Shown here piece by piece: positions 1 to 45,128 of a stretch of 45,128 bases of DNA. Below the pieces are notes generated by a model. It did no database searches. It was not told where the DNA came from and worked only from the letters and a program-made list of their open reading frames with translations. The position numbers and the translations under genes were made by a program. Origin of the DNA: a virus; the IMG/VR virus record IMGVR_UViG_3300030329_004565, positions 1-45,128 of that record; one strand, written 5' to 3'. Within the stretch, counting starts at the first letter, position 1, and each line of letters opens with the position of its first letter.

Positions 1-108
1 GTGACTCCCTTACGCAATAAGTGCAGGGTGCATGCACATGGGTCAAAACCATGCAGAAAGGTCATGATCTCCCCGATCCCGTGACATTTTGGCAACTTTG
101 ATCACCAT
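1..108. repeat. Terminal direct repeat, left copy
   Basis: These 108 bases recur at 45021-45128 with only two substitutions, at positions 78 (C versus T) and 102 (T versus A). The repeat either is the overlap of a circular or circularly permuted assembly or is part of a genuine direct terminal repeat that the contig truncates. An assembler k-mer overlap would normally be identical, so the mismatches suggest population variation or two real copies. No gene lies in it. Confidence 0.9.
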
Positions 109-132
109 GAACCCCGCCATTCTGTCAACGCA

Positions 133-313
133 CGCGTACGCGCACGCATGAGCCCCCACAACCGACGGACTGCGCCCCATTGACAATATGCGTCAATTCA
201 AAACAAGAGCACCGCTCTCCATGTGACGCTATGTGTCACTTGCCTATGACAAGGTTTGTCACATAACCCGATGAATGACCATATATGGCACCATACATTT
301 ACGAAATGTGTCA
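133..313. promoter_or_regulatory. Palindrome cluster: operator-like control region
   Basis: A run of inverted repeats lies in 180 gene-free bases. Three share one geometry, five-base arms around seven bases: TTGAC-N7-GTCAA at 180-196, GTGAC-N7-GTCAC at 223-239 and ATGAC-N7-GTCAC at 246-262 (the last with one arm mismatch). Others are CGCGTACGCG at 133-142, CCATATATGG at 279-288 and ACATTT-ACG-AAATGT at 295-309. This is what a set of dimeric-repressor operators or an origin would look like. No convincing -35/-10 pair was found; the TTGACA at 180 lacks a -10 box at normal spacing. The role is inferred from position upstream of the rightward operon. Confidence 0.55.
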
Positions 314-403
314 TCTGCAAGCGCCTGATATCATTGCCCTTTTCACTTTTATGCGATGAACTGGCACAAGTGGCATGGGGTCTGCATTGTACTAGAGCAG
401 GAA

Positions 404-560
404 GCGGGGAACCTCGAACGGGGTCGGTCTCCACCTAGGGTGTAGAGTCGAGACGTTCCTAGGGTTCCCCCTTCCAGTTCGACGCGGGTTCGCTCGCGTA
501 TGGACCGGCACAAGCCGCGCATGAGTGTACCTCCGTCAAGGCCCCTGCTCGCAGGATGTC
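404..560 (+). ncRNA. Foldable 5' leader, candidate structured RNA
   Basis: The gene-free leader before the first rightward gene can fold strongly. GGGGAACC at 406-413 pairs with GGTTCCCC at 463-470. TCGA at 414-417 stacks on it and pairs with TCGA at 448-451, leaving an 11-base bulge. Inside, 428-435 and 439-446 form a hairpin with a TAG loop and one mismatch. Two smaller hairpins follow: CGGC-ACAA-GCCG at 506-517 and CCTG-CTCG-CAGG at 544-555. No open frame here looks like protein. It could be a leader RNA, attenuator or small RNA; only the base pairing is seen. Bases 561-686 hold nothing I can identify except the ribosome binding site of the next gene. Confidence 0.35.
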
Positions 561-686
561 GCCGGGAGGGAGTCGGGAGACTTGGCACGTCGGAAGGGAT
601 TGCGCGGGGAGTGTTCGCATACATAGGTTCTGAAATGGGCCGTTAGGTTGTTCGCGTAGGGTCCGCGTCCTCTATCGGAGGGCGCT

Positions 687-1280
687 ATGGGAAACGGAAG
701 GACGGCGAAGAGACGGGCTCGAAAGAACCGACTCCGAGCACACCGACAAGCCGCGAGGCGCTTTTGTAGCGCTTCCGGCATTCGAGACCTGGACCCGGAC
801 CGTGACGATGTCTTGCGTGTTCCGCATGTCAAGACGGAAGCACAGTCCAGACGAGACGACGCCCGAGCCGCACGCCTGGCAGACATTGCCAGTGCGCGGG
901 AGACTCGAAGGGACCGCGACGGTGCCAAGGGTCCACGGGATGAACGTCTCTTGAACCGCGCAATCGCCACGCAATCGGGCCCCGTGATTCATACCCATGG
1001 GGACACACATTGCGATTGGCCACGGGAGAAACGCTCCCCGGTCACGCGCATGTCCCCCGATAGTCGTTCCCGCGAGGGATGGACACTGCGTGACAAGCGC
1101 AAACGCGAAGAGAGCAAGAGCAAACCCGCTCGGAAGCGCCGCAAGGTTTCGGCACGGAAGGGGAAGCGCAAGACCGCGAAGGTTGAAGCGCCTATCTTCC
1201 GCACGCTAAGTGAGGCCGAGATTGCAGCACGGGAGCGGGACCGCAAGTCCGCAAAGAAGCGGGCGATTTCAACCTGGTAG
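687..1280 (+). CDS. Basic protein, unknown function, first gene of the rightward operon
   Basis: This 197-residue product is extremely rich in Arg and Lys, especially residues 1-80 and 135-197, with a K/R run in the last third (SARKGKRKTAK). The start is an ATG with GGAGG five bases upstream. It resembles no enzyme family I know; the charge suggests nucleic-acid binding. As the first rightward gene it would be among the earliest expressed. An ORF of 279 codons lies on the opposite strand (989-1828), but it would run against the operon and has no neighbours in that direction. Confidence 0.6.
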   Translation: MGNGRTAKRRARKNRLRAHRQAARRFCSASGIRDLDPDRDDVLRVPHVKTEAQSRRDDARAARLADIASARETRRDRDGAKGPRDERLLNRAIATQSGPVIHTHGDTHCDWPREKRSPVTRMSPDSRSREGWTLRDKRKREESKSKPARKRRKVSARKGKRKTAKVEAPIFRTLSEAEIAARERDRKSAKKRAISTW

Positions 1281-1330
1281 GAATACCAGCGGGCGCGGGC
1301 TCTACGCGAACAATCCAACGGAGGTTTCAA

Positions 1331-1681
1331 ATGACTGTTCAATTTGAGAATGTGGCCGTCCTCACGACGTCGGACATTCAGTCGTATCTTAGCCGTGGCT
1401 CTGGTTTGAGTACCACGGGACGACTTGAGTACGCCGTCTCGCAGGGTTTCGACGTTCACGTTGTATCCACACGAGACACGGTTGTGCCTGCGTCGGATGC
1501 GTGGTGGATGGCTATCGTCAAACCGGAGCGTGGGTGCTCGGGGGAGTTGAAGCCCCAGTCGTGGATGGCGGCACGGGAGAGGCTGCGCGAACTGGGAATC
1601 AGGACCGGGCGGGTGGTCCGGGAAGAGATGAAGGCCAGCGGATGGACGCTGGACGAATGGACCGGGACGAATGCCCGATAG
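1331..1681 (+). CDS. Hypothetical early protein, 116 aa
   Basis: The ATG start has a strong GGAGGTTTCAA ribosome binding site. The product is soluble, with a beta-rich middle (DVHVVSTRDTVVPASDAWWM) and a helical, charged C-terminal half. I do not recognise the family. It lies 50 bases after the first gene and 9 bases before the next, in the same direction. Codon use and spacing fit a real early phage gene; no function can be proposed. Confidence 0.7.
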   Translation: MTVQFENVAVLTTSDIQSYLSRGSGLSTTGRLEYAVSQGFDVHVVSTRDTVVPASDAWWMAIVKPERGCSGELKPQSWMAARERLRELGIRTGRVVREEMKASGWTLDEWTGTNAR

Positions 1682-1690
1682 GAGGAGTGA

Positions 1691-1819
1691 ATGAGGAAGA
1701 ATGGAGCAGACCACCTGCGTGACATTCGCGAGGCGAAGGAGCGCAAGGAACAGAAGCACTATGCCAAGACAATTGAAAGGCTGCGCCTCAAGTGGGGCGC
1801 GAGGGGAGCGGGGGCATGA
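1691..1819 (+). CDS. Small charged helical protein, 42 aa
   Basis: This short frame begins at an ATG directly after GGAGGAGTGA, the same junction sequence seen before other genes of this block. The product is almost entirely charged helix (RDIREAKERKEQKHYAKTIERL). Its last bases overlap the next start as ATGA, which supports translation. The function is unknown. Confidence 0.55.
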   Translation: MRKNGADHLRDIREAKERKEQKHYAKTIERLRLKWGARGAGA

Positions 1820-1881
1820 TTGAAGCATGGAGCGTGCTGGTGGTGGCGATGTTGACTAGTGGCGCATGGGGGAAGCGATGA
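1816..1881 (+). CDS. Micro-ORF, 21 aa
   Basis: A 21-codon frame begins in an ATGA overlap with the previous stop and ends in another ATGA overlap with the next start. The product MIEAWSVLVVAMLTSGAWGK is hydrophobic in the middle and could insert in a membrane. Support comes only from the double coupling; it may simply be a re-initiation bridge. Confidence 0.3.
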   Translation: MIEAWSVLVVAMLTSGAWGKR

Positions 1882-1964
1882 GTGATGCATTGTGTGACGT
1901 GTTCGGGTCGGTTGCTGTGATGGTGGCCGTCTTTGGCATGGCCCTGTGGTGGGGCGTTTGGTAG
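1878..1964 (+). CDS. Small single-pass membrane peptide, 28 aa
   Basis: It starts in an ATGA overlap. Residues 8-28 form one hydrophobic stretch (VFGSVAVMVAVFGMALWWGV) long enough to span a membrane, ending in aromatic residues and a stop. Tiny inner-membrane peptides are common among phage early genes. No function can be assigned. Confidence 0.4.
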   Translation: MSDALCDVFGSVAVMVAVFGMALWWGVW

Positions 1965-1972
1965 GGGGCGGC

Positions 1973-2203
1973 ATGCAATTGAAGGTGAGTGAAGCGGTGC
2001 GGGTGGCAGTGGAGAAAACGCGGGGCCACAAGGACGCGTGCCCGTGTCGCGAGTGCGATGCTGCATGGAAGGGAATTGACACTCTTGACTTGGGAGAGGT
2101 GTTGGATGGAGGAGCAACCGACGTTTGGGATGGTTCACGTTGGGGGGCGGGACTTCCCGGCATGGACTCCACACGCACGGAACCTGTTGGTCAGGGCAAG
2201 TGA
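1973..2203 (+). CDS. Hypothetical protein with CPCREC motif, 76 aa
   Basis: The ATG follows a purine-rich TAGGGGGCGGC. The N-terminal 45 residues look like a real domain: a helix (SEAVRVAVEKTRGHKD), then CPCREC that may bind metal, then a charged helix. The remaining 30 residues overlap the next gene in another frame and are G/D-rich. Either the two genes overlap by 98 bases or only the first part is meaningful. A frameshift joining it to the next frame is possible but there is no slippery site I can point to. Confidence 0.45.
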   Translation: MQLKVSEAVRVAVEKTRGHKDACPCRECDAAWKGIDTLDLGEVLDGGATDVWDGSRWGAGLPGMDSTRTEPVGQGK

Positions 2204-2345
2204 GTTGCCACGAGACTGGGTGGACATTGTGATTGAAGCGCTGACGGAGAATAGGACTTTCCGTTGTGAGATGGAGCGCACGCGCATGCCGGTGACGGAC
2301 TTCGACAGGCGCATGCAGGAACTAGCAAAGCGATACGGAGGATGA
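2106..2345 (+). CDS. Hypothetical early protein, 79 aa
   Basis: It starts at an ATG inside the preceding gene, behind GGGAGAGGTGTTGG. The product has an amphipathic helix (PRDWVDIVIEALTENRTF) and a charged C-terminus (DRRMQELAKRYGG). Its stop TGA is immediately followed by the next ATG, so the pair is translationally coupled. The family is not recognised. Confidence 0.6.
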   Translation: MEEQPTFGMVHVGGRDFPAWTPHARNLLVRASELPRDWVDIVIEALTENRTFRCEMERTRMPVTDFDRRMQELAKRYGG

Positions 2346-2573
2346 ATGACTGAGGTACAGCTTGATGCAATCAAGCGGCTTGTGCTGCGGTACAAGTCGG
2401 ACATGGAATACACGGACGTGGTGTATGACCGTGACGGGACGGGCGTTGCAGGCCTACCGCCTGGGTGGGTGTTGGTGAATGTGTGCCGACCGGAGAAGGG
2501 AAAGGCTCCGCACCTGTGCAATGACATCATCATACAGGCCGGGGTTTCCCCGGAGGGGAGCGTTCACACCTAG
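2346..2573 (+). CDS. Hypothetical early protein, 75 aa
   Basis: The ATG directly abuts the previous stop, and GGAGG lies within the end of the upstream gene. The product has an N-terminal helix (LDAIKRLVLRYKSD) and a beta-rich second half containing CRPEKGKAPHLCND, with two Cys residues. There is no match to a family I know. A GAGGAGGA site follows for the next gene. Confidence 0.65.
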   Translation: MTEVQLDAIKRLVLRYKSDMEYTDVVYDRDGTGVAGLPPGWVLVNVCRPEKGKAPHLCNDIIIQAGVSPEGSVHT

Positions 2574-2583
2574 AGGAGGATGA

Positions 2584-3186
2584 ATGGAGATTTCAATTAC
2601 ACCGATGGCTGCCGGAAGGCACTTCGGCAGCAACCCCGAGTTTGCGGGGACAAAGATTGGCAACGGGATTGGACCGGGGGAGTTCATCTCCAGGCTAAAG
2701 GAGACTGTGCGGGAGATGTCCGACGGGCTCGGATGGGAGCCGGAAGACCTCCTCGTTGAGGGGTACGCGCCGTTCTGCAAGCACTTGTTCGTCCTGAACT
2801 GGACCGGGTGCCTGTCGGGCGGGGTGCCTATCACGGACGAGAACAGGCACCTGCTTCGCACGGAGTACAAGGCAAGGCGACCGACCGAGCTTCCAGTGCT
2901 CAAGAGGTACTTCTCATCCGATGATGTGGAGGTTCCCGAGGCACGCGTCCTCGATGTGATTCTCTACACGACCGAGCAGTTGAGGGTCGAAGGGAAGGAG
3001 ATTGAGGGGGATTGGGCGATTGTGTCAATCAATGGGCAGATGGCCCACACTGAATCGCCAATGTGTCCCGCCACCCTGTTCCGCAATGCCCTTGGAGTGG
3101 ACGAAGGGGGGTCGGGAGTGGCGCTTGACCGTGAGAAGTACGCAGAGAGCGTCGAGTATTGGAGCCAGTTTGCCACTGTGAAGTAG
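2584..3186 (+). CDS. DUF3228 family protein
   Basis: The 200-residue product carries the hallmarks of the bacterial DUF3228 family at about the family's usual length: GCLSGGVPITDENRHLL near residues 79-95, then RRPTELPVLKRYF, then PMCPATLFRNALGVDEGGSG near 160-178, and a closing VEYWSQFATV. DUF3228 proteins are conserved but have no established biochemical role. It has a GAGGAGGATGA ribosome binding site and ATG, inside a run of small unknown early genes. Presence of a whole cellular-type family member in a phage suggests acquisition from a bacterium. Confidence 0.85.
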   Translation: MEISITPMAAGRHFGSNPEFAGTKIGNGIGPGEFISRLKETVREMSDGLGWEPEDLLVEGYAPFCKHLFVLNWTGCLSGGVPITDENRHLLRTEYKARRPTELPVLKRYFSSDDVEVPEARVLDVILYTTEQLRVEGKEIEGDWAIVSINGQMAHTESPMCPATLFRNALGVDEGGSGVALDREKYAESVEYWSQFATVK

Positions 3187-3201
3187 TGGCAGGGAGGATG
3201 G

Positions 3202-3501
3202 ATGAAGATTCGAGTGGACTATGAGATTCCAGACGGGGTGATTAGTGACGCAATCCTCAACGGGCTGGAGTGCGGGATTGTCCGCTGGTGCGATGAGTAC
3301 GAGGACGTGGGAGGGGCGATTCTCTTGACCACTGTACGAGGCGAGGAGCACGCGCTGACCCGTGAGAAAATCAAGGAGGGGATTCGCGTGCTTGCGACGA
3401 AGTACCCCTACCATTTCAACGACCTGATTCGGCGGGCGGGGGACAGTGACACCTCCGACGCGCTCATTCAGTGCGCCCTGTTCGGGAAGGAGGTTTATTG
3501 A
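3202..3501 (+). CDS. Hypothetical phage protein, 99 aa
   Basis: The ATG has GGGAGGATGG before it. The product is a compact alpha/beta domain: a strand (MKIRVDYEIPDGVISDAILN), a mixed middle with WCDEYEDVGG, then a helix (TREKIKEGIRVLATKYPYHF) and a C-terminal helix with SDALIQCALFGKEVY. Similar small proteins ending in a DALIQ/ALFGE-like segment occur in many phages, but I know of no demonstrated function. Its stop overlaps the next start as TGATG. Confidence 0.75.
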   Translation: MKIRVDYEIPDGVISDAILNGLECGIVRWCDEYEDVGGAILLTTVRGEEHALTREKIKEGIRVLATKYPYHFNDLIRRAGDSDTSDALIQCALFGKEVY

Positions 3502-3746
3502 TGGAATACAACGGCCACAAGAACTGGAACCACTGGAATGTGTACACCTGGCTCACTGGCAATGAGGGGCTGCACAGGATGGCCCGATGGAATGTGGACC
3601 ACTGTCGGACTCTGGACGAGGCGGCGGCCAAGACATACCGAACCCTGTGGGGCCTGGCTCCGCTGGGGGAAAAGCCGCACACACCCGACGGGGCACCGTA
3701 CACGGTCACGTCGATTCGCGCCGCCCTGGTGGGGTGGAAAGATTGA
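3501..3746 (+). CDS. Small conserved phage protein (NGHKNWNHWNV type), 81 aa
   Basis: It starts in a TGATG overlap behind GGAGGTTTATT. The N-terminus EYNGHKNWNHWNVYTWLTG is typical of a widespread family of small phage and plasmid proteins that begin with 'YNGxxNWxxWNV'. No activity is known. Residues 35-81 contain a helix (RTLDEAAAKTYRTLWG) and a loop rich in Gly and Pro. Confidence 0.7.
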   Translation: MEYNGHKNWNHWNVYTWLTGNEGLHRMARWNVDHCRTLDEAAAKTYRTLWGLAPLGEKPHTPDGAPYTVTSIRAALVGWKD

Positions 3747-3766
3747 GTGAACCAACAGGAGGAGGC

Positions 3767-3970
3767 ATGAAAGAGAAGCAAATGGTGGACCTGGCAATTG
3801 AGATTCTCCAGTCCATGCAGGATGGCGTGGGCGTGTGCCATGCGTGCGGGGAGGAGGCCTCCGGTGTCAACGGATGGGCCGAGCCAGACGCGCGCCGGTA
3901 CGAGTGCGAGTGCTGTGGAGAGCGTGCCGTCTATGGCGCAGAAGAAACACTTGTCATGCTTGCTGGATAG
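3767..3970 (+). CDS. Zinc-ribbon-like small protein, 67 aa
   Basis: The ATG has AGGAGGAGGC before it. After a helix (DLAIEILQSMQDG) there are two cysteine pairs, CHAC at residues 24-27 and CECC at about 47-50, spaced as in a four-cysteine zinc ribbon. Such proteins usually bind nucleic acid or a protein partner. The target is unknown. Confidence 0.65.
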   Translation: MKEKQMVDLAIEILQSMQDGVGVCHACGEEASGVNGWAEPDARRYECECCGERAVYGAEETLVMLAG

Positions 3971-3980
3971 GGAGGAGTGA

Positions 3981-4139
3981 ATGTGGAAACAAAGGATTGT
4001 GATTGAGTTGACCACGGACGCGGACCCTTCGCAGTTGCTGGACGAGGCAATCGAATTCGGACAACGCCTGGTCGAGGAGCACGGCGGGGAATTCGACGAC
4101 GACGACGCGTGTGTTGGGGATGCCAAGGGGGATGCGTGA
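3981..4139 (+). CDS. Small acidic protein, 52 aa
   Basis: The start follows GGGAGGAGTGA. The product has a strand (QRIVIELTTDAD), a helix (QLLDEAIEFGQRLVEEHGG) and an acidic run FDDDDA. It ends in GDAKGDA, a tail shared with the 46-aa gene at 4653-4793 through a 17-base identical DNA segment. Its stop overlaps the next GTG start as GTGA. Confidence 0.55.
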   Translation: MWKQRIVIELTTDADPSQLLDEAIEFGQRLVEEHGGEFDDDDACVGDAKGDA

Positions 4140-4378
4140 GGTTCAATGTGGGCGATGTTGTCAGTGTCCGGTTCGGGCATCTGGATGGATACGTGCGGCA
4201 TCGCGAGCATCGTCAGTATCTCCCCTTCCGGGGTGAGATTCTTTCCATTCGCTACCGTAGCGATGGCTCGATTGGGAGCGCCAGCTTCCGCCGGGTGTGG
4301 ACTGACGGCGATGGCGATGCGGTGTCTGAGGTAGTCGCCGACTGCCACGATGTGGTGCTGACGAAGGAGGATGAATGA
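4136..4378 (+). CDS. SH3-like small protein, 80 aa
   Basis: The chosen start is the GTG in a GTGA overlap, preceded by AAGGGGGAT. The product begins RFNVGDVVSVRFGHLDGYV and continues with beta-strand material (GEILSIRYRS, ASFRRVWTDGDG). This pattern resembles small SH3-fold barrels, though the family is not recognised. The stop overlaps the next ATG. Confidence 0.6.
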   Translation: MRFNVGDVVSVRFGHLDGYVRHREHRQYLPFRGEILSIRYRSDGSIGSASFRRVWTDGDGDAVSEVVADCHDVVLTKEDE

Positions 4379-4656
4379 ATGGCGGTGAGTCCAAGCCAAA
4401 AGACAGAAAGCGACTCGCCCGTGCGGTGAAAGCGGCGCGGAAGGTTCGTCACCTATGGTCCGACAAGGCCATTGATGAGGGGTGGAGCCCATTCCCGATG
4501 GAGGTGTGGGCAATTGTTCGGGTCCACGAGGAGATTACCTGGGGCAGGGGCTGGAGGCGTTGGCATCGGGGGCGAGTGTGGCGGCGATACCTCAGGGAAA
4601 TGACTTGTCCGTCGTCAGGGGAGACTCTGTTCTACAACACGTGGGAGGCTGAATGA
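4375..4656 (+). CDS. Basic hypothetical protein, 93 aa
   Basis: It starts in an ATGA overlap with GAAGGAGG upstream. Residues 8-25 are strongly basic (KDRKRLARAVKAARKVRH). The middle and C-terminus are rich in Trp and Arg (WGRGWRRWHRGRVWRRYL). The composition suggests contact with nucleic acid or membrane. The family is not recognised. Confidence 0.6.
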   Translation: MNGGESKPKDRKRLARAVKAARKVRHLWSDKAIDEGWSPFPMEVWAIVRVHEEITWGRGWRRWHRGRVWRRYLREMTCPSSGETLFYNTWEAE

Positions 4657-4793
4657 GGTTGGTCAAAGAGTTCCTGACTGAGGCGGATGCCATGGCGTAT
4701 TGCGATGAGCACCCGAGCAGGAATCTGTTCGTTGAGCCTGCGCTGGGGGGTGTGTTCGAGGTGTGGGACATGGATGCCAAGGGGGATGGATGA
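4653..4793 (+). CDS. Small hypothetical protein, 46 aa
   Basis: The start is in an ATGA overlap. The product reads as one strand-helix-strand unit (VKEFLTEADAMAYCDEH, then NLFVEPALGGVFEVWD) and ends MDAKGDG, the same tail as the 52-aa gene upstream. Its stop overlaps the next ATG. Confidence 0.5.
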   Translation: MRLVKEFLTEADAMAYCDEHPSRNLFVEPALGGVFEVWDMDAKGDG

Positions 4794-4963
4794 GTGAGGA
4801 GCGGGGCCTGATACTGGCGCACTGCATTCCGCATGTGTGCAGGCGGGGGTTTTGCAGCGAGAAGCACGGGCCGGGGATGCTGGAATTCCCATCCATGATT
4901 TTCGTTGAGGCAACCCAAATCACAAAAGAGGCGGACCCGGCAGGGCCGCACTCTCCCGACTGA
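4790..4963 (+). CDS. Small Cys/His-containing protein, 57 aa
   Basis: The start overlaps the previous stop (ATGGATGA context). The product contains HCIPHVCRRGFCSEKH, three Cys and three His in 16 residues, which may coordinate metal. The rest is without recognisable motifs. Confidence rests on coupling and continuity of the operon. Confidence 0.5.
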   Translation: MSEERGLILAHCIPHVCRRGFCSEKHGPGMLEFPSMIFVEATQITKEADPAGPHSPD

Positions 4964-4999
4964 CAATATCACTGGCTCAGTTGGGCCAACAAATGGGGG

Positions 5000-5143
5000 A
5001 TGGGTGAGTATTCATTTGAAGACCTTGCGAGTCGCTCCGCTCAGGACTTCCCCAACCCCGACCACGTCGCAACCGACTGCGCCGAGGACGACGAGGGCTC
5101 GGTCCAGACGACGCTGATACGAAGGCAACAGGAGGGCGAATGA
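5000..5143 (+). CDS. Small acidic protein, 47 aa
   Basis: This short frame follows AAATGGGGG and ends in an ATGA overlap with a well-supported downstream gene. The product is acidic in the middle (CAEDDEGS) and ends IRRQQEGE. The overlap supports translation; no function is evident. Confidence 0.45.
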   Translation: MGEYSFEDLASRSAQDFPNPDHVATDCAEDDEGSVQTTLIRRQQEGE

Positions 5144-5862
5144 CAATCAAAGCATGGGAAGGGCCATCCACCGTGAACGGAGCGACCGTCATGTTGGGTG
5201 TGTCATGCGAAGACAGACCATCGAAGAACAAGAAGACCGGCCCGATGGTACAGGTGGGGGTGCTGGTCAAGGATGAGCATCCGGTGGAGGCCGTGCGGAG
5301 CGGGGGTGACGTTGCCGTGTGCAAGTTCTGCCCGCTGCGGCCAAGCCTGCACAAGGAGGCGAAGGAAAAGGGCGAAGAGGTGGCCGAGTTCCCCTGCTAC
5401 GTGCTCCCGTACAGGATGAGCGCTCAATACAAGGCGCTGCTTCCGATGGGGGCGGACTTCGAGAGGGCAAGGGATGCGCTGACAGGGAAGCGGGTGCGGT
5501 TCGGCTCGTATGGCAACGGGTCGAGCGTGCCGAGAGATGTGCTTGAGCCACTGCTCAAGGCACCGAAGATGCACACCCTGTACGAGCACGACTGGCGCAA
5601 CCCGGACAACCAGTGGATGGCGAAGTATGCGATGGCGTCCGTGCATTCCCCCGAAGAGAGGGAGGAGGCAAGGGCGCTTGGGTTCAGGACATTCCGTACG
5701 GATGATGAGGTGGGTGAGGGGGAGATACTGTGTCTCTTTGACTCACACAAAATCCAATGTGTGGACTGTGGTTTGTGCAATGGAAGCAATGCGTTGGAGG
5801 ATGGCGTTGTTGACTGGGGCAGGGAGCCTCGGAAAGACATCGTGATTCCCTCGCACAGGTAA
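5140..5862 (+). CDS. Conserved cysteine-rich phage protein (DUF7227-like)
   Basis: The 240-residue product has the layout of a common phage family: KTGPMVQVGVLVKDEHPVEA with SGGDVAVCKFCPLRPS near residues 55-70, then FPCYVLP, then VRFGSYGNGSSVPRDV near 120, YEHDWR, MASVHSPEE, GFRTFR and a final VDCGLCNG. The spaced cysteines (CKFC, FPC, CVDCGLC) suggest a metal or iron-sulfur site. I recall the family as DUF7227, but the exact name would need a search. The N-terminal half opens with a substrate-like 'not yet known' domain. It starts in an ATGA overlap behind AGGAGGGCGA and stands alone as the largest gene among the small ones. Confidence 0.75.
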   Translation: MTIKAWEGPSTVNGATVMLGVSCEDRPSKNKKTGPMVQVGVLVKDEHPVEAVRSGGDVAVCKFCPLRPSLHKEAKEKGEEVAEFPCYVLPYRMSAQYKALLPMGADFERARDALTGKRVRFGSYGNGSSVPRDVLEPLLKAPKMHTLYEHDWRNPDNQWMAKYAMASVHSPEEREEARALGFRTFRTDDEVGEGEILCLFDSHKIQCVDCGLCNGSNALEDGVVDWGREPRKDIVIPSHR

Positions 5863-5871
5863 GGAGGAGAG

Positions 5872-6186
5872 ATGGGACAGACAAGAACAATTCAAAGCCG
5901 CATTCATGCTCAAGGCATGTATGAGAACGCGATGTTGTACGACCGGCACTCGTGGCAGCGGGGGACGCATGCGGAGTTGACCGCAACCCTCGCAGTCGGA
6001 GGGCTGGACGTGGCACCGGGTCCGCTGATGCGGAAGCAGGATGCGGATGACCTGGCGGCGCGGATGACTGCGCTGGGGAGCCTGTTCAAGGTGGACAAGC
6101 CGACCCTTCGCAAGATTGCGGAGGGCAAGGTGGCCCCGCAGTTCACTGAGGATGGGTTCAATGTCATTGGGTTCGAGGAGGTGTGA
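5872..6186 (+). CDS. Hypothetical protein, 104 aa
   Basis: The start has AAGGAGGAGAG immediately before ATG. The product is mostly helical, with a charged segment (RKQDADDLAARMTALGS) and a C-terminal part (PTLRKIAEGKVAPQFTEDGF). I see no family. Its stop overlaps the following start as TGATG. Confidence 0.65.
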   Translation: MGQTRTIQSRIHAQGMYENAMLYDRHSWQRGTHAELTATLAVGGLDVAPGPLMRKQDADDLAARMTALGSLFKVDKPTLRKIAEGKVAPQFTEDGFNVIGFEEV

Positions 6187-6494
6187 TGCGTCCTCCGACA
6201 GAAGAGAGGGGAGAAACGCTGTACGACATCGAGCTTCCGGGGTTCACCCTGCGTGAGTACGGATGGAGGGTTCTGAAGTACGACCATGGTGTTGTGCTTG
6301 CGAGGCTCATCCATGAGGAGTTCGTCGAGTACGGAACATGGGAGCCCAATCATGACGGGAGCCTTCTTGTCAGCGGGGACTATGTCTTCGGGCCGTTGGG
6401 CACGGAGGTTCCAGAGGGCGTGCTGGTGGATTTCGCCAGGCGTGCGAAAGGGTGGGCTCGGCGGCGCTTCCGCGAGGTTGAAAGGGGGGAGTGA
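6186..6494 (+). CDS. Hypothetical protein, 102 aa
   Basis: It starts in a TGATG overlap behind GAGGAGGTG. The first 70 residues are beta-rich (LYDIELPGFTLREYGWRVLK, HGVVLARLIHEE). The C-terminus is a basic helix (FARRAKGWARRRFREVERG). The family is not recognised. It is one of five consecutive genes joined by TGATG overlaps, so their levels are probably coupled. Confidence 0.65.
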   Translation: MRPPTEERGETLYDIELPGFTLREYGWRVLKYDHGVVLARLIHEEFVEYGTWEPNHDGSLLVSGDYVFGPLGTEVPEGVLVDFARRAKGWARRRFREVERGE

Positions 6495-6853
6495 TGGGGG
6501 ATGACAACTACGGGCTGACAGAGGTCGTCCCGGAGAACACGATTGCGTGGTGGGGTGCCCGGTGCAACTACGACCGGCGGTCCTACTGGGGGCCGGGGCT
6601 GGACATCAGCATTCACCTCAACGCATGGCATGGGGAGGAGGGGGACATCAAGCGCCTGAAGTACTACTGGTCCGAGGCCAGGAAGGATGTGTTCGGGGCG
6701 TTTGATGCACTGCTTCATGAGAGTGAGTACGGAAACAGCATCGAGCCCGGGGTGCACGTCCTGCATGAGGACGACATCATCAAGGTGGCCGGTGCAGCAA
6801 GGGGCGACTACTTCTACGTGTCGGCGTGGATGAAGACGCCATGGGAGGAGTGA
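6494..6853 (+). CDS. Hypothetical protein, 119 aa
   Basis: The start is in a TGATG overlap behind GGGGGGAG. The product is acidic and aromatic (TIAWWGARCNYDRRSYWGPG, KYYWSEARKDVFGAFD). It shares the acidic, Trp/Tyr-rich character of the 116-aa product at 7128-7478. No motif points to a function. Confidence 0.65.
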   Translation: MGDDNYGLTEVVPENTIAWWGARCNYDRRSYWGPGLDISIHLNAWHGEEGDIKRLKYYWSEARKDVFGAFDALLHESEYGNSIEPGVHVLHEDDIIKVAGAARGDYFYVSAWMKTPWEE

Positions 6854-7128
6854 TGACGACAGTTTCTTTTGCGGTTCCTGTGACCCTGTGGGTTGACGTG
6901 GAGTTGAGGCTTGACCCATGCACGGAAGAGGATGCCCTTGAGTTTGCGCAAGCTGCGCTGGATGAGGGGCACATCCTTGAGGTGGATGGGAACAAGGGTT
7001 CGGTTTGGGTGAATGATTGCTTGATTGTTCCCGGTGAGGTTCAGTTTGAGGACCACTTCGAGAACGTGATTGGCCAGGAGTTGAGTGGGTTTGTCCGGGT
7101 GTACGACGCACTGCCCGAGGAGGAGTGA
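6853..7128 (+). CDS. Hypothetical acidic protein, 91 aa
   Basis: The start is in a TGATG overlap behind GGGAGGAG. The product is a small alpha/beta domain: strand (VSFAVPVTLWVDVELRL), helix (TEEDALEFAQAALDEG), strand (VWVNDCLIV), acidic C-terminus. The family is not recognised. Confidence 0.65.
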   Translation: MTTVSFAVPVTLWVDVELRLDPCTEEDALEFAQAALDEGHILEVDGNKGSVWVNDCLIVPGEVQFEDHFENVIGQELSGFVRVYDALPEEE

Positions 7129-7478
7129 TGGGATACTACTTGAGGCAATGCGACGAGTCCGACCCCGAGCCCCACCCCGGTCAGCCGCCATGCGGACACG
7201 AGTCGTGCAACGATGTGTGGAGTGACCTCAACTACGGAGAGAAGCTCGAAGACTGGGGAGATGGGGAGTGTGTCGAGGTGTACAGGTGGGAGGTCCACAT
7301 TGGAATCGGCAAGCACGATTGGGATGACCACCCCGACCACCCCGATTGCTTCGAGGGCACGTTCGATGAGGCGAAGGAGTTCTTCAAGTCGGTCAAGGGC
7401 AAGTCGCGCATGTGGCCCGAGGAAGAGCCGGCGCAGAAGGAGTCGAACGAGGACCTGTTCCTCTTCAAAGAGGAGTGA
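7128..7478 (+). CDS. Hypothetical acidic protein, 116 aa
   Basis: It starts in a TGATG overlap behind GAGGAGG. It is rich in Asp, Glu, His and Pro, with a Cys/His group near the N-terminus (PPCGHESCND) and HDWDDHPDHPDC in the middle, which could bind metal. The last third is charged helix. Its stop overlaps a GTG that opens the next frame. Confidence 0.65.
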   Translation: MGYYLRQCDESDPEPHPGQPPCGHESCNDVWSDLNYGEKLEDWGDGECVEVYRWEVHIGIGKHDWDDHPDHPDCFEGTFDEAKEFFKSVKGKSRMWPEEEPAQKESNEDLFLFKEE

Positions 7479-7750
7479 GATTCGGTTTGGTCCAGTGCGG
7501 CGAGCCCCTGCGGGGGCGATCAGCCAGGGTGTCAATGTTGTCTGACGGCAGGTGCCGGTCGTGCTGGGTCAATCATATCAGGAGGGGTGATGAAGCGGAG
7601 GAGAATCGGATACGGGAAAGACGGCAGGTGGTGGAACGGGAAAAGGACAAGGAAATGGCACAAGAAGCTGAGGCTCAACCAGATACTCCACATTCAATAC
7701 ACCACAAAAACGGGCTCTCTTGCGCAGTTCAAGGAGAACCTTGCGTTTGA
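7475..7750 (+). CDS. Small zinc-finger-like protein, 91 aa, overlapping the next gene
   Basis: The GTG start sits in a GTGA overlap behind AAAGAGGA. The N-terminus contains CGEPLRGRSARVSML and GRCRSCW (residues 8-31), the style of small phage zinc-finger proteins, although one expected Cys is missing. A charged helix (EENRIRERRQVVEREKDKE) follows. The last 54 residues overlap the gene at 7590 out of phase by 161 bases. The same DNA has a GCCCC-TGCG-GGGGC hairpin at 7505-7518. It may be a real overlapping gene or a remnant. Confidence 0.45.
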   Translation: MRFGLVQCGEPLRGRSARVSMLSDGRCRSCWVNHIRRGDEAEENRIRERRQVVEREKDKEMAQEAEAQPDTPHSIHHKNGLSCAVQGEPCV

Positions 7751-7937
7751 GGACGAGTTCTTGGCAAGCCGCACCCCACGTCGCAGCAAACACGGGCGGC
7801 AGGGCATTGGGGAGTCGTGCTGGGAGTGCCATGAGATCGCAGAAAGGCTGGGCATTGTGCGCGGGAAGGCGCTGACAATGGGCGAGATGGAGCGAGATGC
7901 CGCACGCCGTCTTGAGTTCATGATTGAGGAGGAGTGA
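7590..7937 (+). CDS. Hypothetical protein, 115 aa
   Basis: The ATG has AGGAGGGGTG just upstream. The N-terminus is strongly basic (KRRRIGYGKDGRWWNGKRTR). A CWEC motif sits near residue 75 and the C-terminus is an acidic helix (RDAARRLEFMIEEE). The stop overlaps the next ATG as TGATG. I do not recognise the family. Confidence 0.65.
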   Translation: MKRRRIGYGKDGRWWNGKRTRKWHKKLRLNQILHIQYTTKTGSLAQFKENLAFEDEFLASRTPRRSKHGRQGIGESCWECHEIAERLGIVRGKALTMGEMERDAARRLEFMIEEE

Positions 7938-8422
7938 TGCCATATCTACTGCTGGCCAAGAGGGCACTGAAGAAAAGAGAAGTTGACTGGATGAACAGGC
8001 ACAACGTGCGGTGCGGCCATGCAGCATGGCTGACCGTTGCGGCCACAAACTTGCGCGTCGCAGTCAAAGATGAGGACTTTAGCGCAGTGCGGGTGGATGA
8101 GGCATTCCTCATTGGGATGCGCACCGCAATGAGCGCATCAGTTGAGACACATCTGGACAGGATACACAAGACGGTGATGTCTGGTGCAGAGTTGACCGGG
8201 CATCTTCGGGAGAGCCTTGTGCGCAGGATTGCAATGCTTCAAGAGGTGTCACCTGATGCAGCCCTGGTGTCTGCGCTTGGTGATTACCTAGCCATCATTG
8301 GAGAGGCACCCGCAAGGGATGCGGATGACCCGATGACTGCGGGGCACATGGTGCTGGGGATGGACCCTTTGTCGGTACAAACCTTCATTTTGGGGCTTGC
8401 AAAGCAGAATGTGAGTCAGTAG
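7937..8422 (+). CDS. Hypothetical helical protein, 161 aa
   Basis: It starts in a TGATG overlap behind GAGGAG. The product is almost all helix (SASVETHLDRIHKTVM, LRESLVRRIAMLQEV, AALVSALGDYLAII) and looks like a helical bundle. No family or catalytic motif is recognisable. It ends 42 bases before the ribbon-helix-helix-like gene. Confidence 0.65.
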   Translation: MPYLLLAKRALKKREVDWMNRHNVRCGHAAWLTVAATNLRVAVKDEDFSAVRVDEAFLIGMRTAMSASVETHLDRIHKTVMSGAELTGHLRESLVRRIAMLQEVSPDAALVSALGDYLAIIGEAPARDADDPMTAGHMVLGMDPLSVQTFILGLAKQNVSQ

Positions 8423-8464
8423 TGTCCAGAGTTGACGGCTCCAACATCAGCAGGTTTTCAGTCA

Positions 8465-8854
8465 ATGACCGAGAAGAAACCCGTGTCACCCAGTGACCTT
8501 GAGGATGCGGATTCCCCGCCCTCTTCAGCGCTGGACTATGCCGAGCGTGTGGCGGATGACCTCCGGCGCAGCAAGGGCGAGTTGCTCAGTGATGAAGCAT
8601 TCATGGGTGAGCTATTGAGGCAAACAGTTGACGGCCCATCCACATTCCCCAGCGAGGGGGGTGGCGGGATGGAGCGGCTGATACGTACGCACTCGTTGAA
8701 GGGCAGGACGAACAAGATAAAGGTGTTCCTCTGGTTGTCCGACAATGAGATGGCACAGATGAACACGTACAAGAATGTGCGTGGAGACAGGACCATGAAC
8801 GACATGGTCAATGAGTTGGTGTGCAGGGCTCTGGCGGCGCTGCGCTCCATATGA
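8465..8854 (+). CDS. Ribbon-helix-helix-like DNA-binding protein candidate, 129 aa
   Basis: I chose the ATG at 8465; an in-frame TTG at 8432 is an alternative, and neither has a strong ribosome binding site. The N-terminal half is acidic and probably disordered. Residues 85-129 have the order strand (KIKVFLWLSD), helix (NEMAQMNTYKNV), turn, helix (TMNDMVNELVCRALAAL), which fits a ribbon-helix-helix domain preceded by basic residues. Such dimers bind short palindromes, so this is a candidate reader of the operator-like repeats at 133-313. That link is inference. Confidence 0.55.
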   Translation: MTEKKPVSPSDLEDADSPPSSALDYAERVADDLRRSKGELLSDEAFMGELLRQTVDGPSTFPSEGGGGMERLIRTHSLKGRTNKIKVFLWLSDNEMAQMNTYKNVRGDRTMNDMVNELVCRALAALRSI

Positions 8855-8861
8855 GGGCGAC

Positions 8862-9002
8862 ATGACAGACAAAGAGATTGAAGAGATCGAGGCCATCCTC
8901 GAATCGCAGACCAATGGCGATGCGCTTCTGGCTGACGTGATGGGTCCGGGATTCCCCGACCCCACGGCGGAAGACGTGTGGCACAAGAGGGGTGAGGAAT
9001 GA
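8862..9002 (+). CDS. Small acidic protein, 46 aa
   Basis: The start follows GAGGGCGAC. The product begins with an acidic helix (TDKEIEEIEAILESQTNGDA) and ends with a loop. The stop overlaps the next ATG. There is no known relative. Confidence 0.5.
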   Translation: MTDKEIEEIEAILESQTNGDALLADVMGPGFPDPTAEDVWHKRGEE

Positions 9003-9253
9003 ACATTTACAGAGTTAGTGTACTTGATGGCGTGCTTCCCGGATGGCATCCGGTGCATTACCGCACAAAGAAAGAGGCCCTGAAAGCGGCGCGGGATGAG
9101 GCGAAGGTCCATAGGGACAACCCCGACTGCCGGATCATCGCCCATGCAATCAAGGTGGGGACGGGAAAGGATGCGATCATCGATGCTCTCAACAGCGCTT
9201 CCTGGGGAAGCCTCGGAGGGACCGAGATATTCTACTGGGGTGGGGTTGATTGA
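8999..9253 (+). CDS. Hypothetical protein, 84 aa
   Basis: It starts in an ATGA overlap behind AGGGGTGAGG. It is an alpha/beta domain: strand (NIYRVSVLDG), helix with basic face (KKEALKAARDEAKVHRD), strand (CRIIAHAIKVG), short helix. The pattern suits a small binding protein. The family is not recognised. Confidence 0.6.
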   Translation: MNIYRVSVLDGVLPGWHPVHYRTKKEALKAARDEAKVHRDNPDCRIIAHAIKVGTGKDAIIDALNSASWGSLGGTEIFYWGGVD

Positions 9254-9576
9254 TGTTCTGGAAAGATGAGACGTGCTGGTTCACCGTCCCCGATGGGACG
9301 ATCGACACCATGGAGAAGCAGGCCCCTGTGTTCGACGCAGGCGCATCCATCCGCGTGGATGGGGCAAGGGCTGTCCAATGCCCGACGAGGGCCATACGGG
9401 ACAAGCTCGTGGCCTTCTTCGGTGAGTGTGGTGTGGAGTGTGAACTGCTGGAGGAGTACACCCCTCACGAGAGGGACAGGATTGATCCGTTCTTCTGGCA
9501 CAGGGTGCGTCTGTTCAATGACTACCCGCCCATCCTGAACTATTCGCAGTGGGACATTGACTGGAGGAAGAGATGA
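9253..9576 (+). CDS. Hypothetical protein, 107 aa
   Basis: The start is in a TGATG overlap. It contains aromatic and acidic segments (CWFTVPDGTIDTMEKQ, FFWHRVRLFNDYPP) and a helix (TRAIRDKLVAFFGECGVECE). Its stop overlaps the start of the nuclease gene as ATGA, so the two are probably co-translated. No function is evident. Confidence 0.65.
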   Translation: MFWKDETCWFTVPDGTIDTMEKQAPVFDAGASIRVDGARAVQCPTRAIRDKLVAFFGECGVECELLEEYTPHERDRIDPFFWHRVRLFNDYPPILNYSQWDIDWRKR

Positions 9577-10475
9577 GGGCGATTGCATCAGACATATCCC
9601 AGCGGATTCTCACTGCTGCAAACAACGCAGAGCTTGGGAAGGGCGACGGCAAGTACCGCCATCGTGGCAGTGCCGTGTCCCGCTGCACCCGTGAGATGGT
9701 TCTCCATGCCATGGGTGTGCCGTGGACCAACCCTCCCAACCCCTTGTACGGTGACCAGATTGTCTTCCACCAGGGGCACGACATCGAGGACCGCATCATC
9801 TCCTACATGGAGGCCGCTGGCATCCCCGTTGGGTGCAGCCAGATGGAGGTCACCGCCATCACCCCGGTGCATGGGGTGCCGGTCAAGGGACACATCGATG
9901 GGATTGCCTTCATGCCAGAGGGGTCGCCGCTGGCTGGGAAGTGGTTCCTGTTTGACGTGAAGAGCGCAGGCACGTTTGGGTACAAGAAGGTTCAGGGTGA
10001 CCGCAATGGAGATCCCAGCGCGAACCACCGCAAGCAGCTTGAGGTGTACGCATTCTCAACTGTGACCGATCAGTCACAACAATACGATGCCGTGCGCAAC
10101 ACGAGGCTGTGTGACCTGCACTTTGAGGGCTTTGAGTTTGGTGGATGCATGGTCGTCTACTGCGCCAAGGAGAGGCCAACGAAATACATGAGGGGTGGGG
10201 GGAAGAAAGAGCTTCCTCGCATTCACACGTGTGTGTTTGAGGTGGAAGAGGTAGATCACGACGTGACGCTCGAACACTTCGATCTTGTCGAGGAACACAT
10301 CAGGGAGGGGACCATTCCTCCCATCCCAGACAAGGCAGACGAGATGGTCTGGGGGAGAATCGACAAGAAGACAGGAGCAAAGACAGCAGTGAGGTGTGAC
10401 CCTCGCTGGTGCAAACGATATGACGCCTGCCAGGGGAAGGTCTCCTTGGAAGACATCATAGTGAGGGAGGATTGA
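9573..10475 (+). CDS. Cas4/RecB-like PD-(D/E)XK nuclease with predicted Fe-S cluster
   Basis: The 300-residue product shows the nuclease core in order: GHDIED near 68-73, GHIDGI at 106-111, the catalytic DVK at 128-130 and KQLEVYA at 154-160. One cysteine precedes the core (C38 in SRCTRE) and three follow it (C275, C280, C286 in RCDPRWCKRYDAC). This one-plus-three arrangement is that of the 4Fe-4S cluster in Cas4 and AddB-type nucleases. It probably trims DNA ends, giving single strands for the annealing-type protein encoded next. No Cas1, Cas2 or CRISPR array is nearby, so an exonuclease role in phage recombination is more likely than adaptation. Confidence 0.85.
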   Translation: MRAIASDISQRILTAANNAELGKGDGKYRHRGSAVSRCTREMVLHAMGVPWTNPPNPLYGDQIVFHQGHDIEDRIISYMEAAGIPVGCSQMEVTAITPVHGVPVKGHIDGIAFMPEGSPLAGKWFLFDVKSAGTFGYKKVQGDRNGDPSANHRKQLEVYAFSTVTDQSQQYDAVRNTRLCDLHFEGFEFGGCMVVYCAKERPTKYMRGGGKKELPRIHTCVFEVEEVDHDVTLEHFDLVEEHIREGTIPPIPDKADEMVWGRIDKKTGAKTAVRCDPRWCKRYDACQGKVSLEDIIVRED

Positions 10476-10479
10476 TACA

Positions 10480-11466
10480 ATGCCAAAGATGCACGAGTTC
10501 GTCAGGAACATCCTGAAAGACAACGATGTGGATCCACGGGAGGCTTGCTGGGATTGCCATGGTACATGGGTTATCTATCACAAGTATCTCGAACGAATTG
10601 CAGACAAGAACGGGATCACGTTTGATGCACCGCAGATTCTTGCTTGCGATCTGGACAAGAAGGCAGCAGCCATCTGCGTGACGGGGCACCTCGGTGACCG
10701 CAGCGCGTGGAGCTTTGGCGAGGCAACTCGCGACAACAACAAGAACCCGTACCCCCTGGCCATGGCTGAGAAGCGCGCCAAGGACCGGGTCATCTTGAAG
10801 CTGGCTGGCCTGTCAGGACACATCTACTCCGAGGAGGAGGCAGACGTGTTCAAGGAGAACCGACCGCCTGTTCCATCCGCGCCAACTGAGCGCAAGATGG
10901 ACACGCTGAAGCCTGTTGCGCCAGCAGTGCCAGATGCACCGCCCCCTCCGGGACGGTCTCCGGGCAATCTGTCGATGGACGATCGCAAGGAGATGATCCT
11001 TGGGTTCTTCAATGGGCTTGGCCGCAAGGCCGGGGTGAGTGAGATTCGTGAGGCGACGGGGCTCACCAAGTCCCAGTCATCTCATGCGCTCAAGGCGATG
11101 GTGGAAGAGGGGTCTCTCATCATGACCGGCCAGAAGAGTGGCACGCGCTACAACCTGCCGGGAGCCTTGAAGGCAGCGGATGAACCTCCGCAGCCGGTCA
11201 AGCAGGAAGAGCCCGCAAGTCCGCCAGTACCCACTGCGCCGGTACCACAGCCGCCCAGGGTGGAGGCCAAGGGCGATGTGACCGCCGAGGAGTGGGGTGC
11301 TTTCACCCAGCAGATGTTGAGAGAGGGAGCCAACTTCCGTGACCTCCGCAATGCCGTGCTTCAGACCACTGGGTTTGATGATGCACATCAGGCCTTGCAA
11401 GCGGGGGCCATTACGAAGGAGACTCTCCAGAAGATGAGTGACATCTTCAATCTGAGGGTGGCATGA
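10480..11466 (+). CDS. Recombination/annealing-type protein with winged helix
   Basis: Residues 1-125 resemble a phage DNA-annealing or recombination-mediator domain: CWDCHGTWVIYHKYLERIA, GITFDAP and the hallmark YPLAMAEKRAKDRVILKL at 91-108 followed by SEEEAD. Rad52/Erf-type annealing proteins have comparable blocks, but I am not certain of the exact family. A Pro-rich linker leads to a winged-helix domain (about 168-233, with VSEIREATGLTKSQSSHALKA), a second Pro-rich linker and a C-terminal helical domain (about 265-328). It follows the nuclease by 5 bases, the usual exonuclease-annealase pairing. The stop overlaps an ATG that opens into the structured RNA region. Confidence 0.7.
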   Translation: MPKMHEFVRNILKDNDVDPREACWDCHGTWVIYHKYLERIADKNGITFDAPQILACDLDKKAAAICVTGHLGDRSAWSFGEATRDNNKNPYPLAMAEKRAKDRVILKLAGLSGHIYSEEEADVFKENRPPVPSAPTERKMDTLKPVAPAVPDAPPPPGRSPGNLSMDDRKEMILGFFNGLGRKAGVSEIREATGLTKSQSSHALKAMVEEGSLIMTGQKSGTRYNLPGALKAADEPPQPVKQEEPASPPVPTAPVPQPPRVEAKGDVTAEEWGAFTQQMLREGANFRDLRNAVLQTTGFDDAHQALQAGAITKETLQKMSDIFNLRVA

Positions 11467-11483
11467 ACGACAGTCCTATGAAG

Positions 11484-11684
11484 GGCCGTGTTGGTCGCTC
11501 TGGCACGGTTCAGGGGCATCTCTCATGGGACGCCATGAGAGGCCGGGAGCGTAGCGTCAGGCTACGTGGCAGCCTGTGGAAACAGGTCGATGGGGTGAGT
11601 TACCCTGGCTCATCAATCCCATCTCGCCGTCCCCACCCGGTTGGACTGAAGTGGCGCAGGGAGGCATGGCCTTATAGATGCCTC
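11484..11684 (+). ncRNA. Structured non-coding RNA candidate
   Basis: Between two genes lie 243 bases with a chain of strong hairpins on the + strand: 11486-11490/11504-11508; 11520-11528/11533-11541 (nine perfect pairs, GACG loop); 11550-11555/11561-11566; 11573-11577/11582-11586 (GGAA, a GNRA tetraloop); 11593-11596/11602-11605 inside 11589-11592/11111-type outer pairing 11589-11592 with 11611-11614; and 11661-11667/11678-11684 (seven pairs). A 90-codon frame (11463-11735) runs through it but would overlap the next gene and looks unlike protein. It does not match tRNA, tmRNA or any riboswitch I know. It could be a leader regulating the Hc1-like and SSB genes or an independent small RNA. Confidence 0.55.
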
Positions 11685-11709
11685 GTTTCTACAACAACAG
11701 GAGAGAATC

Positions 11710-11883
11710 ATGAATGCCAAGCAACTGGCAGATGAGATTGCTTCGCTTGCGAACGATCTCGTTGGTGATACCGAGAAACAACTGGGCAACGGGAACCAGG
11801 CGGCAGGTCGTCGCGCACGGGTTGCCTCAAGCAAGATCGGCAAACTCTGCAAGGAGTTCCGAAAGGCGTCGCTCGCGGCGTAG
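11710..11883 (+). CDS. Histone H1/Hc1-like nucleoid protein, 57 aa
   Basis: The ATG has GGAGAGAATC before it. The sequence matches the short chlamydial histone-like Hc1 pattern: an N-terminal helix (AKQLADEIASLANDLVGD), then GNQAAGRRARVASSKIGKL and KEFRKASL. Members of this family compact or coat DNA. The product lacks the long lysine-rich tail of full Hc1. It sits between the structured RNA and ssb, so it may act on replicating or packaged phage DNA. Confidence 0.7.
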   Translation: MNAKQLADEIASLANDLVGDTEKQLGNGNQAAGRRARVASSKIGKLCKEFRKASLAA

Positions 11884-11898
11884 GGAAGGGGGCGTTCA

Positions 11899-12468
11899 AT
11901 GGCAGACATGAATCAAGTTCTCCTTCTCGGTCGTCTTGCAAACGATCCAGAAGAGAAGCGCGTCGGACAGAAGGAAACCAAGCTGGTCAACTTCACGGTT
12001 GCCACTAGTGAGAAACTCCCCAATGGGCAGGAAGTCACCGAGTGGAACCGCTGCGTCGCGTGGCAATTCATTGGAGATCAGCTTTCAGGGCTGCGAAAGG
12101 GGGACCTTGTCACTGTCATGGGACGCCTCCAGACCAGATCCTGGGACAACAAAGACGGGGTGAAGCAGTACAAGACAGAGGTCAATGCGTCCTCTGTTGC
12201 ACGGATTCCCCGTTCCAACTCGGCAGGACCGGGCGCACCCGCTGGCCCTGCTGCCCCAACGTGGCCATTCAAGGACACAAAGAACGGCGTGGACTGGCCT
12301 GCTCCAGACAATAGCGGATCCAGCTACGCATCGGACTCAGGAGCGCAGCTTGCTGCCAAGTGGTCCGACCCAGCAAACCCCCGCAAGGGTGGCGTTCTGT
12401 TCCGGCTGATGGACAACGAGTGGGAAACCTTCGGGGAGATCCCCGAGGACGCTGACATCGGATTCTAG
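11899..12468 (+). CDS. ssb: Single-stranded DNA-binding protein
   Basis: The 189-residue product has the SSB OB-fold in residues 1-105: MNQVLLLGRLANDPEEK, VNFTVATSEK, EWNRCVAW, LRKGDLVTVMGRLQTRSW and YKTEVNA. A flexible Gly/Pro/Ser-rich region follows, and the end is acidic, DADIGF, like the DDDIPF tip by which bacterial SSB recruits partners. The ribosome binding site is GGGAAGGGGG. It follows the Hc1-like gene and precedes the initiator and helicase genes. It protects single strands made by the nuclease and helicase. Confidence 0.93.
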   Translation: MADMNQVLLLGRLANDPEEKRVGQKETKLVNFTVATSEKLPNGQEVTEWNRCVAWQFIGDQLSGLRKGDLVTVMGRLQTRSWDNKDGVKQYKTEVNASSVARIPRSNSAGPGAPAGPAAPTWPFKDTKNGVDWPAPDNSGSSYASDSGAQLAAKWSDPANPRKGGVLFRLMDNEWETFGEIPEDADIGF

Positions 12469-12469
12469 G

Positions 12470-13048
12470 ATGGATGTCAACCTGAATGTCATGGCTCTCA
12501 AGGAGCACCCGGCATTCAACAGCCCCATGAGAATCGGGGCCTTTGTGATTCTTGCGTCTCATGCTGGGCCAGGCTCGTTGAAGTTCGATCTGGCCCCTGC
12601 TTCTCTTGCAGAGCGCCTCGATTGTACGAGGGCGCGATTCGAGGATGCAGTGACGGGTCTGGCTCGGCATGGGGCCATTTCCCTCGAGAAGGGTGCAGTC
12701 AAGAGGGGAGTGTGGACCATCGATCTTGCGCCGAGCGCTGCTCTGTTGCAGGGTGATTGGTCCGAGGAGATTTCAGAGGCGGTTCCAGTCCAGGAACTCA
12801 TGAAAGAATGGGATGGCTTGTTTCGTCAGACAACAGGCACCCAGTACATGAGGACTCGCGGAGACTACTGGACCGAGCGACGTGATTGGATCAGCCTCCA
12901 CGATGCTCTCGGAGACCGCCTGTCGAGTTCGATGAGGGCGTTTTTTCAAGACAAGGAGAAGGCTCGCTGGGGCTACAGGTTCTCAGTGTTCTTTCGATGT
13001 GCGGCAATGCTGGTGGAGAAACCAACCAGTGAGTGGAGGTTCAGGTGA
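12470..13048 (+). CDS. Replication initiator or helicase-loader candidate, 192 aa
   Basis: Residues 20-90 look like a winged-helix domain (GAFVILASHAGPG, LAERLDCTRARFEDAVTGL, GAISLEKGAVKRGVWTIDLA). The C-terminal half is helical and aromatic (YWTERRDWISLHDALGDR, RFSVFFRCAAMLVEK). It begins one base after the ssb stop and overlaps the helicase start as GTGA, the usual place for an initiator or loader gene. Function is inferred from fold and position; the family is not recognised. Confidence 0.55.
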   Translation: MDVNLNVMALKEHPAFNSPMRIGAFVILASHAGPGSLKFDLAPASLAERLDCTRARFEDAVTGLARHGAISLEKGAVKRGVWTIDLAPSAALLQGDWSEEISEAVPVQELMKEWDGLFRQTTGTQYMRTRGDYWTERRDWISLHDALGDRLSSSMRAFFQDKEKARWGYRFSVFFRCAAMLVEKPTSEWRFR

Positions 13049-14412
13049 TCGCACGACGCATCAACGGGGAGGCCACATGGAAGGCCGAGCTATACTTCCT
13101 CGCCTCTTTGATTCGCATTCCCAGATACGTCAACAACGTCTCCAAGCCTCATCTTCTTTTTGGTAATCAGGACCTCCTCTCAATGTGGAGGATGTTCGAG
13201 CAGGCAGTGTCCCGCAGGGGTGCGGAAGATCCCCTTCTGGATTCGCTGTCATTTGACGAGATCAGCCTCACAGGTGAGTTCACACGCGCAAACCACGTGG
13301 ATGTACGCACCCTGTGGAAGTCGATGGAAGATCCCGCAATCAAGGGGGCACCGGAGAAACTCCACGGCCTCCTTGAGCACTACGCGATTGCCAGAACGAT
13401 TGATGAAAGAGTTTGCGACAGGCTCAATGCGCTGTCGAGCGGGGACATTACACCCCAGGAGGCAGTGCTCACCCTACAGCAGGACATCGTTGGGTTCAGC
13501 ACGCAGGGCACACATTCCCCGTCAAGCGTTCGCAGCATCGTGAAGGATGTCTGGGAGTCCAGGAGGACCTCGGAGCGCACCAGCATCAAGACAGGCTTCA
13601 AGAAGCTGGATGATGTGATCGGTGCTCTCGTCCCCGGGTGCACCTACCTGTTCTGCGCACGCACGAGCCACGGGAAGTCCTCGTGGGCTGCACAGATAGT
13701 CACGCAGCAGGCACTGGCAGGGCACAGAGTGGGCGTCATCGGACTTGAGGATAGCCGCTCGGTGTGGGCATCCAGATGGATGAGCCGCCTTTCTGGAGTG
13801 ACGCTGAAGAAGATCCGTGACCAGATCTTGAGCCGACCAGTCGTGTCGGATGAGGGGTATGTTCCTCTCACGCCCGACGAAGAGGCAGCGCTTGAGGCAT
13901 CTGCCGAGACGAACTACCTGGACAACATCCAGTTGTCAGATGCCAAAGGGGCTCGGCTCGTGGATGTTCTCAGAATCATGAGCGACATGGTCGTGCGACA
14001 TGGATGTCAGGTCATCTGGGTTGACTACATACAGGCGATCTACGCACGCAGCGGAGACGGGAGAAGCAGACGAGACTTCCTTGAGTACTGCTGGGCCATG
14101 ATGGAGAGAGAGGCAGAGAGACTGGAAGTCCCTCTCATGTTGACCGCACAGTTGAATCGCGAATGGGAACGCGAGCCTCCCGGAGGGATGCCAGGGCTGC
14201 GCCATGTGGAATGGCTTGGCGCTGCTGAACAGAAGGCATTCGTCGGAGCCGTGCTCTACAGGCCATACCGTGATCCCCGCATCACGACAAAGAATCAGGA
14301 CAAGAGGTACAACGAATTGATTTGCAACATCGAGAAGTCAAAGCAGGGGGAGACTGTCGCTCTTGAGTATCACTTTGATCCGGGAGCGTGCGTGATCAAG
14401 GAGATGGGATGA
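13045..14412 (+). CDS. DnaB-like replicative helicase
   Basis: The 455-residue product has a Walker A motif ARTSHGKSS at about 205-213, GLED at 233-236, a Walker B strand VIWVDYIQ at 323-330 and LTAQLNRE shortly after, the order of DnaB/RecA-fold replicative helicases. The N-terminal part (1-150) is a helical domain as in DnaB. I start at the GTG in the GTGA overlap, which has GGAGG five bases upstream; a GTG four codons earlier would lose that site. It would unwind DNA at the phage fork with a host polymerase, since none is encoded here. Confidence 0.88.
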   Translation: MIARRINGEATWKAELYFLASLIRIPRYVNNVSKPHLLFGNQDLLSMWRMFEQAVSRRGAEDPLLDSLSFDEISLTGEFTRANHVDVRTLWKSMEDPAIKGAPEKLHGLLEHYAIARTIDERVCDRLNALSSGDITPQEAVLTLQQDIVGFSTQGTHSPSSVRSIVKDVWESRRTSERTSIKTGFKKLDDVIGALVPGCTYLFCARTSHGKSSWAAQIVTQQALAGHRVGVIGLEDSRSVWASRWMSRLSGVTLKKIRDQILSRPVVSDEGYVPLTPDEEAALEASAETNYLDNIQLSDAKGARLVDVLRIMSDMVVRHGCQVIWVDYIQAIYARSGDGRSRRDFLEYCWAMMEREAERLEVPLMLTAQLNREWEREPPGGMPGLRHVEWLGAAEQKAFVGAVLYRPYRDPRITTKNQDKRYNELICNIEKSKQGETVALEYHFDPGACVIKEMG

Positions 14413-14654
14413 CAGCGATAGGCCTGACGATAATGATCTTCTTTCTTGTGAAGCAGTACCTTCGCTGGGAAAGCGGCAAGACATACAGGAAGCTGAAGAA
14501 GGACCTGGGAGACGGTGCCTACTCAGGATACTGGAAGCATCAGGTCGAAAACGCACTCACAAAAGTCCGACATCACTATGAGCCATGTGAGATGCAGATA
14601 CTTGCAATCATCATTGGTGCCATATTCGTCATCGCAGGACTTCAGGGGAATTGA
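14409..14654 (+). CDS. Small two-helix membrane protein, 81 aa
   Basis: It starts in an ATGA overlap with the helicase stop. Residues 3-15 (AIGLTIMIFFLVK) and 64-79 (LAIIIGAIFVIAGL) are hydrophobic and flank a basic cytoplasmic-type loop (KTYRKLKKDLGD). It could be a holin-like or membrane-anchor protein, but the position in the replication module argues against a simple lysis role. Confidence 0.6.
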   Translation: MTAIGLTIMIFFLVKQYLRWESGKTYRKLKKDLGDGAYSGYWKHQVENALTKVRHHYEPCEMQILAIIIGAIFVIAGLQGN

Positions 14655-14655
14655 C

Positions 14656-15096
14656 ATGGGAGACATGAGCGGGCCACACTGCTTCAGTGACATACATCGA
14701 TGTGTTGTCAAGCCGGGGCATGGCGACTTGAAGAACTACACCATACGTGAGCGAATGGCATACGTTGATGCGCAGATGACTGAGTTCATGTGCGGAATCC
14801 ATCCATTCACCGGAGCGCCGAGACCCGAGGGGTACTACATCGAGCGCGTCAACGAGCATCTTCCCGATGTTCTCATCGCCCTTGCGAGGGCAGCAACTGT
14901 CGTACGCAGCATTGTGGAGGAGCACGGTGAGAGTGGAGATACGGGGTTCCCACCCCCCCTCACGAAAGAAGGACCCAGAGGCCCACGCCCGATGGAAAAA
15001 GGAAGACCCGATCTGGCTCCTCCGACAGTGTCTCGGAAACAGGCTGCGATCAAAACACTGGAGGACATCGCACCATGCGAAGAAAAAGTGGCTTGA
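14656..15096 (+). CDS. Hypothetical protein, 146 aa, overlapping the resolvase gene
   Basis: The ATG follows TCAGGGGAATTGAC. The first 95 residues look real (KNYTIRERMAYVDAQMTEF, YYIERVNEHLPDVLIALARA). The remaining 50 lie in a different frame over the resolvase gene and are Pro/Lys-rich. Either the genes overlap by 164 bases or a frameshift joins the first 95 residues to the resolvase. It is coupled to the preceding gene by a one-base gap. Confidence 0.55.
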   Translation: MGDMSGPHCFSDIHRCVVKPGHGDLKNYTIRERMAYVDAQMTEFMCGIHPFTGAPRPEGYYIERVNEHLPDVLIALARAATVVRSIVEEHGESGDTGFPPPLTKEGPRGPRPMEKGRPDLAPPTVSRKQAAIKTLEDIAPCEEKVA

Positions 15097-15415
15097 TGCC
15101 TTCAATGCCCTCGCCAGTTTCAGTGGTGAAGCTGTTGATCCCCCCGCCCTCGTGGTGGTCCATCATGCACTCCCGATGCACCCGGACATCGACGCGCCAA
15201 TCAAAGTCCTCCTCGATGCCGTTCAGGACAGGATGTTCACGAATCAGGATGACAATGCAGCCGCTGTTCTCGTCATCACACGAGAGCCAGCAAGACGTGG
15301 AAAGGTAGACCCTCACGTGACCATCTCAGCCACATCCCTCGTATGCAAGGGGCTCGACTCCCTGGAGAGCGCGCATGACGCCCTTGCTGAGGCGTGGAGG
15401 CATCACAACACATGA
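14933..15415 (+). CDS. RusA-like Holliday junction resolvase
   Basis: The 160-residue product has the RusA signature: HPDIDAPIKVLLDAVQ at 83-98, with D85, D87, K91 and D95, then NQDDN at 105-109. These match the catalytic Asp and Lys positions of E. coli RusA (PDLDN...K...DD). Homodimers of this family cut four-way junctions. The start is a GTG with GGAGGAG ten bases upstream, inside the previous gene's tail. Resolvases commonly clear branches before packaging; the pairing with the nuclease, annealing-type protein and SSB fits. Confidence 0.82.
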   Translation: MEIRGSHPPSRKKDPEAHARWKKEDPIWLLRQCLGNRLRSKHWRTSHHAKKKWLDAFNALASFSGEAVDPPALVVVHHALPMHPDIDAPIKVLLDAVQDRMFTNQDDNAAAVLVITREPARRGKVDPHVTISATSLVCKGLDSLESAHDALAEAWRHHNT

Positions 15416-15546
15416 GTTGGGAGGAAGTGCCTCCCTTGAGTGTGACCCGCGCTCAACAGCGAATGATTGAGTGGGCTCTGATTTCGCTGCCCTGCACGGG
15501 GTGGGTGCCGTTGCCCCGGGCATACGGGGCTTTACAAGGAGACGAC

Positions 15547-15741
15547 ATGAAGGACCTTTTCACATCACGCAAGTTCATCGTGGCAGTTGTCAGTCTTGGG
15601 GCAATGGTCCTCGGAACTGCATCGGGAATGGATGTCACGCCTGATCAGGTCGAGGTCATGGTGCAGCTTGTCTGCGCGTGGCTGATCGCCCAGGGAATTG
15701 CAGACAACGGAGCAGGCGGAACGACACGGAGCGGTGAGTGA
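15547..15741 (+). CDS. Small membrane protein, holin-like candidate, 64 aa
   Basis: I start at the ATG with AAGGAGACGAC upstream. An earlier in-frame ATG (15412, in an ATGA overlap) would add 45 residues but lacks a clear membrane or domain signal. Residues 10-27 (FIVAVVSLGAMVLGTASG) and 37-52 (MVQLVCAWLIAQGIAD) form two hydrophobic segments after a basic N-terminus (FTSRK). Small proteins of this plan occur in many phages near DNA or lysis genes; holin function is a guess. A GCCCC/GGGGC hairpin lies at about 15513-15530. Confidence 0.6.
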   Translation: MKDLFTSRKFIVAVVSLGAMVLGTASGMDVTPDQVEVMVQLVCAWLIAQGIADNGAGGTTRSGE

Positions 15742-16049
15742 ACGAAGACGTTGCAGAGGTGCTCGCATCCCACCCCAACTGGAAGATCCTGTGCCCCGTC
15801 CCGACGGGAACTGATGGAACACCAGACCTTGAAGATCCTGCCGTTGCTGGCTGGATATGGCACACTGTGAAGGCGCAGTTGCCCCGTGGTAGTGTGATGC
15901 GGGTCCTCTGTGATGGCAAAGGCGAGACTGTGGACCTTGAGGTTGGCGGCAAGAAGAGGCCGTTCCGACACAAGTTCTTTGAGGGAAATGAAGAGAGCAC
16001 GGGGGTACTTGCAGCGCGCACACTCCTGTGGCTCTGGAGCAGACGATGA
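15738..16049 (+). CDS. Hypothetical protein, 103 aa
   Basis: The GTG start overlaps the previous stop as GTGA. The product mixes helix (NEDVAEVLASHPNW, VAGWIWHTVKAQLP) with a charged C-terminal part (GNEESTGVLAARTLLWLW). The family is not recognised. Its stop overlaps the next ATG. Confidence 0.6.
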   Translation: MNEDVAEVLASHPNWKILCPVPTGTDGTPDLEDPAVAGWIWHTVKAQLPRGSVMRVLCDGKGETVDLEVGGKKRPFRHKFFEGNEESTGVLAARTLLWLWSRR

Positions 16050-16273
16050 AGATCATCAGAAGAAGAAAAGGAGTGCGTGTCGAGATGCTCTACGGAGAGG
16101 ACGGCAACGTGGTTCTAAGCACGAGAGGGCGAGATGAATGGAAAGGTGTCACGACGGCTCAGAAAGGTCGCTGTCGCAACAAAGACAAGAACTCGAAGGT
16201 TGAAGAAGATGTGGAACGACTGCCCATCGGACAGGCGCTCCACCTTGGCGGGGATGTTCGAACGCAGGGTTGA
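16046..16273 (+). CDS. Hypothetical basic protein, 75 aa
   Basis: It starts in an ATGA overlap and reads MKIIRRRKGVRVEMLYGEDG, a beta-hairpin-like N-terminus, followed by a charged tail. It competes with the 67-aa frame at 16134; one of the two may be a shadow. I keep it because of the coupling. Confidence 0.45.
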   Translation: MKIIRRRKGVRVEMLYGEDGNVVLSTRGRDEWKGVTTAQKGRCRNKDKNSKVEEDVERLPIGQALHLGGDVRTQG

Positions 16274-16337
16274 GGCGGGACCACCTGAGTGGCTCAATGC
16301 TCCTGAGCAGGAGCGATGTTCACAAAAAACGGACTAG
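16134..16337 (+). CDS. Hypothetical protein, 67 aa, last rightward gene
   Basis: The ATG follows GAGGGCGAG. The first half is basic (GKVSRRLRKVAVATKTRTRR), the second half (MWNDCPSDRRSTLAGMFE) looks like folded protein. It overlaps the preceding frame and runs 44 bases into the 3' end of the oppositely oriented gene at 16294-16572. That tail-to-tail overlap is plausible for converging phage operons. Confidence 0.4.
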   Translation: MNGKVSRRLRKVAVATKTRTRRLKKMWNDCPSDRRSTLAGMFERRVEAGPPEWLNAPEQERCSQKTD

Positions 16338-16572
16338 CCGCGCCGTGGTCGTTGTCGAGGAACACCTCGATGAAGAAGTCCTCCGCCTCTTCCAGCGTGC
16401 AGCCAGAGTCCCCTCTGATGATTTCAATGCAGGTGTCCCGGTCGTACACGACGACAGGCCCTGACATCCCATGCCTTGAGCCGTAGCCCAGGATTGCAGA
16501 TTCGAATCCTTCGAAGATCAGCAGTTCGCCCTCGTGCTCGATCTCAGTCTTCAGTGAAACAAGATCTCCCAT
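16294..16572 (-). CDS. Conserved phage protein, 92 aa
   Basis: The product resembles a widespread small phage family: ELLIFEGFESAILGYGSRHG, PVVVYDRDTCIEIIR and the helix TLEEAEDFFIEVF. I know of no assigned function. The start ATG overlaps the stop of the basic gene before it (TAATG). It is the last gene of the late operon. Confidence 0.7.
   Translation of the reverse strand: MGDLVSLKTEIEHEGELLIFEGFESAILGYGSRHGMSGPVVVYDRDTCIEIIRGDSGCTLEEAEDFFIEVFLDNDHGAASPFFVNIAPAQEH
16299..16314. terminator. Hairpin at the convergent gene junction
   Basis: GCTCCT-GAGC-AGGAGC is a perfect six-pair hairpin where the two transcription units meet. Neither strand has a T-run after it, so it is at best a weak bidirectional terminator. 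It also covers the last codons of the leftward gene. Confidence 0.3.
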
Positions 16573-16700
16573 TACTTTTTCTTCCTTGTTGTCTTCTTCT
16601 TTGAGGAAGTGACCTTCTTCCCTGTCTTCTTTGCATGCTTCTTCGCCGCCTTTTTACCAGCGGCTCCGTAAGAAAACTTCTTTCCTCCGACCTTGGGCAT
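16572..16700 (-). CDS. Very small lysine-rich protein, 42 aa
   Basis: The frame starts at an ATG in a TGATG overlap with the gene before it and ends in a TAATG overlap with the next. The product is half lysine (GGKKFSYGAAGKKAAKKHAKK and a KK-rich end). It looks like a histone-tail-type nucleic-acid or acid-neutralising peptide. Together with 16700-16876 it forms a tandem basic pair. Confidence 0.65.
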   Translation of the reverse strand: MPKVGGKKFSYGAAGKKAAKKHAKKTGKKVTSSKKKTTRKKK

Positions 16701-16876
16701 CACTTCCTCCGTGTGGTTTTCTTTTTCCGATAGCCGCCGTCCTTTGTCAAGCGACCCGCCTTCTTCATTGAGAGGGCTGTCGCAACAGCCTGCTTCTGGC
16801 TCTTGCCCTCACTCATGAGGTGGGAGATCTTCTTCGACAACGCAGTCTTCTTTCCGGTGCTTCTGCGGGACGCCAT
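16700..16876 (-). CDS. Small basic protein, 58 aa
   Basis: The true start is the ATG at 16876; upstream codons in frame have no ribosome binding site. The product has a helix (KKISHLMSEGKSQKQAVATA) of the type SxKQAxAxAL seen in small basic proteins of phages and bacteria. It ends KKKTTRRK. DNA binding is likely but unproven. The stop overlaps the next start as TGATG. Confidence 0.65.
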   Translation of the reverse strand: MASRRSTGKKTALSKKISHLMSEGKSQKQAVATALSMKKAGRLTKDGGYRKKKTTRRK

Positions 16877-16883
16877 CAGATCC

Positions 16884-17102
16884 TCAAGCAGGAATGATGG
16901 GGGCGATTGCAGCCACCTCATCGTCAGACATCTCAATCTCAGTGTCGCCAAACACCTGCTTGATCTTGTCCCCATCCTTTCGGTACGTCCAGACAAGGCT
17001 TGGACCAATGCCGAAGAACTTGTCTCCACCATCAGCAGGAACGATCACAAGGAAATCATCCCCATCCTCGTTCTTCTGCACATACAACTTCACTTCATCC
17101 AT
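16884..17102 (-). CDS. Hypothetical acidic protein, 72 aa
   Basis: The product is beta-rich (VKLYVQKNEDGDDFLVIVP, KFFGIGPSLVWTYRK) with an acidic last third. It lies 7 bases after its basic neighbour and has a good ribosome binding site (AGGAGCAGGTC). I see no family. Confidence 0.6.
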   Translation of the reverse strand: MDEVKLYVQKNEDGDDFLVIVPADGGDKFFGIGPSLVWTYRKDGDKIKQVFGDTEIEMSDDEVAAIAPIIPA

Positions 17103-17111
17103 GACCTGCTC

Positions 17112-17657
17112 CTACTTGACGAACAGCGAGAAGCTGTTGAGTTGCACGCTTCCCGCGCCGCCATTGCGGTAGAATCCAAGGTTCAGCGTGGCCTCGTCTG
17201 TCGGCATGTTGGCCGCGTCATGAGCCCAACTCACCTGACCCATCGTCCAGTTGTTGGAATTGCCAACGGCGTTCTGGTCACTGCCAATCAGATTGGAGTT
17301 CGTGGTGTCGTACAAGGACCAGACCATGCGAACAGTCGCGCTCGTGTAGCTGCACTTGAACATCCACCGAAGGTAGACGTTCCAGCCAGAGGCGCCGTGA
17401 ACAGAGGTGATCAGATCGTACGGAAAGTGGATGTTGAAACTCCGACCATCCTGCTGGCGGTTCAGCGTCGTTCCCGTCGTGTAGGTGAACGCCTTCTGGT
17501 CCCGATCTGCACGACCACCAAGAGTTGTCACAGAGGATCCGCCCGACGAACTCGCAACCTCCCAGCGCCCGTTGGACGAGTTGTAGGAGATGATCTTCCC
17601 ATTGCCGGGAGTGCCGTGAATCCTCATCCCATGTTTGGATGCGCTGTAAGAAGGCAT
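17112..17657 (-). CDS. Beta-rich structural protein, 181 aa
   Basis: The product has an N-terminal GNGKIISYNSSNGRWEV segment and a repeat-like N-terminal portion common in phage tail or fibre proteins, then a jelly-roll-like domain with many short strands (WNVYLRWMFKCSYTSATVRM, LNLGFYRNGGAGSVQLNSF). This suits a virion surface or fibre-associated protein. The start overlaps the stop of the next upstream gene (TGATG). The family is not recognised. Confidence 0.6.
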   Translation of the reverse strand: MPSYSASKHGMRIHGTPGNGKIISYNSSNGRWEVASSSGGSSVTTLGGRADRDQKAFTYTTGTTLNRQQDGRSFNIHFPYDLITSVHGASGWNVYLRWMFKCSYTSATVRMVWSLYDTTNSNLIGSDQNAVGNSNNWTMGQVSWAHDAANMPTDEATLNLGFYRNGGAGSVQLNSFSLFVK

Positions 17658-18001
17658 CAGGCAGCCCTCCCCGCGTAACGGATCACAACATCAATGTTCC
17701 CTGTGTTTGTCGTCGGGTTCAGGCGAACACCGCTCACAGGGGTCTGGAAGAACACAACACTCTCACCAGCGCCATCATGGGTGACGGTTGTCGCCCCAGC
17801 AGGAGGATCAAGAAGCGTGCTGAATGTCACACCACCAACCCCAGGGGGAAGCATCTTCACCTCAATCGTGGCAGCGGCGCTGCTCTTCACATACATCTCA
17901 ACGCACTGGTGTCGGTTGTCGAACACAATGTCAACCGTGCCCGTTCCAGAATGACTGGACACGGCAATGTGCTCACCGAAAGTTCCCTCTGCAACAGCCA
18001 T
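17657..18001 (-). CDS. Beta-rich structural protein, 114 aa
   Basis: The product is composed of short strands with many Thr, Val and Gly (TVDIVFDNRHQCVEMYVKSS, ESVVFFQTPVSGVRLNP, IDVVIRYAG). It looks like a small virion beta-sandwich. The start has AAAGGAGAGTGA before it. It lies between the lipoprotein and the 181-aa structural gene. Confidence 0.6.
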   Translation of the reverse strand: MAVAEGTFGEHIAVSSHSGTGTVDIVFDNRHQCVEMYVKSSAAATIEVKMLPPGVGGVTFSTLLDPPAGATTVTHDGAGESVVFFQTPVSGVRLNPTTNTGNIDVVIRYAGRAA

Positions 18002-18002
18002 T

Positions 18003-18449
18003 TCACTCTCCTTTCAGGCACACCTGTCGCTGACAGGCTGCAACGGCCTCAATGGCCTCTTCCTCGGTCTCGATGGTGGTGTCTGATATGCAGGCCTGTA
18101 TCTTCGCCTGGAGGGGCTCAGAGGAGCAACCAACGCCTCCTGCTGCAACCGGACCACCGGCAGCCCTCATGGCCGCATTCATCGCACACCGTGCAATCCC
18201 CTGGCTTGAACACCGCTTGCTGTTGTCAGCAATGCAGTCCGCATAGCGGCTCCAGTCATCCCCTTCCCAGGAATCCTGGGGGATCTCGCAAGCACCAACC
18301 GACTGCGTAGTGCAAGCGAGAGACGTGTGGAGGGAGCAGGATCCCAGACTGACGACTCCATCACGCAGGGCCTGAAGCTGGGAGGGCGAACAACCAGCAA
18401 AGGCAAGCAAGGAGAGTGAAATCACCACCCCCATCCACACGTTCCTCAT
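18003..18449 (-). CDS. Cysteine-rich lipoprotein, lysis-cassette candidate
   Basis: Residues 1-20 form a lipoprotein signal: a basic start, a hydrophobic core and the lipobox LAFAGC with the modified Cys at 20. The mature part has about ten more Cys residues (SLGSCSLHTSLAC, GAC, ADC, KRC, ARC), so it probably folds with disulfides in the periplasm. Outer-membrane spanin subunits are phage lipoproteins, but they are normally shorter; this could be a spanin-like or superinfection-exclusion protein. It follows the membrane-protein and hydrolase-like genes. A GGGAGGATGAG site precedes the ATG. Confidence 0.65.
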   Translation of the reverse strand: MRNVWMGVVISLSLLAFAGCSPSQLQALRDGVVSLGSCSLHTSLACTTQSVGACEIPQDSWEGDDWSRYADCIADNSKRCSSQGIARCAMNAAMRAAGGPVAAGGVGCSSEPLQAKIQACISDTTIETEEEAIEAVAACQRQVCLKGE

Positions 18450-18450
18450 C

Positions 18451-18741
18451 TCATCCTCCCGAATTCAAAAGGCCCACCAATTCAGGGCCAAATCCAAGCA
18501 TCAATCCCACGAGAGACAGGATGAAAAGAAACAGCGGAACCTGCGGAGAAGACTGCAAAAACGCAGCGACAACTCCTTGAGGGCTGATCTTTGTGTTCAT
18601 CGTGTCGATCAACGTGTCCATCTTTTCATTGAGTAGAACAAGCTGGCCTTTCAAATCGAGAGACTCCTCCTGCTTCCTGAGTATCTCTCGCAACATCTCA
18701 TCACTGCTCATTGCAATACCCTCAGCAGCATCATTGCTCAT
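18451..18741 (-). CDS. Coiled-coil membrane protein, holin or spanin candidate, 96 aa
   Basis: I start at the ATG at 18741, just after the upstream stop; a TTG three codons earlier overlaps that gene. Residues 13-50 form a charged helix (SSDEMLREILRKQEESLDLK, LLNEKMDTLIDT) with coiled-coil character. Residues 68-88 form one membrane segment (VPLFLFILSLVGLMLGFGPE). XhlA-like or holin-accessory proteins have this plan. The adjacent genes encode the hydrolase-like protein and a lipoprotein, so a lysis cassette is likely. Confidence 0.6.
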   Translation of the reverse strand: MSNDAAEGIAMSSDEMLREILRKQEESLDLKGQLVLLNEKMDTLIDTMNTKISPQGVVAAFLQSSPQVPLFLFILSLVGLMLGFGPELVGLLNSGG

Positions 18742-18742
18742 G

Positions 18743-19600
18743 TCATCCAATCCCAGCGCCCAGTTGTGTTTTAATGGCTCTGACCTGCTCTGGCAACGAC
18801 GGATTGATGTCGTTACCCTCCACGAGCATGTCGTGGCCGGAGATCTTCCCTGCGCGGAAGAAGTTCACCCACCTCGGCTGATGTGAAGATACCAGTGATG
18901 CAAGGCCAGGTGAAGCATGAACGTCCTTCAAGTAGCCCCAGGCCCTTGTATTGCGCCCATCCTCCAGACGGCCAGTGCCAACCATCACGGACATCTTCTC
19001 ATCAACAAGGTCAGTGCGGGCAAACTCACGGTCAAACTTGGTGGAGATTGTGGATGAACGAGTCCCGTATAGCATGGGCTCGTACTGATCAAAGTAGGAG
19101 ATCATCTCAGCATCGACAGGAGAGCGGAAGCAATTCGCAAAGAGAAGCACATCAGGCAACTCCTTCTTGAATTCACGAGCAAATACAGCCCCAAACCACG
19201 GGGGATTGCTGGATTCAGACCACTCCTTCTCGGCGTTCCAGTGGTAGGCAACCGCGTTCAGATCTTTCACCGCCTTCACGGCAGTGCGAGCCTCGCGAAC
19301 GGCGTCGTTCCAGTCCACGCAGTCATGAAACCCCCACGCATGAACAACACCACCACGAGACCTCACCTTGTCGGAAAGCTCACGGGCAGATTCAATCTCG
19401 TGGAAGTTCTCCTTGTCCACGGCCTTGATCGACACCGCATCAAAGCATCTGACCAGATCCTCCCAGCCATCAGATAGCTGAGAAGACTTCCAGATCGTCA
19501 CAATGAAACGGGTCGGCGGAAGGGCCGGAACAGGAGGCGCAATGAACCAGGGCACGAAGTGCCGGAAGAAAGAAGCCCAGTTGGTCCTGAACTTGGACAT
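18743..19600 (-). CDS. TIM-barrel glycoside-hydrolase-like protein, lysis enzyme candidate
   Basis: The 285-residue product has alternating strands and helices over its length that fit a beta/alpha barrel: FIVTIWKSSQ, FDAVSIKAVD, GVVHAWGFHDCVDW, LNAVAYHWNAEKEW, VLLFANCF, YEPMLYGT and MSVMVGTG in order. The acidic residue in WNAEKEW at the end of the fourth strand is where many glycoside hydrolases have their catalytic acid. There is no signal peptide except a short aromatic N-terminus. It may cut host cell wall or surface glycan. Specific family and substrate remain open. Confidence 0.6.
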   Translation of the reverse strand: MSKFRTNWASFFRHFVPWFIAPPVPALPPTRFIVTIWKSSQLSDGWEDLVRCFDAVSIKAVDKENFHEIESARELSDKVRSRGGVVHAWGFHDCVDWNDAVREARTAVKAVKDLNAVAYHWNAEKEWSESSNPPWFGAVFAREFKKELPDVLLFANCFRSPVDAEMISYFDQYEPMLYGTRSSTISTKFDREFARTDLVDEKMSVMVGTGRLEDGRNTRAWGYLKDVHASPGLASLVSSHQPRWVNFFRAGKISGHDMLVEGNDINPSLPEQVRAIKTQLGAGIG

Positions 19601-19601
19601 C

Positions 19602-19826
19602 CTACTTCTTCTTCACGGCCTTCTTTGGCGCAGGCTTCTTTGCCTCAGCCTTCTTCGCAGGTGCCTTCTTCGCTGTTCCCGACGAAGCCTTCGAAGCAGC
19701 TTTAGACGGAGGTGCCGAATCAGCAACCAGCTTCGCGACGAGCGCCTCAAGTTGCGAAACACGCGCTTCCATGTCGTCGAGCCCTCGGAGCCACGGGGGT
19801 GTCGGTGATCGTCCATCATGTCTCAT
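19602..19826 (-). CDS. Lysine/alanine/proline-rich tail protein, 74 aa
   Basis: The N-terminal half has a short coiled coil (MEARVSQLEALVAKLVADSA). The C-terminal half is made of AKK/PKK units (AKKAPAKKAEAKKPAPKK), the composition of eukaryotic H1 tails and bacterial Hc2-type proteins. It starts in an ATGA overlap. Probable DNA or anionic-polymer binding; a coiled coil may make it multimeric. Confidence 0.65.
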   Translation of the reverse strand: MRHDGRSPTPPWLRGLDDMEARVSQLEALVAKLVADSAPPSKAASKASSGTAKKAPAKKAEAKKPAPKKAVKKK

Positions 19827-20281
19827 GTGATCAGGTCTCCCTCATTCCATCCGATGACAAAGCAGTCAACACGCGGAGATCCAGCCGCAGACGCCATTTC
19901 AAATCGGAAATGGGTAAAGGGACCCTGAATCACTTCTGCATCGAGCCCCCCGTGCGTGAAGGATGGAGCACCCGCGTTCATCGTGGTCGCCGCCACAAGG
20001 GCCTCTTCAACCCCAGTAGGGCGAATCCCGTAAACAGCGATCGTGCATGAGGTTCCGCTGGCCAACTGGGCCTGGACGATCCAACTCGACTTGTTCTCCC
20101 AGCCGGAGAAGTCAAAGTTGTTCGCAAGGTTCCCCGTGTCGGTTGGGGGATCGGCAGCGGTTGCCCCATGCGGGAAATAAATGCTTCCATTCGCTGCAAG
20201 CCGATTGTTTGTGTTCCCGACGCCCCAGTTCCCATCACCTCGGTTGGAAACCAGGACGCGAGCGTGTGCGCTGATTGACAT
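19823..20281 (-). CDS. Beta-rich structural protein, 152 aa
   Basis: The product consists of short strands (SWIVQAQLASGTSCTIAVYG, FTHFRFEMASAAGSPRVDC) and loops rich in Asn and Gly. It resembles small virion jelly-roll proteins. The start overlaps the stop of the lysine-rich gene as TAATG. The family is not recognised. Confidence 0.6.
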   Translation of the reverse strand: MSISAHARVLVSNRGDGNWGVGNTNNRLAANGSIYFPHGATAADPPTDTGNLANNFDFSGWENKSSWIVQAQLASGTSCTIAVYGIRPTGVEEALVAATTMNAGAPSFTHGGLDAEVIQGPFTHFRFEMASAAGSPRVDCFVIGWNEGDLIT

Positions 20282-20406
20282 TACTTGCCCTTCTTGCTGC
20301 CCTTCTTGGCGTCAGATGCGGACTCGTTCTTGGAGATCTTCTTGGTCGAAGCTCCGCTGCTCTTGATGCTCTTGGTGCTGCTGTAAGCAGGCAATCCGTA
20401 ATCCAT
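20281..20406 (-). CDS. Very small lysine/serine-rich protein, 41 aa
   Basis: The true start is the ATG at 20406, with AAAGGAGAGG upstream. The product reads YGLPAYSSTKSIKSSGASTK and then SKKISKNE, ending KKGSKKGK. The N-terminus YGLPAYSS is similar in style to YSASKHG at the N-terminus of the 181-aa structural protein. It is one of four small lysine-rich late proteins. Confidence 0.6.
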   Translation of the reverse strand: MDYGLPAYSSTKSIKSSGASTKKISKNESASDAKKGSKKGK

Positions 20407-20419
20407 GGTCCTCTCCTTT

Positions 20420-20437
20420 TTCGGGATACCGCCCGAA
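20420..20437 (-). other. Small hairpin between the giant gene and the lysine-rich gene
   Basis: TTCGGG-N6-CCCGAA forms six pairs in the 58-base gap. On the leftward transcript it is followed by AAAAGGAGAGG, not a T-run, so it is not a typical terminator. It may protect or process the mRNA. Confidence 0.3.
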
Positions 20438-20464
20438 GAATAACAGATGAATCTACAAAGGCAA

Positions 20465-23400
20465 TTACTCGTTGCCCCAGTCAGGAGTGGGGTCCTCCGC
20501 GTCCTCTTCCGGGTCAAGGTACTTCCCCAGGCTCTCTTTCGCCTCCCCCGTGAGGAGCCCCTCCTCAGCAAGCCCGTGCTTCGTCAACTGGTCGATCAGC
20601 CTTGGGCGGATCCACCGGAGGTACTGCTGCACCGCCTTCTTGGTCTGGGCACCACGCGATTTCTCCAGCCTCTTGTACCTGTCAAACGCTGACATGGTTT
20701 CCAGCAGCTTGTCAATCTCATCGACGGTGATCTGATTTCCGCTCTCAAAGGCGTCAAACACGAGCGACGCAAGCTGCTTGTTGATCCCAGAAGAAATCTC
20801 CTGAAGAGACTTCTTGAAACGCGCATCTGAACGCAACGCCATTTGCAACTGATTGTGAACCCGTGTGCTCAACCCGAGAGCGCCAGAAACCGTTGCGGTC
20901 TCGCCACGAGCAGGAGTGATTCCAAGGGCCGGGGCACCCGCCAGATGGGCGAGATCTCCACCATGCTTCAAAACCGGAATCGAGTTGAGAGCGAAGGCAG
21001 CGGTTTTCTTCCAGCTAGAATGAGAGTCTGCTGGATCGTAGAAGTGCTGGTTCCTCATTTCACCCCCAACAACAGCATTGAAGAACGGCATCAAAACGCC
21101 GCCCTGTGGGGCAAACAAGGAGAGGATCCTCTGGGCAACCTCCCCGCTTCCGACGCCATACCCGGCGATCTCTTCAGGAGTAAGGCCACCAAGACCCCTG
21201 CTCTGGCGGAAGGCGCTGCCAAGGCCTGACAGGTCAAGAGCGGTCGCGTCAAACACCATCGGACCCTCAAGGAAGCTGGAGTAGGTCTTCTTTTCAAAGG
21301 CCCCCTCTGCCCCCCCTTTGGATGTCAGTGCTCCCGATGGCATTGAAACGTCAGCGATGTCCGTCGCAATCCTCGGCATCATCATCCCGCGCTCGGAATA
21401 GTTGACGGCCTTGACGTAGTCCTCGCTGTACCCGAGGATCTCCGCAACAACCTGGTTGTGCGCGTTCATCGCGGAGTTCAATCCCCAGAAGCGAAGCGGT
21501 CTCATGTGAAGAGCCTCTGCCCAGATCTGAGAAGACGTTGCAGTCCACCGGACAAAGGGCGCTCCGAGAAGAAGGGGGTTTCTAGACATCGAGTCAAAAA
21601 CAGGAGCGACATCCATGTAGTCCGTCAGATACCTGTTCGCAGTGGCAACAGCCTCACGCCACGACATTCCATGGTCATACACAAGCTCAAGCACATAGCC
21701 GCCCCGCTGAACGGTGTCCGTTGCGCCATATATGCGAGCAGTTGTCCTCCGGGCAGACTTCGCTTTCCTCGACGCGGCAGACATCCGATCGCGAACCGGG
21801 GAAGAGGCCGCCCTTGATGCAACGCTTTCGTGGGATCTTGCACGGGCAGTCTTGCTGGTTCTCAACTGATCTGCAAGCGCAGCAAGATTGGGGCTCGCAT
21901 CATCAGTGACAATCCCGTAAATCTCAGCATACGCCTTTGACCGCTCCAGGCTGCTGCTCCCCTCGCGCATCTTGTTGGCAACGCTTTTCCCGACAGAGTC
22001 GAGAACCTCCAACTCATACGCCATGTACTGCTCTTGAAGGAGAGCCTCGAACTCATTCAAGGCAACGTCCGATGCACCAAAGCCAGCATCGCGCATTGCC
22101 TGCATGTCCTTGCTGATCTTCCCCGTCTTCTCTGCGCGCCACATGTCGTAGAACTGTCGCACGCGGGTACTTCGCATTGGAATCGGCGCAATGACCCCAA
22201 GTCCGGTGACATTCGTGATGATGTTCCTGGGAATCGTCCCGAGAGGGTTCGCAATGAGAGCCAGCTTCAGCGTTGTAGAAACCTCTGCCAGTGCGCTTGT
22301 GGCAGCCTCATGGGCAACCTTCACGTCCTTGAAATACTCAGAGGCTCGCTTGTGAATGTACAGAGGCCTGTCCACAGAAGCCGTCTTGGCCGGGGCAGAC
22401 TCCTTCAGTTCAAACACAGAACCGAAATCCTTCACATTGCTCTCTGAACTCAAGACACCGAACATCTGCTTCTCGCCCTTGGGAAGAGAGAGCAACTCGG
22501 ACTCCGTAAGAATCATCCCGTGCTCTCGCAGCGTCTTTCCAAGGGTCAGGTTGGCAAGGTTCTGCTCAACGCCGTGTACCGTGCGCACAAGCCTGTCAGA
22601 GAAATCGACAAGACCCATTTCCATTCTGCGCTCAAGAGACGTCGGAATCTTGAACGCGGGGGACTCCCCAGAAAACTTGAACGTCGCGCCGCCTGCAAAC
22701 TCCTGGAGGGTTGGGAGTGCAAAATCACCCCGGTTTCTCTGGAGGATCAACTGAGGGGAGATTCCGTAAGCCTCAGACATCTCCGAGAGAGCCTTCATGT
22801 CAAGCACCTCCCCCTTCTTGAAGGAGTGCTCAAACGAACTCATCAGCCGCTCACGATAGAATCTGGAGACGGTTGGGCTGGCCTCGATGGCCTCCGCGAT
22901 TTTGGTGGGGCTGTCGATCATGTCACTGAGGCGACCAGCCTTCGGCCCACCAACGGCCTTACCAAGGAGATGGTCTGCCTGATCAAGAGCCAACTCCAAA
23001 ACCCGACTGTTGGGATTGGCCTCTCTACGACGCCACACACCGAGCCAGTAATCGGCCAGCATCTTGTCATTGTAATACTCGGACAGCCAGCGACCCATGT
23101 TCTTTCGGACAACCGCTTCACTGAAAAGCGGGGTCGAGCGAACAGCCCCATTCACATCGGTGTACACCTTCGTTGAAAGAGCGCCCGTAAGGGTCTGGGC
23201 AGTCCGGTCCCACAAATACGCACCAAACGGCCTCAAGAACCTGTTCCCCAGAACAACCGCATTCCGAGCCTCGGTGGGAAGCTCCCCCCACGAAAGGCCC
23301 TTTCTAGGCACAAACCTCGTGTCCGTCACCGACAAATGAGCGTCAAGAACGCTGATGTCGCCTCGGTCAACGCGGGCAATGAACTCATCAAGAGTCACCC

Positions 23401-26400
23401 ATGCGCCGTTTGTCTGAACCTCAGAGGCAACCCAGTCGCCAAGTGTGCTCTTGAGCCCGTTTCGATCCTTGATCACGAACGTCTTGTCAAACTCAGCCAG
23501 AGCAGAAAGAAGACGCTGGGACTCCAGATTCCGGGCAACGATTGCACCATCATTCGGAAGCCTTCCAGTGCGCGGATCCTTGGTAAAGGCAACGCCAGCC
23601 TCTTCCAGAACAGTACGAACCTCTTCAGTGCCGATGGTTATTACATCATCAGCAGAGCCCTTCAGAGGCTCAAGAACATCCGCCGCAATACCAGCGCGGT
23701 GGCGCTGACGAACTCGCCACGACTGAATGTCCTGGTAGATTGGACCAAGGCGATTCCGAGGGCCTACAATCTGTGCAAGTGCGCGGTCATACCACGCGGC
23801 GCTTTTCCCGTGGGCCAGGCTATCGCCTGTAGTTCGATACACTCTGTCCATTGCCACGTCGCCGATCCATCCGGGCAACTGAATGAACGCAAATGGGTGC
23901 TCCAGCCACTCCAGAAATGGCTCAGTGACATGTGGCCGCTCGCTTGGGTGCCCGCCCTCTCCAATCTTTGGAGCCCCCTTCCCCTCAAGAGGGGCCATGA
24001 TCTGCTCACGCATCTTCTGGACGCGCTTTCCAAAGAACAGGTCCGCAAACCGCCGACGGGTGGGGCGTCCGTCTGGATTCCAGTATGTCGGCTTTCCTTT
24101 TGGCTCGCCCATCACAGGGCCTTCAGGAACCTCAGAGGCAAACACACGCCGGGAGTTCCCGGAAGGCTTGAACTTCACTGCCCCCTGTGCCGGATTGACC
24201 TCTGCTCTCCGAACAAACTCGGCAACGCGGCTTCCCGCAAAACCGAGCGCTTGATAGGCGTCAGGATGAGTCCATCCCGCATCCACAAGACCTTCAGCGC
24301 TCTGCCACTTGTTCACCTCAAGATGCCACTGGGCCTCCGTAAGGCCAGACTCCATCAGGGCGCGAGAGATCCCCTCCTGGGCCTCCACAGCGCCAAAGGT
24401 GGTGCGACGGCCAAAGGAGTCAACGCGGATACGAGACGCCTCGATTCTCGCAGCCTCCTCAATGAAGGGAAGCATGTTGTTCATTTGCACGCGGGGGTTC
24501 CATGGCCCCACGGTGGAGTCCACCAGCATGTAAAGAATGGGATCTCTCACCCCCTCAACTGCCAGGTCTGCCATCTGAACTTCCGTGGGCAGCTTCCGGT
24601 AATTCGCCAGAATCTCTCCACGCACGTCCAGCGGCATGTCCAATCCAGATTGTCCAAGCCTCTCAACACCATCCACGCTACGCTCAATCGCCTTCCGAAG
24701 CTGGATGTCCTCCAGCGTAAACCTAGCCTCGTCGAGGACCGGAGACTCTCCCGGGGCCTTCGGGCTGGGCCTTTCAGCAAGAACGGTTTCCGAGTTGAGA
24801 AGTCTCTTCCCCTGCTTGCCAGTAAATTTCCCCTCGAAAAGATCAACGAGGCTATCCACCAGAACGGCCTCTGTCTCGCCTCCAACCACACTCCCCTTCG
24901 ATCTTTCCCGGTAATTCCGCCTAATGCTTGAGGTAATTCCTTCCAGATCAAGAGCGCCATCCGAAACAGCGATGCCCTCCTCCACAAGAGAGAGCCGGAA
25001 CCCATCATCAGAAAGACGGGTCAATTCCTCAAGGGCGGCTCGCGGGTCCTCCTCCATCAGAGTGCGAAGGCGATCAAGCGACGCCTCCGAAATCCGCTTG
25101 TTCCCAGATGGAATGTCCGCAAGAACGCGGCCTCTTGAGGCAAGCCTGTCCGCGTCATTGACCTTCTTTTCAATCGCGTCCGCAATCTCCAGTTCCGCAG
25201 CAGCCTCTTCCGGGTGCGTGGCCTGCTTTGCCTGAGCCCTACGCCTGATCGCCTCAGCACGGGTCAACTGACCAGTGGGCTCGAAATTGTCCGGGATGAG
25301 GGAGGCCTCTTCTGCAACAAGGGGCTCAACGCCCTGGCTGTCCACGACCTTGTGTCCCTGGCCCTGAGCGCGGTGGATCCGCCTCAGATGATTGACGCGC
25401 CCGGTTTGCATGAGGTACGACGCCTGGTACCCATCGACCCCGAGTCGCTCCTGAAGCGTCTCAGCCCACCTGTTGATAACAGGGGACTTTGTCACCGCAA
25501 GGGAGTTCTGGGTAACACCGGCCTCGGCGGCGTCGCTCGTGGCCTTGATCATGCTCTCCATGGCTTGGAGATCTGGAAGCTCCGGGACCCCTTCCACCAC
25601 ATTCGGACGCCTTCCAAAGGCATCGTCAATGACATGCGCGGCCTCCACAAAGCCATCCACCGCCTCGGCAGGGATGTCCGAAACGACCTCTGCCGGGGCC
25701 TCTGGCGCAGCCTTCTGCTCCCACTCAGGGCCAGCCCCATGGGCGCGAGCAGGGGGCTCTGCGGCCCGCGCCGCCTCACCAGACTCTCCCAAGATCTCAT
25801 GGGGGGTCTTCGGGGTGGCCTTGGGCTTCGGATCCCGCGACAAACCCTCCAGCGCCCTGGCCAGGTTTCGAGATGCTGCGGTTTCAATCGCAAGAAGCCG
25901 GGGTCCTGCCGCCTTTGCAACCCCGCCAATCGCCGTCCAATCCAGAAGAGAGAACAGGGTATCCCGGTGCCACTGGTCGCGGCCAATACCGCCCGGATCA
26001 ATGGCGTCTGCGAGGTCATACCCCGCGTCTGCGAGGGACTGGTATCCCATCATCTCGTCCATGTAGGCCACTGACTCAACGGCCATTGCCCCAAGGCCCT
26101 CAATGGAATGCCCCATGTGGATGGCGATTCCCGGCGGCATCTGCTTCACAAGGGACAGATACTGGGCCGTGATGGATCCGTTGGTCCTCCGGTCAAGAAA
26201 CTCCATTTCGAGCGCATCGAGGAGGATCTCCTGATTATCGGACTCCCTGTACATCCCCAGATTCTTACCCTCGGCAATTGCCTTGCGGATCTTTTCCTTC
26301 CCCAGGCGAGACATTTCCCGGGCCACATGAGCGGATGCCTCCTTGGAGTCGTTGAAGTCGTCTGCGATCTGCCATGCTCGCTGGGCAACACCCGAGCGGC

Positions 26401-27787
26401 TCAGGTCTTTGGGAAGGCCCAGGTTTCGGTAGCCGGAGATGGCCTCTTTTGCCAACTCGCTATCACTCGCGAGGAACACATCGAACTCCGAGTCCGTCAT
26501 CTCGCCGCTGCCTACGCGCTCCATGGCAAGGATGATCTCAAAGGGGTGCTTGTTGTGCCTGACTGCCATTCTTGAAACAGCGCCAGCACCCTCAATCATC
26601 TCTTTTGATGTGGGGCTCTTGTACCCGAAGATCTTCTTCGCAGAGGGGTAGTCCAGATACTGCGTGACACCCATTCGCTTCCCAAACTCCGGGAACTCTC
26701 CGTTGATTGGACCCGGTGTCGGACTCACGAGGGAGATCATCGAATCCATCACGCTTGCGCGATCGTCAGAAAGCGGGTTGATGAAGTCTGATATCGGCCT
26801 TCTGGATTCTTGGGGAGCAACAAGTCCAGATGAGATGTGAGATGATTCAAGATCTCCCTGAATCTTCCGCATCGCCTTTACGTCGTCGCTGGGCTCAGGA
26901 GATGAACTGGCGTATTCCCAGTCGCTATATGCCGCAACGCTACCAGACACCGGAATCAGGGGGATGGTTGCAAGCGCCTTTGCTGCGCCCCAGATGTTTC
27001 CCGTCCCCCAGCCAACAAAGTCATCTGAGAATCTGGGAATCTTGGCGTGGCTCTCCATCATTCCGCCGATGATGATTGGCCGACCATCCATCTCGCGCTC
27101 GGCCCCGGAAAGATAGCCGATTTTCTTGCGCTCGCCCTTGAGGCTCCTGTCACCGGATATGTGCTTTGGGAGGAAGTACTTCCCAAAGACATCCCTGGCA
27201 TTGTTCATGTCATTGAGAATTGGCGGAAGGTCTCCCGGGTCTCCTGACACAGCGGCCATTGATGCATCGATCGATCTCGACGCAGCAGGGTCCAGCCTCC
27301 GAATGGCCGCGAGCGGATTGGGCTTGATGATGGCCATTGCAGCCCTTCCAAGGGCATACTTGTCCTGCTCACTCAAGTTGTCGCTGTAGTGCTCGGCAAT
27401 GCGATGTAGGCCCTCCAGGTTTCCAGCCTCGCTGTTCTCCTGGATCAACCGAGACAGGTCGGTCTCTTCAATGGTCTGGACTGACTCATCAGATGCCGAG
27501 GGGTCCTGGGTAATCCCCCAGGGGGAGGCCTCTGTGTAAAGAGGGGCTGCCGGAGGGAGGACGCTGAAGTTGTCCTCAAATCCCTCAAGACTCTCAACAG
27601 GCGCTCCAAGGGGGTCTGGCGCAATGTCAGGAGCAGCGAGGAGAGGGTCCTCGATGGCAACCGTTTCTTTCAGAAGGTCATCATACGCGCCTGGCTGATC
27701 GGAGGTCTCCCGAAGGAGATCGGCATACGGATCATCGACGGCCTCTGTCTCGGCAAGAAGCTCATCATATGGGGACTTGGAGACCAT
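20465..27787 (-). CDS. Giant 2440-aa virion (ejection/polyvalent) protein
   Basis: This single frame fills a sixth of the genome. The N-terminus has three copies of a motif spaced exactly 14 residues apart: PYDELLAET (6-14), PYADLLRET (20-28), AYDDLLKET (34-42). The rest is mostly helical. Near 1860-2050 segments such as LALIANPLGTIPRNIITNV and DTVQRGGYVLELVYDHGMSW resemble the C-terminal parts of large phage polyvalent or internal virion proteins. I found no transglycosylase, methylase or RNA-polymerase motif. It follows two internal-virion candidates in the late operon, so an injected head protein is the likely role. Length is near or above T7 gp16 (1318 aa). Confidence 0.75.
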   Translation of the reverse strand: MVSKSPYDELLAETEAVDDPYADLLRETSDQPGAYDDLLKETVAIEDPLLAAPDIAPDPLGAPVESLEGFEDNFSVLPPAAPLYTEASPWGITQDPSASDESVQTIEETDLSRLIQENSEAGNLEGLHRIAEHYSDNLSEQDKYALGRAAMAIIKPNPLAAIRRLDPAASRSIDASMAAVSGDPGDLPPILNDMNNARDVFGKYFLPKHISGDRSLKGERKKIGYLSGAEREMDGRPIIIGGMMESHAKIPRFSDDFVGWGTGNIWGAAKALATIPLIPVSGSVAAYSDWEYASSSPEPSDDVKAMRKIQGDLESSHISSGLVAPQESRRPISDFINPLSDDRASVMDSMISLVSPTPGPINGEFPEFGKRMGVTQYLDYPSAKKIFGYKSPTSKEMIEGAGAVSRMAVRHNKHPFEIILAMERVGSGEMTDSEFDVFLASDSELAKEAISGYRNLGLPKDLSRSGVAQRAWQIADDFNDSKEASAHVAREMSRLGKEKIRKAIAEGKNLGMYRESDNQEILLDALEMEFLDRRTNGSITAQYLSLVKQMPPGIAIHMGHSIEGLGAMAVESVAYMDEMMGYQSLADAGYDLADAIDPGGIGRDQWHRDTLFSLLDWTAIGGVAKAAGPRLLAIETAASRNLARALEGLSRDPKPKATPKTPHEILGESGEAARAAEPPARAHGAGPEWEQKAAPEAPAEVVSDIPAEAVDGFVEAAHVIDDAFGRRPNVVEGVPELPDLQAMESMIKATSDAAEAGVTQNSLAVTKSPVINRWAETLQERLGVDGYQASYLMQTGRVNHLRRIHRAQGQGHKVVDSQGVEPLVAEEASLIPDNFEPTGQLTRAEAIRRRAQAKQATHPEEAAAELEIADAIEKKVNDADRLASRGRVLADIPSGNKRISEASLDRLRTLMEEDPRAALEELTRLSDDGFRLSLVEEGIAVSDGALDLEGITSSIRRNYRERSKGSVVGGETEAVLVDSLVDLFEGKFTGKQGKRLLNSETVLAERPSPKAPGESPVLDEARFTLEDIQLRKAIERSVDGVERLGQSGLDMPLDVRGEILANYRKLPTEVQMADLAVEGVRDPILYMLVDSTVGPWNPRVQMNNMLPFIEEAARIEASRIRVDSFGRRTTFGAVEAQEGISRALMESGLTEAQWHLEVNKWQSAEGLVDAGWTHPDAYQALGFAGSRVAEFVRRAEVNPAQGAVKFKPSGNSRRVFASEVPEGPVMGEPKGKPTYWNPDGRPTRRRFADLFFGKRVQKMREQIMAPLEGKGAPKIGEGGHPSERPHVTEPFLEWLEHPFAFIQLPGWIGDVAMDRVYRTTGDSLAHGKSAAWYDRALAQIVGPRNRLGPIYQDIQSWRVRQRHRAGIAADVLEPLKGSADDVITIGTEEVRTVLEEAGVAFTKDPRTGRLPNDGAIVARNLESQRLLSALAEFDKTFVIKDRNGLKSTLGDWVASEVQTNGAWVTLDEFIARVDRGDISVLDAHLSVTDTRFVPRKGLSWGELPTEARNAVVLGNRFLRPFGAYLWDRTAQTLTGALSTKVYTDVNGAVRSTPLFSEAVVRKNMGRWLSEYYNDKMLADYWLGVWRRREANPNSRVLELALDQADHLLGKAVGGPKAGRLSDMIDSPTKIAEAIEASPTVSRFYRERLMSSFEHSFKKGEVLDMKALSEMSEAYGISPQLILQRNRGDFALPTLQEFAGGATFKFSGESPAFKIPTSLERRMEMGLVDFSDRLVRTVHGVEQNLANLTLGKTLREHGMILTESELLSLPKGEKQMFGVLSSESNVKDFGSVFELKESAPAKTASVDRPLYIHKRASEYFKDVKVAHEAATSALAEVSTTLKLALIANPLGTIPRNIITNVTGLGVIAPIPMRSTRVRQFYDMWRAEKTGKISKDMQAMRDAGFGASDVALNEFEALLQEQYMAYELEVLDSVGKSVANKMREGSSSLERSKAYAEIYGIVTDDASPNLAALADQLRTSKTARARSHESVASRAASSPVRDRMSAASRKAKSARRTTARIYGATDTVQRGGYVLELVYDHGMSWREAVATANRYLTDYMDVAPVFDSMSRNPLLLGAPFVRWTATSSQIWAEALHMRPLRFWGLNSAMNAHNQVVAEILGYSEDYVKAVNYSERGMMMPRIATDIADVSMPSGALTSKGGAEGAFEKKTYSSFLEGPMVFDATALDLSGLGSAFRQSRGLGGLTPEEIAGYGVGSGEVAQRILSLFAPQGGVLMPFFNAVVGGEMRNQHFYDPADSHSSWKKTAAFALNSIPVLKHGGDLAHLAGAPALGITPARGETATVSGALGLSTRVHNQLQMALRSDARFKKSLQEISSGINKQLASLVFDAFESGNQITVDEIDKLLETMSAFDRYKRLEKSRGAQTKKAVQQYLRWIRPRLIDQLTKHGLAEEGLLTGEAKESLGKYLDPEEDAEDPTPDWGNE

Positions 27788-27796
27788 CCTGCCGCC

Positions 27797-29200
27797 CTAT
27801 CTCCCGCCCGCAAGCATTTCGAAGAGGCTTTTTTCATCATACCCCTCTTTCCGCAGCGCGTCCTGGAACTCCAAGGTGATCGTCTTCATGTGGCCATTCA
27901 CTTCCTCTTGAGCGAGGGCCCCCCTATTCACGGCACCATCAAGGAACCGTCTGATTTTGGCCATCGTCAGGGCTGGGCTGGGGGCCAGAAGGTCTCCCGG
28001 ATTAAATCCAGGGGGGGAGAGTCTGGCAAGAATCCCCAGCGCCTCGCCAGATGTTGTCGCTTCGGGGCCTGTCCCAAGAACATTTCTCAAGGCAACCTGC
28101 GACCTGGCCTCTGCGGGGTCGCTGGACGCGCCGGCCAGGTAGTCCCGGATCTTCGCCGCATCTGACGGCGTGATGTGGTTGGACGCCATGACCTTTGCGA
28201 ACTTGTTCTTCTCTCCCGATGAAAGGGCGAACTCGCCGCCCTGGTCTTTAACCCAACGGGCAATTCTCATCACCGCATTTGCGTGGTTGCGGCGTGCGGC
28301 AGGGTCAGACGCCCCCCGACCTTTCAAGTCATTCATCGTTTCTTCAGCTTTCATCCAAGGCGACAGCAGTCTGGCGGGGATCCTCCCCTGTGGTGCTTTG
28401 GCCCCACCTCCGCGACGTGCGGGTGGGCGAGACTTTCCTCTTTGGCCGAGCGGGGTTTGGATCTGCTCGCCAGATCGAGGCATTCGGAAACGCTGCCCTC
28501 GACGCTTCGCCTTTTCCGCAGCCAACTTCTCTTGCTTCTCGATTGCACGGTTGAGCATCTCCGCCCGCTTCTCAGGAATCTTTCCAGCCTCCACCATCCC
28601 CTGAATGGTCTCGTACTCGCCCCGAGCATCCGCAAGCTGCTCCTCAAGGGCCATTCTCTGCTCCCACAAGCGAGCGTGCTCAGGGTTCCCCGCTATCATC
28701 CCCGCGCCCCCATCTGCCGGACCCGCCGGGTTGATCTCATCCAGTTGCCAGTCAATCTTGGTGATCTTCTTCTGAAGCTCCGACACCCGGTGCTCCTTTT
28801 GCCGAACGTGGCCAAATAGCTCCTCTTGCTTGTCGAAGACCCGCCTGTCCTCCGGGGAAAGCCACCCAGCAACCGCGTAGGGATCTCCAGTCTGCCGATA
28901 CCCAGCAATGCGCTCCCGGTCCCTCTCGTCTTCCTCGGCCCTGCCCAGGCCAAGCCAGTCCGCCTCAGCAGCAGCATAATCCCGCCTGGTGGCCATGAGG
29001 CTCTCTTCAGCAGTGGGCATCTTCTCTTCCATCGTCCGCTGCACGAACTCCACGCCAGCCGTCTTCGCGGTCTCGCCCAGGATTCCCGAAACCAAGGAGT
29101 TCCGAAGAGCCAGATTGGACTGCTTTGTCAACGCCTCCTTCTGGCGGCGAAGCTCCTGGTCCAACTGGACAGCGCTTTTTCCTTGCGGTGCTACAGGCAT
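27797..29200 (-). CDS. Internal virion protein candidate, coiled-coil, 467 aa
   Basis: The product is highly charged with long helices (QELRRQKEALTKQSNLALR, VRQKEHRVSELQKKITK, RAEMLNRAIEKQEKLAAEK) and a Gly/Arg/Pro-rich linker near 250-285. The C-terminal third is compact and helical. It lies between the 452-aa protein and the giant protein, the usual place for internal core proteins of short-tailed phages. The assignment rests on context and composition. Confidence 0.6.
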   Translation of the reverse strand: MPVAPQGKSAVQLDQELRRQKEALTKQSNLALRNSLVSGILGETAKTAGVEFVQRTMEEKMPTAEESLMATRRDYAAAEADWLGLGRAEEDERDRERIAGYRQTGDPYAVAGWLSPEDRRVFDKQEELFGHVRQKEHRVSELQKKITKIDWQLDEINPAGPADGGAGMIAGNPEHARLWEQRMALEEQLADARGEYETIQGMVEAGKIPEKRAEMLNRAIEKQEKLAAEKAKRRGQRFRMPRSGEQIQTPLGQRGKSRPPARRGGGAKAPQGRIPARLLSPWMKAEETMNDLKGRGASDPAARRNHANAVMRIARWVKDQGGEFALSSGEKNKFAKVMASNHITPSDAAKIRDYLAGASSDPAEARSQVALRNVLGTGPEATTSGEALGILARLSPPGFNPGDLLAPSPALTMAKIRRFLDGAVNRGALAQEEVNGHMKTITLEFQDALRKEGYDEKSLFEMLAGGR

Positions 29201-29224
29201 CTCACGGGCTCCTTCTTGAATCTC

Positions 29225-30583
29225 CTAGAAAATAACTTCAAGGGCTTCATCCCAGTTCCACGGCAAAATGTGCGACCAGCCCAACGACTCTTCTTCCCCG
29301 TACCCGGCCTTGTGAAGGCCGAACCCGTACATGTCTGCCTGCCCCTGAGCCCACTCCGTGACGTCCTTGATGGAGGCCCCAGAGCCAAGCATCTGCTGCG
29401 CCCCAAGCATCATGTTCATGAATTGCTGCGCTGTCGCGCCTGTGGGCTCCAGGCCAGACCAGTCGATGATGTTCATGATCGACGTGACGACCTCCTCGTT
29501 GATGAACTTCACCGAGTTCATCCAGTCCTGCAACTGCTGGGTGCTGATCTGCTGTCCAGCCTGAGCAGCCGCAAACATGGCCTGACCCTGCTGCTGCCAG
29601 TTCGTGACCTGCTCTTGCAGGTCTGTCTCGATCTGCGACAGGTTTGCCAGATCAAGGGCTCGATGCTGCTGAAGAGCCTTGTCATACACTTGCGCGAGGA
29701 GCGCATTGTTCGCAGCAATCTCAGCGCCAGAGCCAGACATGCCGGCCATCGCGTACTGCCGAGAAAGCTGAGAAAGACCCATGTTGTATGCCTGAAGGGC
29801 CTGGTCATCAATCCCCGTATGGGCCTTCTCAAGCTCCGCTGGCTCAAATCCGGGGCTGTCTGCGCTGATCGCAACACCAGCGTTGTCCAGTGCGGCGTAG
29901 CCGCCAGTGGCCGCTGTATCGATCGCCGCCTCTTCCTGGGCCTCCGTGGTCATGCCGCTGTCGCCGCCGCCCACGAACCCCTCCCCGCTTGCCGTGTCGC
30001 CATCCCATCCTGCCCAGTCGTCCCCAAATGGGCTTTCTCCGAGGTCTCCCGTCTGCGCTGCAAAGGTCTGGAGAATCTCAGGCTCTCGCGGTCGTCCCGT
30101 CTGGCCATGCTCTCCAAACAACTCGAACCCGCCAAAGGGCTGCTCGAACCCATCTCTCCGACCATCAGGTGCCTGCTCAAGGGGCTGGTCTTCCATCAAC
30201 GTCACGGTAGGGAGGTCTTCACGACCACCACGGCCCGCACCCGGAAGATCACTAAACGCAGACAAACCCATCAAACGATTCATCGACATCATGTCCTGAT
30301 GAGGAAGACCCGCCATCAACTCGTACCCAGAAGCAGGAGGGGCCTTGCGCATTGGAGGCACAGCGGCACGAGGGGGCATTCCCTGCCCGCCTGCGGCTCT
30401 CCCGGGCATCTGCCCACCCGTGAGGCCTCGCTGGTAGGCGCTGCGCTCCTGGCGGGCCTGCTGGGGCTGTCGGGGCATGTACGGGTTGAACTGGCCTCCC
30501 TGTGCAACATTGCGCTGTGCGGTCTGCTGCGTCCCAGGGACACCGAATCCAGATGAGTTGCTGTTTCCTGGCGTTTTTGCCAT
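29225..30583 (-). CDS. Internal virion protein candidate, 452 aa
   Basis: The first 225 residues are low in complexity: Gly, Gln, Pro, Asp and Arg (MPRQPQQARQERSAYQRG). The second half is helical (ALQAYNMGLSQLSRQYAMAG, AEIAANNALLAQVYDKALQQ) and resembles internal virion proteins of T7-like phages that form the ejection channel. It is followed downstream by two further late proteins of the same kind. Family not recognised. Confidence 0.55.
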   Translation of the reverse strand: MAKTPGNSNSSGFGVPGTQQTAQRNVAQGGQFNPYMPRQPQQARQERSAYQRGLTGGQMPGRAAGGQGMPPRAAVPPMRKAPPASGYELMAGLPHQDMMSMNRLMGLSAFSDLPGAGRGGREDLPTVTLMEDQPLEQAPDGRRDGFEQPFGGFELFGEHGQTGRPREPEILQTFAAQTGDLGESPFGDDWAGWDGDTASGEGFVGGGDSGMTTEAQEEAAIDTAATGGYAALDNAGVAISADSPGFEPAELEKAHTGIDDQALQAYNMGLSQLSRQYAMAGMSGSGAEIAANNALLAQVYDKALQQHRALDLANLSQIETDLQEQVTNWQQQGQAMFAAAQAGQQISTQQLQDWMNSVKFINEEVVTSIMNIIDWSGLEPTGATAQQFMNMMLGAQQMLGSGASIKDVTEWAQGQADMYGFGLHKAGYGEEESLGWSHILPWNWDEALEVIF

Positions 30584-30592
30584 CGGAATCTC

Positions 30593-31270
30593 CTATGGGA
30601 CGTGCTGGGTTGAGCAGACGATATTGCACCAGAAGGGCGGAGGACATCCGCGATTGCCGTCACCGAAACCAGACTCGTACTCACCCCACGCACCACTCGG
30701 TGTCGTAAGGGTCACACGAATGTAGTTGTTCGCTGGGATGGCTGATGACGTAGGGGTCAACGTGTACATCAGAAGCTCCTGATTCGTCGCGTTGAGGTCA
30801 ATGCTTCCCTGGGTCGCCACCGTATTCCATGTGGAACCGGCAGTGAAACCACTTGATGTCTGGACAGTGATCGTCCAGTTCTGGCCAGCAGTGAAGGACG
30901 GGGATTCCATGATCCCAACAACAACCTTCTCCACCTTGAAAGCCCGGTCAGCCTTGTGAAACGAGTCCTGGATGATGTGCAGCTTGTCAACGGCATGGTC
31001 CCATCCATGCACATACTGACCGCCAGAGACATAAAGCCACCCAGTGGGATACCTCTGGTCCTGAGTGGAATACCCGCCATCACTGCCCTGGAATCCGCGA
31101 CCCGACAGCCCAGCACTTGAGTGCAGGGTGAAGATCGAGTTGGGGAACTTCAGATTCGTCTCGTCGATGTTGCCGTTGATCTCGTTCAACACAGCCTGGA
31201 ACTTGTCGTTGTGCAGTGCTGCGGTGTGCAGATCTCCATCGGCATCGGGCTGAATGAATATCTTTGCCAT
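30593..31270 (-). CDS. Virion beta-rich protein, tail fibre candidate, 225 aa
   Basis: The true start is the ATG at 31270 (AGAAGGTC upstream). The first 90 residues hold IFIQPDADGDLHTAALHNDK and FQAVLNEINGNIDETNL, a helical pattern reminiscent of fibre-attachment domains. Residues 105-220 are beta-rich (WTITVQTSSGFTAG, YIRVTLTTPSGAWG). It is next to the beta-helix gene, so both may be part of the tail or host-contact apparatus. Confidence 0.55.
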   Translation of the reverse strand: MAKIFIQPDADGDLHTAALHNDKFQAVLNEINGNIDETNLKFPNSIFTLHSSAGLSGRGFQGSDGGYSTQDQRYPTGWLYVSGGQYVHGWDHAVDKLHIIQDSFHKADRAFKVEKVVVGIMESPSFTAGQNWTITVQTSSGFTAGSTWNTVATQGSIDLNATNQELLMYTLTPTSSAIPANNYIRVTLTTPSGAWGEYESGFGDGNRGCPPPFWCNIVCSTQHVP

Positions 31271-31278
31271 GACCTTCT

Positions 31279-32028
31279 CTAGTACGCCGTGAGCGTCGCG
31301 CTCGCGTTGTTTGCAAGTACTCTGTGATTGCCGCTCGTATTGTATCGGATGACACCACTCACGCCAACATGGTTTGCCACAACCACGCCCTGATCGCAAC
31401 GGTCTGCTGCAACAGCCGTGTTTGTAGAGTCGAGATTGATGTGATTCCTCGTTGCGGTGACTCGGTTGTTCTTCACCATCACGTCATCGCTGTCCAGGAT
31501 GTACACCGCGTCAGAAGACGCCTTCGTCTGGGTAAACACACAGTTCTCAATGGTCAGAGTGTCTGCGTGATTCCCATAAAACAGATTCGTTGCACCAGAT
31601 GAGGTGAACCAGCAGTTCCGAATCGTCAGGTTGATTGCCCGGCTCGCGCTGATCAAGCCAGATGTACCCGCTACACCACCCTCAAAACGAACGCCCTCGA
31701 TCAAGACGTTGTCCCCGGTGATCGCAAAAATCCCAGACGATACATTCGCCTTTGAAGAGTTCACCTGCATCACCGTGTGGTAGCCAGAACCGATGATCTG
31801 CAAATTGTCCCTCTTGAGGGTCATCGTCCTGTTGACGTGCCATGTCCCAGCGGAAAGCCGCATGGGAGACTCTGCAAAGGCGGTCTTGAACTGCCACCCC
31901 TCCGGGGAGTCCGAAGGTCCAAGATGATAGGGGTAGTTTGTCGAGGTGTTCTGATACGCCTGAACCCCCTGCTCTCCGATATACTCGAAGGAGTTTTTCC
32001 AGAAGTATAGATTCGGAACCTTCTTCAT
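31279..32028 (-). CDS. Right-handed beta-helix protein, tailspike-like
   Basis: After about 60 residues the product repeats short strand segments of one turn each (NLQIIGSGYHTVMQV, NVLIEGVRFEGGV, NLTIRNCWFTSSG, TLTIENCVFTQT, DVMVKNNRVTATRN), the pattern of parallel beta-helix proteins such as tailspikes and pectate-lyase folds. The N-terminus holds an aromatic-rich segment. Depolymerase activity is possible, but no catalytic site is recognisable. The start overlaps the end of the tail nozzle gene (ATGA). Confidence 0.75.
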   Translation of the reverse strand: MKKVPNLYFWKNSFEYIGEQGVQAYQNTSTNYPYHLGPSDSPEGWQFKTAFAESPMRLSAGTWHVNRTMTLKRDNLQIIGSGYHTVMQVNSSKANVSSGIFAITGDNVLIEGVRFEGGVAGTSGLISASRAINLTIRNCWFTSSGATNLFYGNHADTLTIENCVFTQTKASSDAVYILDSDDVMVKNNRVTATRNHINLDSTNTAVAADRCDQGVVVANHVGVSGVIRYNTSGNHRVLANNASATLTAY

Positions 32029-34292
32029 GACTGCTCCCGCTGGGAGCCGCCCTTCGGAAGTCCGTAAATCATCACCTCCTCAATCACCATTCGATGCGGT
32101 CGGTCCTTCGCCTCACGGTGGATGTCCACGACAATCCCACGACCCTCCTCATCAGGAACATTCAGCCGCGCATAGAAGCGGTGGTACTCCTTCTCAATGA
32201 GCGGGGATGAGGTCCCTCCAGCACCACCACCAAGGAATATGCCCGGTTCTGCGGCATCACCCATGACAGATGTGGTTGCCTGGCTGACACCCTCCTGCAT
32301 GATGTCGATGTTCTGCTCGAACTCAAGCTCCACATCCGTCGCCTTCAGCAGCTTCTGGGCCTCCCCCTCCGAACGCGCAACCACCTTCATCAAAGGAGAG
32401 TTGTCGTCCTGAGCCTGGTTCCTCATCGTCTGCTTCATGCGAACAGAGACATCCGTGTAGACAGTTCTGCTGTCCTCGCTCTGAGCATTGTTGAGCCCAA
32501 GGCCAATCAGTATGGGGTACCCCTCATAGCGGGGAAACCCCTTTGGAGACGGAAGAACCCCGGTGGAATCCACCTGGTCGTTTTGGATCTTGTAGATGCG
32601 GCCATCCGCTGTCCCGACAATGACCTCATCCCGCGCATCGGAGTGATCGAACGCCATCGCTGTGATGTGAAGCTGCGTGTGGCCCGCTGTCATCGAGTTC
32701 GTTCCCGTGCCCATCGGCATGTGGACAGTACCGCTGTACACACCACTTGTGTACGCAGTCGTATCAACCGGAATGGTAAAGGTCTGAGCGTCTAACAGGG
32801 TCGCAGTGAATGTTCCATTCACGACAGTGATTGTTGGCACCCCAGTAATCTTCACCTCAAACGTATCACCCGCCACAAGGGGGTAATCTCCAGTGAAATT
32901 GGCAGCGCCACAAACGATCTGCGTGGGACTTCCCACAGTGATCCGAGTGATCGCCTCCGTTTCAATCGCACTCGAAGCCCACGATGGCTCCAGCGCACCA
33001 CCCCAGATGGACCACTTCCCAAGGCCCTTCTGGTCGAGCAGGTCCCGGTAGTTCCACACCCAGAGCATGTCGTTCTCAGTGCCGCCAGCAGACGTCAATG
33101 CGACGTATATCTGGTTCCGAGGACGATCATTCACCACATCACAGTGACGAAGGCTGCGGCGGTTCACCTTTCCAGGGACGACGGTGGGCCGAAACTCCTG
33201 CTGAGTCTTTCTGCACAGCACAGGCCGCTCATCATCAAACCAGAGCGGGTCCATCGGCTCCGAAACCTTCTTCACCATCCCGCCATCGGTCACATAGCAA
33301 CCATCATCCGCCACAAAAAACAGATAGGTGCCGAAATGGCACATCGAACGGGCGTTCACGAGCCTTACATCCGCCAACCATTCCCGGCGAGGCGTCGCAC
33401 TTCCATGACCGCTCACCCGAAACAGGCTTTTGGTCGTGAAAATCAGCAGTGTCTGGCGCACATTCTCCGAAGCAACCACGTCCTCGTCGAAAAGCCAGTA
33501 CATCCCGCCAGCATCCTCAAGAGGAAAGCTCCTCCAGAGCAGGGGCTCGCTGACAAACACATGAGATTGTGTCACAAGGACGTTCTCACGGGCGCTATCA
33601 AGGACATCGTCAGGAATGTCAGACTGAAGCGCATCCAGCGGGTTTGAGAGCCCGATGAAATTCTCCCTGTCAAATCCACAGGCGACCAACTGGTTGTAAA
33701 AAAAGTGCAGGGATGCGGGCTTGAACCCGTCCCTGAGATAGCTGAGGACCGAGGGGGCCTGGCCCTCCTCCAGAAAAGCAGAGCGCATCTCAAGCGCGGC
33801 ACTGAGTACCGGAGGATTTGGGCTCGTCAACTCAAGCTCAAACAGGTGCCCATACCCGTTGCAGAAATACAGGAACCGACCAGCCTGAACGAAGTCGTAG
33901 TAGAAATTCGTGGTATACGGCTCGCTGATTCCCGGGAACTGAGCGCTGTTTCCGTTGAGAACGTCTGTAAACAGGGGGGTGATCGGATTCCCGTTCGTCT
34001 GATCCACCTCGTCCAGATAGACGTGCATCTCCATCACCTTGCTGCCCACATTGGCCATCATGATGACGTAGAAAAAGTCACTTCCTCTTCTGAATGGATG
34101 GATGCCCACACACTTCTTGGAACCCGGACTGCCGCCATTGAAGAAAAACCCCGGTCGAGCACGCCATGTGCCCTGCCACGAGGTGTCCACATTGAAGAGC
34201 ATCGCAGGTGCGCCGGGGGCGCGGGTCTCACGCGCATCCATCCCCTGAAGGGGCTTCTTGTAGGCCACAAGTGGTGGCGAAAGGACAGCCAT
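32025..34292 (-). CDS. Tail nozzle protein (T7 gp12-like)
   Basis: The 755-residue product is rich in strand segments throughout (DFFYVIMMANVGSKVMEM, FLYFCNGYGHLFELEL, NQIYVALTSAGG). Size, composition and position after the adaptor fit the nozzle of short-tailed phages, a beta-propeller-like tube. Near residue 500-560 there is an Ig-like insertion (FTGDYPLVAGDTFEVKITG, VNGTFTATLLDAQTFTIPV). Assigned by context and fold, not by a specific motif. Confidence 0.7.
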   Translation of the reverse strand: MAVLSPPLVAYKKPLQGMDARETRAPGAPAMLFNVDTSWQGTWRARPGFFFNGGSPGSKKCVGIHPFRRGSDFFYVIMMANVGSKVMEMHVYLDEVDQTNGNPITPLFTDVLNGNSAQFPGISEPYTTNFYYDFVQAGRFLYFCNGYGHLFELELTSPNPPVLSAALEMRSAFLEEGQAPSVLSYLRDGFKPASLHFFYNQLVACGFDRENFIGLSNPLDALQSDIPDDVLDSARENVLVTQSHVFVSEPLLWRSFPLEDAGGMYWLFDEDVVASENVRQTLLIFTTKSLFRVSGHGSATPRREWLADVRLVNARSMCHFGTYLFFVADDGCYVTDGGMVKKVSEPMDPLWFDDERPVLCRKTQQEFRPTVVPGKVNRRSLRHCDVVNDRPRNQIYVALTSAGGTENDMLWVWNYRDLLDQKGLGKWSIWGGALEPSWASSAIETEAITRITVGSPTQIVCGAANFTGDYPLVAGDTFEVKITGVPTITVVNGTFTATLLDAQTFTIPVDTTAYTSGVYSGTVHMPMGTGTNSMTAGHTQLHITAMAFDHSDARDEVIVGTADGRIYKIQNDQVDSTGVLPSPKGFPRYEGYPILIGLGLNNAQSEDSRTVYTDVSVRMKQTMRNQAQDDNSPLMKVVARSEGEAQKLLKATDVELEFEQNIDIMQEGVSQATTSVMGDAAEPGIFLGGGAGGTSSPLIEKEYHRFYARLNVPDEEGRGIVVDIHREAKDRPHRMVIEEVMIYGLPKGGSQREQS

Positions 34293-35048
34293 CTAGTACT
34301 CCCATCGCATTGGATCCCGCTGCGAGGGCTGCTGTGACTGCCGTGTGGAACACACCATCCGAAGATTGGCGTCATAGGGGCCAACCATGTCCTGATACAT
34401 CGCATCAAGCTGGGTTGTGTCCTCTCCCTTCGCAATTTTTGCGCAGATGGCCGCACGAAGGACAACAGCGCGGTGGAAATGGGCCAACTGGCCATCCAAA
34501 AGCTGCTGGTCCTGCATCTGAAGGCTTGGAAGCTCATCAGGGCACCAACGCATCAGGATGTAGAGGTCTTTCTGGGGGATCCCGCGAATGATCAGCCGAT
34601 CACCAACATACCAGGCGTGATACTGACCAAAGCTGCCAAGAAGAAATGGGTCTGAACTCTGGGTAACCCCAGACGTGGAAGAGATCGTCCCGCCAGTCCC
34701 ACCAGCGATAGAGTCCAAATCCGTCCTGCGCGGCATCGAAATCTGTACGGGGATGTTCGTCTTGCTGATGTCGGCATCCTTGTCCAGATGGCCAAGATAG
34801 CCAATCTCAAGAATTCGACCGCCCGTCTTGTCCGCAAGATTCACATGAGGCTCGTCCTTCTCGTACGTGAACCGCGACTCGCGCAAGAAGAAGCTGGGTC
34901 CAAACCGAACGGCCTTGTGGTAGATCTCGTTGTTCGCGTCAGTAAGCGCGTCGAGAAGCCACTGCTCAGTCCACCCGCCAGACCCGTCCACCGTGCCTCG
35001 GCGCTGGAGATACCCATTGAGCCTGCGAACTGCTTCTTCAACATTCAT
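34293..35048 (-). CDS. Tail adaptor (T7 gp11-like)
   Basis: The 251-residue product begins with a helical segment (NVEEAVRRLNGYLQRRG, WLLDALTDANNEIYHKAV), has a beta-rich insert with GDRLIIRGIPQKDLYILMRW and ends in two long helices (QLAHFHRAVVLRAAICAK, TQLDAMYQDMVGPYD). This plan matches portal-to-tail adaptors of podoviruses. It abuts the nozzle stop and overlaps the upstream gene as ATGA. Confidence 0.75.
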   Translation of the reverse strand: MNVEEAVRRLNGYLQRRGTVDGSGGWTEQWLLDALTDANNEIYHKAVRFGPSFFLRESRFTYEKDEPHVNLADKTGGRILEIGYLGHLDKDADISKTNIPVQISMPRRTDLDSIAGGTGGTISSTSGVTQSSDPFLLGSFGQYHAWYVGDRLIIRGIPQKDLYILMRWCPDELPSLQMQDQQLLDGQLAHFHRAVVLRAAICAKIAKGEDTTQLDAMYQDMVGPYDANLRMVCSTRQSQQPSQRDPMRWEY

Positions 35049-35671
35049 GGCAGGTAGATGCCGCCTTCAGTCTTTTTGCCCGGATCGCTCCGGGAAAAGT
35101 CCTTGCCAAAATGCTTGCCCCCGTAATTCGGGGTACTCCCCTCCTCACCAAGGCACATGTTGAGGTTTTCGCCCATGGCACGCTTCCAGTGCCAGAAAAC
35201 GTCATCAAGTCGGCCCTCGGCCTCGTTGATCGCGTCCTTGCGAATCGCCTCCTGCTTGTCCTCCTTCATCTTCTCCATCCGCCTGAGTGCAGCATGACGG
35301 CCCTCACGCCAGTCGAGAACGACCATGCGGAGCCCGTCGAGATGTTCATCTGAAGGATCTGCTTTCGCACCAGGCTCACCCGGGGGCTCAATCGTCATGA
35401 CAGTCATGATTCTTGAGCGACCCGGATGAAACTGGGTGGGGGGCTTCTCACAGAAGACAATCCACCTGTTGAGCGGAAGGCCATCAAAATTCTTGACGAC
35501 ATACCGCAGGTGAAATTTCTCTCCCGGGAGAAGGTCCCCCATCGAGTTCGCCCGCTGCTCCCAGCCTGAAAAGGGATCTGACGTCGTGTTTCGGAGGATC
35601 TCCTTGAGGAAATCATCCTGTGCGCGAGCCAGATCGTCCCCCGTCTCAAGCGGGGCAATGGAAACCGACAT
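35045..35671 (-). CDS. Virion-associated protein, 208 aa
   Basis: The product holds strands near the middle (EKFHLRYVVKNF, WIVFCEKPPTQFHPG, RIMTVMTIEPP) and a C-terminal basic helix (ALRRMEKMKEDKQEAIRK) followed by a loop rich in Gly and Lys. The function is unknown; position between the capsid paralogs and the adaptor suggests a head-closure or head-tail protein. Confidence 0.55.
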   Translation of the reverse strand: MSVSIAPLETGDDLARAQDDFLKEILRNTTSDPFSGWEQRANSMGDLLPGEKFHLRYVVKNFDGLPLNRWIVFCEKPPTQFHPGRSRIMTVMTIEPPGEPGAKADPSDEHLDGLRMVVLDWREGRHAALRRMEKMKEDKQEAIRKDAINEAEGRLDDVFWHWKRAMGENLNMCLGEEGSTPNYGGKHFGKDFSRSDPGKKTEGGIYLP

Positions 35672-35686
35672 CGAAAACCCCTCAGC

Positions 35687-36148
35687 CTACTTGTTGTTGA
35701 AGTAGGTTCCGCTGACAGGCTTCGCGAGAATCGAGACCTGGTACGCACCGGCTCCAGCCGAGGCGTTGTTCGTGACAACAATCGGCCCGTTCGTGGCACC
35801 GAAGGTGGTCGCAATGGCCGCTCCATTCAGCGGGACGTTTTTGACGGTTCCCGCCGCAGTGGTCGCGCTTCCGCTCGCAAAGTTGTTCACGATTGCCGTG
35901 GTCGCCGTCGCGATCCCGACATCGAGATCAATGTCATTCGTTGCAAACGTCGTTGTCACGCGAATCTCAATCGCGATGACCTCGTAGTCGCACTCAAAAT
36001 AACTCCCCATCGGAGTCGCCACCTGCCCAGTTGCCTTTGCCAAGTTGAAGGCAGTTGTCGGGCCATACACGACAAACTCCTTCGGCCCGACATAAGCCTC
36101 TTGATCGCTGGAGCCGCGAGGCCCCGGGCGCATTGAATCCTGTGCCAT
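35687..36148 (-). CDS. Beta-sandwich protein, paralog of the next upstream gene, 153 aa
   Basis: The product begins with a disordered segment and continues with strands (YEVIAIEIRVTTTF, NDIDLDVGIATATTAIVN, AYQVSILAKPVSG). The block YEVIAIEI-RVT-TN-D-D-DVGI aligns with YRVLEVGF-TVT-TN-D-D-DFGI in the upstream 160-aa gene, so the two are probably duplicated. They sit right after the major capsid gene, so capsid decoration or a minor head role is likely. Confidence 0.6.
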   Translation of the reverse strand: MAQDSMRPGPRGSSDQEAYVGPKEFVVYGPTTAFNLAKATGQVATPMGSYFECDYEVIAIEIRVTTTFATNDIDLDVGIATATTAIVNNFASGSATTAAGTVKNVPLNGAAIATTFGATNGPIVVTNNASAGAGAYQVSILAKPVSGTYFNNK

Positions 36149-36159
36149 TTTCTTCTCTC

Positions 36160-36642
36160 CTAATTGTCAAAGTCCCGCACAACTTCGGGTGCGAGTCGAA
36201 TGAAAAACACGACGGTCGGGCCATTGGTCACATTGCCAGTGGGAAGGACCTGCACCACCTGGCCAACATCCAAAAACGGGACGCCATCAGCATCCACATT
36301 TCCCACAGAGGCATCCCGAAACGACAGGGCATTAGCCCCGCCGCGAGATGTGCTCACCGTATTGCCCACGGCAGGATTCGCGGGAATCGCGCCAGCATCC
36401 ACAAAGGCGCTGGTCGAACCCGTAATCCCAAAGTCAAAGGCATCAGCATCAAGAGTGTTGGTTCCGGCGACAGTCACCGTAAACCCAACCTCAAGCACTC
36501 GATACCGCCTTCCCGCAACCGTTGGGACCTTGTCAAAGGTCTGGACGGTCGTTCCCCAGCCAGTCGAGTCGACCGGCTGAGTCGTGAGCAGGACCTCACT
36601 CAGTTCATTGGAGACCCTATGCGCTCCTCGAAAACTGCTCAT
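36160..36642 (-). CDS. Beta-sandwich protein, candidate capsid decoration protein, 160 aa
   Basis: Residues 45-80 hold RYRVLEVGFTVTVAGTN and DADAFDFGITGSTSAFVD, related to the neighbouring 153-aa product. It starts just after the major capsid gene and the UUCG hairpin, with GGAGGAATGA as ribosome binding site. The last residues end in a polar tail (EVVRDFDN). A capsid cement or fibre role is inferred. Confidence 0.6.
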   Translation of the reverse strand: MSSFRGAHRVSNELSEVLLTTQPVDSTGWGTTVQTFDKVPTVAGRRYRVLEVGFTVTVAGTNTLDADAFDFGITGSTSAFVDAGAIPANPAVGNTVSTSRGGANALSFRDASVGNVDADGVPFLDVGQVVQVLPTGNVTNGPTVVFFIRLAPEVVRDFDN

Positions 36643-36660
36643 TTCATTCCTCCAATGGAG

Positions 36661-36682
36661 GAGGGGGGCCGAAGCCCCCCTC
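36661..36682 (-). terminator. UUCG-capped hairpin after the major capsid gene
   Basis: On the leftward transcript GAGGGGGGC-TTCG-GCCCCCCTC forms nine perfect pairs closed by a C(UUCG)G tetraloop, among the most stable of hairpins. It begins eight bases after the capsid stop. No U-run follows; instead CTCCATTGGAGGAATGA holds the ribosome binding site and start of the next gene. It may be a partial terminator or a 3'-end protector raising capsid mRNA above downstream genes. Confidence 0.7.
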
Positions 36683-36690
36683 TACCAGAA

Positions 36691-38106
36691 TCAGGTGAAG
36701 ATCAGCCCGGTGGGAACACGAATGTCCTCTTCCTTGCCCTGCGTACGCGGGTTCTCGCAAACAAGCTCGAACTCGTTGTAGGCAAATGCCTGGAAGGCGA
36801 ACGTACCGGGGATCTGCTTCCAGATGCTCCCAGTCGAGGTGTCCCAGCCGTAGTCTCCGAGACGCACGCGCTTCATCGCGGAGCGGTCGAGGACATGGTA
36901 GCTGTTCAGAGGATGGCTTCGCGCAGTCTCCCACGGGATCTGCTTCGCACCGTACTGGTACGCGATCGTCGTGTGGCCCTTGAGCGCCTTGAGGTCCGTC
37001 TGCATGTAGACCGGATCGATCTCCTGCAAGTAGACCTGAAGCAGCGAGGAGTGACTGAAGATCACGGGATCGATCTCGTCAATGTCCTTCGGACCCAACT
37101 CCGAGATCCGCATGAGAAGACTCGTGATGCGGAAGTGGTTGAAGTCGCGAAGCACGTTGCCGTTGTCAACCATGAACGACTGCCACGGGGTGGTCGTCGC
37201 CTTGTTGATCCCATGGTAGGTACCCGTGTTGTTGATCGCGTCGTGGAGACCAGTGACGCAGTTGCCCCACTCAGTTCCGTTCGCGTCACCTTCCACAACG
37301 TAAACCATGCCAGCAGCCGAGACCGTCACAGCATCTGCAAGCGTGATCGTCTGCGTGTTCTGGTTCACGGTGGCAACCACAGAAGTGGGAGCGGTTCCGG
37401 CAGTCAACTGAGCAGCCGTACCAATCGCCACCTGCTGACCAACCCGGAAGTACCGAGCGCCCGCGTAGGCGTTCATGTACGCCTTGGTTCCCGACCAGAG
37501 GTTGGTCTCACACTCGCGCTGACGAACTCGAACCGCGTTTCCGGCAGCAATCACGCCGTCAGTCGCCGCGTCGGGATCCGTCAGATCTCCATCAAGCTGC
37601 GTGTTCAGAACCAGCGCGAGCACACCCGAGTTCGGGTTTGCAGCCGCGCCTGCGGCCATTGCGCCAGATCCACCCCACCAGTACTTCGGACCAATCCGGT
37701 TCCGGTGGCTGTCCTTCGCGTCCTGAACAATCTCGTCCATGATCTGCCGGTACATTCCCGGCTTCTCGTGGGCACGCATGAGCTTCGGGCCGGTGATCTC
37801 CACAATGTCCATGTGGGGAAACAACCGAACCGTGGACTCGCTGTACCCGGGCGAGTTGTACACAGGAAGGACCGGAGCATTGGTGCCCGGACCACCCGCG
37901 ACGAAACGAGAGCCAGAGCCCTCGGAAGTCTTGTAAAGCTGGTACCGCGAGTCGCCGCCGTGCCAATCTTCAAAGTTGATGGAATCAATCCACTTCTCAA
38001 CATCGTCAACCGAGTCGAGAATCTTGATGATGACGTCCGCATACGTGTACTGGAACAGTTCGTTGAACGCTCCAAAGGACGTCTGTGCATTCTTTGCAAA
38101 TGCCAT
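36691..38106 (-). CDS. Major capsid protein
   Basis: The 471-residue product begins MAFAKNAQTSFGAFNELFQY and contains an N-terminal helix, then segments such as PGYSESTVRLFPHMDIVEIT and DEIVQDAKDSHRNRIG, ending with beta-strands (GTFAFQAFAYNEFELVCENP). The arrangement of spine helix, axial domain and extended loops and the position after the scaffold gene are those of HK97-fold capsid proteins. It contains a domain of about 80 residues (245-325) with TAPTSVVATVNQNTQTI, probably an inserted surface domain. Confidence 0.82.
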   Translation of the reverse strand: MAFAKNAQTSFGAFNELFQYTYADVIIKILDSVDDVEKWIDSINFEDWHGGDSRYQLYKTSEGSGSRFVAGGPGTNAPVLPVYNSPGYSESTVRLFPHMDIVEITGPKLMRAHEKPGMYRQIMDEIVQDAKDSHRNRIGPKYWWGGSGAMAAGAAANPNSGVLALVLNTQLDGDLTDPDAATDGVIAAGNAVRVRQRECETNLWSGTKAYMNAYAGARYFRVGQQVAIGTAAQLTAGTAPTSVVATVNQNTQTITLADAVTVSAAGMVYVVEGDANGTEWGNCVTGLHDAINNTGTYHGINKATTTPWQSFMVDNGNVLRDFNHFRITSLLMRISELGPKDIDEIDPVIFSHSSLLQVYLQEIDPVYMQTDLKALKGHTTIAYQYGAKQIPWETARSHPLNSYHVLDRSAMKRVRLGDYGWDTSTGSIWKQIPGTFAFQAFAYNEFELVCENPRTQGKEEDIRVPTGLIFT

Positions 38107-38137
38107 GACTTTTCACCTCGTCCTGTTGAGGCGGTAT

Positions 38138-38845
38138 CTACCGGGCCGCGCCTACGATGCGATCCAGCAGATCTCCCGCCTCTTGTTTGTTTGACGGAGA
38201 CGCGGGGGCCTCCTCCATGCCAGCGGCAGCAAAGATGTCGGGCAACATTGCCTTCTTCTTCGCATCCTCTCGCCGACGCTCGTTTTCCTTGCTGCGCTTC
38301 TCGCGCTGCTCATTGAAATCCGTGACACGCTGCTTTGCAACATTCACCGCAATCGTGCGGATGTCATCCACCGGCTGACCAGCGGCCTGCCGACGGCGGA
38401 TCTCATCACTCGCATCCATGAGAACAAGACGGTCGAAGTCCATGATTTCAGACGTCTCCGGGTTTTCAGACCGGAACCTGTTGAGAGCACTGTCCACCTC
38501 GCGACCAGCGGTCTGCTGCAACGCATCTGTCGCAAACTTCTCAACCTGCTGTAGCCGAGGCCCGACCAACTTTTCGATCGCACGCTCGACGGCGCTCTCA
38601 ACGCCACCATTCATCTGGATTGGCTCAGAAACATCCATGGACTCAGAGCGCTCAACGGGATCCGACGGAGATTCCGCAAACGCAGAACTCTCGGCCTGAC
38701 CGCGATAATACATCGCAGCACGCTCCGCTTCCTGCATTCGACGATGAACCTCATTGTAGTTCTCGCGCACTCTGCCCACCTGATCTTCCCGAGTCTTCAG
38801 CGCTGCCTCCAATTCGGCAATGCGCTCTTCTGCTGTCTTGCTCAT
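38138..38845 (-). CDS. Scaffold-like protein, 235 aa
   Basis: The product is highly charged and helical (SKTAEERIAELEAALKTREDQV, AEERIAELEAALKTRED type coiled coil), with Glu, Arg and Gln dominating and a C-terminal basic segment (EQREKRSKENERRREDAKKK). Between portal and major capsid genes this is the usual place and style of the scaffolding protein, which shapes the procapsid and leaves before maturation. The coiled coil is visible; the role is inferred from order. Confidence 0.75.
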   Translation of the reverse strand: MSKTAEERIAELEAALKTREDQVGRVRENYNEVHRRMQEAERAAMYYRGQAESSAFAESPSDPVERSESMDVSEPIQMNGGVESAVERAIEKLVGPRLQQVEKFATDALQQTAGREVDSALNRFRSENPETSEIMDFDRLVLMDASDEIRRRQAAGQPVDDIRTIAVNVAKQRVTDFNEQREKRSKENERRREDAKKKAMLPDIFAAAGMEEAPASPSNKQEAGDLLDRIVGAAR

Positions 38846-38848
38846 TGA

Positions 38849-40945
38849 TCAAACTCCCTGTCCACCCGGATCCTGTCCAAGCGGCCCTGTATACCCCGAA
38901 GCTACCGCCGGAGCCATTGCAGGCCCTGCGCCTGCGGCTCCCTCTTGACCACCCTGCAACAGTTCCAATCCTCCGCCCGGCTGAGGAGCACCCTGCTCCA
39001 TGCCAGGTCTTGGCGCAACTGCTGCCTGATGTTGTTGCAACAATGACTCCAACCTGCTCTGCTGGTCAAGAGTCAAATCCAAGAAGAACTTGGGGTCCCG
39101 CATGTTCTCAAGCAAAACGCGAATATGGACCTGGTGATCCATCCACGGCTTGAAATAGGGGTCGCGCCCATCAATCACCCGCTGGACGTTCAATTCCGCA
39201 ACCGCCTTGTCGCCAGGCTCGTTCAATGCCGTAAGCCTTGCTGCGGTGGGAGAACCCAGCATGATCTCGGTGATCACTGCACTCCTCGGTGAGTCGTCTG
39301 TCAAAATGCCATTCGCGGCCAACTGCATGATTGCAGAGCGCTTTTGGCTCGGATAGCTCATGCCCGCACTTCCAGGAACGACCCGGATCTCAAGCAGATT
39401 GAATGGACGTCCGTCAAATTCAATCACCTGGGGGATCTTCCCAAGACCCATCAACGCAAATCGATAACCAATCGGAAGATGGTCTTCGCAGAGATGAATC
39501 AAGTGGGACGCCATGTGTGCATGGCAAACCTCGATCTCCTGCACCGTCGGTGCCATTGCTGCCTGATTTTCCTCAAGCAGACGATCGAGATACGCAGCGC
39601 TGTCGCCGCGTGCTGGGGTCTGGCCACCGACCGGAGCCGATGTCAGGGAAAGGGTTTCCAGATCTGACAAGGCCTGCCCGCGCATTGCGAACATGTCCTG
39701 TGGAAGCTGGGGGCCAAGGAGGTAGGAAGGCTTCTCCTCGCCATACGGCACATACTCGTAGACCTCACCCGGTCGTCCCTGGAAATTCTGGTCCGTCGAG
39801 CCCTGTGGCTTCATCAGGGGCGGGTCGGCAGTCCGCTCCGCTGCGCGGATTTGAATCCGCTCAACGAGATCCAGACGCTTCTGTGCACCACGGAGAACGT
39901 CTGTGATCGACATCCCCCATCCGCGATCCGAATACTGCCGGTCACGGAAAGTTGCGTGTGGGTAGGTGTTGTAGGGAAGGCCCTTCACGAGATCAACAAC
40001 CTGATCGCCGATCAAGATCATCCGAAACCCACGAGGATAATTGATGTTCTGATTCGGAATGTTCAGGGGCGCATGATAGAAATCAAACACCTCGACCAGC
40101 TTCTGCTCCTCAAGGCCGTTCAATTGGTTCCGAACACCAAAGGTCGAATCAACCTCACGAAACAAGAACGAGTCCTCCGGGTCCTTCATCGGGCGGACTT
40201 TGTCCATGTCGAGGTCAGGAAACAAATGAGGCAACTGCTCGTAGGGGATGATCTGCCTTTCGGCGTAGTTCATGCACTGGTCAATGCTCAAGTGCCGCCA
40301 CTGAGGATCTGGGAAGAAGTTGAACGGATGAACCGAGCGCAGCTTGGGAAGTCCCTGCTGCCACGTCTTCGTGCTCATCACCTTCTCAGTCATCATCGGC
40401 ATGTCCACGAGAGATGGCTGCCCAAACTCATCCGTCTGGGGAACATTCATCTCCGTAAACACCGGCTCGCCCTGGTCGTACTGATAGTCCGTGACCCACT
40501 CGCCATCATCCGGGTTCCACTGCATTGCGAGGATCCCGTTGCCAAACACCATCATGTTCAGCTTTGCCGCGTGGTCGGAGTAGATGGAGCCCATCTTCTC
40601 CCAGAAATGCAGAATCAGCGCATTCGCAACCTCGGAGCGCTTTCGGCTGTCACGGTCATTCCGAGCCGGAACACACTCGGGCATCATCCGAGGGGCAATC
40701 AGCTTCGCGTGGTATTTCCGCAGCTTGTCCTGAATCTGGGGATTGGTGGAGTCGTCCGCACGAATCGGCAGCGCAACGGGGCGCATGCGCATCGGGTCGT
40801 ACTCCACGTTCGTGTACCCAGCCGCGAACGCAGCGTTCTCGTACCATCGCCACTCGACAGGCTTTCGAGCCTCCCGGTTGCGACGAATGCACTTCTGAAC
40901 GTACTGAACCAGAGGGTCGTCGCTGTTCACGGTCTTTCGTGCCAT
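38849..40945 (-). CDS. Portal protein
   Basis: The 698-residue product is in the size and style range of podovirus portals: basic N-terminus (VQKCIRRNREARKPVEWRW), a helical wing region (RSEVANALILHFWEKMGSIY), the stem and crown (VVDLVKGLPYNTYPHATFRD, DVLRGAQKRLDLVERIQI) and a flexible Gly/Gln-rich C-terminus (LQQHQAAVAPRPGMEQGAP). It is followed by the scaffold gene and preceded by two small genes after terL. It forms the dodecameric channel at one vertex. Confidence 0.85.
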   Translation of the reverse strand: MARKTVNSDDPLVQYVQKCIRRNREARKPVEWRWYENAAFAAGYTNVEYDPMRMRPVALPIRADDSTNPQIQDKLRKYHAKLIAPRMMPECVPARNDRDSRKRSEVANALILHFWEKMGSIYSDHAAKLNMMVFGNGILAMQWNPDDGEWVTDYQYDQGEPVFTEMNVPQTDEFGQPSLVDMPMMTEKVMSTKTWQQGLPKLRSVHPFNFFPDPQWRHLSIDQCMNYAERQIIPYEQLPHLFPDLDMDKVRPMKDPEDSFLFREVDSTFGVRNQLNGLEEQKLVEVFDFYHAPLNIPNQNINYPRGFRMILIGDQVVDLVKGLPYNTYPHATFRDRQYSDRGWGMSITDVLRGAQKRLDLVERIQIRAAERTADPPLMKPQGSTDQNFQGRPGEVYEYVPYGEEKPSYLLGPQLPQDMFAMRGQALSDLETLSLTSAPVGGQTPARGDSAAYLDRLLEENQAAMAPTVQEIEVCHAHMASHLIHLCEDHLPIGYRFALMGLGKIPQVIEFDGRPFNLLEIRVVPGSAGMSYPSQKRSAIMQLAANGILTDDSPRSAVITEIMLGSPTAARLTALNEPGDKAVAELNVQRVIDGRDPYFKPWMDHQVHIRVLLENMRDPKFFLDLTLDQQSRLESLLQQHQAAVAPRPGMEQGAPQPGGGLELLQGGQEGAAGAGPAMAPAVASGYTGPLGQDPGGQGV

Positions 40946-41247
40946 CAGTAAAGCGGTGGTGGGGGTGGTGTCCCGTAGGACGGAAGCTGCGGATACATCG
41001 ACTGATTTCCAAACATTCCGCTCCAGTCAACCTGCTGCGGGGCAGAGGGAGACGGCTGGGCAAACGCCATGTTCATCGGAAGCGGCTGGAAGTAATCCGC
41101 AGGGGCAAGGCGCGACTGCTCTGAAAGCATGTCCTTTTCCTGCTCCTGTTGGTCCTGAAGCCGCTCCATGGCAGCATCATCCGCCATCGACTGCTGCATG
41201 TACCCGACCGCCCCCTGGATCAATCCGGGAATCAGAAGTTCAATCAC
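40945..41247 (-). CDS. Small Gln/Pro-rich protein, 100 aa
   Basis: The GTG start overlaps the preceding stop (GTGA). The N-terminal 25 residues are hydrophobic/amphipathic (ELLIPGLIQGAVGYMQQS), followed by charged helix (MERLQDQQEQEKDMLSEQ) and a Pro/Tyr-rich end (QLPSYGTPPPPPLY). The stop abuts the portal start. Function unknown; position suggests a minor head or packaging-accessory protein. Confidence 0.6.
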   Translation of the reverse strand: MIELLIPGLIQGAVGYMQQSMADDAAMERLQDQQEQEKDMLSEQSRLAPADYFQPLPMNMAFAQPSPSAPQQVDWSGMFGNQSMYPQLPSYGTPPPPPLY

Positions 41248-41762
41248 GCCATTCCCCCCGTTCCCATCTGGTCAAGAAGCTGGCGGATCGCGTTTCCAAT
41301 GCTCCACCCAAGCTGCGATGCCTGCTCTGGGTTTTGCGGAATGCCGCGCCGTTGCATCTGCTGCCCTTGCTGCGCTTGCCGCTGCTGCTGCATCTGCCGC
41401 GCCTCCTGTCCCTGACGCTGAAAGCTCGTCGCCATGGGGAATCGTCGCTGAACAGCCTGCTGAAATCTCTGCGCCTGTCCCGTCTGCATTCCAGGTGGCT
41501 GAGGAGACGCCTGGCCAAACTCCTGACGAAAGGGCGCTGGCCCCGAAGGAACCTGAAATGTTCCCGGAACCTGGGTCTGGCGCTGTTGACGCATGTTGTT
41601 TGCGCCCTGGATGGCCTGTCGGCCCATCTCATAACGGGGCTGCGATGTCGGGTTCATCGGGGCTCGGCCCTGTGCCATGCCCGAAATGTTCTGACCAGCG
41701 CTTGCGCGAGGATCGTACATCGGAGTTCCCGGAGAAAACTGTGCTCTTGGGTCGTAAGCCAC
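41244..41762 (-). CDS. Gln/Met/Arg-rich low-complexity protein, 172 aa
   Basis: The GTG start is supported by CAGGAGG four bases upstream. The product is low in complexity (NNMRQQRQTQVPGTFQVP, RQMQQQRQAQQGQQMQRR) and probably disordered. It ends with a helix (ASQLGWSIGNAIRQLLDQMG). Minor head proteins of similar style lie next to the portal in several podoviruses. The role is unknown. Confidence 0.55.
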   Translation of the reverse strand: MAYDPRAQFSPGTPMYDPRASAGQNISGMAQGRAPMNPTSQPRYEMGRQAIQGANNMRQQRQTQVPGTFQVPSGPAPFRQEFGQASPQPPGMQTGQAQRFQQAVQRRFPMATSFQRQGQEARQMQQQRQAQQGQQMQRRGIPQNPEQASQLGWSIGNAIRQLLDQMGTGGMA

Positions 41763-41773
41763 ATGGCCTCCTG

Positions 41774-43843
41774 TCAGAAGGGCAGAAATTCATTTCTGCG
41801 GCGCTTTTCCTCTGTACTGTCCTTTACCATTTTCCGCAAGCTGTCAAAAGTCATTTTTGTTTCAGCAAGCTCAGGGAACCTCTCGCCGCACTTCACGCAC
41901 ACACAATCGGCAACTTCAATGTGCTGACAGTTCAGTATCTCGGCTTTTCTCGCGCTCTGAACCGGCGTCCCTCTCCAGGGCAACTGCCTTGATGCGTGAA
42001 TGGCAAGAACCATCACAACAACTTCATCGTCATGGTATGGCTCTCCCGTGACCGGGTCCGTTCCGTCCATGGCCTCTGGAAGCATTCGCTTTGACTTTTT
42101 TACAAATGCGCCAAGTTCCCGGAGTGTGCGCTCAGATCTGAGAATCACCCGGCCCTGCTTGAACATGGTCGTCGCGTTTCCAACAGCCTCGGCCTTGCTT
42201 CGGCCCGTCATCTTCCATCCAAGAAGCGATGAGGGTGTCAGCGTCTTTGCATTGTCTGGCGCTCTTCGTCGGTAGATCCTGTCCACCGGATAGCACGTCC
42301 TCATCAAAGCAAGCGCTGCCGCACCACAGGAGTTCACTTCGGGAATCTGCCACGCCATGTTGTACCAGGCACCGAGCGCAATCGCCTCGGATGCACACTC
42401 CTCCGGGTAGCACTTCTCGTGAAACCACGCCACCTGCTCCAGAGAGTCTCCTCGCTTGTAGACGTGAATCACGTTGTAGTCGCAGTTGTCGCTCAACCCC
42501 TCGGCGTAATCACTGGCGATGATGTACTCGGCGTCTGGCTGAGGGGGCTCGTAGACATGAACCGGGCCGTGGGCAGACTCCGAGAAGGAGAACATCGAAG
42601 ACCTGACGGTCATCAGGCGGCGATCGACCTGAGCCATCATGGCATCCGGGTCAACCTCCATCCCGTTTCTTCCGCCCGTCTCGATCATCTCCCCGCGAAC
42701 AGCCATCTCCTTTTCTTCGATGATCCTGTCATGCTGGAAGCCGATCTGCGCCATGTCGAAGATGGTGATGGAACTCGACAGGAAGGCCTCGCGCCAATGA
42801 GTCGGGTACTGGTTCTTGAACACCGAAACGCGCCCATCACACCTGTCGCGGATAGCCCACCGCCTCCACTCAACAAACCCCATCGGGTGAAGAAGAGAAC
42901 GCTCTTCCTCGGTCATGGCATTCCAACGAGGCATGACGTGGTCCCGAAGAAGCTCGTGCTCCTCCTCGTCGAGGTTCAGGCGGGACGAGTACTTGCGAAT
43001 CCCAGCAAGGTCGTCCCTTCGAACGCACTCAAGCCACGGATGAAAGTTGTCCACGTTCTCCTGAGTCGGGTCTTGATGGCACTGCTGGTCATCATCCAGC
43101 CACGAGATGAACACGGGCTCGAACTCAGAACGACCCGCAACAGCCTCCTCCCAGAGACGAGAGTACGAATCCCCACGACCCTCTGCGGTGGTGTCGATGA
43201 CAATCGCACCCGTACCACGACGAACCGTCGGGAACATCTCCTTGATGATCGTCCCCTGATTCCGGTACTTCGCAAACTCCGAGAGCAGAAGGTATTGAAT
43301 CGTCGCCCCAGTACGAGCCAGCGGGGTGCGCTCAGTGAAGATGGAGATCGACGAGTTGAGCCCCATGTCAGGCTTCGGACCCCCAGCCTCCCACGCAGCA
43401 AGCTCCGCCTCCGGCACATCCCGGCGAAACTCCATCGGCTCCTTGAATGAACGACTCTTGCCGTGACGGGACGGACGAAGCGCAGGAGGATAGTTGGCGT
43501 GGAAGATGTGGTTGCGCTCATGAATGCGCTCGGCCATGTCATCCAACTGGGCGCCAATCACCACGTTCGTGTTCTGCTTCAACGAAGCCTGGCGATATGC
43601 ATCCATGCAGAAGAACGTCGTCGCACCAATCCGGCGGGCCTTGCAGAGAATTACACGCAGGCAGCCCTTCATGAACCACTGACGGTTCACCACCTCCGCA
43701 AGACGCTTCTGGACACGGCGCAACTCCACCCGGGCGATGGGGCCACTCTCAGGGGCAATGTAAAGAGGTGCAACCGGATTCTCGGCAAAGAAGGAGAGGT
43801 CCGCGAGACAGTCCGACTGGAACTGCTCAACCTTCGTCGCCAT
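41774..43843 (-). CDS. terL: Terminase large subunit
   Basis: The ATG at 43843 is the start; upstream codons in frame lie inside the small-terminase gene. The 689-residue product has a variant Walker A at 67-76 (CKARRIGATT), Walker B IQYLLLSEFA at 182-191, the coupling motif IVIDTTAEG at 214-222, then the RNase-H-like nuclease: SDYAEG (D445), CDYNVIH (D455) and HDDE at 604-607. The C-terminus adds C-x-H-x5-C-x-C-x2-C (639-652), a possible zinc site. It cuts and pumps DNA into the procapsid through the portal encoded just downstream. Confidence 0.92.
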   Translation of the reverse strand: MATKVEQFQSDCLADLSFFAENPVAPLYIAPESGPIARVELRRVQKRLAEVVNRQWFMKGCLRVILCKARRIGATTFFCMDAYRQASLKQNTNVVIGAQLDDMAERIHERNHIFHANYPPALRPSRHGKSRSFKEPMEFRRDVPEAELAAWEAGGPKPDMGLNSSISIFTERTPLARTGATIQYLLLSEFAKYRNQGTIIKEMFPTVRRGTGAIVIDTTAEGRGDSYSRLWEEAVAGRSEFEPVFISWLDDDQQCHQDPTQENVDNFHPWLECVRRDDLAGIRKYSSRLNLDEEEHELLRDHVMPRWNAMTEEERSLLHPMGFVEWRRWAIRDRCDGRVSVFKNQYPTHWREAFLSSSITIFDMAQIGFQHDRIIEEKEMAVRGEMIETGGRNGMEVDPDAMMAQVDRRLMTVRSSMFSFSESAHGPVHVYEPPQPDAEYIIASDYAEGLSDNCDYNVIHVYKRGDSLEQVAWFHEKCYPEECASEAIALGAWYNMAWQIPEVNSCGAAALALMRTCYPVDRIYRRRAPDNAKTLTPSSLLGWKMTGRSKAEAVGNATTMFKQGRVILRSERTLRELGAFVKKSKRMLPEAMDGTDPVTGEPYHDDEVVVMVLAIHASRQLPWRGTPVQSARKAEILNCQHIEVADCVCVKCGERFPELAETKMTFDSLRKMVKDSTEEKRRRNEFLPF

Positions 43844-44228
43844 ACATCTCTTCCAAGGCGTCGGGAACAAGAGGAGTCGAGGACGCCCCGGAGTTGCCTG
43901 ACTGGGGGAGTGACACACGGGACGTCCCCGACACCAACTTGCAGGCCTCGGCGAAACCATCACGCAACTGCTGCGCGGCTTTCAGCCGTTCACGCGGCGA
44001 AATCTCATCGTCGTCCATGATCTCCGCTTCAACCCGAGCAGAAGCAAAGCTGGCAACGATGGCAGCGCGAACACAAGGCCCATGAGAACGCTCGGCTTCG
44101 GAAACAAGGGCGACGAACATCGCATCAACAACCGGGGCAGGAAGGGTGCCCAGGCGGATGCCAAGCACGGAATTTCCATCTCCAACAGCGCTTGCACCCA
44201 TCGTTCCCTCCGAATCATCCTCACTCAT
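43827..44228 (-). CDS. Terminase small subunit candidate, 133 aa
   Basis: The true start is the ATG at 44228. The product has a helical middle (PVVDAMFVALVSEAERSH, VRAAIVASFASARVEAEI) and a second helix (PRERLKAAQQLRDGFAEA) with acidic residues, then a flexible end. It immediately precedes and overlaps the large terminase by 17 bases, the standard arrangement. The family is not recognisable by motif; the call rests on position and size. Confidence 0.65.
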   Translation of the reverse strand: MSEDDSEGTMGASAVGDGNSVLGIRLGTLPAPVVDAMFVALVSEAERSHGPCVRAAIVASFASARVEAEIMDDDEISPRERLKAAQQLRDGFAEACKLVSGTSRVSLPQSGNSGASSTPLVPDALEEMYGDEG

Positions 44229-44241
44229 GAGGCCAACGCTA

Positions 44242-44691
44242 CTACGCCGTCGATGAGAACGCAACCTCCACAACCGTCGCATCCACTGCGGTGGTTGCTC
44301 CACCAGAGGTGCCGACGTAGTTGGGAGAATGGAGAGTGTTCGTGATCTTCAAGCTGTCAGTCGAAGACAACCGCATCGAGTACGTGCCGTCAGAACGATC
44401 CGTCCAGACACAAAAGAAAGAAGTGTTGAACCCAACAGCACCGTTGTCGATCTCGGTGACCGCAACAGGGTGAGAAAAGAACACCATGAAAAGACTCGTC
44501 GCGTTGCCAACCACGTTGAACGTGGCCGTCGCACCAGCAGCAATCGTTGAGCGAGTGACCTGCCACGCATCAACCTTCATGTCAGACAGCTTCCGAATGT
44601 CATTCGGCAACTGAAACTCAACGTCCGTCTTCGTCTGGTTGCTGATCGTCCCAGAGATCGCCAGATTCAAATAATCCTGAACTGTAGCCAT
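44242..44691 (-). CDS. Beta-rich structural protein, first gene of the leftward operon, 149 aa
   Basis: The true start is ATG 44691 with GAGGAGGGTGTG upstream. After a short helical start (TVQDYLNLAISGTISNQT) the product is a beta-sandwich (STIAAGATATFNVVGNATS, FMVFFSHPVAVTEIDNGAVG). It resembles the other small virion beta proteins of this genome. It leads the operon, before terminase. Confidence 0.6.
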   Translation of the reverse strand: MATVQDYLNLAISGTISNQTKTDVEFQLPNDIRKLSDMKVDAWQVTRSTIAAGATATFNVVGNATSLFMVFFSHPVAVTEIDNGAVGFNTSFFCVWTDRSDGTYSMRLSSTDSLKITNTLHSPNYVGTSGGATTAVDATVVEVAFSSTA

Positions 44692-44742
44692 CACACCCTC
44701 CTCGGTGTAGAGCCAACTCGCATGGCCCATTCACATCGCAAC

Positions 44743-44768
44743 TTGACAGATCAATCCCACCCTGTCAA
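44743..44768. promoter_or_regulatory. Inverted repeat TTGACAG-N12-CTGTCAA upstream of the late operon
   Basis: Seven-base perfect arms flank 12 bases, 52 bases upstream of the first leftward start. The inner half-sites TTGAC and GTCAA equal those of the palindrome at 180-196 on the other side of the control region. It may be an operator for the late promoter. No matching -10 box is visible. Confidence 0.45.
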
Positions 44769-44797
44769 CATCCCCCCTACAACCCCCCTAAAGACAT

Positions 44798-45020
44798 TAA
44801 CTATATATATATATAATTAATACCTCGTACTCTATATAGTTATGTATAGATGTAGTTATATCCCTTTAGGGATAATAAACCTTCAGACCATGAAACTAAT
44901 GTGCCAAAGCATTGACCACACACCCTGGCGGGATGTGGTAAGGGTTGAAAACAAACAAAAAGCAGGGGAGAGGGAAACAACATCTCTCTTGAATATAGGC
45001 GGTGGGGGTATATGCCACAG
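44798..45020. promoter_or_regulatory. AT-rich tract with inverted repeats (origin or promoter candidate)
   Basis: Bases 44791-44880 are far more AT-rich than the rest. TAACTATATA (44798-44807) and TATATAGTTA (44833-44842) are perfect ten-base inverted arms. A TATAAT lies at 44812-44817 on the + strand, without a -35. TATCCC-TTTA-GGGATA (44859-44874) is a second perfect hairpin, and TAGTTAT recurs between them (44837-44843 and 44853-44859). It is easy-to-melt DNA between divergent operons, as at many phage origins. Bases 44881-45020 hold no gene or recognisable signal. Confidence 0.5.
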
Positions 45021-45128
45021 GTGACTCCCTTACGCAATAAGTGCAGGGTGCATGCACATGGGTCAAAACCATGCAGAAAGGTCATGATCTCCCCGATTCC
45101 GTGACATTTTGGCAACTTTGAACACCAT
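45021..45128. repeat. Terminal direct repeat, right copy
   Basis: This is the second copy of bases 1-108, with T at 45098 and A at 45122 in place of C and T. The contig stops within the repeat, so whether the similarity continues is unseen. Joining the copies makes the control region continuous from 44692 through 686. Confidence 0.9.

Follow-up and report, generated by a model that had tools for sequence, protein, structure and literature searches.

PilR is the response regulator that turns on the type IV pilin gene, and for activators of the NtrC family, looping and ATP-driven promoter opening are established. The usual assumption is that early promoters of phages are read either by a phage polymerase or with the housekeeping sigma factor. 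The pilin gene depends on sigma-54 and PilR in Xylella (PMC3224663) and, according to PMC6058289, which cites Jin 1994, in Pseudomonas; the PilR sites of P. aeruginosa have been described as TGT-N11-AGA and GTCT elements (PMC6058289). For NmpR, whose site is GCGCA-N5-TGCGC, activator dimers bind two or more spaced dyads (PMC11841059). A study of pilus phages has raised the point that phage replication may require PilR activation (PMC13170266). Searches of the open-access literature did not turn up any description of phage promoters that depend on PilR. Here, we describe a palindromic array in a phage genome that is likely an upstream activating sequence for a host PilR-type sigma-54 activator, serving a sigma-54 early promoter.

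The junction between the divergent arms

The window (the whole stretch of viral DNA analyzed, 45,128 nucleotides) is a podovirus-like, circularly assembled genome. The ends of the record share 108 bp, of which the first 77 are identical before the first mismatch. A 77-bp end overlap is also present in the record of a relative (L022), where it lies inside coding DNA; on this ground, the end overlap of the window is attributed to assembly, and the map is taken to be circular. A physical terminus at the record start, which carries a conserved box (GTAAGGGNGNCACC, 45020-45034, also 1-14), was rejected, the 77-bp overlaps in the window and L022 being assembly overlaps. The genes are arranged in two divergent arms (Table 1), and the dyads lie within the junction of ~980 bp between them (44731-45020 plus 1-686). 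Relatives of the terminase were found at 59-72% identity in viral contigs, and none were found in bacterial genomes in the host search. The product of the first long early open frame had no family match, no sigma-70 promoters were found in positions 1-1500, and neither an Rfam search nor a distant blastn of positions 1-8000 against phages gave matches.

The junction also holds an alternating purine-pyrimidine tract of 23 bp (128-150, ACGCACGCGTACGCGCACGCATG). Of the relatives with sequence at this place, most keep a tract of 18-23 bp in the junction; outside it, such tracts in these genomes reach at most 14 bp. The GTAAGGGNGNCACC box always comes after this tract, is conserved in most relatives, where it precedes the terminase genes, and is a candidate packaging (cos/pac) or origin element. 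A repeat, TGNCCATATATGGYRCCATACRTTT, occurs once in the window (276-297) and in 2-4 copies in L010:105-150, L012:1630-1680, and L038:277-330, and a terminator-like sequence, CCGACATAATTGCAGGGGGTGTTTTTT, is conserved before the late genes in the junctions of L011, L012, L014, L015, L016, and L038.

Table 1. Features of the window that bear on the palindromic array (positions are those of the window)
Feature	Position	Strand	Sequence or motif	Description
Dyad 1	181-195		TGACAATATGCGTCA	TGAC-N7-GTCA; flanks widen to ATTGAC...GTCAAT; proposed upstream activator site
Dyad 2	224-238		TGACGCTATGTGTCA	GTGAC-N7-GTCAC; proposed upstream activator site
Dyad 3	247-261		TGACAAGGTTTGTCA	TGACA-N5-TGTCA; proposed upstream activator site
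Degenerate copy	276-290		TGACCATATATGGCA	15-bp geometry kept; one core mismatch
Degenerate copy	299-313		TTACGAAATGTGTCA	One core mismatch
Predicted sigma-54 -24/-12 promoter	371-386	+	TGGCATGGGGTCTGCA	TGGCAT-GGGGT-CTGCA; points to early genes
Predicted transcript start and leader RNA hairpin	395-480	+		Start at ~397, placed from the -12 element
First long early open frame after the promoter	687-1280	+		197 aa, basic
Early arm		+		Cas4-like nuclease, SSB, DnaB-type helicase
Terminase, portal, and structural arm		-

A palindromic array upstream of a predicted sigma-54 promoter

The first-pass annotation had reported three palindromes of one geometry at 180-262, and they are present exactly as it claimed. 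The three TGAC-N7-GTCA dyads are the sole matches across the 45,128-bp record; the coding DNA of this genome, where a similar density had been named as a ground for doubt, contains no other copies. With the two degenerate copies included, the start-to-start spacings are 43, 23, 29, and 23. The density of TGAC/GTCA peaks genome-wide at the array (7 in the 100 bp from position 181). The second-densest cluster of the genome (8415-8515) overlaps the start of the 8465-8854 gene, the product of which resembles a ribbon-helix-helix (RHH) protein at its C-terminus and is tentatively taken to be one. When four-base dyads of any kind were allowed, provided that they contained three or more different letters, with spacers of 0-20, three copies in 81 bp arose in 1 of 2,000 shuffles of the 976-bp junction and in 1 of 60 shuffled genomes. 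The dyad cluster in the window is beyond chance. The annotation had also proposed cooperative binding by a dimeric protein, which agrees in outline with the single geometry, the roughly helical spacing (23/43 bp), and the location in a control region.

Downstream of the array lies the predicted sigma-54 promoter (Table 1), which scores 14.5 of 15.5 on a matrix written from the known consensus, not trained, and is the top sigma-54-like site of the whole 45-kb genome; a score like this is expected 0.006 times per shuffled 700-bp stretch. The site has GG and GC at -24 and -12 with 10 bp between them in the context TGGCAC-N5-TTGCW, from which it departs at two points (TGGCAT and CTGCA). Upstream, in the transcribed orientation, the array ends 110 bp before the promoter and a degenerate copy 58 bp before it, the gap of 110 bp from dyad 3 being toward the long end of the observed 32-172. 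The predicted transcript start coincides with the base of a leader hairpin (-58 kcal/mol for 385-500, z -5.1 versus shuffles). At the level of the DNA sequence, then, an array, a sigma-54 motif, and their spacing and orientation can be recognized, and the promoter is presumably used. No PF00158 (sigma-54 activator) domain was found in the window record, and a search of 29 phage records gave one weak match. Because the window phage and the array-bearing phages generally lack this domain, the activator should be that of the host.

Relatives of the phage

The exact array is absent from the junctions of all relatives; within the family, only this phage has its geometry. In clade A (L004, L007, and L027), which has the closest 10480, 12470, and SSB proteins in common with the window, the junctions carry clusters of TGACA/TGTCA half-sites at a different spacing, and those of clade B carry other repeats. 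The product of the 12470-13048 gene, which directly precedes the gene for the DnaB-type helicase, is a winged-helix protein and probably a replication initiator or loader.

No sigma-54 motif was found at the junction of the closest clade relatives (L004, L007, and L027). Across the family, 7 sigma-54 sites with scores of at least 14.5 (that of the window included) fall in the 12.3 kb of junction sequence and none in 190 kb elsewhere. Near-perfect sites are present at the junction in L010, L012, L022, and L038, all of which are without the array of the window, and the family as a whole may use sigma-54, with enhancers that differ between its members. These near-perfect promoters point leftward (L010:500, L012:1974, L022:1955, and L038:664) and are followed by TAATAATATA-type AT-rich DNA.

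Arrays in other viral contigs and in bacterial chromosomes

Beyond the family, IMG/VR viral contigs were searched for three TGAC-N7-GTCA dyads with gaps of 3-33, and arrays of three or more dyads were found in at least 119 stretches, compared with about 0.1-0.2 expected by chance according to our own estimate. Absence from relatives, which the first-pass annotation had held against a functional array, is therefore true of its own family and is overturned by this wider survey. About half of the stretches are coding repeats; arrays within long open frames (L201, L206, L211, L213, L217, and others) have spacings of 24, 36, or 48, corresponding to short-period protein repeats. The controls, kept separate, were the coding arrays, whose spacings are multiples of 12, and the tandem repeats found in chromosomes. 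The non-coding arrays, about forty among the matches listed, consist of sites that differ from each other, with the consensus GTGAC-[A/G]-AT-rich-[T/C]-GTCAC and a spacing of mostly 18-24 bp or about 43 bp. One of them (L205) has the spacing of the window (43, 23), and dyad 1 of the window matches the non-coding phage arrays in geometry and in its inner A/G...C/T positions. A 138-kb viral contig (L210/L229, G021) holds at least four separate arrays (at 12.1, 19.7, 32.9, and 39.4 kb), as would a regulon. The array was not found in F116 or DMS3, which we take to be pilus-dependent Pseudomonas phages, nor in BUCT708, ZP6, UAntarctica, or a Manatee Spring podovirus. DMS3, which is without the array, is one of the phages tested in PMC13170266.

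In bacterial chromosomes, non-tandem arrays are mostly found upstream of type IV pilin genes. Those of L335/L434, L363, L378, L388, L435, and L436 stand 140-190 bp upstream of pilin genes with GFTLIELMIVVAIIG-type N-termini, which is the position of PilR sites, and the array of the window has the site geometry seen at these pilin-gene enhancers. When 369 genomes were searched without selection for a pair of dyads with TGGCAC after them, two matches were returned (L435 and L436), both directly upstream of pilin genes. A more stringent pair pattern, applied to 110 genomes of the order, matched only the Cupriavidus pilin array already known. Among the genomes in which pilin genes are preceded by this layout of dyads and a -24/-12 promoter are those of Cupriavidus and Thioalkalivibrio.

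Since pilin is the classic target of PilR and sigma-54, sigma-54 promoters were sought beside the arrays. Among the matches listed, 24 of the 39 distinct non-coding viral arrays have such a promoter 15-200 bp away in the enhancer orientation, 2 of the 39 have one in the opposite orientation, and for 15 of the 39 the threshold applied gave no sigma-54 motif. A promoter accompanies only 1 of 27 coding arrays and 2 of 73 chromosomal tandem repeats (Fisher P about 1e-6 to 1e-7 for non-coding arrays versus controls), and many of the array-linked motifs score 15.1-15.5 of 15.5. The arrays are, in statistical terms, associated both with sigma-54 promoters and with pilin genes. The genes flanking the phage arrays are very diverse (small terminase subunit, capsid, primase, and others), and no recurrent regulator or repressor family was found among them. 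Because the array adjoins sigma-54 promoters in many unrelated phages and no repressor family recurs beside it, it is read as an enhancer, that is, an activator site, rather than an operator switch or replication iterons, and the suggestion of a genetic switch or origin in the original annotation was not borne out.

The dyads could nevertheless be operators of a phage dimeric regulator acting over the early promoter, with the RHH-like 8465 product or the winged-helix 10480 or 12470 products as candidates. They are clustered near divergent transcription units; the 8465 product, with its RHH-like features, is conserved in every relative that has this part of the early arm (41-52% identity); and TGACA/TGTCA enrichment tracks the clade with the closest 10480/12470 proteins. 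However, no homologues of the three proteins were found near other phage arrays, the flanking genes hold no recurrent regulator family, and the sigma-54 and pilin associations would be left unexplained, making such operators unlikely. The 8465 product was rejected as the cognate binder, as its relatives at 41-51% identity are found in phages that lack the array and none of its homologues was found near other arrays; a host enhancer-binding protein is a better candidate. An immunity region of the lambda type (CI/Cro) was rejected as well, since no HTH repressor recurs beside the arrays.

An origin with replication iterons in the junction would fit the location of the junction at the minimum of the cumulative GC skew, its AT-rich tract (44800-44826), and the lineage-specific repeats of the relatives. 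On the other hand, the GC skew tracks the divergent gene arms, and elsewhere the array goes with correctly oriented sigma-54 promoters (in phages) and pilin promoters (in chromosomes), not with origins; we consider iterons very improbable.

The sigma-54 evidence would fit equally well if the array were bound by some different sigma-54 activator of the host, or by a paralogue of PilR that serves another function. There are also two exceptions: in L387 the scanned range contains no sigma-54 motif, and L364 has no pilin-like gene nearby; the array motif may therefore serve more than one activator. However, pilin genes follow the non-tandem chromosomal arrays found beside a sigma-54 motif, and a different activator at the window array appears rather improbable.

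Proposed mechanism and implications

If the array is bound by a PilR-type activator of the host, dimers of this protein would occupy the three dyads, loop to sigma-54 RNA polymerase at the -24/-12 promoter, and open it through ATP hydrolysis. Transcription would begin near 397 and continue across the structured leader to the early genes (from 687). PilR binding, looping, ATP-driven opening, and the early timing are suggested here by analogy. As no sigma-54 activator domain is encoded by the phage, the early promoter would work only where the pilus regulator of the host is active, and the host of this phage presumably carries PilR and type IV pili.

More broadly, the chances seem about even that a broad, taxonomically mixed set of tailed phages has independently tied early or packaging-side promoters to the host pilus regulator and sigma-54, which would make phage gene expression depend on the state of the type IV pilus programme of the host, with promoters possibly firing only in piliated, host-capable cells. 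If a recurrent class of phage promoters requires sigma-54 together with a two-component regulator of the host, infection would be coupled to a developmental signal of the host. For such promoters, the DNA by itself would allow the host range to be predicted, as hosts that have both PilR and RpoN, and there would be a further reason, besides receptor loss, for the phage resistance of pilR or rpoN mutants.

Comparison with known systems

The operators OR1-3 of lambda resemble the window in having three dyads of one geometry between divergent genes in a control region. They differ in that the window has no divergent repressor and Cro genes beside its dyads, no CI/Cro-like gene having been found there or beside the other arrays, and in that a predicted sigma-54 promoter lies downstream. 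Enhancers of the NtrC family, such as that of NmpR, share with the window at least two spaced dyads placed ahead of a sigma-54 promoter, although the NmpR sites differ from the window dyads in core and spacer (PMC11841059). The PilR sites of P. aeruginosa as published also differ in string from TGAC-N7-GTCA (PMC6058289). The layout is also like that of the PilR/sigma-54 pilA promoters of Pseudomonadota, where, as in the window, a -24/-12 promoter comes some tens of bp after tandem TGAC-N7-GTCA dyads; in contrast to these, the window array belongs to a phage genome, where it would drive phage early genes through probable PilR binding. A sigma-54 enhancer with its promoter is a classical arrangement; a phage would be an unexpected owner of one, and the arrangement recurs across phages.

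Follow-up and report, generated by a model that had tools for sequence, protein, structure and literature searches.

A conserved, apparently undescribed structured RNA ahead of the Hc1-like and SSB genes of uncultivated phages

The locus

The window analysed in this work is the whole of the 45,128-base IMG/VR virus record IMGVR_UViG_3300030329_004565, with its replication arm on the plus strand and its structural arm on the minus strand. It apparently belongs to an uncultivated podovirus-like lineage, and no cultured member of this lineage was found among the phage records searched. None of 50,697 phage records holds a capsid relative above 28% identity, the best reaching 28% over half its length. 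Major capsid proteins about 63-76% identical were also observed across many metagenome contigs (~35 IMG/VR contigs, L060-L104).

A first-pass annotation of this DNA drew attention to a 243-base gap between an annealing-type gene and an Hc1-like gene. The coordinates bear this out, the gap opening at 11467, after the TGA of 10480-11466, and ending at 11709, before the ATG of 11710-11883. The genes and signals around it are:

10480-11466, plus strand: annealing-like recombination gene, upstream of the RNA
11467-11709, plus strand: the gap from the annealing-like to the Hc1-like gene, 243 nt
11700-11706, plus strand: Shine-Dalgarno sequence GGAGAGA of the Hc1-like gene, immediately 3' of the RNA
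11710-11883, plus strand: Hc1-like small basic protein (Pfam PF07432, E = 1.5e-14), the first gene after the RNA in all eight phages
11899-12468, plus strand: single-stranded DNA-binding protein (SSB; PF00436)
13033-14412, plus strand: DnaB-like helicase, the query that found the relatives

A structured RNA of ~205 nt, spanning about 11485-11688 on the plus strand, occupies almost the whole of this gap, which measures 228-264 nt in all eight phages described below. It is fitted exactly between the stop codon upstream and the ribosome-binding site downstream.

The N-terminal domain of the annealing-like protein is 42-51% identical to proteins of isolated phages, which are annotated as hypothetical proteins or 'recombination protein' in phages of Rhizobium, Pseudanabaena, Pelagibacter and Bradyrhizobium. 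In the window the protein is longer at its C-terminal end, and this additional part matches an IclR-type HTH weakly. A further gap of ~480 nt lies between large open frames of the early arm (4657-5139). No second structured RNA is indicated there, because the folding of that stretch is ordinary (z = -0.33).

The fold of the RNA

The folding energy of 11484-11684 stands at z = -3.06 relative to dinucleotide shuffles, with none of 200 shuffles as good. The reverse strand gives z = -2.60, also a fairly good fold, and the folding energy is therefore suggestive while leaving the strand undecided. The strand was decided by covariation and wobble pairs. The elements of the fold in the window are:

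11485-11509, plus strand: P1 hairpin, compensatory changes in 5 of 8 pairs; segment GG-U(U/C)GCUC nearly invariant
11511-11516, plus strand: G-tract CAGGGG, invariant, a candidate pseudoknot strand
11520-11541, plus strand: P2 hairpin, nine perfect pairs and loop GACG, compensatory changes in all 8 pairs counted
11543-11547, plus strand: 5' strand CCGGG of closing helix S2 (CCAAG, CCGAA and CUGGG in relatives)
11549-11567, plus strand: P3 hairpin, 7 pairs, 5 with compensatory changes
11568-11570, plus strand: GGC, pairing with GCC 11626-11628 and closing P4 and P5
11573-11586, plus strand: P4 hairpin, loop GGAA, a GNRA tetraloop
11590-11622, plus strand: P5 hairpin, invariant CCCUG in the loop (11603-11607), stem sequence varying by lineage
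11626-11640, plus strand: GCC-GU-CCCC-A-CCCGG, the 3' strands of the GGC helix, a candidate pseudoknot and S2
11661-11684, plus strand: 3' hairpin P7 (GAGGCAU/AUGCCUC), terminator-like, followed by a U-rich tail, GUUUCU, at 11685-11690

The six hairpins reported earlier are all present, including the nine-pair P2 and the GNRA-loop P4. They do not stand in a plain row, however, as the strongly covarying helix S2 (CCGGG 11543-11547 with CCCGG 11636-11640) encloses P3 to P5. Many unpaired bases of the core are invariant, as is one G-U pair in P1. The P5 stem differs in most lineages around the invariant CCCUG, and in one relative (L010) no P5 stem was assigned.

Two candidate pseudoknots involve the G-tract. 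The partner of CAGGGG can be CCCUG at 11603-11607, in the loop of P5, or CCCC at 11631-11634, a segment that reads CC(C/U)C before S2 across the relatives. Both pair in all eight sequences, perfectly or with one G-U, and the variation consists of one-sided G-U changes only. The two would be mutually exclusive, and neither is proven, because they are conserved in eight of eight without double changes. CAGGGG may pick between them, which would amount to a built-in switch.

Some other pairings were also noted. The P2 5' strand of the window (11519-11527) can pair with the Shine-Dalgarno region of the Hc1-like gene (11698-11706) at 8 of 9 bases, and in the predicted minimum-energy fold GGGGCAUC (11513-11520) can pair with GAUGCCUC (11677-11684) on the 3' side of P7. 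Neither alternative was seen as such in the relatives inspected. Two more candidates were dropped: a kissing contact between the P1 loop and GAGC, which on inspection of the alignment is lost in G028 and confounded with P3, and a pairing of the P1 3' strand with the GGAGAG loop of the 3' hairpin, which fails in L002 and G023.

Relatives, covariation and novelty

A search with the DnaB-like helicase returned three IMG/VR relatives at 57-58% identity, and a helicase alignment added a fourth at 55%. All four have the same gap, and each gap holds a recognisable version of the RNA. The first-pass annotation had proposed a covariance-model search. Such a model, covering a 146-nt core and built from five sequences, was run over 37 records, most of which were chosen solely for a related major capsid or terminase gene. 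Three more members came out blind (E = 8.2e-22, 5.2e-20 and 1.5e-18), each of them sitting between annealing-like and Hc1-like genes.

The window and seven diverged IMG/VR relatives thus carry the RNA in the same place, with identical gene order around it in all eight. When 25 of these records were searched for the helicase, the RNA was found in every record that covers the region upstream of the helicase (8/8); the sole other helicase-bearing record ends inside that gene. Helicase identity among the eight phages is 53-69%, apart from one pair at 94%, and identity of the RNA core is 53-72%, apart from the same pair at 90%. From these identities we estimate that the eight represent about seven well separated lineages. 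The RNA of L010 has 54% G+C, and its flanks 41%.

Pairing was assessed in the alignment of the eight sequences over 40 named pairs, drawn from P1, P2, S2, P3, the GGC helix, P4 and one candidate pseudoknot. Standard pairing occurs in 95.6% of cells, whereas a slid control, with partners moved by 1-3 columns, gives 42-57%. Both sides have changed in 26 of the 40 pairs (12.5 expected in shuffles), and compensatory cells number 57 (17.3 in shuffles). Compensatory changes therefore go well beyond the controls, and the stems are kept across the seven relatives. The clearest covariation is that of S2, which reads CCGGG/CCCGG, CCAAG/CUUGG, CCGAA/UUCGG and CUGGG/CCCAG in different phages. Fitting the alignment to a covariance model leans it towards structure, which is a minor concern in view of the slid control and of the three members found blind. 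Among the paired cells there are 42 G-U and 2 A-C on the plus strand. Wobbles are mismatches on the opposite strand or in DNA, so this asymmetry points to selection on the plus-strand RNA.

At the level of sequence comparison, these results establish an RNA that is encoded by the gap's plus strand and maintained in its shape by natural selection. The architecture that the alignment demonstrates comprises P1, P2 and S2 around a multibranch of P3, P4 (with its GNRA loop) and P5, and then the 3' hairpin. The earlier proposal of an undescribed structured RNA is thereby supported. Of the two outcomes named beforehand as refuting it, a loss of the stems in relatives is countered by the compensatory changes, and synonymous-biased variation in the 11463-11735 frame by the stops that interrupt that frame in several relatives.

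The view that the sequence belongs to no known tRNA, tmRNA or riboswitch also holds. ARAGORN reported no tRNA or tmRNA in the window, and none of the Rfam 15 covariance models matched it at the gathering threshold. A relaxed Rfam search of the gap gave a single match, to mir-1204 (E = 4), which is irrelevant and lies outside the element, and at E <= 1 no family matched the seven homologous loci. Direct DNA similarity to annotated phages, a scan of IMG/VR with the annealing-like protein and a scan for the exact P2 pattern returned no matches. A motif scan for AGGGGCA-GGACGC-CCGGGAGC picked out L006 and L008, which are chance hits in the wrong context with no covariance-model match. Across 84,980 bacterial and archaeal genomes a motif scan returned 42 stretches, none of which was confirmed by the covariance model. 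Model R2 found no member in ~400 whole genomes of two phyla and five single genomes, a search run with stricter filters and no known positive included. No RNA of this kind was found in isolated phages whose annealing domain is related (RHph_Y1_10, Pam5, Hodr and BDU-MI-1) or whose TerL or MCP is distantly so, and the covariance model found no member in seven specific phage records. The best match among isolated phages, in Pam5 at 13.9 bits, is antisense inside a coding gene. The part of the literature that was covered held no report of the RNA. As far as these Rfam, phage, bacterial-genome and literature searches reach, the RNA family is undescribed.

Possible roles and known systems

What might such an RNA do? 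Its surroundings and its 3' end give some indications. There is no promoter room between the RNA and either neighbouring gene, and we therefore infer that it is transcribed with the recombination/replication operon, unless a promoter lies inside the upstream gene. Scanning in and before the RNA with the E. coli-type consensus revealed no promoter-like site. The 3' hairpin P7 pairs in all eight phages while its stem sequence varies, and its GGAGAG loop is invariant in six, the window and G017 having another 3' form. An intrinsic terminator combines a G+C-rich hairpin with a U-run; here the hairpin is present in all eight phages, and the U-run is strong in four phages (at least 6 U in 8 nt) and weak in the other four, the window included (4-5 U). 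No homologous alternative helix for the 5' strand of P7, that is, no conserved antiterminator, was found in the eight sequences. The distance from the 3' hairpin to the ATG is 22-26 nt in six phages and 50 nt in two. L002 (4565-4588) and L003 (2372-2390), which form a close pair, are alone in having a further hairpin, located after the 3' hairpin and before the Hc1-like Shine-Dalgarno sequence; it lengthens the spacer from 22-26 to 50 nt.

The reading that we favour, with a probability of roughly one half, is that of a cis-acting leader that tunes the Hc1-like, SSB and helicase genes, possibly through binding to a protein encoded by one of them. The RNA would be transcribed within the operon and act in cis on the genes that follow. 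A phage protein, most plausibly a nucleic-acid-binding product encoded just downstream, would bind the folded core and the invariant loops, and this binding would alter how often transcription passes the 3' hairpin, how accessible the ribosome-binding site behind the RNA is, or both. The supply of DNA-coating protein would then match the quantity of replicating phage DNA. The identity of the effector and the sign of its effect are guesses. A precedent is T4 gp32, which represses its own mRNA (PMC535899). The leader reading draws on the compensatory structure, the blind members, the presence of the RNA in 8/8 and the plus-strand wobbles; on a place that is invariably just ahead of the Hc1-like gene, whose Shine-Dalgarno sequence immediately follows the RNA; on a 3' hairpin that pairs in every phage and keeps its loop in six despite changes in the stem; and on the G+C contrast in L010. 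However, no antiterminator helix is shared across the eight, the U-tail is weak in half of them, and the constant position before the Hc1-like gene may reflect shared ancestry, the gene order being the same throughout, rather than function in cis.

A stand-alone noncoding RNA is nearly as likely as the leader. It would be cut or terminated from the operon transcript with its 3' end at P7 and fold into a compact domain, to be bound by a protein of the phage or its host or to base-pair with other RNAs in trans. Large structured phage noncoding RNAs exist, and the complex core with its many invariant unpaired bases, the invariant-loop 3' hairpin with a strong U-tail in four phages and the lack of a conserved switch partner are all consistent with one. 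The missing promoter-like site, the terminator that is weak in half of the members and the tight spacing of the next gene argue the other way. A more specific and tentative version is a new class of phage noncoding RNA that would act in trans as a ribonucleoprotein component, e.g. with the Hc1-like protein or a host factor, either during the replication or recombination of phage DNA or to counter host defence.

The remaining explanations fare less well. The size, the multibranch, the possible pseudoknot and the terminator-like hairpin right before the ribosome-binding site recall a metabolite riboswitch using the terminator as its expression platform. Yet a two-state switch of this kind is not supported, because no conserved antiterminator was found; moreover, the downstream genes handle DNA rather than metabolites, and the searches made found the RNA in one phage lineage only, so that we regard a riboswitch as improbable. 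More doubtful still is a nut/put-like antitermination site loading host factors onto RNA polymerase. It would suit an element just before a terminator-like hairpin, and the UGCUC(U) within the invariant UUGCUC of P1 presumably resembles the start of boxA; but the match spans few bases, the remainder of boxA is not preserved (its bases pair in P1) and no N-like gene was identified. A structure of single-stranded DNA (origin, primosome or packaging hairpins) would fit a location among SSB, helicase and annealing genes and a reverse strand that also folds. It is contradicted by the excess of G-U over A-C cells on the plus strand, and the invariant G-U pair in P1 and the GNRA loop also count against it, making DNA hairpins very unlikely. 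Finally, the 90-codon frame at 11463-11735 could be a gene with incidental folding; it is open in the window and shares an ATGA start/stop overlap with the upstream gene. We reject this reading, as the matching frame carries stops in at least four of the seven relatives (L004, L002, G028/L110 and G017/L112). The frame also overlaps the Hc1 start and has no family match, and the variation in the stems is compensatory.

This work provides a well-supported covarying fold that neither Rfam nor the annotated phages tried contain, together with a ready-made covariance model, a set of invariant loops and a clear operon place upstream of the Hc1-like, SSB and helicase genes. Whether a large structured RNA tunes phage DNA-coating proteins, or a stand-alone RNA takes part in recombination, is now directly testable.

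Precedents exist for structured phage leaders and noncoding RNAs as a kind. Type III toxin-antitoxin systems (ToxI-like) combine a pseudoknotted RNA of tandem repeats, a terminator-like hairpin and a small gene for a ToxN-type nuclease. The order of RNA, terminator-like hairpin and small gene is alike here, but the downstream gene is Hc1-like (PF07432), with neither tandem repeats in 11400-11760 nor a ToxN-like nuclease. The manA and wcaG RNAs are structured RNAs of phage genomes and potential 5' UTRs (PMC2864571); they precede metabolic or light-response genes in cyanophages, whereas the RNA described here precedes DNA-binding genes and matches neither model. The STAXI motif is a small pseudoknot in two to three copies, often near SSB or other DNA-handling genes, and it has been suggested that it may function as single-stranded DNA (Weinberg et al. 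2010, PMC2864571). The SSB neighbourhood is common to both, but ours is one non-repeated 205-nt fold with RNA-specific wobbles and no Rfam match, and 11400-11760 holds no tandem repeats.

In T4, an RNA pseudoknot ahead of the start codon allows the SSB (gp32) to repress the mRNA that encodes it (PMC535899). That operator and the present RNA are both structured phage RNAs in the leader of an SSB gene within a replication/recombination region, although the pseudoknot here is only a candidate. The T4 operator consists of ~28 nt plus UUAAA repeats over the ribosome-binding site, whereas ours is a multibranch of ~205 nt, and the window has no UUAAA repeats between P7 and the ribosome-binding site. 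The first gene here is Hc1-like with SSB second. With these differences, T4 gene 32 is probably the best-known functional analogue of the proposed protein-bound leader.
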